In this document: positions 1 through 40,613 of the stretch, in pieces
Numbering within the stretch: the first letter of the stretch is position 1
Layout of the letters: every line of letters begins with the position of its first letter
NCBI GenBank assembly: GCA_012519695.1
Contig: JAAYPT010000029.1
Span: 1 to 40,613, forward strand
Reading direction: 5' to 3'
DNA length: 40,613 nt
From: Clostridiales bacterium
GTDB taxonomy: Bacteria > Bacillota > Clostridia > Lachnospirales > Lachnospiraceae
The notes under the pieces: model-generated
What the model saw: the letters and a program-made list of their open reading frames with translations, nothing else
Databases searched by the model: none
Told to the model about the DNA's origin: nothing
Translations under genes and position numbers: made by a program

Positions 1-67
1 ACGAAGGTTGCACAGAAAAATAATCTATGATACCATAAGGGCACAAATAGAAAAAAGGAGCAAAGCC

Positions 68-994
68 ATGTTGAGTTGGATAAGTGCAAATTGGATATAT
101 CATACAGGAAATATATTGGCGAAAAGTCAGGAAGCATCGGAATTGCAAGAATTGGAAAAAATAGCCCGGCCGGGAGTGTTAAAATCTTATTTGGAGAGTT
201 TAGTGCCGGGATTGCTGGGATTTGCTTTACGAGTAGTAATTGCTATAATAATTTATTTTATCGGTGGTAAGATTATCAAGTGGATACGAAAGGTTTTACG
301 AAAAGCACTGGAACGTTCCAGTGTGGATAAAGGAGTGCGACAATTTTTAGATTCTTGTACGAAGGTTGCCCTGTATTTTATATTGGTAATTATTGTGGTA
401 AATCAGTTGGGAATAGAAACTACCTCTGTTGTGGCAGTATTAGGTTCGGCAGGACTTACTATCGGACTTGCATTACAGGGAAGTTTATCTAACTTTGCAG
501 GTGGTGTGCTAATTCTCATATTTAAGCCATTTAAAGTAGGAGATTATATTATAGAAGACACTCATAATAATGAGGGAACTGTTTCGGAGATTATGATTTT
601 CTATACAAAACTTTTAACTGTCGATAATAAAGTAATTGTTATTCCAAATGGAGTGTTAGCAAATGCCAGTCTTACCAATGTAACAAAACAGGAAAAGCGC
701 AGGTTAGATTTGTTTGTAGGAATTTCTTATGACGCAGACATCAAAAAGGCGAAAGCGGTGCTGCAAGAATTGTTTTTACAAGAACCGGCTCGAGTTGCAA
801 CTGAAGAAGTGAATGTATTTGTGGAAGCATTAGAAGATAGTAGTGTAAAGATAGGATGCCGTGTATGGGTGAAGTCAGAAGAGTATTGGCCTGCAAGATG
901 GCGTTTAATAGAGAGCATGAAAGAAAAACTGGAAGAAGCCGGAATTGAAATACCATTTAATCAGTTGAATGTTTCTGTTACAAAGATGCAATAA
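68..994 (+). CDS. MscS-family small-conductance mechanosensitive channel
   Basis: A 308-residue membrane protein that should open under membrane tension and release solutes during hypo-osmotic shock. A hydrophobic segment at about residues 46-66 and another at about 98-115 precede the pore-lining helix at about 125-150, which has the Gly/Ala-rich pattern GSAGLTIGLALQGSLSNFAGG typical of MscS TM3. The FKPFKVGDYI stretch opens the cytoplasmic beta domain. The open frame extends upstream to position 8, but AGGAG at 56-60 is seven bases before the ATG at 68, so I place the start there. The gene stands alone before the cold-shock gene. E. coli MscS is 286 residues, so the size is normal. Family assignment is secure; gating properties are not visible. 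Confidence 0.93.
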   Translation: MLSWISANWIYHTGNILAKSQEASELQELEKIARPGVLKSYLESLVPGLLGFALRVVIAIIIYFIGGKIIKWIRKVLRKALERSSVDKGVRQFLDSCTKVALYFILVIIVVNQLGIETTSVVAVLGSAGLTIGLALQGSLSNFAGGVLILIFKPFKVGDYIIEDTHNNEGTVSEIMIFYTKLLTVDNKVIVIPNGVLANASLTNVTKQEKRRLDLFVGISYDADIKKAKAVLQELFLQEPARVATEEVNVFVEALEDSSVKIGCRVWVKSEEYWPARWRLIESMKEKLEEAGIEIPFNQLNVSVTKMQ

Positions 995-1039
995 CATACA
1001 TAAATGATAAAAAATAGCACAAAACAAAGACTGTTTTCG

Positions 1040-1068
1040 TTGACATCTATGGTAAAATATGCTAACCT
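1040..1068 (+). promoter_or_regulatory. candidate sigma-A promoter for the cold-shock gene
   Basis: A perfect -35 TTGACA (1040-1045) is followed after 17 bases by TAACCT (1063-1068), a weak -10. The implied leader of about 50 bases before the ATG at 1128 would fit a regulated cold-shock leader, but I see no clear cold-box structure. Confidence 0.5.
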
Positions 1069-1127
1069 TAAATATGTGGTAAGTACAAGCCACAGATATT
1101 TTTTATGTATTTAGGAGGAAGTGTTTC

Positions 1128-1331
1128 ATGCAACAGGGAACAGTAAAATGGTTTAATGCAAAGAAGGGTTATGGATTTATTTCTGATGCAGAAGGAAATG
1201 ATGTATTTGTACATTTTTCCGCATTAGTTATGGACGGATTCAAGGAATTGAAAGACGGAGAAAAAGTTGAGTTTGAAGTAGTAGAAGGCGACAAAGGACC
1301 ACAGGCTTCAAATGTAAGACGTATCGCTTAA
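1128..1331 (+). CDS. csp: CspA-family cold-shock protein
   Basis: A 67-residue single cold-shock domain, the standard length. Both RNA-binding motifs are present: RNP1 as KGYGFI (about residues 14-19) and RNP2 as VFVHF (about 27-31). The N-terminal GTVKWFNA is diagnostic. It should bind single-stranded RNA or DNA and act as an RNA chaperone in the cytoplasm. AGGAGG at 1113-1118 supports the start. The gene is monocistronic, with its own promoter and a strong terminator directly downstream. Confidence 0.97.
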
Positions 1332-1351
1332 TTTCAAATAAATGAAGAACC

Positions 1352-1377
1352 AAGGCTGCTCATAAGAGCAGCCTTTT
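1352..1377 (+). terminator. intrinsic terminator of the cold-shock gene
   Basis: AAGGCTGCT and AGCAGCCTT pair across a six-base loop (CATAAG) and run into TTTT. It lies 20 bases after the csp stop codon. Confidence 0.9.
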
Positions 1378-1385
1378 GCATGGAA

Positions 1386-1411
1386 GAAAGAGTCAGCTTG
1401 TTGACTCTTTC
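1386..1411. repeat. second hairpin after csp (10-bp perfect inverted repeat)
   Basis: GAAAGAGTCA and TGACTCTTTC are perfectly complementary around GCTTGT. No T-run follows on the + strand, so it may be a backup terminator or an RNA-stabilising or regulatory hairpin. Its role is unknown. Confidence 0.6.
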
Positions 1412-1476
1412 ATACCTTTGTACTTTTATGTAGTGCGCTATTTCCTACGATATAAAAATAGTTAATAAAAAATAGT

Positions 1477-1505
1477 ATGACGTGATAAGAATATCGTGCT
1501 ATAAT
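1477..1505 (+). promoter_or_regulatory. extended -10 promoter for the M16C peptidase operon
   Basis: TGCTATAAT (1497-1505) is an extended -10 with a perfect TATAAT. ATGACG (1477-1482) gives four of six -35 matches at 17-bp spacing. It lies about 47 bases before the peptidase ATG. Confidence 0.7.
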
Positions 1506-1552
1506 TGAATGATAAATGGAAAGAATAATAGAAAAGAAAAAGGACGGAAATT

Positions 1553-4468
1553 ATGAATTTAGAAAATTGCAAAGCATATGAATTGATTGAAACAACCGAT
1601 TTAAAAGATATTAATTCAAAGGGCTATTTATTGCGGCACAAGAAAAGCGGAGCAAGAATCAGTCTGATTGAAAATGATGATGAAAATAAGGTATTTTATA
1701 TTGGATTTCGTACACCATCTTTAGATAGCACCGGAGCAGCACACATTTTGGAACATTCTGTTTTGTGTGGTTCTAAGAAATATCCGGTAAAAGACCCATT
1801 TGTAGAATTGGTAAAAAGTTCCCTAAATACATTTTTAAATGCTATGACCTATCCGGACAAAACAATTTATCCGGTAGCAAGCTGCAATGACAAGGATTTC
1901 CAGAATCTGGTAGAAGTATACATGGATGCAGTATTTTATCCAAATATCGCAGAACATAAAGAAATATTTTGTCAGGAGGGCTGGCACTATGAAATGGAAG
2001 ATATTAATGCACCACTTACCATCAATGGTGTAGTATACAATGAGATGAAAGGTGCATTTTCATCACCAGAAGAAGTGCTGAGCAGAGAGATTTTAAGTAC
2101 ACTTTATCCGGATACTTCTTACTTTTATGAGTCAGGTGGAGACCCGGATGTAATACCAAGCCTTTCCTATGAAAAATTCTTGGCGTTTCATAAGAAATAT
2201 TATCATCCATGCAATTCCTATATCTATTTGTATGGAAACATGGATATGGAAGAAAAATTGAATTGGATGGATCAGGAATATCTTGGAAAGTACGATACTA
2301 TTGAGGTGGATTCTAACATTAAGTGGCAGGAACCATTTGAGAGTGTAAAAGAAGTGAAAATTCCTTACAACATTGCAAGCGGAGAATCTTTAGAAGATAA
2401 TACTTATCTTTCTTATAATGTAAGTACAGGAACGATTTTAGATAAGAAATTGTATGTGGCATTTGATATTTTAGATTACGCATTATTAAGTGCGCCGGGA
2501 GCACCATTAAAACAGGCTTTGTTAGATGCCGGAATCGGAAAAGACATTATGGCATCCTATGACAATTATACATTGCAGCCAATGTTTTCTATTGTAGCAA
2601 AGAACAGTAATTTGGAGAAAAAGGAAGAGTTTCTTGGAATTATTCGCAAAGTATTAGAAGAACAGGTGAAGAACGGTATCAATAAGAAGTCCTTACTTGC
2701 AGGAATTAATAGCTTTGAGTTCAAATATCGTGAGGCTGATTTTGGACAATTTCCAAAGGGATTGTTGATGGGAATTAAGTGTTTGGATAGTTGGATTTAT
2801 GATGAAAAACAACCATTCTTACATTTGCAAGAACTAGATGTTATTGAGTTTTTGAAAAAGCAGGTAGAAACAGATTATTTTGAACAGTTGGTACAAAAAT
2901 ATTTATTAGACAATAACCATGCAGCCGTAGTAATTGTAGAGCCGCAGTATGGAGTGAATGCACAAAAAGAAGAAAAACTTGCTGAAAAATTAGAGGCATA
3001 TAAAAATTCGTTAAGTAAAGAGGAACAGCAGGAAATTGTAGATTTCACACATCATTTGAAAAAATATCAGGAAGAACCTTCTGCAACGGAAGACTTAGAT
3101 AAGATTCCAACCTTAACAAGAAAGGATATTAAAAAGGATGCAGAAAAGTTATATATCCGTGAAAATTATGTGGATGATACATTGATGTTATGCCATGATA
3201 TCGACACCAATGGAATTGCTTACTTTAGCCTGATGTTTGATGTGACAGATATTCCGGCTCATTTAATTCCTTATATGGGATTGATGAAAGCAGTACTTGG
3301 TTATGTAGATACAGAGCACTATACATTCCCGGAGCTTGCAAATGAAATCAACCTTTATACAGGTGGAATCTTTTCTAATATTGGTTCCTATGCTCATGTG
3401 GAAAAGGGAAACGTTAGCTTAAAATATGAGATAAAGGCGAAGACACTGTATAAAGAAATTCCAAAGACAATAGCAATTATTCGTGAAATATTGTCCGGTA
3501 GCAACTATAGACAGCAAGATCGACTCTATGAGATTTTAGCACAGTTAAAGTCCAGATTGCAGATGGGAATGAGCAGTGCAGGTCACTCCATATCCGCAAT
3601 GCGAGCAATGTCATATTTTTCTGTTTCGGGAAAATACAGTGATATGACAGAAGGAATAGAATTTTATCAGTTGATTAAAGATTTAGAAGAACATTTTGAA
3701 GAAAAGAAAGAGGAATTAAGCAAGAATTTAGAAACACTTGCTGGCTATATGTTCCGTAAAGATAATCTTATGATTAGCGCAGGAGCACAGAAGGAAGGAT
3801 TGGAATTATTAGAAAAGGAAATTCCAACGGTAAAAACAATTTTGCATGAAAAAACCTCTGATGTGAAAGCAGAACCGGTGCAGTTAGAAAAGAAGAATGA
3901 AGGATTTATGGATGCCTCTCAGGTACAGTATGTTTCCAGAGCCGGTAACTTTAAGAAGGCAGGCTATGAATATACCGGTGCACTCCGCATCTTAAAAGTC
4001 TTATTAAGTTATGATTATCTTTGGATTAATGTAAGAGTAAAAGGTGGAGCATATGGTTGCATGAGCGGATTTACGCGTAGAGGAGATGGATATTTCACTT
4101 CCTATCGTGATCCGAATCTTTCAAAGACCAATGAGATATATGAAGGAGTTCCGGAATACCTTAAGAACTTCACCGTAGAAGAAAAGGATATGACAAAGTA
4201 TATCATAGGAACCTTCAGTGATGTAGACACGCCATTGACACCGGCAGGAAAGACCGGAAGAAGTGCTACAGCATATTTAACCGGAGTGACTTATGAAATG
4301 ATACAAAAAGAGCGTCAGCAGATTTTAAATGCAACACAGGAAGATATTCGTGAGCTTGCAGGCATTGTGGAGGCAATTTTAAAGGAAGATGCACTTTGCG
4401 TTATTGGAAATGAAGAAAAACTCAAGGAAGAAAAAGGATTGTTCAAAGAATTGAAGAATCTGTATTAA
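1553..4468 (+). CDS. M16C-family zinc metallopeptidase (presequence-protease/PreP type)
   Basis: A 971-residue peptidase of the inverzincin group. The inverted zinc motif HxxEH is HILEH at residues 64-68, and NEMKG with E164 probably gives the third zinc ligand. Near the C-terminus R828 and Y834 keep the six-residue spacing of the substrate-binding Arg/Tyr pair of PreP-type enzymes. Length fits the family, in which two M16-like halves are joined by the M16C-associated region. It has no signal peptide, so it should degrade peptides in the cytoplasm. The gene starts an operon, with era 18 bases downstream. The ribosome-binding site is modest (AAGGACGG). Substrates cannot be told from the sequence. 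Confidence 0.93.
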   Translation: MNLENCKAYELIETTDLKDINSKGYLLRHKKSGARISLIENDDENKVFYIGFRTPSLDSTGAAHILEHSVLCGSKKYPVKDPFVELVKSSLNTFLNAMTYPDKTIYPVASCNDKDFQNLVEVYMDAVFYPNIAEHKEIFCQEGWHYEMEDINAPLTINGVVYNEMKGAFSSPEEVLSREILSTLYPDTSYFYESGGDPDVIPSLSYEKFLAFHKKYYHPCNSYIYLYGNMDMEEKLNWMDQEYLGKYDTIEVDSNIKWQEPFESVKEVKIPYNIASGESLEDNTYLSYNVSTGTILDKKLYVAFDILDYALLSAPGAPLKQALLDAGIGKDIMASYDNYTLQPMFSIVAKNSNLEKKEEFLGIIRKVLEEQVKNGINKKSLLAGINSFEFKYREADFGQFPKGLLMGIKCLDSWIYDEKQPFLHLQELDVIEFLKKQVETDYFEQLVQKYLLDNNHAAVVIVEPQYGVNAQKEEKLAEKLEAYKNSLSKEEQQEIVDFTHHLKKYQEEPSATEDLDKIPTLTRKDIKKDAEKLYIRENYVDDTLMLCHDIDTNGIAYFSLMFDVTDIPAHLIPYMGLMKAVLGYVDTEHYTFPELANEINLYTGGIFSNIGSYAHVEKGNVSLKYEIKAKTLYKEIPKTIAIIREILSGSNYRQQDRLYEILAQLKSRLQMGMSSAGHSISAMRAMSYFSVSGKYSDMTEGIEFYQLIKDLEEHFEEKKEELSKNLETLAGYMFRKDNLMISAGAQKEGLELLEKEIPTVKTILHEKTSDVKAEPVQLEKKNEGFMDASQVQYVSRAGNFKKAGYEYTGALRILKVLLSYDYLWINVRVKGGAYGCMSGFTRRGDGYFTSYRDPNLSKTNEIYEGVPEYLKNFTVEEKDMTKYIIGTFSDVDTPLTPAGKTGRSATAYLTGVTYEMIQKERQQILNATQEDIRELAGIVEAILKEDALCVIGNEEKLKEEKGLFKELKNLY

Positions 4469-4486
4469 GGATTAAGGGAGAAAAGT

Positions 4487-5398
4487 ATGAATCAAAGTTT
4501 TAAATCTGGATTTGTAACACTAATTGGAAGACCGAACGTGGGAAAATCTACATTGATGAATCGTTTGATAGGTCAAAAGATTGCCATTACATCGAAAAAG
4601 CCGCAAACCACCAGAAATCGAATCCAAACTGTATATACCGATGAAGAAAAAGGACAGATTGTATTTTTGGATACACCGGGGATTCATAAGGCGAAAAATA
4701 AGCTTGGTGAATACATGGTAAATGTTGCAGAACGTACCTTGAACGAAGTAGATGTGGTGCTTTGGCTGGTAGAACCTACCAATTATATTGGTGCAGGAGA
4801 GCAACATATTTTAGAAAAACTGCGTCGAGTAAAGACGCCGGTTATTTTGGTAATCAACAAAACCGATATGGTAAAAAAAGAAGAAATCCTTTCTTATATT
4901 GATACCTATCGGAAAGAATATGATTTTGCGGAAATTGTTCCGTTATCTGCATTGCGTGGACAAAATACCGAGATTTTAGTTGATTTGATTTTCAAATATC
5001 TTCCATATGGACCAATGTTCTATGATGAAGATACCATTACAGATCAGCCAGAACGTCAAATTGTGGCAGAGCTGATTCGAGAAAAGGCGCTTCATGCATT
5101 GAGTGAGGAAATTCCGCACGGAATAGCAGTTACCATTGAACGAATGAAAGAACGGGAAAATGGAAAACTCATAGATATTGACGCAACCATTATCTGTGAG
5201 CGTGATTCTCACAAGGGCATTATTATTGGAAAAGGCGGCAATATGTTGAAAAAAATCGGAACCAATGCCAGATATGAAATTGAACGTCTTTTAGATAGTA
5301 AAGTGAATTTAAAACTTTGGGTAAAAGTAAAGAAAGATTGGCGAGACAGCGACTTCCTGATAAAGAACTTCGGATATCGTGAAGACGAGGATTATTAG
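4487..5398 (+). CDS. era: GTPase Era, ribosome assembly factor
   Basis: A 303-residue GTPase that binds the 3' end of 16S rRNA and aids 30S maturation. Visible motifs are G1 GRPNVGKS at residues 15-22, the switch-I threonines in PQTTRNRI, G3 DTPG at 62-65 and G4 NKTD at 124-127. A C-terminal KH domain has the IIIGKGG core at about 240-250. Length is canonical. AAGGGAG at 4474-4480 supports the ATG. The order era, yqzL-like, recO matches the arrangement in Bacillus and other Firmicutes. Confidence 0.98.
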   Translation: MNQSFKSGFVTLIGRPNVGKSTLMNRLIGQKIAITSKKPQTTRNRIQTVYTDEEKGQIVFLDTPGIHKAKNKLGEYMVNVAERTLNEVDVVLWLVEPTNYIGAGEQHILEKLRRVKTPVILVINKTDMVKKEEILSYIDTYRKEYDFAEIVPLSALRGQNTEILVDLIFKYLPYGPMFYDEDTITDQPERQIVAELIREKALHALSEEIPHGIAVTIERMKERENGKLIDIDATIICERDSHKGIIIGKGGNMLKKIGTNARYEIERLLDSKVNLKLWVKVKKDWRDSDFLIKNFGYREDEDY

Positions 5399-5489
5399 AA
5401 GAAATTTGCCATTTTTTATCTGGTATTATCTATCATGTTCAGGGACAACCTAAGAGTATAGAAAACAAAAGTACAAGGGGGAATCGAAC

Positions 5490-5687
5490 ATGATAGAACC
5501 AGAATGGATGAAATTTGAAAGTACAGGAAGAATTGCAGATTATTTAAGCTATAAAGGACATATGGAGGGTGGTGCTACATCCTCTATGATAGAACAAGAA
5601 GAACAAGGCAGGAGCGTGGCAATATATGGGGCAGACCATAGTGCTGACGGGCATGGTATTATCAGCAGTCCCGGTGGGCGAATATGA
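5490..5687 (+). CDS. YqzL-like small protein between era and recO
   Basis: A 65-residue protein with a very good ribosome-binding site (AAGGGGGA at 5475-5482, seven bases before the ATG). The first 25 residues, with W6, FESTGRIADYL and a following YK, resemble the short YqzL family, which sits between era and recO in Bacillus. Its function is unknown as far as I know. The remaining 40 or so residues are longer than the usual family and overlap the first 62 bases of recO in another frame. The overlap suggests translational coupling to recO. I am confident that the 5' part is translated and less sure that the C-terminal extension has a role. Confidence 0.75.
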   Translation: MIEPEWMKFESTGRIADYLSYKGHMEGGATSSMIEQEEQGRSVAIYGADHSADGHGIISSPGGRI

Positions 5688-6399
5688 CAAGAGAATAACG
5701 CTTCTGACCAGGGAAAGAGGAAAAATTTCGGCATTTGCCCGCGGGGCACGAAGACCGAATAGCCAGATGATGGCAGCCAGCAATCCTTTTTCCTTTGGAC
5801 AGTTTGAGGCTTATGAGGGGCGTAGCTCCTATACGGTAGTGAAAGCAGATATTTCCAACTATTTTCGAGAACTTACTATGGACTTAGATGCAGCCTATTT
5901 TGGCTTTTATTTTATGGAAATCGCAGATTATTATGGACGGGAAAATGCAGATGAAATACATATGCTGAAACTATTGTATCAGTCACTTCGGGCATTAGAA
6001 AACCCACATTTGAATAATCGCCTGGTGCGACGGATTTTTGAATTAAAAGCAATGGTAATCAATGGAGAGTATCCCAACGTATTTTCCTGTTTAAAGTGTG
6101 GAACAAAGGAAAACTTAACATCATTTCATGTAAAAAGCGGCGGAACTCTATGTACGGATTGTGCAAGAGGAGTCCCGTCTTTTTCCATAAATGAATCTAC
6201 TCTTTATACCATGCAGTACATTATTACCTCCAGCATCGAAAAATTATATACATTTACCGTTTCAGAGGAAGTACTGGAAAAATTAGAAAAAATTATGAAC
6301 GAATATATGAAAACATATATTGACCGTAGATTTCATTCCCTACAGGTATTAGAACAGAATCAAGGCTTTGAAGCGGGAATTCGAGGTGTTACGGTGTAA
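5626..6399 (+). CDS. recO: DNA repair protein RecO
   Basis: A 257-residue RecFOR-pathway protein that anneals single strands and helps load RecA. The N-terminal OB fold carries the typical VLSAVPVGEYDKRITLL and FARGARRPNS signatures. A four-cysteine zinc site follows (C155, C158, C176, C179). The start at 5626 is supported by AGGAG at 5610-5614 and by alignment of the N-terminus with the family, although this places the start inside the preceding small gene. Confidence 0.95.
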   Translation: MGQTIVLTGMVLSAVPVGEYDKRITLLTRERGKISAFARGARRPNSQMMAASNPFSFGQFEAYEGRSSYTVVKADISNYFRELTMDLDAAYFGFYFMEIADYYGRENADEIHMLKLLYQSLRALENPHLNNRLVRRIFELKAMVINGEYPNVFSCLKCGTKENLTSFHVKSGGTLCTDCARGVPSFSINESTLYTMQYIITSSIEKLYTFTVSEEVLEKLEKIMNEYMKTYIDRRFHSLQVLEQNQGFEAGIRGVTV

Positions 6400-6430
6400 G
6401 ATTATAAAAGAAAAAGATGGAAGATAGCAG

Positions 6431-6459
6431 TTGCAATAAATGGGCGGAAAGGGTATAAT
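6431..6459 (+). promoter_or_regulatory. sigma-A promoter before the lipoprotein gene
   Basis: TTGCAA (6431-6436) and a perfect TATAAT (6454-6459) at 17-bp spacing, about 37 bases before the ATG at 6496. Confidence 0.75.
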
Positions 6460-6495
6460 ATTTAGTATTCACGTTTAGACTTTAGGAGGAATGTT

Positions 6496-7116
6496 ATGAA
6501 GAAAATAATATCCATCAGTCTGGTATGTGTTATGATAGCCGGATTGTTGACAGGCTGCGGGGATTCCCTTGACGTAGATTGTAGTACTGTATATGTAAAA
6601 GAAAAGGGAAATATTATAGCTGCATCCATTGAAAAATTAGACAAGGACAATTATGATGAAAAGGAATTGGAAGATTTTATCAATGAAAAGGTAGATGCAT
6701 ATCAGAAAAAACACGATAAGGATAGTGCAAAAGTAAGCGATTTTTCTGTAAAGAAAGGGAAAGCAGAGCTTTTGATGAAATATGCCGGGTATGAAGATTA
6801 TCAGGAATTGAATAATGTTACATTATTTGCCGGAACGGTACCACAGGCTTTAGCTGCCGGGTATGATTTTGAAACTGACTTTACAAAAGTAAAGGATGGG
6901 AAAGCGTCTGGTGAGGCAGATAGTAGTAAAATTAAAGAATCTGATTGCAAAGTTGTGATTTTAAGCGAGAAGATAGATGTAAAAATAGATGGAACTGTAA
7001 AGTACATATCTTCTGATTATACTTCTATGAAGGCAAAGGATACAGTATCTATCAAATTACCAAAGGATGCAGAAGACGGTGCAGATTTGTCTTTAGTATA
7101 TATTGTATATGAATAA
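6496..7116 (+). CDS. predicted lipoprotein of unknown function
   Basis: A 206-residue protein with a short Lys-rich N-terminus, a hydrophobic core and the lipobox LTGC ending at C21, so it should be lipid-anchored on the outer face of the membrane. The mature part is rich in Lys, Asp and Glu with no cysteine motif or catalytic signature that I recognise. AGGAGGA precedes the ATG and a sigma-A promoter lies upstream. It is followed after 32 bases by glyS and may be co-transcribed with it. I assign no function. Confidence 0.85.
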   Translation: MKKIISISLVCVMIAGLLTGCGDSLDVDCSTVYVKEKGNIIAASIEKLDKDNYDEKELEDFINEKVDAYQKKHDKDSAKVSDFSVKKGKAELLMKYAGYEDYQELNNVTLFAGTVPQALAAGYDFETDFTKVKDGKASGEADSSKIKESDCKVVILSEKIDVKIDGTVKYISSDYTSMKAKDTVSIKLPKDAEDGADLSLVYIVYE

Positions 7117-7148
7117 AAGAAAAGAACAGATAGAAAGAGGTAACGAAA

Positions 7149-8546
7149 ATGGAAAAGACAATGGAAAAAATCGTAGCGTTAGCGAAAGCAAGAGGTTTTG
7201 TATATCCAGGTTCTGAAATATACGGAGGACTGGCAAATACTTGGGATTACGGAAATCTCGGTGTTGAATTAAAGAATAATGTAAAAAAGGCATGGTGGCA
7301 GAAGTTCGTTATGGAGAATCCTTATAATGTAGGTGTAGACTGTGCTATTTTAATGAATCCACAGACTTGGGTAGCATCTGGACATTTAGGTGGATTTTCC
7401 GATCCATTAATGGATTGTAAGGAATGTCATGAACGTTTTCGTGCAGACAAGATTATAGAAGAATTTGCTCAGGAAAATAACATTGAATTGAGAAGTTCCG
7501 TGGATGGTTGGAGTCAGGAAGAAATGATGCAGTTTATCAATGACAATCAAATTCCATGTCCAACTTGCGGAAAACATAATTTTACAGATATCCGTCAGTT
7601 TAACTTAATGTTTAAGACTTTTCAGGGCGTTACCGAAGATGCAAAGAACACGGTATACTTAAGACCGGAAACTGCACAGGGAATTTTCGTAAACTTTAAA
7701 AATGTTCAGAGAACTTCCCGTAAGAAAATTCCATTTGGTATTGGACAGATTGGTAAATCTTTCCGTAATGAGATTACACCGGGTAACTTTACCTTCCGTA
7801 CCAGAGAATTTGAACAGATGGAATTAGAATTTTTCTGTGAACCGGGAACAGACTTAGAATGGTTCACATATTGGAGAAGTTTCTGTATCAATTGGTTAAA
7901 GAATCTTGGCATTAAGGATGATGAAATGAGAGCCCGTGATCATGATGCAGAGGAGCTGTGCTTTTACAGTAAAGCAACTACTGATATAGAGTTCTTATTC
8001 CCATTCGGATGGGGTGAACTTTGGGGAATCGCAGATCGTACAGATTACGACTTAACACAGCATCAGAATACTTCCGGACAGGATATGACATATTTTGATG
8101 ATGAAAAGAAAGAAAAATACATTCCATATGTAATTGAGCCATCATTAGGAGCAGACAGAGTAGTATTAGCATTCCTTTGTGCTGCATATGATGAAGAAAA
8201 CATCGGAACAGAAGAAAAACCGGATATGAGAACTGTACTTCATTTCCATCCGGCATTGGCTCCGGTTAAGATTGGTATTTTACCATTGTCAAAGAAGTTA
8301 AACGAGGGTGCAGAAAAAGTTTACGCACAGCTTGCTAAGAAATATAACTGTGAATTTGATGACAGAGGAAATATCGGAAAACGTTACAGAAGACAGGATG
8401 AAATCGGTACACCATTCTGTATTACTTATGATTTTGAATCCGAAGAAGACCATGCAGTAACTGTTCGTGACCGTGATACCATGGAGCAGGAAAGAGTAAA
8501 GATTGAAGAATTAGACGCATATTTTGCGAAAAAGTTTGAGTTTTAA
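7149..8546 (+). CDS. glyS: glycyl-tRNA synthetase, homodimeric type
   Basis: A 465-residue class II aminoacyl-tRNA synthetase that charges tRNA-Gly. This is the single-chain alpha2 type, not the separate glyQ/glyS subunits. Motif 2 lies around residues 172-215 ([12 protein letters not shown], then FRNEITP) and motif 3 around 333-346 ([14 protein letters not shown]). The CxxC pair in CPTCG, with the earlier CKEC, looks like a metal site. The C-terminal anticodon-binding domain begins near [10 protein letters not shown]. No T-box or other riboswitch fits in the 32 bases upstream. Confidence 0.96.
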
Positions 8547-8643
8547 TAACTGTTATTTGATTTAAGTATAAAGTTTTAATAAATGGAGGTATAGGTAATA
8601 ACAAAAACAAAAACAAAGTCCAATCACTAAGGAGGAAAAGCAA

Positions 8644-10026
8644 ATGGGAAAAGTTAAATTTCGAACTAAAATGATGATAATTTTTTTGATGATGCTTGTA
8701 ATGGGAGTTTTTTCAATTGTTTTCGCCCGTATGGGAATGAAAGATATTGAAAAGAGCGCAATTGTAGCTATCGAGTCGGCACAGAAGAGAGATGCTGATG
8801 CTGCGGATGATAAAAAAGCACTTAATACAGATGAGACGGAGATGCGTTCCATTGTAAAAGATGAGGTGCAGCAAATGATGATAGTAATTGCTATAATGCT
8901 CTTACTGGTTATGGTGATTGGAGTTTGGGTTACCCATGACATGATTCATTCTTTAAACTATGCTTGTAGTTATGCAGATGAATTAGCAAAAGGTAATTTT
9001 TCGGAAAATATAGCAGATAAGTACATAGAACGTAAAGATAGCGTGGGTGATTTAGCACATGCTTTCGAGAAAATTAAAAGTAATTTAGAGTCTTTAATTG
9101 GAAACGTACAGAATGAAGCGGTAGAGATTCAGGAAAATGTAATTCAGATTGAAGATAACATTGACACTATGAATGGTGAAATGGAAGGTGTATCAGCAGC
9201 TACGGAAGAACTGGCAGCAGGAATGCAAGAGTCAGCAGATTCAGCAGAACGAATGAACTCTATGTCTGGTGAAATTGAAAATGCAGTGAAAAGTATTGCA
9301 ACTCATGCACAAGAAGGTGCTCAGCGTGTATACGAAATTCATGAAAGAGCAGCAAAGGCAAAGAATACCACAAAAGAAAACCGTGAACATGCAAGCAGTA
9401 TACAGAATGAAATTCGTACCAGCTTAGATCAGGCATTAAAGGATGCGGAAATTGTATCTGAAATTGAGGTTCTGGCACAGGCAATTATGGAAATCACATC
9501 ACAGACGAATTTATTGTCATTGAATGCTTCCATAGAAGCAGCAAGAGCAGGTGAAGCAGGAAGAGGATTTGCAGTTGTAGCAGATGAGATTCGAAATCTG
9601 GCAGAGCAGTCCGAAAGTTCTGTAATTCATATACAAGAGATTACAGACAGCGTGACAAAGGCAGTAAAGCATCTTTCTGATGACGCAATCAGATTGTTAA
9701 ATTTTGTAGCAACGGATGTAAATGAAAGTTATGATATTTTCGAGAGATTAGCCGATGATTATAACGGAGATGCAGAGTATGTAGATCAGTTAGTTTCCGA
9801 TTTTAGTGCTACTTCAGAAGAATTATTAGCTTCTATGGATGGCATGATAGAAGCAATAGCAGGTGTGGCAAATGCGGCAAACGAAGGAGCGGCAGGAACT
9901 CAGGATATTGCAGAACGTATACAGAAAGCTGCAACAGAGTGTACAAAGGTTGCAGATACCATTGTAAAAGCAGATGAAAATGCAAATAAATTAAAGGAAG
10001 ATACCACAAGATTTAAAACAGCATAA
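8644..10026 (+). CDS. methyl-accepting chemotaxis protein with minimal external loop
   Basis: A 460-residue chemoreceptor. TM1 is at about residues 8-28 and TM2 at about 77-96, leaving a charged external loop of only about 48 residues, too short for a Cache or four-helix sensor domain. A HAMP-like segment follows (about 97-150). The signalling hairpin tip is at about 282-320, with [15 protein letters not shown] and [18 protein letters not shown]. It should signal to CheA/CheW, which are not in this window. AAGGAGG at 8629-8635 sets the start. TAAAGTTT at 8569 with a GGTAATAA-like element 17 bases later hints at a flagellar sigma-D promoter, but the fit is poor. Confidence 0.93.
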
Positions 10027-10043
10027 TCAATAATTGTTAGAGA

Positions 10044-10077
10044 AACATGACACTGAAATTTAGTGTCATGTTTTTTT
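10044..10077 (+). terminator. intrinsic terminator after the chemoreceptor
   Basis: An 11-bp stem, AACATGACACT with AGTGTCATGTT, around a seven-base loop, running into a T-tract. It starts 18 bases after the stop codon. Confidence 0.93.
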
Positions 10078-10193
10078 GTACAAAGAAATAAGTTATAGTA
10101 CAGGAAAAAGTAATAGTAGTGTAAAGTGGTGTAAAAAATGTGAGAAAATAATAAAAAATTGCTATTTATGACAAATAAAACACAAAAATAGTA

Positions 10194-10221
10194 TTGATAT
10201 TATTAGATAATATGTTAAAAT
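10194..10221 (+). promoter_or_regulatory. sigma-A promoter for ppdK
   Basis: TTGATA (10194-10199) and an extended -10, TGTTAAAAT (10213-10221), with 16-bp spacing. The 10078-10193 stretch upstream is AT-rich and I see nothing else in it. The leader to the ATG at 10321 is about 90 bases. Confidence 0.7.
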
Positions 10222-10229
10222 ATACTTAA

Positions 10230-10282
10230 ATGAAGGAGGCTTCAATGGTGTATTTGTAAAATATATACAACATGTTTTACAA
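10230..10282 (+). promoter_or_regulatory. structured ppdK leader with a spare ribosome-binding site and a four-codon frame
   Basis: AAGGAGG at 10233-10239 is followed by ATG at 10245 and a frame of only four codons (MVYL, stop at 10257-10259). GAAG (10232-10235) and CTTC (10240-10243) could pair over this site. TTGTAAAA (10254-10261) is perfectly complementary to TTTTACAA (10275-10282), and its first five bases can instead pair with TACAA at 10266-10270, so two folds exclude each other. Whether this controls ppdK is inference. Confidence 0.35.
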
Positions 10283-10320
10283 GAATAACCCAAACTACTA
10301 AAATATAGGAGGTATTTCAA

Positions 10321-12953
10321 ATGGCTAAAAAGTGGGTTTATTTATTTACAGAAGGAAATGCAAATATGCGAGAACTTCTTGGGGCAAAGGTGCAAATCTG
10401 GCAGAGATGACAAATATCGGTCTTCCTGTACCACAAGGTTTTACCATTACCACAGAAGCTTGTACACAATACTATGAGGATGGAAGAGAAATTAATGATG
10501 AAATTCAATCTCAGATAAATGAGTACATAGGTAAAATGGAACAAATAACAGGCAAGAAGTTCGGAGATAAGCAAAATCCATTGCTTGTATCAGTTCGTTC
10601 AGGTGCACGGGCTTCTATGCCAGGTATGATGGATACCATATTGAACCTTGGTTTAAATGAAGAGGTTGTAAATGTTATCGCTGAACAATCCAATAATCCA
10701 AGATGGGCTTGGGATTGTTATAGAAGATTTATCCAGATGTATTCCGATGTAGTTATGGAAGTCGGTAAGAAATATTTTGAAGAATTAATTGATAAAATGA
10801 AAGCTGACAGAGGGGTAAAGCAGGACGTAGAATTAACAGCAGAAGATTTGAAAGAGTTGGCAAATCAATTTAAAGCTGAATATAAGTCTAAAGTCGGAGT
10901 TGACTTCCCGGATAATCCAAAGGAACAGTTAATGGGAGCAATTAAGGCAGTGTTCCGTTCTTGGGATAACCCTCGTGCAAATGTATATCGTAGAGATAAC
11001 GATATTCCATATTCCTGGGGAACAGCAGTTAACGTACAGGCAATGGTATTCGGAAATATGGGTGAAGATTGTGGTACCGGTGTTGCATTTACCCGTGACC
11101 CGGCAACCGGTCAGAAGGGATTATTTGGAGAATTCCTTACAAATGCACAAGGTGAGGATGTTGTTGCAGGAGTTCGTACTCCAATGAAGATTTCTGAAAT
11201 GGAAGAAAAGTTTCCAAAGGCATATGCACAGTTTAAGATTGTGTGCAATACACTGGAGGCACATTACAGAGATATGCAGGACATGGAGTTTACAGTAGAA
11301 CATTGCCAGTTATACATGCTCCAGACCCGTAATGGTAAGAGAACAGCACAGGCAGCATTAAAAATTGCATGTGATTTAGTAGATGAACAAATGAGAAACG
11401 AGGAAGAAGCAGTAGCGATGATTGATCCTCGTAACTTAGATACATTATTACATCCACAGTTTGATGCGGCAGCATTAAAAGCGGCAGTACCAGCAGGAAA
11501 AGCTTTGGGAGCATCACCGGGAGCTGCATGTGGTAAAATTGTATTTACAGCAGAAGATGCAAAAAATTGGGCTGCAAGAGGAGAAAAAGTAGTATTGGTT
11601 CGTTTGGAAACATCTCCAGAAGATATTGAAGGTATGAAGGCAGCACAGGGTATCTTGACTGTGCGTGGTGGTATGACAAGTCACGCAGCGGTTGTTGCCC
11701 GTGGTATGGGAACCTGTTGTGTATCAGGATGTGGTGACATTGTTATGGATGAGGAAAACAAGAAGTTCACCTTGGCAGGAAAAGAATATCACGAAGGAGA
11801 TTATTTATCCTTAGACGGTTCTACCGGTAATATTTATGATGGACAGATTCCAACTGTAGATGCAACAATCGCAGGAGAATTCGGAAGAATTATGGGCTGG
11901 GCAGATAAATATAGAAAATTAAAAGTAAGAACGAATGCAGATACACCGGCAGATGCAAAAAAGGCACGCGAGCTTGGTGCAGAAGGTATCGGACTTTGCC
12001 GTACAGAGCATATGTTCTTTGAAGGCGACAGAATTGATGCATTCCGTGAAATGATTTGTTCTGATACCGTAGAAGAAAGAGAAGCAGCACTTGCTAAGAT
12101 TTTACCTGTACAGCAGGGAGACTTTGAAAAACTGTATGAAGCATTGGAAGGCAATCCGGTTACCATTCGTTTCTTAGATCCACCATTACATGAATTCGTT
12201 CCAACAGAGGAAGAAGATATTAAGAAATTAGCTGATGCTCAGGGAAAATCAGTAGAAACAATTAAGGCAATTATTGATTCCTTACATGAGTTCAATCCAA
12301 TGATGGGACATAGAGGATGTCGTCTTGCAGTTACTTATCCGGAAATTGCAAGGATGCAGACCAGAGCAGTCATTCGTGCAGCAATTAACGTACAGAAAGC
12401 ACATCCTGATTGGAATATAAAGCCAGAAATTATGATTCCATTGGTTGGAGAAGTAAAGGAATTAAAATTTGTAAAGAAAATCGTAGTAAAAACAGCAGAT
12501 GAGGAAATCGCAGCAGCAGGTATTAAGTTAGAATATGAAGTTGGTACGATGATTGAAATTCCAAGAGCTGCATTAACCGCGGATGAAATTGCAAAAGAAG
12601 CTGATTTCTTCTGCTTTGGAACAAATGATTTGACACAGATGACATTCGGATTCTCTCGTGATGATGCTGGTAAGTTCTTAGGTGCTTACTATGATGCTAA
12701 GATTCTTGAGAATGATCCATTTGCAAGATTAGACCAGACTGGTGTTGGAAAATTAATGGAAATGACCATTAACTTAGGAAAACCGGTAAATCCAAACTTA
12801 CATATCGGTATCTGTGGAGAGCACGGTGGAGATCCATCTTCCGTAGAGTTCTGCCATAAGATTGGACTGGATTATGTATCTTGTTCCCCATTCCGTGTAC
12901 CAATTGCAAGATTAGCAGCAGCACAGGCTGCAATTGCAGAAAAGCAGAATTAA
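10321..12953 (+). CDS. ppdK: pyruvate, phosphate dikinase (one-base frameshift near the 5' end)
   Basis: Interconverts pyruvate, ATP and phosphate with PEP, AMP and pyrophosphate; in anaerobes it often serves glycolysis. The family N-terminus starts at the ATG at 10321 (MAKKWVYLFTEGNANMRELLG) behind AGGAGG. At GGGG (10381-10384) the frame breaks, and the rest, from KGANLAEMTNIG, continues in another frame to 12953. One extra G would restore the usual GGKGAN motif and a protein of about 877 residues, the normal length. The swivelling-domain His lies in GGMTSHAAVVARG (about residue 455), and the PEP-domain Cys is in GICGEHGG. As written, an intact frame starts only at a TTG at 10332 and lacks a proper N-terminus. 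A sequencing error is the simplest explanation. Confidence 0.93.
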
Positions 12954-12981
12954 CAACAATATATTTAAAGGTTCTTATAAG

Positions 12982-13021
12982 AAATCGCCACCTCGGATTC
13001 ATATAGAGGTGGTGATTTTTT
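12982..13021 (+). terminator. intrinsic terminator of ppdK
   Basis: AAATCGCCACCTC pairs with GAGGTGGTGATTT (one G-U pair) around an 11-base loop and runs into T's. Confidence 0.9.
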
Positions 13022-13030
13022 ATATCATAG
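13019..13030. repeat. recurrent intergenic motif, copy beside the ppdK terminator
   Basis: TTTATATCATAG directly after the ppdK terminator stem, followed by GAA where the other copies have AAA. Confidence 0.6.
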
Positions 13031-13032
13031 GA

Positions 13033-13078
13033 AGTGCTGAAATTAGTTGTAAGCGACAATGTTCGCACTCTTTTTTTT
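13033..13078 (+). terminator. possible second terminator in the ppdK-PAP2 intergenic region
   Basis: AGTGC-T-GAA (13033-13041) can pair with TTCGCACT (13062-13069) with one bulged T. The enclosed loop holds TTGT and ACAA, which can also pair. Eight T's follow at 13071-13078. The stem is imperfect, so confidence is moderate. Confidence 0.5.
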
Positions 13079-13129
13079 AGTAAAAGAAGAATTTTGTGGA
13101 ATTTTTGTAAAATTTAAGAATAAATTAAG

Positions 13130-13157
13130 TAGACTATTTTCTGGAATCTGTTATAAT
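13130..13157 (+). promoter_or_regulatory. promoter for the phospholipid operon
   Basis: A perfect TATAAT at 13152-13157 with TAGACT (four of six -35 matches) at 13130-13135 and 16-bp spacing, about 33 bases before the chosen start. Confidence 0.6.
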
Positions 13158-13189
13158 ATTCTTTAGTTGCAATTATGAGGAGACAAGGA

Positions 13190-13858
13190 ATGAAGGAAAA
13201 AATTCAAAAATTGATACCGGCATATGCGGTTGTTCCACTGCTTACTTGTTTGGCAGTGAATTTTCTTGTATATGCAGGGATTGCACCTATAGCGGATGGA
13301 TGGAAGCATTACGATTTAACGACGGCTTTCGATCGGGCAGTTCCGGTTGTACCTGAATTTGTAATCATATATTTAGGATGTTATCTGTTTTGGGGTGTTA
13401 ACTATATATTAATTGCCAGTTTGGGAAAGGAACATTGTTATCGTTTTGTAACAGCTGACATTATGTCGCGTCTTATTTGCTGTTTCTTTTTTCTGGTGCT
13501 ACCAACCACAAATGTACGACCTGTTATAGCAGGTGATGGAGTGTGGGAGAATATACTTCAATTTGTATACAGTATGGATGATCCTACCAGACTATTTCCG
13601 TCCATTCACTGTTTAGTTAGTTGGTTTTGTTATATAGGGATTCGAGGGCAGAAGCGTGTACCAAAATGGTATCGCGCATTTTCATGTGTTTTTGCATTAT
13701 TAGTTTGTGTATCAACACAATTTACGAAGCAACATTATATTGTAGATGTATTTAGCGGAATTATGATTGCGGAATTAACATATTATATTGCATTCCACAC
13801 CAATTGTTATCGTCTGTTAGAGCATTTGTTTGAAAGGATATATAAGCGTGGAAAGTAA
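13190..13858 (+). CDS. PAP2-superfamily membrane phosphatase or phosphotransferase
   Basis: A polytopic membrane protein of about 222 residues with roughly six hydrophobic segments. PAP2 motif C2 is FPSIHC. Motif C3 is STQFTKQHYIVDV, with the catalytic His and Asp, but the usual Arg after the Ser is Thr. This S-T-x5-H-x3-D form is seen in PAP2 members nearer to sphingolipid-type transferases than to PgpB. An ATG at 13175 exists, but AGGAG at 13178-13182 lies just after it and seven bases before the ATG at 13190, which I choose. It is the first gene of the lipid operon and overlaps the next gene by 11 bases. The substrate is unknown; phosphatidate, phosphatidylglycerophosphate or a head-group transfer are all possible. 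Confidence 0.85.
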   Translation: MKEKIQKLIPAYAVVPLLTCLAVNFLVYAGIAPIADGWKHYDLTTAFDRAVPVVPEFVIIYLGCYLFWGVNYILIASLGKEHCYRFVTADIMSRLICCFFFLVLPTTNVRPVIAGDGVWENILQFVYSMDDPTRLFPSIHCLVSWFCYIGIRGQKRVPKWYRAFSCVFALLVCVSTQFTKQHYIVDVFSGIMIAELTYYIAFHTNCYRLLEHLFERIYKRGK

Positions 13859-14876
13859 GAAGAAAAAAATTGGAAATGCATTATTCCTTGCAGTTGTATT
13901 TTTACTGACAATTTATAGTGTATTTCATGGTGAAGATTTACATGCAGTAGGAGCAGCAATAGAAGGAGTGAATTTGTGGTATATCATTCCGGCCGGAGCA
14001 GCAGTAATATTTTTTATCTGGGGTGAGTCCATTATTATTCATTATATGTTTGGAACACTGGATATTAAGACGAAAAAAAGAACTTGTTTTTTGTATTCCT
14101 GTGTAGGATTTTTCTTTAGTGCCATTACACCATCGGCAACAGGAGGACAACCGGCTCAGATATATTATATGCATAAAAACAAGATTCCAATACCGGTAGC
14201 AACGTTGGTTTTAATGATTGTAACCATTACATATAAGTTAGTATTAGTAATTATAGGACTGTTTGTAGCATTTTTCCAACGGGGATTTGTTCATCGTTAT
14301 TTAGAAGGAATACTTCCGATTTTTTATTTGGGAGTTGGATTAAATGTATTTTGTTGTATTTTTATGTCGTTCTTAGTTTTTTGGCCTAATCTGGCAAAGA
14401 ATATGTTAGTTAAGGGAATGCATTTTCTGGAACATATTCATCTAATGAAGAAAAAACCGGAACGACAGGAAAAATTAGAAGCCTCCATGGAACATTATGA
14501 GGCAGCGGCAGTATACTTTAAGACCCATAAAAAAGTAATTGGAAATGTTATGATTATTACTTTTGCGCAGCGTTTTGCTTTATTTTTTGTAACATGGTTT
14601 GTATATAAGGCATTTGGTTTAAGCGGAACCAGTATTTATGATGTGGTAATGCTTCAGGCAGTGGTTTCTGTATCCGTTGATATGTTACCATTACCGGGAG
14701 GTATGGGAATAAGTGAGAATTTATTCCTGATTATTTTCAAAGGTGTATTTGCAGGAAGTTTATTACTTCCGGGAATGGTATTAAGCCGTGGAATTGCATA
14801 TTATGTACAGTTGTTATTTAGCGCAGTTATGACAGCTGTGGCACATTTTAGAATAGGATATTCGCAAACAGAATGA
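13848..14876 (+). CDS. LPG-synthase-type transmembrane flippase (UPF0104/YbhN-AglD family)
   Basis: A 342-residue polytopic membrane protein related to the flippase half of MprF. Family features include SAITPSATGGQPAQ (about residues 87-100) and, near the C-terminus, DMLPLPGGMGISENLF. It has about eight hydrophobic segments. It lacks the aminoacyl-transferase half of MprF, so it should move or sense lipids and not modify them. I place the start at the GTG at 13848 because AAAGGA sits nine bases upstream; a TTG in frame at 13830 is less likely. Its place between the PAP2 gene and pssA/psd suggests a role in phospholipid translocation. Confidence 0.88.
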   Translation: MESKKKKIGNALFLAVVFLLTIYSVFHGEDLHAVGAAIEGVNLWYIIPAGAAVIFFIWGESIIIHYMFGTLDIKTKKRTCFLYSCVGFFFSAITPSATGGQPAQIYYMHKNKIPIPVATLVLMIVTITYKLVLVIIGLFVAFFQRGFVHRYLEGILPIFYLGVGLNVFCCIFMSFLVFWPNLAKNMLVKGMHFLEHIHLMKKKPERQEKLEASMEHYEAAAVYFKTHKKVIGNVMIITFAQRFALFFVTWFVYKAFGLSGTSIYDVVMLQAVVSVSVDMLPLPGGMGISENLFLIIFKGVFAGSLLLPGMVLSRGIAYYVQLLFSAVMTAVAHFRIGYSQTE

Positions 14877-14902
14877 TTTAGAAAGAAGCGGGGAAAGAGA
14901 AA

Positions 14903-15577
14903 ATGATAGGATTTTACAATTATTCAGTAGTATTAACGTACATAAGCTTATTGTCTTCCGTATTCGGAATGACTCAGGCAATACATGGCAGATTTAAAAC
15001 AGCAATTTTCTGTTTGGCTTTGTCAGGCTTGTGTGACATGTTTGATGGAAAAATCGCAAGAGCAATGAAGAATCGTACAGAAGATGAAAAATCATTTGGA
15101 ATACAGATTGACTCCTTATGTGATATGGTCTGCTTTGGAGTATTCCCGGCAATGATTTGTTACCTGTTAGGAGTGCGTGGCATCATTGGCATGATAGTGA
15201 TTGCAATTTACTGTGTGAATTCAGTGATTCGTCTTGCATTTTTCAATGTAATGGAAGCAAAGAATGCTTTGGTCTCCGAAGATGGACAAAAATTCTATAA
15301 GGGACTTCCGATTACCTCTATGGCGATTGTTTTACCATTGGTATTTATGGTGCAGTTCTTTATACCGGATTGGGCATTTCGGATTTGCCTGTATTTAGCG
15401 TTACTAATTGTTGGTGTATTATTTGTGGTAGATTTCAAGTTAAAGAAGCCGAAGAATTCTACCCTTGCAATACTTGTGGTAATAGTGGCAGCAACCTTGG
15501 TAGTTATGATTATGTTTTCTAAGTATCATGTAGATTTTCGGGCAATTTGGCCATGGGTGCAGATGGTACGACGGTAG
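14903..15577 (+). CDS. pssA: CDP-diacylglycerol--serine O-phosphatidyltransferase
   Basis: A 224-residue membrane enzyme that makes phosphatidylserine from CDP-diacylglycerol and serine. The CDP-alcohol phosphatidyltransferase motif is complete: D45, D48-G49, A52-R53, G66, D70 and D74. About six transmembrane segments surround it. Specificity for serine is inferred from the adjacent psd gene 12 bases downstream, and the sequence also fits the PssA family better than PgsA. The operon has no internal terminator. Confidence 0.93.
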   Translation: MIGFYNYSVVLTYISLLSSVFGMTQAIHGRFKTAIFCLALSGLCDMFDGKIARAMKNRTEDEKSFGIQIDSLCDMVCFGVFPAMICYLLGVRGIIGMIVIAIYCVNSVIRLAFFNVMEAKNALVSEDGQKFYKGLPITSMAIVLPLVFMVQFFIPDWAFRICLYLALLIVGVLFVVDFKLKKPKNSTLAILVVIVAATLVVMIMFSKYHVDFRAIWPWVQMVRR

Positions 15578-15589
15578 AAAGGATAGAGC

Positions 15590-16453
15590 ATGCGATATAT
15601 TGATAGAGAGGGAAATATTACTACAGAAGATTCCGGTCAGGATAAACTGTTACAGTGGATGTATAATAGTTCTGTGGGAAGAAGTATCTTGCGTTTTTTA
15701 ATAAAGCCTACTATTTCCAAGACGGCGGGTTGGCTATTGGATAAAAGATGGTCGAAAGTTTTTATTTCTCCTTTTATTCAGAAGAATCATATAGATATGA
15801 GCGTATATGAGGAAAAAGAGTATACATCATATAATGATTTTTTTACCAGACAGATACGGAAAGAGTGCAGACCCATTGCAGAAGGAGAAAACGTATTAAT
15901 TAGTCCTTGCGATGGAAAATTGAGTGTGTATCCAGTGGAAGAAAATCAACATTTTATGATAAAAAATACTGCCTATACGCTGGAATCATTATTGCGTTCT
16001 AAAAAACTGGCAGAAAAATATCAGGGTGGAACCATTTGTGTGTTTCGTTTGACAGTAGATGATTATCACAGATATTGTTATGTAGATGATGGTAGAAAGT
16101 CTGCGAATCATCATATTTCCGGAGTGTTCCATACAGTAAATCCGGCTGCAAATGATGTATATCCTATTTATAAAGAAAATACAAGAGAGTTTTCTTTGTT
16201 GCAAAGTAAGCATTTCAAGACTGTATTGATGATGGAGGTAGGTGCTCTTATGGTAGGGCGCATTGTCAATCATCAAGAGGAGGCAGAGGTAAAACGGGGA
16301 GAGGAAAAAGGAATGTTCGAGTTTGGTGGCTCTACTGTAATTTTGCTTTTCCAAAAGGATGCAGTAGCAATAGAACAACAAATACTGGAAAATACAAAAA
16401 ATGGATACGAAACCATAGTGAAAATGGGAGAAGAAATTGGAAATAAAAAGTAG
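15590..16453 (+). CDS. psd: phosphatidylserine decarboxylase proenzyme
   Basis: A 287-residue pyruvoyl enzyme that converts phosphatidylserine to phosphatidylethanolamine. The self-cleavage motif is GGST at 246-249, where S248 should become the pyruvoyl group, splitting the chain into a large beta and a small alpha subunit. Upstream conserved stretches include SPCDGKLSVYP and FRLTVDDYHRYCY with the catalytic Asp-His region, and GALMVGRI. Length matches the clostridial type. The stop codon is inside the terminator stem, so this ends the operon. Confidence 0.96.
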   Translation: MRYIDREGNITTEDSGQDKLLQWMYNSSVGRSILRFLIKPTISKTAGWLLDKRWSKVFISPFIQKNHIDMSVYEEKEYTSYNDFFTRQIRKECRPIAEGENVLISPCDGKLSVYPVEENQHFMIKNTAYTLESLLRSKKLAEKYQGGTICVFRLTVDDYHRYCYVDDGRKSANHHISGVFHTVNPAANDVYPIYKENTREFSLLQSKHFKTVLMMEVGALMVGRIVNHQEEAEVKRGEEKGMFEFGGSTVILLFQKDAVAIEQQILENTKNGYETIVKMGEEIGNKK

Positions 16454-16474
16454 ACATGTGTGTCTGCTTTTTTT
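16446..16474 (+). terminator. intrinsic terminator of the phospholipid operon
   Basis: AAAAGTAGACA and TGTCTGCTTTT pair (one G-U) around TGTG, followed by more T's. The psd stop codon lies in the left arm. Confidence 0.9.
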
Positions 16475-16504
16475 GTCAATTTTTTGCGGTATTAATGTAA
16501 GATA

Positions 16505-16534
16505 TTGAAAATAAATATATATGGATGGTAAAAT
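16505..16534 (+). promoter_or_regulatory. candidate promoter for the solute-binding protein gene
   Basis: TTGAAA (16505-16510) and TAAAAT (16529-16534) with 18-bp spacing, about 40 bases before the ATG. Confidence 0.5.
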
Positions 16535-16574
16535 AGTACTGTATATCATATTATAATTTTAGGGAGGAATACCA

Positions 16575-17888
16575 ATGAAAAAAAACAGAGTAGGAATTAT
16601 TGCAGTACTGTTATTGTTGGCGTTTGCTTTAGTGGGATGTGGGAGTTCCAAAAAGAAAACGGGAAGCGTATACTACCTGAATTTTAAGCCAGAAGTAGCA
16701 GAGATATGGGAAGAAATTGCAGACACCTATACAAAAGAAACGGGAGTTGATGTAAGGGTAATTACTGCGGCAAGTGGAACATATGAACAGGTTTTACAGT
16801 CAGAAATTGCCAAAAGAGAGGCACCGACATTATTCCAGATTAATGGGCCGATTGGATATGAAACCTGGTCAAAGTTTTGTCTGGATTTAAAAGATACAGA
16901 GCTGTATGATCATTTGCTGGATAAAAGTCTTGCAGTAGAATCAAATGGTGGTGTGTATGGTATTCCGTATGTAGTAGAAGGATACGGAATTATTTACAAC
17001 GACAGCATTATGAAGAAGTATTTTGCATTACCGGATAAGGCAGTTTCTATTTCTTCTGCGGAGGAAATTAACAATTATGATTTGTTAAAAGCGGTAGTAG
17101 AAGATATGACCGCTCATAAAGAGCAGTTAGGAATAGAAGGTGTATTTGTCTCTACCTCTTTAAGTTCCGGTGAAGACTGGAGATGGCAGACGCATCTTAT
17201 GAATTTACCGATTTATTACGAATTTAACGATAAAGGTGTAAATGATTTGGATGAAATTGATTTTACCTATGCAGATAATTTTAAGAATATCTTTGACTTA
17301 TATGTAAATAATTCTTGTACCGATAAAATGGAACTGGGGTCTAAAACGGTAAGTGATTCCATGGGAGAATTCGCACAGGGAAAAGTAGCGATGGTACAGA
17401 ATGGTAACTGGGCGTGGAGTCAGATTGAGTCTATGGATGGAAATGTAGTAGGCGAGGATGATGTGAAATTCCTGCCAATTTATATAGGAGTAGATGGCGA
17501 AGAAAGTCAGGGAATCTGTATTGGTACAGAAAACTACTTTAGTGTAAACAGTTGGGCATCCAAGGAAGATCAGGAAGCAACGATTGATTTTATGGAATGG
17601 TTGTTTACTTCTGATGTAGGAAAAGATTATGTAACCAATAAACTTGGATTTATTGCTCCGTTTGATACATTCAATGATGATGAAAAACCAGATGATCCGT
17701 TGGCACAGCAGGTAATTGCTGCAATGTCTGATGATAGCAAACAGAGTGTGGCATGGAACTTTACTGCATTTCCGGGACAGCTTTTTAAAGATCAATTTGG
17801 AGCGGATCTTTTAAGTTATGTTAAAGGTGAAATGACCTGGGATGATGTAGTAAGTGATGCAAAGACACAATGGAAAGAACAAAAATAG
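16575..17888 (+). CDS. extracellular solute-binding lipoprotein, family 1 (carbohydrate type)
   Basis: A 437-residue lipoprotein with a Lys/Arg-rich N-terminus, a hydrophobic core and the lipobox LVGC ending at C22. The mature part looks like MalE-type binding proteins: an early EIWEEIADTYTKETG helix, IPYVVEGYGIIYN and the late FMEWLFTSDVG region. It should bind a sugar or oligosaccharide outside the cell. No ABC permease or ATPase gene is next to it. Instead a chemoreceptor gene follows after 30 bases, so it may present its ligand to that receptor or use permeases encoded elsewhere. GGGAGG is upstream of the ATG. The ligand cannot be inferred. Confidence 0.93.
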   Translation: MKKNRVGIIAVLLLLAFALVGCGSSKKKTGSVYYLNFKPEVAEIWEEIADTYTKETGVDVRVITAASGTYEQVLQSEIAKREAPTLFQINGPIGYETWSKFCLDLKDTELYDHLLDKSLAVESNGGVYGIPYVVEGYGIIYNDSIMKKYFALPDKAVSISSAEEINNYDLLKAVVEDMTAHKEQLGIEGVFVSTSLSSGEDWRWQTHLMNLPIYYEFNDKGVNDLDEIDFTYADNFKNIFDLYVNNSCTDKMELGSKTVSDSMGEFAQGKVAMVQNGNWAWSQIESMDGNVVGEDDVKFLPIYIGVDGEESQGICIGTENYFSVNSWASKEDQEATIDFMEWLFTSDVGKDYVTNKLGFIAPFDTFNDDEKPDDPLAQQVIAAMSDDSKQSVAWNFTAFPGQLFKDQFGADLLSYVKGEMTWDDVVSDAKTQWKEQK

Positions 17889-17918
17889 TCTGTTTATTAG
17901 AAGATTGGAGCGAAAACT

Positions 17919-19604
17919 ATGAAGAAAATATTTGGAACCATAAAGGGAAAAGTATCCGTTATGATGATTTCCACTTCCATTCTGCTGATAGCAGGGATTT
18001 TATTAGCTTCGAGAGTGGTAAGTGAGAAAAATGTTGTTTCACTGTGTGAAAATTATTTGTATGATGTTTGTACATCAGCGTCAGATACATTATATGAAAG
18101 TTTCTGGGGTGATACAGAGAGAACAGATATGTCTGTACGTCTGGAATTTATTTTGAATAGTGTTGGTATTGATGGAATGAAATCAAGCGAAGCCTGTCTG
18201 GTTGATACAGACGGAACATATCTTTATTCCAAAGACCGTAGTAAAATCGGAACGACATTGGAAGGAAATAGTGTTGTACAAGAAGTTTTAGATACGTTGA
18301 ATAACGAAGGGGTAATTACAACTGCGGATGTGCGTGAATGCACGGTTGATGGAAAAGAAAAGTATGTGGCATTTATGTGTACGGTAAATAATTGGGTATT
18401 ATTTGTACAGGCAGATAAGTCCGAAGTAATGGAACCGGTTAATACAATGAATATGTATTGTATGATAGTAGGAATTATTTTGGTAGCAGTAATTATTTTA
18501 ATTGGATATATCATTACTTCTGTAATTACAAGACCAATTAAACCATTAACAAAGGTGATTCATTCCATTTCAGAATTTGATTTATCTATGCAAGAAAACA
18601 TGCCAAAAACCAAAGATGAAATTGGAAATATGGGTGTTGCCATTATTGATATGAAGAGCAAACTGGCGGCGATTGTAGGGAAATTAAGTAATATTTCAGA
18701 GAAGTTATTACATAGCTCAGAGGAATTAAGCGAGATATCCAAAGAAGTGAATATGGCTTCTACGGATAACTCAGCAACAACAGAAGAACTGGCAGCAGGA
18801 ATGGAAGAGACTTCTGCATCTTCAGAATCCATTAATGAGAGTATTGCCGATATGCAGGAAAACGTCATCAATGTAACCGGAAAAATTAAAGAAGGAACAC
18901 AGATGACAACTGATATTATGGAAAAATCAGAAATGTTGGCAACCCAAAGTGAACAAGCAAATAAAAATACCATGGAGATGTATGATGCAATTCGTAAAGT
19001 GTCAAAGGATGCAATCGAAAAAGCAACTGCGGTAGACAAGATTAATGAATTGACAGGAACGATTCAGGAAATTGCTGAAGAAACAACGTTGTTGTCCTTG
19101 AATGCATCGATTGAAGCTGCAAGAGCTGGTGAAAACGGAAGAGGATTTGCGGTTGTTGCAGATCAAATTGGAAAATTGGCAGAACAAAGTTCTAGTACAG
19201 CAACAGGAATTATCGATATCGTAGATCAGGTAAATGAATCAGTGCAGACATTGATGGATTGCTTAAAGCAAACATTGGAATTCCTTGGAAATGAGGTAAC
19301 CAAGGATTACAGTGATTTCCTTACATCCGGAAAAGAGTACAAAGAAGCCGCAGAGCAAATTCAGAACTTTATGATTGAAGCTGAAAAAGAGGCAGAAGAA
19401 CTGGAAAAAGGAATAAGCGTTATTACGGAAGCGATTGGTGGAATCAATACGACAATCAACGAATCGGCAGAAGGAGTATCTGATATTGCTGGAAAAACTA
19501 CGGAAGTAGTAAATTACACCGAGAATCTTTATGAAATGACAAAAGAGTGTGAAGAATTATCAAAGCAGTTAAATGAAATTACTTCTGGATTTAAGATGGA
19601 GTAA
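17919..19604 (+). CDS. methyl-accepting chemotaxis protein with extracellular Cache-like domain
   Basis: A 561-residue chemoreceptor. TM1 is at about residues 12-31 and TM2 at about 180-202. Between them is an external domain of about 150 residues, with ACLVDTDGTYLYSKDRSKIG resembling the core of a single Cache fold. A HAMP domain follows TM2 (TRPIKPLTKVI). The conserved tip is at about 386-425 ([32 protein letters not shown]), with ETT where most receptors have QTN. It is probably co-transcribed with the binding-protein gene. A terminator follows. Confidence 0.93.
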   Translation: MKKIFGTIKGKVSVMMISTSILLIAGILLASRVVSEKNVVSLCENYLYDVCTSASDTLYESFWGDTERTDMSVRLEFILNSVGIDGMKSSEACLVDTDGTYLYSKDRSKIGTTLEGNSVVQEVLDTLNNEGVITTADVRECTVDGKEKYVAFMCTVNNWVLFVQADKSEVMEPVNTMNMYCMIVGIILVAVIILIGYIITSVITRPIKPLTKVIHSISEFDLSMQENMPKTKDEIGNMGVAIIDMKSKLAAIVGKLSNISEKLLHSSEELSEISKEVNMASTDNSATTEELAAGMEETSASSESINESIADMQENVINVTGKIKEGTQMTTDIMEKSEMLATQSEQANKNTMEMYDAIRKVSKDAIEKATAVDKINELTGTIQEIAEETTLLSLNASIEAARAGENGRGFAVVADQIGKLAEQSSSTATGIIDIVDQVNESVQTLMDCLKQTLEFLGNEVTKDYSDFLTSGKEYKEAAEQIQNFMIEAEKEAEELEKGISVITEAIGGINTTINESAEGVSDIAGKTTEVVNYTENLYEMTKECEELSKQLNEITSGFKME

Positions 19605-19628
19605 TTAAGGAAAATCTGCATAAATGAA

Positions 19629-19664
19629 AACCCCGAATGGCATAAACGTCATTCGGGGTTCTTT
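19629..19664. terminator. bidirectional terminator between the chemoreceptor and aroA
   Basis: AACCCCGAATG and CATTCGGGGTT form an 11-bp perfect stem, extendable by two pairs, with T-rich flanks on both strands. It can end both converging transcripts. Confidence 0.93.
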
Positions 19665-19678
19665 ATATCATAGAAAAT
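19662..19678. repeat. recurrent intergenic motif, copy beside the aroA terminator
   Basis: TTTATATCATAGAAAAT, identical to 28698-28714 and sharing 12 bases with 13019-13030. In each case it directly flanks a terminator hairpin. Confidence 0.7.
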
Positions 19679-19684
19679 CAATGC

Positions 19685-20962
19685 TTAGCGTGTAAGTTTT
19701 TCGATATCTTCAAAGAAGGACGGATAAGAAATTGTAACAACGTCTTTATCATCAAAAGTAGTTTCGCCATCAGCATTTAATCCTGCAATTGCAAAAGACA
19801 TAGCAATTCTGTGATCTAAATGTGTCTGAATACAAGCACCATGAAGTGGTGTACCACCTTTGATAATCATTCCGTCTTCTGTCGGAGTAATGTTACCACC
19901 CATAGCAGAAAGGTTTTCCGTTACAACTGCAATACGGTCAGATTCTTTTACTCGTAGTTCCTGAGCATCGGTAATGGTAGTTGTACCTTCTGCAAAAGCT
20001 GCCATAACGGCAATTACAGGTAACTCGTCAATCAATGTAGGAATTAAGTCTCCGCCGATATTAGCTCCGTGTAAAGAACTGCTTTTTACTAAGATATCAG
20101 CAACCGGTTCGCCGGAAACGGTTCGTTCATTTAAAAGAGTAATGTTACCGCCCATAGCAAGTGCAGCCTGTATTATCCCATCTCGAGTAGGATTTACACC
20201 AACATTTTTTATTAAAATCTCAGAATTCGGTGTAATCAGTCCAAGTGCAATAAAGTATGCCGCAGAAGAAATATCTCCCGGAACTTGAATTTGCTGTCCT
20301 TGTAAGTAAGGCTCAGGCTCGATGGAAGCGGTAGTACCGGAAGAAGTAATATGAGCACCAAATCCGGTAAGCATAAGCTCTGTATGATTACGAGAAAGAA
20401 CCGGCTCAGTTACACAGGTAATTCCATCTGCATAAAGTCCTGCAAGAAGAACCGCAGACTTTACTTGTGCGGAAGCCACAGGAGAGTCATAATGAATTCC
20501 ATGAAGCTGTCCTCCGTAAACAGTAAAAGGAGCACAGTCATTTCCATTTAAACTTTCAAAGCGTGCGCCCATAGAAGAAAGTGGTGTAAAAATACGTTTC
20601 ATAGGACGTTTTTGAATGGAAGCATCTCCGTTTAGTGCAGTTTCAAAAGGTTGTCCTGCTAAAATTCCGGAAATAAGTCGTGTAGTAGTTCCGCTATTTC
20701 CTACATCCAAAGTATGGTTTGTCTGTTTTAATCCGTGAAGTCCCTTTCCGTGGATTAAAATACGATCAGGTGTGTTTTCAATTTCAATTCCAAGACTTCG
20801 AAAACAGGAAATTGTCGAAAGACAATCAGCACCCTGAAGGAAGTTTGTAACTTCGGTTAATCCATCTGAAATAGCACCAAACATGATGGAGCGGTGTGAG
20901 ATAGATTTATCACCGGGTACAGCAAGTTCTCCGTGAAATGTGTAATTATTTGTAATCTTCAT
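19685..20962 (-). CDS. aroA: 3-phosphoshikimate 1-carboxyvinyltransferase (EPSP synthase)
   Basis: A 425-residue shikimate-pathway enzyme that joins PEP to shikimate 3-phosphate. Visible signatures are VPGDKSISHRS near residues 15-25, GNSGTTTRL near 87-95 and RVKESDRI near 340. The length is normal. It is the last gene of aroF-tyrA-aroA, with AGAGGT before the ATG and 14 bases between it and tyrA. The bidirectional terminator lies 20 bases past the stop. Confidence 0.97.
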   Translation of the reverse strand: MKITNNYTFHGELAVPGDKSISHRSIMFGAISDGLTEVTNFLQGADCLSTISCFRSLGIEIENTPDRILIHGKGLHGLKQTNHTLDVGNSGTTTRLISGILAGQPFETALNGDASIQKRPMKRIFTPLSSMGARFESLNGNDCAPFTVYGGQLHGIHYDSPVASAQVKSAVLLAGLYADGITCVTEPVLSRNHTELMLTGFGAHITSSGTTASIEPEPYLQGQQIQVPGDISSAAYFIALGLITPNSEILIKNVGVNPTRDGIIQAALAMGGNITLLNERTVSGEPVADILVKSSSLHGANIGGDLIPTLIDELPVIAVMAAFAEGTTTITDAQELRVKESDRIAVVTENLSAMGGNITPTEDGMIIKGGTPLHGACIQTHLDHRIAMSFAIAGLNADGETTFDDKDVVTISYPSFFEDIEKLTR

Positions 20963-20976
20963 AGAATAGATACCTC

Positions 20977-22074
20977 TTAACGTTCGTAGACAGTGTAGTG
21001 ATAGTCGCGAAGCAGAATCAGAGCCTTTTGCAGAGCATTCTCTTCGTAAAATTCAATATGCAGAACACCATCTTGAAATTCTCTGTTATGTATAATACCA
21101 ATATTTTTAATGCTAATATGATTTTTCGCTAAAATAGTGGCAAGGGTTGCAATACCACCAGTCTCATCAATCAAGTCACAATATATTTCAAAGGTTTTTG
21201 AAAGAGGACCAGAACTATTGAGACTTAAAGAGTCTCGGTAATCCTTAGCAGACTGAAAAAAGTCAAGTAAACAAGAACTATTTTCTGTTTTGATTTCTTG
21301 ACGGATATTTTCCAGAGCTTCAATAAATGAATCTAAAAGATTCAAAATTTGTGTTTGATTGGTAAGGCAAATTTGTTGCCACATAATCGGGGAAGAAGAA
21401 GCAATTCTAGTCATATCCCGAAAACCGCCGGCAGCGATAGTCTTCATAGTTTCTTCCGGATTATCTAATTTTTTCACCAGATTCACTAGTGTAAAAGCAA
21501 GAATATGGGGAAGATGACTGATTGCGGCAGTTGCATAGTCATGCACCTGGTAATCCATTACCATTGGAATGGCTCCCAGAGATTGCACAAAAGTCTGAAA
21601 TTCTGCTAATAACGTTGGTGATGTTTTACTGGTGGGGGTCAGAATATAATAGGCATTCTCCAAAAGATATGGAGTTGCATTTATATAGCCGCTTTTTTCT
21701 GAACCGCACATGGGATGTCCGCCGATAAAATATGGTTCAATAGGAGTTCCTGCAATTTCTTGGTGTATAGCAGTTTTTACGCTCCCGACATCTGTAATAA
21801 TGCAGGAATCCCCAGCAAAATTTGACAATTTTGCAAGAAATTCTGCATTTTTTTGGACAGGTGCACATAGAAAAATATAACGGCAAGAAGCGAAATCATC
21901 GCTAATTGTATCATAAGAATGAGTAAGTACACCGTCTTGTACTGCCTGTGAAAGAGAAGCAGTATCAATATCATATGCAATCAGTGAAATATCGGGATGT
22001 ACCCGGTGAATTGTCTTGGCAATTGCTCCACCAATCAGACCAAGACCGATAAAACCAATTTTATCTGGCAACAT
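20977..22074 (-). CDS. tyrA: prephenate dehydrogenase with C-terminal ACT domain
   Basis: A 365-residue tyrosine-branch enzyme that oxidatively decarboxylates prephenate to 4-hydroxyphenylpyruvate. The N-terminal NAD-binding motif is GLGLIGG (about residues 10-16), followed by the substrate-site region FIGGHPMCGSEKSG. From about residue 295 an ACT domain begins (ETGGIATLATILAKN), which in this family usually gives feedback control by tyrosine. It starts two bases after the aroF stop, with the ribosome-binding site in the end of aroF, so translation is probably coupled. Confidence 0.95.
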   Translation of the reverse strand: MLPDKIGFIGLGLIGGAIAKTIHRVHPDISLIAYDIDTASLSQAVQDGVLTHSYDTISDDFASCRYIFLCAPVQKNAEFLAKLSNFAGDSCIITDVGSVKTAIHQEIAGTPIEPYFIGGHPMCGSEKSGYINATPYLLENAYYILTPTSKTSPTLLAEFQTFVQSLGAIPMVMDYQVHDYATAAISHLPHILAFTLVNLVKKLDNPEETMKTIAAGGFRDMTRIASSSPIMWQQICLTNQTQILNLLDSFIEALENIRQEIKTENSSCLLDFFQSAKDYRDSLSLNSSGPLSKTFEIYCDLIDETGGIATLATILAKNHISIKNIGIIHNREFQDGVLHIEFYEENALQKALILLRDYHYTVYER

Positions 22075-22076
22075 CC

Positions 22077-23087
22077 TTATTTCCTCCCGGTCAATGCTAC
22101 ATATGGCTTTAGATTTGTCATAACAGAATCAAACTGTTCAAATGTAAGTGACTGTGGTCCGTCGGAAAGCGCATGTGCAGGATCATTGTGAACTTCAATC
22201 ATAAGACCGTCAGCACCACATGCAACAGCAGCTTTTGCTAATGGTTCTACATAACTTCTTACACCGGTAGCATGGCTTGGGTCAACGATAACCGGAAGAT
22301 GTGTTTTCTCTTTTAATACGCAAACAGCACTTAAGTCTAAGGTGTTTCTGGTAGCAGTCTCATAGGTACGAATACCACGTTCGCATAAAACAACATTTGG
22401 ATTTCCTTCCGACATGATGTACTCAGCAGCGTTTAACCATTCATCCACGGTAGCGCATAGTCCACGTTTTAAAAGAACCGGATGCTTTGTTTTTCCAACC
22501 TCTTTTAATAATTCAAAGTTCTGCATGTTACGAGCACCTACCTGGAGCATGTCTACATACTTGGTTGCAAGTTCTACAGCATGGATACTGGTAACTTCAC
22601 AGATACCGGCAAGTCCTGTTTCAGCGCATGCAGTCTGCATGAACTTTAATCCATCTTCTTCTAATCCCTGGAAAGAATATGGACTGGTTCTTGGCTTGAA
22701 AGCGCCGCCTCTTAAAATAGTAGCACCGGATTTTTTTACAGCCTTTGCGATACACATTAATTGTTCTTCGGTTTCTACTGCACATGGACCTGCCATGATT
22801 GTCATGGTGTCCGGACCGATGGTAGTATTACGAACAGATACGCTTGTTGGTTCCGGATGGAACTTTTTATTTGCAAGTTTGTAGCTTTCGGTAATGGGAA
22901 CGATCTTGTCTACAGCCTGAAGTCCTTCGATTGCCTGTGTATTTAAGCGAGACTTATCTCCGATAACACCGATAATGGTGACTTCTTCCCCTTTGGAAAG
23001 GTGTGTGGAAAGTCCGCAAGAAGTGATAGTAGATACCACTTTTTCAATTGCTTCCTGAGAAGCATTTTGTTTCATTACAATAATCAT
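22077..23087 (-). CDS. aroF: 3-deoxy-7-phosphoheptulonate synthase (type I-beta DAHP synthase)
   Basis: A 336-residue enzyme for the first step of aromatic amino acid synthesis, from PEP and erythrose 4-phosphate. Residues 1 to about 70 form a ferredoxin-like regulatory domain (starting [10 protein letters not shown]), which in related enzymes mediates allosteric control. The catalytic barrel shows [32 protein letters not shown] and VDPSHATG. It leads the aroF-tyrA-aroA operon, and its promoter carries two palindromes. Confidence 0.96.
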
Positions 23088-23124
23088 AATCTAAACCCTC
23101 AACTTTTCTAAAATTTCGTGATTG

Positions 23125-23146
23125 TTTCTATCATAAGTGATAGAAA
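23125..23146. promoter_or_regulatory. palindromic operator candidate over the aroF -10 box
   Basis: TTTCTATCA and TGATAGAAA are perfect nine-base arms around TAAG. The palindrome covers the whole -10 of the aroF promoter, so a bound protein would block transcription. No matching regulator gene is seen here. Confidence 0.5.
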
Positions 23147-23158
23147 AGAAAAAGTCAA
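23130..23158 (-). promoter_or_regulatory. sigma-A promoter for aroF-tyrA-aroA
   Basis: On the minus strand TTGACT (23158-23153) and TATGAT (23135-23130) are separated by exactly 17 bases. This puts the start of transcription about 35 bases before the aroF ATG. No T-box or trp-type leader fits in so short a leader. Confidence 0.85.
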
Positions 23159-23178
23159 CACTTTGTCGCGTCAAAGTG
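23159..23178. promoter_or_regulatory. second palindrome directly upstream of the aroF -35 box
   Basis: CACTTTG and CAAAGTG are perfect seven-base arms around TCGCGT, whose centre CGCG is itself palindromic. It touches the -35 box, the position of an activator or cooperative repressor site. Confidence 0.5.
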
Positions 23179-23294
23179 AAAAAGCAATATGTGCAAGTTT
23201 GATAATAATTGCAAAAAAAGAAAAGAAAAAGAAAAGGTATTTTCAATAAAAAGAATAATCTCAATAAATAAATTAGAAAATATAAACAAAATAG

Positions 23295-23323
23295 TTGAAA
23301 AAACACAAACAATTTAGTAAAAT
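23295..23323 (+). promoter_or_regulatory. sigma-A promoter for the EF-G-like gene
   Basis: TTGAAA (23295-23300) and TAAAAT (23318-23323) with 17-bp spacing, 37 bases before the ATG. The region 23180-23290 between the divergent promoters is A-rich and shows no other structure. Confidence 0.7.
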
Positions 23324-23359
23324 ATATACTATAAAAATAATAGCATTGGGGGAATTGAC

Positions 23360-25450
23360 ATGAACGTTTACACAACAGACAAAATTAGAAATATTGCACT
23401 TTTGGGACATGGCGGATGTGGAAAGACCACTTTGGTAGAAGCAATGGCATACCTTTCCGGACTGACTACCAGAATGGGAAAGATTAGTGATGGAAATACC
23501 ATTAGTGATTATGATAAGGAAGAAATCAAACGCCTTTTTTCCATTAATACAACCGTAGTACCAATTATTTGGGAAGATACCAAAATCAATGTATTAGATA
23601 CACCGGGCTACTTTGGATTTGTAGGAGAAGTCGAAGAAGCAGTCAGTGTGGCAGATGCTGCGGTGATTGTAGTATCCGGGAAAAATGGAATTGAAGTGGG
23701 CACACAGAAGGCATGGGATATTTGCGAGAAGTATAAGATTCCAAGAATGTTTTTTGTAACAGAAATGGATGATGATAATGCAAGTTTTCGTCAGGTAGTA
23801 GAAGATTTACAGGAGATGTATGGAAAGAAAATCGCGCCATTTCATTTGCCAATCCGTGAAAACGAAAAGTTTGTGGGATATGTAAATGTTGTGACACAGA
23901 CCGGAAATCGTTGGAATGATAAGGGAGAAGTAGAAGAAGTGCCTGTTCCGGATTATTCCAAACCTAACTTGGAGATTTGTCGAGAAGCTTTAATGGAGGC
24001 GGTTGCAGAGACAAGCGAAGAGTTTATGGAACGCTATTTTGCAGGAGAAGAATTTTCAGAGTTTGAAATTCGTACAGCACTTCGAAATAATGTGGCAGAC
24101 GGAAGTATTATTCCGATTTCTATGGGCTCCAGTATTATGGCACAGGGAGTTTATACCCTGTTAGATGATATTTTAAAATATCTCCCAAGCCCGGAGAAAC
24201 GTACCTGCAAGGGAGTCAATATGAAAACAAATGAAGTATTCGAGGGGGACTATGATATTGCAAAACCAAAGAGTGCTTATATTTTTAAAACCATTGCAGA
24301 TCCTTTTATTGGAAAATATTCTCTTATAAAAGTAAATTCCGGCGTACTTAAGACAGACGATGTTTTGTACAATTCCGAGAAGGATATGGAAGATAAAATC
24401 GGAAAAATTTACATTATGCAAGGAAATAAACCAACGGAAGTTCCGGAGCTTCATGCAGGTGATATTGGTGCATTAGCAAAACTTTCCAAGGTTGGAACCA
24501 GAGATACCTTATCTACCAAGGCGGCCCCGGTTATGTACGGAAAAACGCAGATTTCCACGCCATATACTTATATGCGGTATAAGGCAAAAAACAAAGGGGA
24601 TGAAGATAAAATATCTCAGGCATTGCAAAAATTGATGCAGGAAGATTTAACTCTTAAAGTAGTAAATGACAGTGCTAATGGACAGAGCTTGATATATGGA
24701 ATCGGAGATCAACATCTGGAAGTAGTGGTAAGTAAGTTGAAAGAACGCTATAAAGTAGAAATTGAATTAAGTCGACCGAAGATTGCATTTCGTGAGACTA
24801 TTCGCAAAAAAGCAGATGTAGAGTATAAATATAAAAAGCAGTCTGGTGGACACGGTCAGTACGGACATGTAAAAATGACCTTTGAACCAAGTGGCGATTT
24901 GGAAACACCGTATGTATTTGAGCAGCAGGTAGTTGGTGGAGCAGTTCCGAAGAACTTTTTCCCGGCAGTGGAAAAGGGACTTCAGGAATCCGTACAAAAA
25001 GGTCCTATGGCAGCATATCCGGTAGTAGGAATAAAAGCAGTATTATATGACGGTTCTTATCATCCGGTAGATTCATCCGAAATGGCATTTAAGATGGCAA
25101 CCATTCAGGCGTTTAAGAAAGGTATTATGGAAGCATCCCCAATATTACTGGAGCCGATTGCAACTTTAAAAGTTGTAGTACCGGATAAGTATACCGGAGA
25201 TATTATGGGGGATTTAAACAAACGCCGAGGCAGAGTATTAGGCATGAATCCGGTAGAAACAGGAAAAACTGAGATTACAGCAGATGTACCATATATGGAA
25301 CTATATGGATATATGACAGACTTGCGTTCTATGACAGGAGGCAGTGGTGTATTTTCTTATGAATTTGCAAGGTATGAACAAACACCAAGTGATATTCAAG
25401 AGAAAGAAGTAGCTGCAAGAGCGAATAAATTAGAAAAAGACGAAGAGTAG
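23360..25450 (+). CDS. elongation factor G-like protein (EF-G paralogue)
   Basis: A 696-residue translational GTPase homologue with the full EF-G domain order. G1 is GHGGCGKT at 16-23 and the switch-II motif is DTPGY at 80-84. Canonical EF-G has DTPGH, whose His drives GTP hydrolysis; here it is Tyr. The G4 guanine-specificity motif NKxD is TEMD at 134-137. Domains III-V are well kept (KQSGGHGQYGHVKM, SSEMAFKMA, RRGRVLGM). It is therefore not the housekeeping EF-G but one of the paralogues common in Firmicutes and may translocate ribosomes without normal GTP turnover or act in stress. It is monocistronic, with GGGGGA before the ATG. Confidence 0.92.
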   Translation: MNVYTTDKIRNIALLGHGGCGKTTLVEAMAYLSGLTTRMGKISDGNTISDYDKEEIKRLFSINTTVVPIIWEDTKINVLDTPGYFGFVGEVEEAVSVADAAVIVVSGKNGIEVGTQKAWDICEKYKIPRMFFVTEMDDDNASFRQVVEDLQEMYGKKIAPFHLPIRENEKFVGYVNVVTQTGNRWNDKGEVEEVPVPDYSKPNLEICREALMEAVAETSEEFMERYFAGEEFSEFEIRTALRNNVADGSIIPISMGSSIMAQGVYTLLDDILKYLPSPEKRTCKGVNMKTNEVFEGDYDIAKPKSAYIFKTIADPFIGKYSLIKVNSGVLKTDDVLYNSEKDMEDKIGKIYIMQGNKPTEVPELHAGDIGALAKLSKVGTRDTLSTKAAPVMYGKTQISTPYTYMRYKAKNKGDEDKISQALQKLMQEDLTLKVVNDSANGQSLIYGIGDQHLEVVVSKLKERYKVEIELSRPKIAFRETIRKKADVEYKYKKQSGGHGQYGHVKMTFEPSGDLETPYVFEQQVVGGAVPKNFFPAVEKGLQESVQKGPMAAYPVVGIKAVLYDGSYHPVDSSEMAFKMATIQAFKKGIMEASPILLEPIATLKVVVPDKYTGDIMGDLNKRRGRVLGMNPVETGKTEITADVPYMELYGYMTDLRSMTGGSGVFSYEFARYEQTPSDIQEKEVAARANKLEKDEE

Positions 25451-25465
25451 AAAAGTGATATTTAC

Positions 25466-25506
25466 AGAGAATTCCGTAGAATACATATCTGCGGAATTCT
25501 CTTTTT
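25466..25506. terminator. terminator after the EF-G-like gene
   Basis: A 15-base stem, AGAGAATTCCGTAGA with TCTGCGGAATTCTCT (one T-G mismatch or wobble), runs into TTTTT on the + strand. It also lies downstream of the convergent SOD gene. Confidence 0.92.
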
Positions 25507-25509
25507 ATG

Positions 25510-25532
25510 CAATAGGAATTTGCATCCTATTG
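25510..25532. repeat. inverted repeat at the 3' side of the SOD gene
   Basis: CAATAGGA and TCCTATTG are perfect eight-base arms around ATTTGCA. It lies 20 bases past the SOD stop on the minus strand. No T-run follows, so it may protect the mRNA end. Confidence 0.5.
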
Positions 25533-25551
25533 GCTCCGCGAATCCTTTACA

Positions 25552-26073
25552 TTAGGTAGCGGTGATTACACCGCAGGCAATCATACTACCGGAATTTCCG
25601 GAAGGTTGGCTGTGAAAATCGTCCGGGTTTTCATGTATAATCACGGTTCTGCCAAGAATTTCAGAAATAGAAAAACGCTCTGTATAATATAACATCCAGG
25701 CAAATCCATTATTTGAAAAAAGAGGAGGCAGGTCACCGGCATGTTCCGGGTGCTGGCAGGAGTTGGGGTTGAAATGCATTCCGGCATTGGCAAAAGGGTT
25801 GTCGGAAGTTCCGGTGCAACTACCACCTTCATGAATATGAAAGCCATGAATAAATGGCGCACAGGGCGAGAATTCTCCAGCAGGAAGTCCATATATTTCC
25901 GCATTTACAATTACACCTGTGCCAGAAGAATAGAATCGGACAATACCGTGAAGATTCGGATAGCTGGGAGAACCATTTATTTGGGCATATGCTTCCGGCA
26001 TTTGATACAAAACTTCTTCCAAATAAGAAAGTCCCGGATTTTCATAGGAATTAGTATTAGAATTTTGTATCAT
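25552..26073 (-). CDS. Cu/Zn-type superoxide dismutase family protein
   Basis: A 173-residue Cu/Zn SOD homologue. By comparison with SOD1 the copper ligands are H79, H81, H100 and H147, and the zinc ligands H100, H108, H111 and D114; all are present. C86 and C167 can form the family disulfide. The active-site Arg that guides superoxide (R143 of SOD1, in GSRxACG) is Met164 here (GSMIACG). There is no signal peptide. A TTG at 26085 is in frame, but TGGAG six bases before the ATG at 26073 favours the shorter form. The promoter matches the sporulation sigma-K consensus, so a spore-coat role is plausible, as for coat-associated SODs in Bacillus. That is inference. Confidence 0.92.
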   Translation of the reverse strand: MIQNSNTNSYENPGLSYLEEVLYQMPEAYAQINGSPSYPNLHGIVRFYSSGTGVIVNAEIYGLPAGEFSPCAPFIHGFHIHEGGSCTGTSDNPFANAGMHFNPNSCQHPEHAGDLPPLFSNNGFAWMLYYTERFSISEILGRTVIIHENPDDFHSQPSGNSGSMIACGVITAT

Positions 26074-26101
26074 AAGTAACTCCAAAAAAGATTGTTCGGT
26101 T

Positions 26102-26129
26102 TAGTATATGCGAAAAGGAAAGAAAAGTG
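26102..26129 (-). promoter_or_regulatory. sigma-K-like (late mother-cell) promoter for the SOD gene
   Basis: On the minus strand CAC (26129-26127), then exactly 16 bases, then CATATACTA (26110-26102). This matches the Bacillus sigma-K consensus mAC-N16-CATAnnnTA at every fixed position. The start of transcription would fall about 22 bases before the ATG, leaving room for the ribosome-binding site. I see no sigma-A promoter for this gene. Confidence 0.55.
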
Positions 26130-26140
26130 TTGCCTAAATC

Positions 26141-26168
26141 TTGACAAATTATCCCCTTGTGATAAACT
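26141..26168 (+). promoter_or_regulatory. sigma-A promoter for leuS
   Basis: A perfect TTGACA (26141-26146) and an extended -10, TGATAAACT (26160-26168), with 16-bp spacing. The leader of about 65 bases contains a small hairpin, TTGGCA-TAT-TGCCAA (26207-26221), just before the ribosome-binding site. There is no T-box. Confidence 0.8.
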
Positions 26169-26240
26169 TTTAAAAGTATAGGTATATACATATAGAATGA
26201 AAAAGATTGGCATATTGCCAAGTTTAGGAGGAAATAGAAG

Positions 26241-28652
26241 ATGGCAACACCGTATAACCACAGAGCCGTAGAAGAAAAATGGCAGAAAATATGGGATGAT
26301 GAAAAAGCTTTTGCTGCAACAGACGATTATTCAAAACCAAAATATTACGCATTAGTAGAATTCCCATATCCTTCAGGAAAGGGACTTCATGTAGGTCATC
26401 CAAGACCTTACACAGCACTTGATATCGTTGCAAGAAAAAGAAGAATGCAAGGATATAATGTATTGTATCCAATGGGATGGGATGCATTTGGATTACCAAC
26501 AGAGAACTATGCAATCAAGAATAAGATTCATCCAAAGATTGTAACAAAGAATAACGTAGAAAGATTCAAAAAGCAGTTACATTCCTTAGGATATTCCTTT
26601 GATTGGGATAGAGAGATTAATACAACAGATCCAGAGTATTATAAATGGACCCAGTGGATTTTCTTGAAATTATTTAAAGCAGGACTTGCTTATAAAACAG
26701 AGATGCCAATTAACTGGTGTACTTCTTGTAAAGTAGGACTTGCAAATGAGGAAGTTGTAAATGGTGTATGTGAGCGATGCGGTGCACCGGTAGTCCGCAA
26801 AGTAAAAAGCCAGTGGATGTTAAAAATCACAGAATATGCAGAAAAACTTTTGGAAGGATTAAACGATGTAGACTACATTGAAAGAGTAAAAGTTTCACAG
26901 CGTAACTGGATTGGAAAGAGCCAGGGTGCAGAAGTAGACTTCCAGATTGCAGGAAAAGACGATAAGCTTACTGTTTACACAACAAGACCGGATACTTTAT
27001 TTGGTGCAACATATATGGTAGTTTCCCCAGAACATCCAACATTGGATAAATACAAAGATGAAATTGAAAACTGGGATGAAATTGTAGCATATAGAGAACA
27101 GGCAGCAAGAAAGTCTGACTTCGAACGTTCCGAGCTTGCAAAAGAGAAGACCGGTGTAGAAATTAAAGGACTTAAGGCAGTAGACCCTGTAAATGATAAA
27201 GAGATTCCAATCTGGGTATCTGATTATGTATTAATGAGCTACGGAACAGGAGCAATCATGGCAGTTCCGGCACATGATACCAGAGACTGGGAGTTTGCAA
27301 AGAAATTCAATTTACCAATCATTGAAGTAGTAGCAGGTGGCAAAAATGTACAGGAAGAAGCCTATACCGATGTTGCTACCGGAAAATTGATTAATTCCGG
27401 ATTCTTAGATGGACTGGAAGTGGCAGAAGCAAAGAAGAAAATCATTGCATTCTTAGAAGAAAAAGGAATTGGAAAAGGAAAGACCAATTACAAATTAAGA
27501 GACTGGGTATTCTCACGTCAGCGTTATTGGGGAGAACCTATTCCAATTGTAAAATGTGAAAAATGCGGCTATGTGCCAATTTCAGAAAGCGAACTTCCGT
27601 TAGAGCTTCCAGAAGTAGAAAGCTATATGCCAACAGATAACGGAGAGTCACCATTAGCAGCTATGGATGAATGGGTAAATACAACTTGTCCATGTTGTGG
27701 TGGACCTGCAAAGAGAGAGACAGATACTATGCCACAGTGGGCAGGATCTTCCTGGTATTTCCTTCGTTACACAGATCCACATAACCATGAAGCACTGGCA
27801 AGTCCGGAAGCATTGAAATATTGGTTACCGGTTGACTGGTATAACGGCGGTATGGAACATACAACATTACATTTACTGTATTCCAGATTCTGGCATAAGT
27901 TCTTATATGATGAGAAGATTGTTCCTACTCCGGAACCATATCAGAAGAGAACTTCTCATGGTATGATATTAGGTGAAAACGGAGAAAAGATGTCCAAATC
28001 CAGAGGAAATGTTGTAAACCCGGATGATATTGTTATGGATTATGGCGCAGATACACTTCGTACCTATGAGATGTTCATTGGAGCATTTGACCTTAGTGCT
28101 TCCTGGTCTGAAAACGGAGTAAAGGGTTGTAGAAGATTCTTAGAGCGTGTATGGAAGTTACAGGATATTTTAGTAGACGGAGATGCATACAGTGCAGAAT
28201 TTGAAACAAAGATGCACCAGTTAATTAAGAAAGTAAGCTCTGATTATGAGAACTTAAAATATAACACAGCCATTGCTGCATTGATGTCTATCTTAAATGA
28301 TTTCTCCAAAGCAGGAAAAATCAATCGTGCAGAGTTTAAGACATTCTTGGTATTGTTGAATCCGGTAGCACCACATATTACAGAAGAATTGTGGACTGCA
28401 TGCGAATATGAAGGAAGATTGTATCAGACTGCATGGCCGGAATACGATGAAGAAAAGACCAAAGAAGATACCGTAGAGATTGCCGTACAGTTAAATGGAA
28501 AAACTAAAACTACCGTTACCATTGCAGTAGATGCTGATAAAGATACAGCCATTGCAATGGGAAAAGAAGCGCTTGGAGATAAATTAACCGGAAATATTAT
28601 CAAAGAAATTTATGTTCCTGGTAAGATTATCAATATTGTAGCAAAACCATAA
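26241..28652 (+). CDS. leuS: leucyl-tRNA synthetase
   Basis: An 803-residue class I synthetase that charges tRNA-Leu. The HIGH motif is HVGH at 50-53 (within [12 protein letters not shown]) and the KMSKS motif is exact at 583-587. The large insertion around residues 220-400 is the CP1 editing domain, with the Thr-rich [12 protein letters not shown] and the Asp region [12 protein letters not shown]. Cysteine pairs (CTSC...CERCG, and CEKCG...CPCCGG) are likely zinc sites. The start follows AGGAGG. The length is normal. Confidence 0.98.
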
Positions 28653-28658
28653 AAAATA

Positions 28659-28697
28659 TAAGCTCAGAATGGTTAGAAGATAACCGTTCTGGGCTTA
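28659..28697. terminator. bidirectional terminator between leuS and the small-protein pair
   Basis: TAAGCTCAGAATGGTTA pairs with TAACCGTTCTGGGCTTA with a few G-U pairs. A T-rich tail is present on the + strand and a better one (TATTTTTTA) on the minus strand. Confidence 0.88.
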
Positions 28698-28714
28698 TTT
28701 ATATCATAGAAAAT
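28698..28714. repeat. recurrent intergenic motif, copy beside the leuS terminator
   Basis: The same 17 bases as at 19662-19678, beginning directly after the terminator hairpin. Confidence 0.7.
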
Positions 28715-28726
28715 ATCGCTTTGTTT

Positions 28727-29008
28727 TTAGCGTTTCATGTTTTTCATCATTTGCATAAGCAAATCCACCTTTTTTTGTTCCTGAGGGGACATATTCTGTT
28801 TTAATACTTCCACAATCATCTCTCTTTCATTAGAAGAAAAATTAATACCCTGTTTTTGCGCGGTTTCCGAAGCATTTTTTAACGATTCAGCCATTTCCTG
28901 TGGTGTTTCTTTGGGAGAATTGTTTTGTGCAAGGTTCATTAAAAGGGCAAGTTTTTCTGGTGAAATATTCTGTAATTGCGGATTGTTTAATAAGTCTGCT
29001 GGATTCAT
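28727..29008 (-). CDS. small helical protein of unknown function, second of a pair
   Basis: A 93-residue hydrophilic protein rich in Asn, Gln, Glu, Lys and Met, with no signal peptide, membrane segment or cysteine. It should be mostly alpha-helical. AAAGGAG precedes the ATG. It follows the next small gene by 18 bases and is followed by a terminator, so the two form a bicistronic unit. I do not recognise a family. The shared promoter looks like mother-cell sigma-E, which would make it a sporulation gene, but this is weak evidence. Confidence 0.78.
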   Translation of the reverse strand: MNPADLLNNPQLQNISPEKLALLMNLAQNNSPKETPQEMAESLKNASETAQKQGINFSSNEREMIVEVLKQNMSPQEQKKVDLLMQMMKNMKR

Positions 29009-29026
29009 AAGACTCCTTTCCGAAAA

Positions 29027-29344
29027 TTATTGAGAAAATAAGGTTTCATAAGTAGAGAACATCTGTACGAAATTGATAAGATTATCTACGGTTTCTTTTT
29101 CAGAATCGTTACAATATTCTCGAATAGCGGTCAACATTTGTACCGGGCGTTCCTCATCGGAACTTTCTTCAGAACACATTTTTAAATTGTTCACCGGATT
29201 TTGAAAAAGTGCCATGGTACGTTGCAATTCCATGAATTTTGCTAACATAGCCATATCCCGTTGCCGAGAAGGGTTTAGATATGGAAGAGCAGATTTTATC
29301 ATTTGCAGATGTTTATCCTGAATTAAATTATCAAGACTTTCCAT
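29027..29344 (-). CDS. small helical protein of unknown function, first of a pair
   Basis: A 105-residue soluble protein. Its N-terminal half is amphipathic and helical (LIQDKHLQMIKSALPYLNP, then MAMLAKFMELQRTM). A central acidic stretch, SEESSDEE, separates it from a second helical region ending YETLFSQ. It has two cysteines and no recognisable motif. A weak ribosome-binding site (GGTGATG) precedes the ATG. It heads the two-gene unit. Partnership between the two products is possible but not shown. Confidence 0.75.
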   Translation of the reverse strand: MESLDNLIQDKHLQMIKSALPYLNPSRQRDMAMLAKFMELQRTMALFQNPVNNLKMCSEESSDEERPVQMLTAIREYCNDSEKETVDNLINFVQMFSTYETLFSQ

Positions 29345-29368
29345 TTCGTCATCACCATTTTTTATTTT

Positions 29369-29397
29369 AATTTATGAAGAAGAGACGGAAGATATAA
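29369..29397 (-). promoter_or_regulatory. sigma-E-like (early mother-cell) promoter for the small-protein pair
   Basis: On the minus strand TTATATC (29397-29391), 14 bases, then CATAAATT (29376-29369). This fits most positions of the sigma-E consensus (kmATATT-N14-CATACAmT), with the central ATAT and CATA kept. The start would lie about 18 bases before the ATG. Confidence 0.4.
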
Positions 29398-29423
29398 CCA
29401 GCTTTTGAAAAAAGCATATATTA
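29396..29423 (+). promoter_or_regulatory. weak sigma-K-like candidate before the 41-residue gene
   Basis: AAC (29396-29398), 16 bases, CATATATTA (29415-29423) match the sigma-K consensus. However, the start of transcription would fall at the edge of the ribosome-binding site (GGAGGT at 29429), so I rate it low. Confidence 0.2.
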
Positions 29424-29442
29424 TTAATGGAGGTGGCTGATT

Positions 29443-29568
29443 ATGGGAAAATTAATTATAGATGGAAATAGTGTATATGAAATAGATGAAGAATGTATTC
29501 GGAAAAAGGAAAAGGAAAGCAAGGGAAAAAAGGAAGAAAAGAAACAGGAAGGGCAACATCATAGATAA
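29443..29568 (+). CDS. 41-residue basic small protein
   Basis: A short gene with a clear ribosome-binding site (GGAGGT at 29429-29434, eight bases before ATG) and its own terminator starting three bases after the stop. The N-terminal half, MGKLIIDGNSVYEIDEEC, is compact and non-repetitive. The C-terminal half is a Lys/Glu/Gln-rich tail. It is divergent from the small-protein pair. I do not know a function. The clean start signals and terminator argue that it is real. Confidence 0.7.
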   Translation: MGKLIIDGNSVYEIDEECIRKKEKESKGKKEEKKQEGQHHR

Positions 29569-29570
29569 AA

Positions 29571-29599
29571 AGAAAAACCCGGAAATTCCGGGTTTTTCT
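29571..29599. terminator. bidirectional terminator between the 41-residue gene and the cysteine-rich gene
   Basis: AGAAAAACCCGG and CCGGGTTTTTCT form a perfect 12-bp stem around AAATT. A-run and T-run arms serve both strands. Confidence 0.93.
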
Positions 29600-29611
29600 A
29601 AAAATGAATTA

Positions 29612-29839
29612 CTAGAAGCATCCACAGCCGTTGTTGTTACCGCATCCGCCACAGCAGAAGAGTAATAAGATAATCCAGATACAGCTGTTGTTTCCGAAGC
29701 AGCTATCACCACAGCCATTGTTACCACATCCACCACAGCAGAAGAGTAATAAGATAATCCAGATACAGCTGTTGTTAAGGCAGCCTCCGTTGTTATTTTC
29801 ACATCCGCATCCACAGTTTGTTGCAGCTAAATCACTCAT
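29612..29839 (-). CDS. cysteine/glycine/asparagine-rich 'chorion-like' protein with internal duplication
   Basis: A 75-residue protein with 16 cysteines. It consists of two 28-residue units, each with NNSCIWIILLLFCCGGCGNN: a hydrophobic stretch flanked by Cys-Gly-Asn segments. Clostridial proteins of this kind are annotated as 'chorion class high-cysteine' proteins; none has an assigned role that I know. I place the start at ATG 29839, seven bases after GGAGGA, not at the in-frame ATG 15 bases upstream. The promoter fits sigma-K, which suggests a cross-linked spore-coat or crust component (inference). The converging terminator lies just past the stop. Confidence 0.85.
   Translation of the reverse strand: MSDLAATNCGCGCENNNGGCLNNSCIWIILLLFCCGGCGNNGCGDSCFGNNSCIWIILLLFCCGGCGNNNGCGCF
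29649..29776. repeat. 84-bp-period tandem duplication inside the cysteine-rich gene
   Basis: Positions 29649-29692 and 29733-29776 are identical over 44 bases, and similarity extends further upstream to 29634 and 29718 with two changes. The 84-base offset is exactly 28 codons, so the reading frame is kept. The near-identity at DNA level points to a recent duplication or ongoing unit exchange. Confidence 0.92.
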
Positions 29840-29870
29840 GTTCAAATCCTCCATAATTTTGATTACAATG

Positions 29871-29899
29871 TATCATATGAGAAGGGCTTGGGTGTGTTT
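29871..29899 (-). promoter_or_regulatory. sigma-K-like promoter for the cysteine-rich gene
   Basis: On the minus strand AAAC (29899-29896), 16 bases, CATATGATA (29879-29871): all fixed positions of mAC-N16-CATAnnnTA match. The start of transcription would be about 25 bases before the ATG, with GGAGGA between. No sigma-A promoter is seen on this strand. Confidence 0.5.
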
Positions 29900-29919
29900 A
29901 CAGATGTTTGAAAAAAATT

Positions 29920-29948
29920 TTGTAAATTATTTCGTAGTCTGATATAAT
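29920..29948 (+). promoter_or_regulatory. sigma-A promoter for the regulator-ATPase operon
   Basis: TTGTAA (29920-29925), 17 bases, then a perfect extended -10, TGATATAAT (29940-29948). The leader is about 60 bases. No terminator interrupts the path to ntpD. Confidence 0.78.
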
Positions 29949-30015
29949 TTTAATATAAATATAAGAACGGTTAAAATAATGGAATGATTATAACGAAACA
30001 GGGAGGCGTTACTAT

Positions 30016-31036
30016 ATGGATACGGTAGTAATCATAGATGATAGTAAAAAAAATGATTGAAAACTATATAAGAATGTTAGAAGCCTGTAAGGAAGAAATG
30101 AACTTTAAATACTTTAAATACCCGGAAAAGGCAGTGGAATATATCCGTAAAGAAGGGGCAGCAGTGGTAGTATGTGAGTTAGATATGCCGGTTATGTCGG
30201 GAAAAGAAGTATTTGAAATGATAGATATGATTTCACCGGAAACGGTAAAAATAGCAATGACACAGGTAAAAGATATTAAGGAAACATTGGAGATTGTAAA
30301 TCATAGCCGAATTTTTAAAGTGATTCTGAAACCATTCTTTTTCCCGGAAGACTTATTAGAACCCATTAAGTCGGCAATAAATTATTATAAGCTCTTAGAG
30401 AAAAGGAAAAGTAAGTCGTTACAAACCTTAACGGAAGTTAATGCACCAAGCAGAGCAAATAAACGCCTGGTAGGAGAAGGAGAGAAAAAGAAACAGATTT
30501 ATTATGATATTTCTAAAACCATGAGCGGAATGATAAACGGAAATTTACAATGTGGAAATATAGAACTCTCCCGGGGCGAGAAAGAAGTGATTGCAAAGTT
30601 GATGGATGGATTATTTCAGGAATTCATGCGTTATTATATGTTTGGTGCGCAGAATTATATTTTTCATATCAATTATTTAATGAATCTGTTTCATGCGCCG
30701 GACGAGCATCAGGTATTTCGATTGAAGCGTGAACATAACCAAGAACTACCAGATGAAGTTTTAAAGAAAATAGCATATACTATTTTTATTGTAGGGTATG
30801 TGGCAAAAGAAATATATGGACAATATCAGTTGAAGACAGTAATTGACAAAAAGAACGAGGGATATGTATTAGGATTGTTACTGAAAATACCGGAACAGAA
30901 GTCGGCACAAACAATATTTGGAAAAAGAGTAACAGAAGTGGTAAGACAGGTGACACAGAAAATGATTGACATTTTAGCAAAGAGTAGCTTGCAAGAGGTT
31001 TCGGAGAATCTGATAGCAGAGAAAATCTATTATTAA
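30016..31036 (+). CDS. response-regulator-like protein with Glu at the phospho-acceptor site (one-base frameshift near the 5' end)
   Basis: GGGAGG and ATG at 30016 begin a typical receiver start, MDTVVIIDDSKK, but an A8 run (30046-30053) throws the frame into a stop. Removing one A joins it to the remaining frame and gives 339 residues. The receiver (1 to about 120) has D8-D9, switch T82 and K105, but the phospho-acceptor position is E54 (CELDMPVMSG). The fold resembles receivers of the RpfG type. Residues about 140-339 form a mostly helical domain that I do not recognise. It lies 21 bases before the ATPase genes and shares their promoter, so it may regulate or respond to the ATPase. The frameshift may be a sequence error or a slippage site. 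Confidence 0.8.
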
Positions 31037-31057
31037 AGTGTGAAAAGGGGGTATCTT

Positions 31058-31369
31058 ATGAATGAAATTATAAAAGAGTTATATAATATTGAGGAACGCG
31101 CAGGACAAATTGTAGAGAATACACAGTCGAAAAAGCAGGAATTAGAAAGGCGAAAACAGGAAAAAGAGGAACAAATAGAAAAAGAATTGCAGGGAGAAAT
31201 GGAGGGACGACTGACAATTCTAAAAACTCAAGTGGATGAGGAAGCGGAAGAAAAGATTAAAAAAATAACAGAGAAGACAAGCCAATATACAGAACAATTG
31301 ATGCAAAAATATGAAGAAGAGGGCGACAAAATAGTACAGGCAATTTTTGAACGGATAATAGAGGTGTAG
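31058..31369 (+). CDS. V-type ATP synthase subunit H (peripheral stalk)
   Basis: A 103-residue, almost wholly coiled-coil protein rich in Glu, Lys and Gln. It matches the small stalk subunit (H in archaea, F in Enterococcus) that pairs with subunit E in the peripheral stator. AAAGGGGG precedes ATG 31058; a GTG at 31040 is in frame but upstream of this site. Subunit C follows after one base. Confidence 0.8.
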   Translation: MNEIIKELYNIEERAGQIVENTQSKKQELERRKQEKEEQIEKELQGEMEGRLTILKTQVDEEAEEKIKKITEKTSQYTEQLMQKYEEEGDKIVQAIFERIIEV

Positions 31370-31370
31370 C

Positions 31371-32198
31371 ATGGTAGGAGAATTGTTGCAATATAGCGGT
31401 TTGGTTACGAAGATAAGAGCAATGGCAGGTAGACTTTTGACCCAGGAAGAATATGAGCGTATTTTGGGATTTCAGACGGTTGACGAAACCATTGCTTATT
31501 TAAAAGAAGAAAAAACCTATGGCAAAATCTACAGTGGCCATGATGAAATAAAACACCGCGGACAGGTAGAGGCATTGATTTATAATTCCATACGGATGGA
31601 TTTTGAAAAAATTTGTTGTTTTTGTAATCCGGTGCAGCGTCAGGCAATCAAACTCTATGAACCCCAATTACAATATGAAAATGCAGCACCTGAATTAAAT
31701 CAGGATTATTTTTTTAAGACGTGGAAACAAATCAGCAGATTCCCTAAAAAAGACGCGAAAAAGATTTTAAGAGAAGTATTCGGTACACAGATAGATTGGC
31801 TTAATATTATGTGGGTATATCGGGCAAAACGCTTTTTTAGACAGCAAGATGCTGAGATTATCCCATATATCATACCGGTTTACTATAAGTTAAAAAAGAT
31901 AGAGCTTCAGAATATGATAAGGGCGCAAAGTATAGAAGAGTTTGAAAAAATTGTAGGAAATACAGCATACTTTAAAGGAAAAGATGCATTTTTACAGTTA
32001 CAGGATGAAATTTCTTATCATCAGGTAATGTTGCGAATGTATCGAAGGATTTGTAAGAAATATCCCGCAAGCCTTGCACCTGTTTTTTATTATTTGTATC
32101 AGAAAGAGCAGGAGATTCAGAAACTGACAAGTATATTAGAAGGTATACGATATCAGGTGGCGAGGCAGGATATTAGAACGATTATTATGGGAAAATAA
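31371..32198 (+). CDS. ntpC: V-type ATP synthase subunit C
   Basis: A 275-residue homologue of V-ATPase subunit d/AC39, the socket that joins the central rotor to the membrane ring. The N-terminal YSGLVTKIRAMAGRLLTQEEYERIL and the repeated YxxxxFxxI-type helices are typical, although divergent and shorter than the usual 330 or so residues. Assignment rests on both sequence and operon position. Here C lies before I, whereas in Enterococcus hirae it follows E. Confidence 0.85.
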   Translation: MVGELLQYSGLVTKIRAMAGRLLTQEEYERILGFQTVDETIAYLKEEKTYGKIYSGHDEIKHRGQVEALIYNSIRMDFEKICCFCNPVQRQAIKLYEPQLQYENAAPELNQDYFFKTWKQISRFPKKDAKKILREVFGTQIDWLNIMWVYRAKRFFRQQDAEIIPYIIPVYYKLKKIELQNMIRAQSIEEFEKIVGNTAYFKGKDAFLQLQDEISYHQVMLRMYRRICKKYPASLAPVFYYLYQKEQEIQKLTSILEGIRYQVARQDIRTIIMGK

Positions 32199-32218
32199 TT
32201 GGAGAAGGAGGGAAACGT

Positions 32219-34123
32219 GTGGTTGAAAAGATGAAGCTGTTGCACATTACCGGTCCAAAAGAAGATATTGACCGGGTTATGCAACAGTATTTGTGCAGAT
32301 ATGAAATCCATTTTGAAAACGCAGTATCAAGTTTGGAAAAGCTAGAAAATATAACTCCTTTTGTAGAAACAAATTTTTATCGTGAGACTTATCAAAAAGG
32401 AGAAAATTTAAAAAAATATCTGGGAGAAATAAAGTCCTATTCCGATAGGACATGCACGATTCAAGAAGCAAATGAGATAATTCAAAGTGCAGATGAAAAA
32501 ATAAAACCGTTCATAGAAGAACAAGAGCGATTAGAAGAAGAAAAACAGAACATAAAGCGGCGAATGACAAAGATAGCACCGTTTATTGGTTTAGACTTTG
32601 AAATCGATAAGTTAAAGGAATTTCAATTTATAGACTATCGTTTTGGCAGGATTACCGTAGAAAATTATCATAAGCTGCAAACATATATTTATAAGAATCC
32701 ATATACGTTGTTTTATGAATGTAATAGCGATGTTGAATATGTATGGGCAGTATATTTTGCGCCGCACATGTACATGAGTGAGCAAGAGGCAGTGTATGCA
32801 TCCTTTCACTTTGAAGAAATACCGATACCGAAAGACCTAGAGGGAACACCGGGAGAGGGTTTTGCCAACGAGGCACAGCAATTAGAGGAAAATAAAATTC
32901 AATATCAAAAAATTCAGCAGGAAATACAAGAAGTATTACAGCAGCAGGAAGAACAGATAAGGATTGCATGTCATACAGTAACTGCTTATTGTGAAAATTT
33001 TGAAATACGAAAATATGCAGCGTGTACCAGAAAAGAAGACGGAGAAGAAAACTATATTTTATATGGTTGGCTCACAAAAGCAGATGCGGAAAAGTTAGAA
33101 CAAGAGATGGAGCAGGATGAAAAGATTCATCTGGTAGAGGAAGAAGCAGATGAAGAATTAAGTACCATGCCACCTACAAAGCTAAAAAATCCTAAGGTAT
33201 TAAAGCCTTTTGAAATGTTTGTGGAAATGTATGGATTGCCGGCATATAACGAAATGGACCCAACAGCGTTTATTGCACTAACGTATACACTGATGTTTGG
33301 AATTATGTTTGGCGATGTGGGACAAGGATTGGCATTAGTGATTGGAGGTTTTCTGTTATATCGTATAAAAGGAGCTCGGTTAGCAGGAATTATATCTGTG
33401 GCAGGACTGTGGTCGATGTTTTTTGGCGTAATGTATGGAAGTGTCTTTGGATTTGAAGAATTAATTCCGGCAGTTTGGATGAAACCCATGGACAATATTA
33501 TGAGTGTTTTGATGTTGGCAATTGGATTTGGAGCTTTATTGATTTTAATTGCAATGGTATTAAATGTAATTAATGCTGTGCGAGCCCGAGAGTATGGTCG
33601 CTTGCTTTTCAATCAAAGTGGGCTCATGGGAATTATTTGTTATGGAACTGTGGCAGTATGTGCGCTTTTAATTATTTCAGGACACGGGCTTCCGGCAACT
33701 ATTATCATAGGATTGGCAGTAGGACTTCCATTGGTTGCTATCTTATTAAAGGAACCGTTGAGCCATTTTATAGAGAAGAAGAAGCCGATTATGCCGGAAG
33801 GAAGTATAGTTATGTTTCTGGTAGAGGCATTGGTAGAAGTATTTGACGTAGTATTGAGTTATGCAACCAATACGATTTCGTTTGTGCGTGTAGGAGCCTT
33901 TGCATTAAGCCATGCAGGAATGATGGGTGTAGTTATGACATTAGCAGGTTTGGAAAAAGGCAATCCCAACTGGATAGTCATTGTGTTGGGAAATATTTTA
34001 GTGGCGGGACTGGAAGGCTTGGTTGTAGGAATTCAGGTATTACGTTTAGAGTATTATGAGATGTTTAGTCGTTTTTATAAGGGAAATGGAAAACCATTTG
34101 TGGCATTTAACAGGAGGAAATGA
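32219..34123 (+). CDS. ntpI: V-type ATP synthase subunit I
   Basis: The membrane stator subunit (subunit a equivalent), 634 residues. The first 330 or so residues are soluble and rich in coiled coil. The rest has seven to eight transmembrane segments. R557 in SFVRVGAFALSHAGM is the essential Arg that faces the rotor carboxylates. The GTG start is chosen because AAGGAGGG ends six bases upstream. It overlaps the ntpK start region. Confidence 0.95.
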   Translation: MVEKMKLLHITGPKEDIDRVMQQYLCRYEIHFENAVSSLEKLENITPFVETNFYRETYQKGENLKKYLGEIKSYSDRTCTIQEANEIIQSADEKIKPFIEEQERLEEEKQNIKRRMTKIAPFIGLDFEIDKLKEFQFIDYRFGRITVENYHKLQTYIYKNPYTLFYECNSDVEYVWAVYFAPHMYMSEQEAVYASFHFEEIPIPKDLEGTPGEGFANEAQQLEENKIQYQKIQQEIQEVLQQQEEQIRIACHTVTAYCENFEIRKYAACTRKEDGEENYILYGWLTKADAEKLEQEMEQDEKIHLVEEEADEELSTMPPTKLKNPKVLKPFEMFVEMYGLPAYNEMDPTAFIALTYTLMFGIMFGDVGQGLALVIGGFLLYRIKGARLAGIISVAGLWSMFFGVMYGSVFGFEELIPAVWMKPMDNIMSVLMLAIGFGALLILIAMVLNVINAVRAREYGRLLFNQSGLMGIICYGTVAVCALLIISGHGLPATIIIGLAVGLPLVAILLKEPLSHFIEKKKPIMPEGSIVMFLVEALVEVFDVVLSYATNTISFVRVGAFALSHAGMMGVVMTLAGLEKGNPNWIVIVLGNILVAGLEGLVVGIQVLRLEYYEMFSRFYKGNGKPFVAFNRRK

Positions 34124-34125
34124 AT

Positions 34126-34545
34126 ATGGTAATGAAGGTTATTATTGTGGCAATTTTATTATGTAGTATGATTATACCATTTGGTGGATTTTTACTTAGT
34201 AAAAAGAAAAAGGGCGGGCTTAAGGCAGCCCTTGCAAGTAATATATTTTTCTTTTTTGGAACGGTGGTAGTAGCGGATATCTTACTATTTAAGGGAGACG
34301 TACATGCCGCAGGCGAAGTGGCGCAGACTGCTACAAGCGGTGAAGGGTGGCGTTATATGGCGGCTGCATTGTCAACAGGACTTTCCTGTATCGGAGCGGG
34401 TATTGCGGTGGCAAGTGCAGCAAGCGCAGCTTTAGGAGCATTAAGTGAAGATTCAGGTATTATGGGTAAGGCTTTGATATTTGTTGCGCTGGCAGAATCC
34501 ATTGCGTTATACGGATTACTGATTTCATTCTCTATTTTAGGCTAG
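34126..34545 (+). CDS. ntpK: V-type ATP synthase subunit K (rotor proteolipid)
   Basis: A 139-residue protein with four membrane helices in two hairpins. The second hairpin has the rotor pattern: glycine-rich LSCIGAGIAVASAASAALG, then ALAESIALYG with the ion-binding E124. The first hairpin carries no such carboxylate. The Gln that Na+-type rings place opposite the Glu is not seen (A in GAG), so proton coupling is more likely, though E124-S125 and Tyr five residues after E124 resemble part of an Na+ site. An ATG at 34120 overlaps the ntpI stop, but AGGAGG is eight bases before ATG 34126, which I prefer. Confidence 0.93.
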   Translation: MVMKVIIVAILLCSMIIPFGGFLLSKKKKGGLKAALASNIFFFFGTVVVADILLFKGDVHAAGEVAQTATSGEGWRYMAAALSTGLSCIGAGIAVASAASAALGALSEDSGIMGKALIFVALAESIALYGLLISFSILG

Positions 34546-34556
34546 GAGGAATCAAT

Positions 34557-34865
34557 ATGAAGATGTATCTGATTAGTGATAATAGGGATACGCAGACAGG
34601 GATGAGACTAGCCGGCGTAGAAGGTGTAGTGGTACATGAACGGGAAGAGTTAGAAAAAGCGTTGGAAAAGGTTTATCAGGATAGTGAAATTGGCATTTTG
34701 CTTTTGACCGAAAAGTTCGGAAGAGATTTCCCGGATTTGGTAAATGAAGCAAAAATGGGACGAAAACTTCCGTTAGTGGTAGAAATACCGGATCGTCATG
34801 GAACGGGACGAAAGGCAGATTTTATTACCGATTATGTCAGTGAAGCTATTGGCTTGAAATTATAG
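34557..34865 (+). CDS. ntpG: V-type ATP synthase subunit F
   Basis: A 102-residue central-stalk subunit with the Rossmann-like ATP-synt_F pattern: LISDNRDTQTGMRLAGVEG at the start, GILLLTEKF in the middle and VVEIPDRHG near the end. In the family it binds subunit D and the rotor. Length is normal. Confidence 0.93.
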   Translation: MKMYLISDNRDTQTGMRLAGVEGVVVHEREELEKALEKVYQDSEIGILLLTEKFGRDFPDLVNEAKMGRKLPLVVEIPDRHGTGRKADFITDYVSEAIGLKL

Positions 34866-34874
34866 GGGGAAAAG

Positions 34875-35441
34875 ATGCAGATAAAAGAAAAATTAAAAGT
34901 GTTTCGGCAATCTACTATTGAGGTAGCAAGGCAAGAAAGTAAGGCGCAATTAGAGGAATATGAGAAACAATACAAAGAAGAGTTAGAATCATTTCGAGAA
35001 AAGAAACAACAAGAGTTAGAGCATACCTTTCAATTGGAAAAGATAAGACTAATAAGAGAAGCAAATCGAAAAGTATCTACAGAAAGTATGAGGCAAAGAC
35101 AGGTTTTAGAGGAATGTCAAAACGAAAAGGAAGAAAAGACATTTAAAATGGTGGAACAAAAACTTCTTGCATTTCAGCAAACAGAAGCATATGAGAACTA
35201 TTTGGTTGCGCAGATAAAAAAAGTCATAGCTTTTGCAAGGCAGGAGGAAGTTGTTATTTACATTAATTCCAACGATAAAGAGAAAAAGCAACAACTGGAA
35301 GAAAGAACAGGAGTGACACTTACTGTAAGCACAGTTGATTTTGGCGGAGGAATCCGTGCAGTTATTCCTGCTAAAAATATTTTGGTGGATGAATCTTTTG
35401 CTACGAAGTTAGAACAGGAAAAGAATTCATATGTGTGTTAG
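34875..35441 (+). CDS. ntpE: V-type ATP synthase subunit E (peripheral stalk)
   Basis: A 188-residue protein. The first 110 residues or so form a long charged coiled coil, and the C-terminal globular part has VDFGGGIRAVIPAKNILVDES, typical of subunit E, which caps the catalytic head. GGGGGA precedes the ATG. Confidence 0.88.
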   Translation: MQIKEKLKVFRQSTIEVARQESKAQLEEYEKQYKEELESFREKKQQELEHTFQLEKIRLIREANRKVSTESMRQRQVLEECQNEKEEKTFKMVEQKLLAFQQTEAYENYLVAQIKKVIAFARQEEVVIYINSNDKEKKQQLEERTGVTLTVSTVDFGGGIRAVIPAKNILVDESFATKLEQEKNSYVC

Positions 35442-35456
35442 CAGGAGGAACTATCT

Positions 35457-37220
35457 ATGAAGATAATAGGAAAAATATACGGAATTAATGGGCCCATTGT
35501 AACCATGAGAGGAAATCTGGGCTTTATGATGTCTGAAATGGTATATGTGGGAGAAAAACGTCTGGTAGGAGAAGTGATTGCCTTAACGAAAGAGGTTACC
35601 ACAGTGCAAGTGTTTGAAGAAACTACCGGACTTAAACCGGGTGAGAACGTAGAAGGGACAGGGAGACCACTTTGTGTTACGTTAGCACCGGGAATTTTGA
35701 ATAATATATTTGATGGGATTGAACGACCACTTCAGCTTATCGGAGAAAAAAATGGTGCTTATATTCCAAGAGGTGTTACCGTAGATTTGTTAGACCGACA
35801 GAAAAAGTGGCAAGCAAAAATACTGGTAAAAATAGGAGATAAAGTAAGTGGCGGAAATATTATTGCCGAGGTTCCAGAAACCACTGCCATTGTCCATAAA
35901 GTCATGGTGCCACCAAAAGTAGAAGGAATTGTCACTAGGGTAGTTGAGGATGGAGCATATACCATAGACGACACTTTAGTTACAATTCAAACAGAAAGTG
36001 GAGAACAACAACTAAACATGACACAACAATGGCCAATCCGAATTCCCCGTCCGATTCAAAAACGATATCCGGCAGACAGACCATTGGTGACAGGTCAGCG
36101 AATCTTAGATACCTTATTCCCAATTGCCAAAGGTGGAACCGCAGCATTGCCGGGAGGATTTGGAACAGGAAAGACAATGACCCAGCATCAGTTAGCAAAG
36201 TGGTGTGATGCAGATATTATTATTTATATAGGATGCGGGGAACGTGGAAATGAAATGACAAATGTGTTAGAGGAGTTTTCGCAATTGATCGATCCGAAAA
36301 ATGGAAGCTTTATGATGGAACGAACGGTGTTGATTGCCAATACCTCCAATATGCCGGTGGCAGCCAGAGAAGCAAGTATCTATACCGGATTAACATTGGC
36401 GGAATATTATCGAGATATGGGATATCATGTGGCAATTATGGCAGATTCTACATCCAGATGGGCAGAGGCATTGCGTGAGCTGTCAGGAAGATTAGAGGAA
36501 ATGCCGGCAGAGGAAGGATTTCCGGCTTATCTTGCGTCACGGCTGTCAGCGTTTTATGAACGTGCAGGATATGTAGAAAACTTAAATGGAAGTGATGGAA
36601 GTGTTACTATTATTGGAGCAGTATCTCCGCAAGGAGGAGATTTTTCGGAACCGGTAACCCAGCACACGAAACGATTTGTACGTTGCTTTTTGGCATTGGA
36701 TAAGTCTCTTGCTTATGCCAGACATTATCCGGCGATTAACTGGCTTACCAGTTACGCAGAGTATCTCAATGACTTGGAACCGTGGTATATTGCAAATGTG
36801 GGAAAAGACTTTATTTCATGTAGAAATGAATTGATGAATATTCTTACCACAGAGAGCCGCTTAAATGAAATCGTGAAGTTAATAGGAAGTGATGTACTTC
36901 CGGATGACCAGAAATTGGTACTGGAAATTGCCAGAGTCATTCGACTGGGATTTTTACAACAGAATGCATTTCATGCGGAAGACACGTTTGTTCCAATGGA
37001 AAAGCAGCTGAAAATGATGGAGGTTATTTTATACCTTAATGAGAAGTGCCAAAGTCTTATCGGAATGGGAATGCCAATGGCAATTTTACGAGAGCAGAAT
37101 ATTTTTGAAAAAATAATTGCAATCAAGTATGAGGTAGCAAATAAGGAGTTAGACAAATTTGAAACCTATAGACAGTTAATAGATGAGTTTTATCAGAAAT
37201 TGATAGAACTGAATGCATAG
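35457..37220 (+). CDS. ntpA: V-type ATP synthase catalytic subunit A
   Basis: A 587-residue catalytic subunit. The Walker A loop is GGFGTGKT at 233-240, with K239. The A-type non-homologous region lies before it (about residues 110-190, including [12 protein letters not shown]). [23 protein letters not shown] and the late [13 protein letters not shown] are diagnostic. Hydrolysis or synthesis of ATP occurs at the A/B interface. AGGAGG precedes the ATG. Confidence 0.98.
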
Positions 37221-37231
37221 GAGAATGGCTG

Positions 37232-38605
37232 ATGGGAATTGAATATTTAGGTTTAAGTGAAATCAATGGACCGCTCATTGTACTAGAAGGGGTACAGGAT
37301 GCTTTTTACGAAGAAATGGTTGAATTTGTGGTAGAAGGAAATGAAATAAAAAAAGGACGAATTGTGGCATTAGAAGAGGATAAAGCTGTGATTCAGGTGT
37401 TTGATACCACAGACAACATGTCTTTGAAAAATACTCATACCCGATTGACAGGCCATCCTATGGAAATCGGACTTTCGGAAGAAATCTTAGGAAGAACCTT
37501 CAATGGAATGGGTGTACCAATTGATGGACTTGGAAAAATAAAGCCGGAAGTGGTGCGTGATGTAAATGGACTTCCAATGAATCCATGTACCAGAGAATAT
37601 CCGAGGAATTATATTCAAACAGGTATATCCGCCATTGATGGTTTAACAACTTTAATTCGTGGGCAGAAATTACCCATATTTTCGGGAAACGGGCTTCCGC
37701 ATGACCAATTGGCGGCACAGATTGTAGAGCAGGCATCCCTTGGGGCTGATTCAGAAGAAGAATTTGGAATTGTATTTGCTGCTATGGGAGTGAAATATGA
37801 CGTTGCAGAGTTCTTTCGCAGACGATTTGAAGAAAGTGGTGCGGCTTCTCATGTAACCATGTTTTTGAATCTCTCCAATGATTCGGTGGTAGAACGATTG
37901 ATTACACCAAAGGTTGCATTAACAGCAGCAGAATATCTTGCTTTTGAAAAAAATATGCATATTCTTGTAATATTAACAGATATGACATCTTATGCAGAAG
38001 CGATGCGAGAAGTCTCTTCTTTGAAAGGCGAAATTCCAAGCCGAAAAGGATATCCGGGATATTTGTACAGTGAGTTGGCAACCTTGTACGAGAGAGCCGG
38101 AATTGTAAAAGGATGTAAGGGAAGTGTTACGCAGATACCGATTTTAACGATGCCAAATGATGATATTACCCATCCGATTCCGGACCTGACCGGATATATT
38201 ACGGAGGGACAGATTGTACTGGAACGCGCATTGCATCAGAAAAATGTGTATCCGCCTATTAATGTGTTACCATCTTTATCACGTTTAATGAAAGATGGAA
38301 TCGGAGAAAAATATACCAGAGAAGACCACCAGGATGTGGCAAACCAGTTATTTTCTTCTTATGCACGAGTAGGGGAAGCACGAGATTTGGCAAGCGTCAT
38401 CGGAGAAGAAGAGTTATCCCCTACGGATAAAAAGTACTTAGAATTTGGGACGGCATTTGAACAGCAATTTGTAGCACAGGGACAGAACGAAAATCGTTCT
38501 ATGGAAGAAACTTTGAGCATTGGATGGCAGCTTTTGCACATTTTACCCAAAGAAGAACTGGATAGAATCGACACCAGGCTGTTGGAGAAATATTGGGAGG
38601 AATAG
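37232..38605 (+). CDS. ntpB: V-type ATP synthase subunit B
   Basis: A 457-residue non-catalytic nucleotide-binding subunit, standard length. The degenerate P-loop region is [33 protein letters not shown] and [21 protein letters not shown] are the family signatures. It forms the hexameric head with subunit A. It starts 11 bases after ntpA. Confidence 0.98.
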
Positions 38606-38608
38606 CAG

Positions 38609-39223
38609 ATGAATCCAAAAGAATTTCCCACCAAAGGTAATCTTATATTGGCAAAAAACTCTCTTGCATTATCCAGACAAGGGTTTGAATTGATGGATAA
38701 AAAACGAAATATTCTCATTCGGGAATTAATGGAGCTAATAGAGGAAGCCTCTGATATTCAAAAGGAAATTGATACAACTTTCACAAGTGCTTATCAGGCA
38801 TTGCAAAAGGCGAATATTCAAATGGGAATTCATGAAGTGGAGGGGATAAGCCAAAAGATTCCGCTGGAAGAATCCATTGTCATTAAAAGGCGCAGTGTCA
38901 TGGGAACAGAAATTCCTAAGGTAGAATATGAACAACAGGAACTAAAACCGCACTATGCCTTTTGGGGAACGAAAATGGCATTGGATGAAGCATGTGAGAA
39001 GTTTCAGAAGGTAAAAGAACTTACCATCCAACTGGCGCAGATAGAAACCTCTGCGTATCGTTTGGCATATAACATTAAGAAAACCCAGAAACGAGCAAAT
39101 GCATTGCAGAATATTACCATACCCCATTATGAAGGGTTAGCAAAAAGTATTCAAGAGTCGTTAGAAGAAAAAGAAAGGGAAGAATTTACCCGTTTAAAAG
39201 TGATAAAAAAGATGAAAGATTAA
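38609..39223 (+). CDS. ntpD: V-type ATP synthase subunit D (central rotor shaft)
   Basis: A 204-residue helical protein. The N-terminal PTKGNLILAKNSLALSRQGFELMDKKRNIL is the family signature, and the C-terminal helix contains KKTQKRANALQNITIP. It links catalysis in A/B to rotation of the ring. It is the last gene of the operon. No clear intrinsic terminator follows before the next promoter. Confidence 0.96.
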   Translation: MNPKEFPTKGNLILAKNSLALSRQGFELMDKKRNILIRELMELIEEASDIQKEIDTTFTSAYQALQKANIQMGIHEVEGISQKIPLEESIVIKRRSVMGTEIPKVEYEQQELKPHYAFWGTKMALDEACEKFQKVKELTIQLAQIETSAYRLAYNIKKTQKRANALQNITIPHYEGLAKSIQESLEEKEREEFTRLKVIKKMKD

Positions 39224-39254
39224 TTTTGTACCTAAAATATGTTAAAATTCTCTC

Positions 39255-39284
39255 TTGACAAGGTATAATTGCATACAATAATAT
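39255..39284 (+). promoter_or_regulatory. promoter for the HMGL-family synthase gene
   Basis: A perfect TTGACA (39255-39260) and TAATAT (39279-39284) with 18-bp spacing. TATAAT at 39282-39287 is an alternative but too far for standard spacing. Confidence 0.6.
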
Positions 39285-39306
39285 AATTAGTATGATTGTA
39301 TACAAT
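39268..39306. promoter_or_regulatory. two palindromic operator candidates (ATTGnATACAAT)
   Basis: ATTGTATACAAT at 39295-39306 is a perfect 12-bp palindrome. ATTGCATACAAT at 39268-39279 differs at one position. They are 27 bases apart, one inside the promoter spacer and one just after the -10. A further half site, TATACAAT, is at 39321-39328. The form resembles GntR-family operators, but no regulator gene is nearby. Confidence 0.55.
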
Positions 39307-39370
39307 TATACATGAAAGAATATACAATGAAAATGTATAAAAAGTGATTGAGCCAAGAGGAGTGTTAGCC

Positions 39371-40495
39371 ATGAGAGAAGTTGTAATGAACAAACATACC
39401 AATCTGTTAGAGTTAGAGGAGCATTTTTATCAATTGGTAGATGTGGACGAGCCAAATGTATTCCGTAATTTGTTTCCATATGAAGAGATACCGAAAATTG
39501 CATTCAATGATCGTATTGTTCCACATCATATGCCGGATAATATTTGGATTACCGATACTACATTCCGTGATGGACAGCAGTCTCGTGCACCATATACCAC
39601 AGAGCAGATTGTAACCATTTATGATTATTTACATCGATTAGGTGGACCAAAGGGATTAATTCGCCAGAGTGAATTTTTCCTTTATAGCAAAAAGGATCGT
39701 GATGCTGTATATAAATGCATGGAACGTGGATATGAATTTCCGGAAGTTACCAGTTGGATTCGTGCAAGTAAACAAGACTTCCAGTTAGTAAAAGAAATTG
39801 GTATGAAAGAAACAGGTATATTGGTAAGCTGTTCTGACTATCATATTTTCTATAAAATGAAGATGACAAGAAGAGAAGCAATGAATCATTATTTAAGTGT
39901 TATTCGTGAATGCTTAGAGACTGGAATCAGCCCAAGATGTCACCTGGAAGATATTACACGTTCTGATATTTATGGATTTGTAATTCCGTTCTGTCTGGAG
40001 CTTATGAAGTTAAGTAAGGAATATCAGATTCCGGTTAAAGTTCGTGCGTGTGATACTATGGGATATGGCGTAAACTTCCCGGGAGCAGTAATTCCAAGAA
40101 GTGTACCGGGAATTATTTACGGACTTATGACACATGCAGGTGTACCTTCTGAAATGATTGAATGGCATGGACATAATGACTTCTATAAGGCAGTTAACAA
40201 CTCCACAACTGCATGGCTGTATGGAGCAAGTGGTGTAAACTGTTCTCTGTTCGGAATCGGAGAACGTACCGGAAATACTCCACTTGAAGCAATGGTATTT
40301 GAATATGCACAGTTAAAAGGTACCTTAGACGGTATGGAAACGACTGTTATTACAGAGTTAGCAGAATACTTTGAAAAAGAACTGGGATATCATATGCCGG
40401 AAAGAACACCATTCTGCGGAAAGAACTTCAACGTAACAAGAGCCGGAATTCATGCAGACGGACTTTTGAAAAATGAAGAAATCTACAATACTTGA
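39371..40495 (+). CDS. HMGL-family synthase (2-isopropylmalate/homocitrate/Re-citrate synthase-like), 3'-truncated
   Basis: A 374-residue TIM-barrel Claisen-condensation enzyme. The family motif is DTTFRDGQQ at 62-70 and the metal-binding HGHND at 266-270, so the catalytic barrel is complete. Close relatives, often annotated as 2-isopropylmalate synthase but in some clostridia acting as Re-citrate synthase, run about 70 residues further as I remember them. Here the frame stops abruptly at NEEIYNT, and no other frame continues the expected sequence. AGAGGAG eight bases before ATG 39371 sets the start; in-frame codons upstream lack this. The acyl-CoA acceptor cannot be decided from sequence alone. 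Confidence 0.85.
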   Translation: MREVVMNKHTNLLELEEHFYQLVDVDEPNVFRNLFPYEEIPKIAFNDRIVPHHMPDNIWITDTTFRDGQQSRAPYTTEQIVTIYDYLHRLGGPKGLIRQSEFFLYSKKDRDAVYKCMERGYEFPEVTSWIRASKQDFQLVKEIGMKETGILVSCSDYHIFYKMKMTRREAMNHYLSVIRECLETGISPRCHLEDITRSDIYGFVIPFCLELMKLSKEYQIPVKVRACDTMGYGVNFPGAVIPRSVPGIIYGLMTHAGVPSEMIEWHGHNDFYKAVNNSTTAWLYGASGVNCSLFGIGERTGNTPLEAMVFEYAQLKGTLDGMETTVITELAEYFEKELGYHMPERTPFCGKNFNVTRAGIHADGLLKNEEIYNT

Positions 40496-40613
40496 GTTTC
40501 CGTACTTTTATCCACAACCCCTATTTTTTCTGGGCTAGTAGTAAACAACTTTAAGAAAATGCCCAAAATATAAGGAACTTACTCTTTTGTTATGGTAAAA
40601 TTAAGGTGTCTAA
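40488..40613. other. unrelated sequence replacing the 3' end of the synthase gene; possible mobile-element end
   Basis: From about 40488 the sequence no longer resembles the gene family. It has no open frame of note on the + strand, a GGGC...GCCC inverted pair and a TATGGTAAAAT promoter-like element at about 40589. It may be the left end of an insertion sequence or a rearrangement joint. The window ends before this can be decided. Confidence 0.4.

Follow-up and report, generated by a model that had tools for sequence, protein, structure and literature searches.

What does a receiver-like signalling protein do at the head of a proton-pump operon? In the 40,613-nucleotide stretch of Lachnospiraceae DNA analysed here (the window), such a gene lies directly before nine genes for an A/V-type ATPase, and it might be a dedicated partner of the pump, a neighbour with a role of its own, or a relic. 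The evidence from the window and its relatives points to a two-component-like protein, apparently dead at both ends, that would serve as a phosphorylation-independent scaffold and is ATPase-linked in one genus. We regard this account as about equally likely to be right or wrong.

The gene and its reading frame

A homologue search over 61 genomes returned matches at 1e-5 in 29, and the 27 full-length ones form alignment A1. Twenty-six rows come from the window's genus, g1 (genomes G000-G028; G000 is the window row), and one, G029, from another genus. A1 leaves out G016 and G048, whose matches are weak ones to other receivers.

The earlier note on this DNA took positions 30016-31036 as a single gene, a reading that does not survive: the 1021 bases are no whole number of codons, and the frame of the ATG at 30016, preceded by an RBS-like GGGAGG (read by eye), ends after 14 codons, MDTVVIIDDSKKND, at a stop that rules out an intact single frame from this start. 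The open frame begins at 30038 instead. The two frames meet at an A8 run that holds an extra base, so the earlier reading crossed a frameshift, and the residues it numbered D8-D9 lie in a different frame from E54, T82 and K105. The pieces of the gene as present are as follows.

30016..30060, + strand: 5' fragment of the gene, MDTVVIIDDSKKND and stop, equivalent to the in-frame N-terminus of relatives
30038..31036, + strand: open frame of the pseudo-receiver gene as present (ORF list), 332 aa, in-frame receiver beta-1 missing
30046..30053, + strand: A8 run, longer by one base than in five relatives, a frameshift (DNA alignment)

The DNA alignment compares the window with G026, G006, G021, G024 and G010. 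The extra A8 base that breaks the window gene may be a genuine lesion, a slip that can revert or a mistake of assembly. A frameshift programmed throughout the family was considered and rejected, since all 26 relatives whose N-terminus was read keep it in frame and the five aligned relatives lack the extra base. Two more homopolymers as long as A8 occur in the window, at 13071 and 16578; inspection of the ORF list revealed no other broken genes there.

A pseudo-receiver with a fixed glutamate

The protein matches the receiver family PF00072 at 37.1 bits against a cut-off of 30.2. All 27 rows of A1 match it at E up to 1, with the G010 row, at 27 bits, below the cut-off. One feature remains of the domain in the open frame.

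30038..30376, + strand: remaining pseudo-receiver domain, acceptor Glu at 30176-30178 (PF00072, alignment A1)

Glu replaces the Asp acceptor not only in the window, as the earlier note had observed, but in every row of A1 (27/27). Lys, Pro at D+4 and Gly at D+8 are equally invariant (27/27 each), and together with the Glu they are consistent with a kept receiver fold. The usual receiver switch appears not to be kept: DD2 is acidic in 2/26 rows (the window row is without the in-frame stretch), T+1 is Gln in 24/27, and K-3 is aromatic in 0/27. DD1 is acidic in 26/26. The receiver Thr is present in 22/27 rows. Of the residues of Y-T coupling, Thr or Ser stands in 24/27 rows and the aromatic K-3 in none. 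Of the receiver residues named for the window, T82 and K105 stand at their places, whereas the acidic pair is no family feature; the window's 5' fragment has Asp at DD2.

The combination of Asp acceptor and acidic pair that marks a phosphorylatable receiver is absent from A1, and the domain matches a receiver while lacking key catalytic residues, which is how PMC12632262 defines computed pseudo-receivers. In true receivers, according to the same source, Ala or Gly predominates at T+1 and Tyr or Phe at K-3; DD2 is non-acidic in about 80% of pseudo-receivers. Glu at the acceptor is not rare in itself: PMC12548384, citing an earlier survey, puts aspartate-less receivers at about 4%, with 26% of the substitutions to Glu. 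The suggestion that this Glu mimics the phosphate and holds the protein constitutively on is possible but, because the switch residues (DD2, T+1, K-3) have changed too, not favoured over a fixed contact face.

The C-terminal half: a predicted kinase-like core

The roughly 200 residues behind the receiver had been described as an unrecognised helical domain, for which profile searches and structure prediction were proposed. The two approaches differ in outcome. Profiles give little, as Pfam finds nothing steady in the C-terminal region of the 27 A1 members, and the nearest solved structures by sequence (15 sequences at 1e-3, including 3kcn, 2rjn and HupR) match the receiver end and linker. The models are kinase-core-like. 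AlphaFold2 was run on the relative L038 with a seven-row alignment, A2, composed of the window sequence and those of related loci, in which two rows are nearly identical. The full-length model has a mean pLDDT of 63 (35-54 over residues 1-110 and 75-88 over residues 211-290), and the C-terminal part modelled alone reaches a pLDDT of 76.5 and a pTM of 0.67. The C-terminal model runs from a long helix through two further helices into strand-helix-strand-strand-helix-strand-strand. A purely helical output domain is discarded in view of this alpha/beta domain in the models. Mapped through A1 onto the window, the predicted parts are these.

30347..30556, + strand: predicted long helix/coiled coil, its end resembling the first DHp hairpin helix of a histidine kinase (AF2 models of the relative)
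30572..30691, + strand: predicted second DHp-like helices (AF2 models of the relative)
30710..31033, + strand: predicted degenerate GHKL (ATPase-like) domain, no N-box/DxGxG pattern (AF2, Foldseek and pattern scan)

In Foldseek searches of the PDB at 1e-3, two-component kinase-type structures are the best 50 of 85 matches for the full-length model and the best 50 of 98 for the C-terminal model, with best E-values of 4.7e-6 and 2.2e-5, respectively. Among the matches listed are the histidine-kinase cores HK853, DesK, AgrC, RetS, DivL and ZraS, together with a few phytochromes and bacterial phosphotransferases (one titled ChpT), and the LvrB hybrid response regulator tops the matches of the full-length model. 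The ATP-binding domain of DosS aligns with a TM-score of 0.63 by target length; over the whole core, TM-scores lie mostly at 0.2-0.45 and rmsd is large. These matches suggest a histidine-kinase core fold for the C-terminal 200 residues or so, with a DHp and GHKL arrangement seen in the predicted models and Foldseek and not in sequence profiles.

The marks of an active histidine kinase (phospho-His, N-box, DxGxG) are absent from A1. N-box or DxGxG patterns occur in 0/27 rows and GxGxG in 1/27. His fills at most 7/27 rows in any column of the first hairpin helix; in the second hairpin part, it reaches 9/27 at one place. Since the Foldseek matches are kinase-type and the motifs are missing, the most fitting interpretation is a kinase core whose chemistry is gone, as predicted from shallow alignments. 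A Spo0B-like interpretation of the hairpin drew no support from searches and was dropped. In G018, the protein ends in a tandem repeat (L025 1357-2490, - strand).

The ATPase operon and its link to the regulator gene

Nine co-directional A/V-type ATPase genes follow the regulator gene. C, I, K, F, A, B and D score over their Pfam cut-offs; H/G is a weak match below the cut-off and E has no match, so both are named by position and conservation in relatives.

29612..29854, - strand: divergent Cys-rich repeat peptide, 80 aa, a neighbour conserved in relatives (ORF; tblastn in relatives)
29920..29948, + strand: promoter-like TTGTAA-17-TATAAT with extended TG, top score of a consensus scan; a consensus match, no proof of function
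31040..31369, + strand: V-ATPase H/G-like stalk subunit, likely start 31058 (PF03179 below cut-off; conserved in relatives)
31371..32198, + strand: V-ATPase C subunit, short, 275 aa (PF01992)
32219..34123, + strand: V-ATPase I subunit (PF01496)
34120..34545, + strand: V-ATPase K (c-ring) subunit (PF00137)
34557..34865, + strand: V-ATPase F subunit (PF01990)
34875..35441, + strand: E-like stalk subunit by position, no Pfam match over cut-off (conserved in relatives)
35457..37220, + strand: V-ATPase A subunit (PF00006, PF16886)
37232..38605, + strand: V-ATPase B subunit (PF00006, PF22919)
38609..39223, + strand: V-ATPase D subunit (PF01813)
39344..40495, + strand: HMGL-like/isopropylmalate-synthase-family gene, before GntR and icd in some relatives (Pfam, relatives' gene order)

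The regulator gene does stand first ahead of the nine ATPase genes, with 21 bases between its stop and the likely H/G start in the window, and the arrangement recurs across the genus. ATPase genes follow it in 25/27 A1 rows, with the C subunit in all 25, which amounts to 25/26 genus members in which the gene was found. In two loci (L020, L023), H/G falls below the BLAST threshold, but its start is visible. In 19/25 loci, the end of the regulator gene and the beginning of H/G share 4 or 8 bases; gaps of 17 to 43 bases separate them in four, and two are unscored by the pattern. The overlaps suggest translational coupling. Six loci from a related-locus search are ATPase-linked too, but they correspond to genomes already counted. 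For the promoter that the earlier note had the regulator and ATPase genes share, the consensus match at 29920-29948 is a candidate. The regulator gene was not found in 3/29 g1 genomes: the contig of G007 ends about 210 bases past the C-subunit match, and G009 and G016 are fragmented bins, 63% and 82% complete, in which ATPase B and D are present. A plasmid search gave no plasmid match. In the titles and abstract openings listed by searches of the V-ATPase operon literature, no receiver protein was seen described as a V-ATPase partner.

The open frames of the C subunit are 275-320 aa in the genus versus about 340-375 aa in most other family genomes listed, and PF01992 matches the window C subunit in two pieces, with the middle missing. 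In G016, an extra 337-aa gene lies between ATPase B and D (L144 1607-2620).

The regulator gene without the ATPase

Two members of A1 carry the protein at loci without the pump. The gene order is protein-GntR-icd in G010 (96% complete) and protein-icd in G029 (74% complete). In G010, the ATPase operon is missing between the regulator gene and GntR (L042 5638-8965), and PF01992 has no match in the genome. No V-type B subunit was found in G010 or G029, nor in G292 and G312, which carry a distant relative of the protein; the best matches in these four are 29-30% identical, compared with 93% in G026 and 100% in G000.

Trees of leuS and rpoB over 26 genomes place G010 within the genus. The nucleotide tree groups it with the ATPase-bearing G001 and G018 (99.7/99; G010 with G001, 100/100), and the protein tree recovers the same three at 96.9/97 with a different inner order; a tree of leuS only leaves G010 unresolved. 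Since G010 is nested among ATPase-bearing members, loss of the operon with retention of an open regulator gene is its most likely history. Gain of the ATPase after G010 branched off was rejected on the same placement.

A survey of 348 family genomes, two of them from g1, gives the wider view. The A1 profile matches 7/348 at 1e-12, and the C-terminal profile matches 6/348 at 1e-3, with G000, G021, G029, G292 and G312 sure and G295 marginal. All five sure carriers are rows of the C-terminal profile, so the survey found no new carrier. The ATPase C subunit is present in 132/348, and only G000 and G021 of the five sure carriers are among these. Beside the ATPase regions of other genera, a regulator relative was found in 0/5; a sixth region (G072) begins at a contig edge. 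A dedicated subunit or accessory protein would occur with the ATPase and never without it, whereas G010, G029, G292 and G312 have the protein or its distant relative and no V-type B. ATPase partnering as the core function of the family was rejected on these counts, and the regulator protein is probably not an ATPase part, because it is intact in relatives, some of them without a V-type ATPase. The idea of an ATPase partner fails as a general rule and may still hold within the genus.

Several arrangements suggest an older state. In G292, the order is leuS ... relative ... synthase-icd, and the relative keeps the acidic pair, Asp acceptor and Lys (read by eye); in G312, the relative directly follows leuS and has Arg at the acceptor (also by eye). 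Consequently, the leuS-icd neighbourhood looks older than the ATPase link. As G029 and G010 have Glu as well, the Glu is not tied to the ATPase. Receiver-end relatives with Asp occur in G134 and G162 and were not seen in a leuS-icd neighbourhood; G162 has an ATPase C subunit on a different contig. The earlier note had proposed to look at conservation across the Lachnospiraceae and had named Asp-bearing homologues away from the ATPase, or an unrelated C-terminal output domain, as evidence against its idea. The Glu holds in all of A1 and the linkage in 25/26 genus members, and the linkage is absent from the five other-genus operons. Part of that counter-evidence exists: the G292 relative has Asp and no ATPase link, and the predicted signalling fold is unrelated to the ATPase.

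What the protein might do

In the scaffold account, an N-terminal pseudo-receiver with a fixed Glu would lead through a long coiled coil into a DHp-like hairpin and a GHKL-like domain, a fold taken from seven-sequence models in which the receiver part of the full model has a pLDDT of 35-54. The protein would dimerise through the coiled coil and hairpin and act through its contacts with other proteins and its abundance rather than through phosphotransfer. By analogy with the cores of DivL, RetS or ChpT, the dead core would probably serve as a docking site for a response regulator or kinase, and the pseudo-receiver might provide a fixed docking face. In a few genera of the host family, the gene sits on the chromosome within the leuS-icd stretch; in one genus, the V-ATPase operon lies behind it and is probably co-expressed. 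Within the genus, the shared direction and mostly overlapping junction with H/G speak for some connection to the ATPase. A conserved operon neighbourhood within one genus is weak evidence for a partner, because in G010 the regulator gene outlived the ATPase operon behind it.

This last point bears on a rival account, a dedicated V-ATPase regulator in which the fixed receiver and the dead core would attach to stalk subunits or the operon mRNA and set assembly, activity or amount. The position before the ATPase in nearly every genus member, the short overlaps with H/G and the N-terminus kept in frame in all 26 relatives read favour it, but the gene's retention after ATPase loss, the three further carriers without V-type B and the many C-subunit genomes without the protein make it unlikely, and common descent would also produce linkage confined to one genus. 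Where the ATPase is missing, the genes behind the regulator are an HMGL-family synthase, GntR and icd, which could tie it to citrate/2-oxoglutarate metabolism instead. G010, G029 and G292 have such orders, and several genus members have some or all of these genes behind the ATPase. This link is quite improbable in our view, as a sortase and two large genes intervene in G292, a different gene is next in G312, G031 shows synthase-GntR-icd and, from leuS to icd, no relative of the protein, and the family is known at this locus from only four genera. A bolder version of the ATPase link, in which one genus captured a two-component protein that is pseudo throughout and made it the first gene product and controller of a V-type ATPase operon, coupled to it in translation, so that a non-phosphorylating scaffold would set pump synthesis or assembly and A8 slippage could switch it in this genome, strikes us as a long shot.

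Two further possibilities concern whether the protein works as proposed, or at all. A functional phosphotransferase of the ChpT/Spo0B type, using an unrecognised residue, would fit the phosphotransferases among the Foldseek matches and an FH pair conserved after the hairpin (H in 24/27), but that His sits after the second helices, the acceptor Asp is absent and no hairpin column approaches a shared His, which leaves this explanation very improbable. Decay of the window gene, with the frameshift as a fixed lesion and no function left, is doubtful but deserves more weight. Apart from the single-base break in the A8 run, it draws on dN/dS (NG86), which is 0.144 for G000-G026 and 0.105 for G000-G006 versus 0.09 for G026-G006; these differences are small, and dS, at 1.4-2.3, is near saturation. 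The other 332 codons remain open, and a homopolymer miscount would give the same picture. The C subunit has dN/dS values of 0.059-0.083 for the same three pairs. The sole pair with unsaturated dS, G024-G028, gives 0.056 for the regulator at a dS of 0.48, and for G010 the measurement is poor (0.26 against G018; against G001, dS is saturated).

Comparison with known systems

DivL and RetS are atypical histidine kinases in which the kinase-core fold serves protein contact, and both carry sensor parts; ChpT and Spo0B combine a hairpin with a degenerate GHKL domain and have a phosphorylated His. DivL and RetS (PDB 4q20, 6dk8) are among the Foldseek matches of the models, but a pseudo-receiver occupies the input side of the present protein, and no ATP motifs were found in it. 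ChpT-type structures (PDB 4fmt, titled ChpT; 4fpp, titled bacterial phosphotransferase) differ in that the present family has no conserved phospho-His. The LvrB hybrid response regulator of Leptospira (PDB 8vc9) likewise unites a receiver and kinase-type parts in one protein; its structure title names the phosphorylated receiver form, whereas the acceptor Asp is missing here. REC-HD response regulators (PDB 2rjn, 3hv2; NCBIfam NF053512) are, with 3kcn and HupR, among the nearest receivers by sequence, but no HD domain was matched in this protein.

The receiver half has closer parallels. CmrT of Clostridioides difficile has Glu for Asp in a receiver-like domain, according to PMC12548384, and a non-acidic DD2 is common in pseudo-receivers generally according to PMC12632262, both as here. 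The former source counts CmrT among the OmpR-family regulators and infers constitutive activity for it; in the present protein, the output would be a predicted dead kinase core, K-3 is changed in all 27 rows and T+1 in nearly all. Against the literature covered here, what seems new is that both halves appear dead in one chain. A group with Glu in 27/27 rows and a distant relative in another genus (G292) that keeps Asp and the acidic pair form a natural series from live-looking to dead, and the ATPase-linked members and the ATPase-free G010 allow tests of what a non-phosphorylating signalling protein does.

Flanking genes

The genus locus, with pieces missing in some members, runs leuS, divergent Cys-rich peptide, regulator, H-C-I-K-F-E-A-B-D and then further genes: a MoxR-type AAA/DUF58/transglutaminase set, the HMGL-family synthase, GntR, icd and a gene that we take to encode an ABC-F protein. 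Pfam names of these neighbours come from one genome each. The Cys-rich repeat peptide at 29612-29854 has no NCBIfam or Pfam match. Its gene directly borders the ATPase, divergently, in G103, the nearest genome outside the genus by C subunit, and it also lies between leuS and icd in G031. The MoxR-type set follows D in G006 (L088 2794-7215; Pfam), with one base common to D and the AAA gene, and as read by eye also in G021, G024, G013 and G016 (L085, L086, L087 and L144). No such set was seen downstream of D in the window or in G026.
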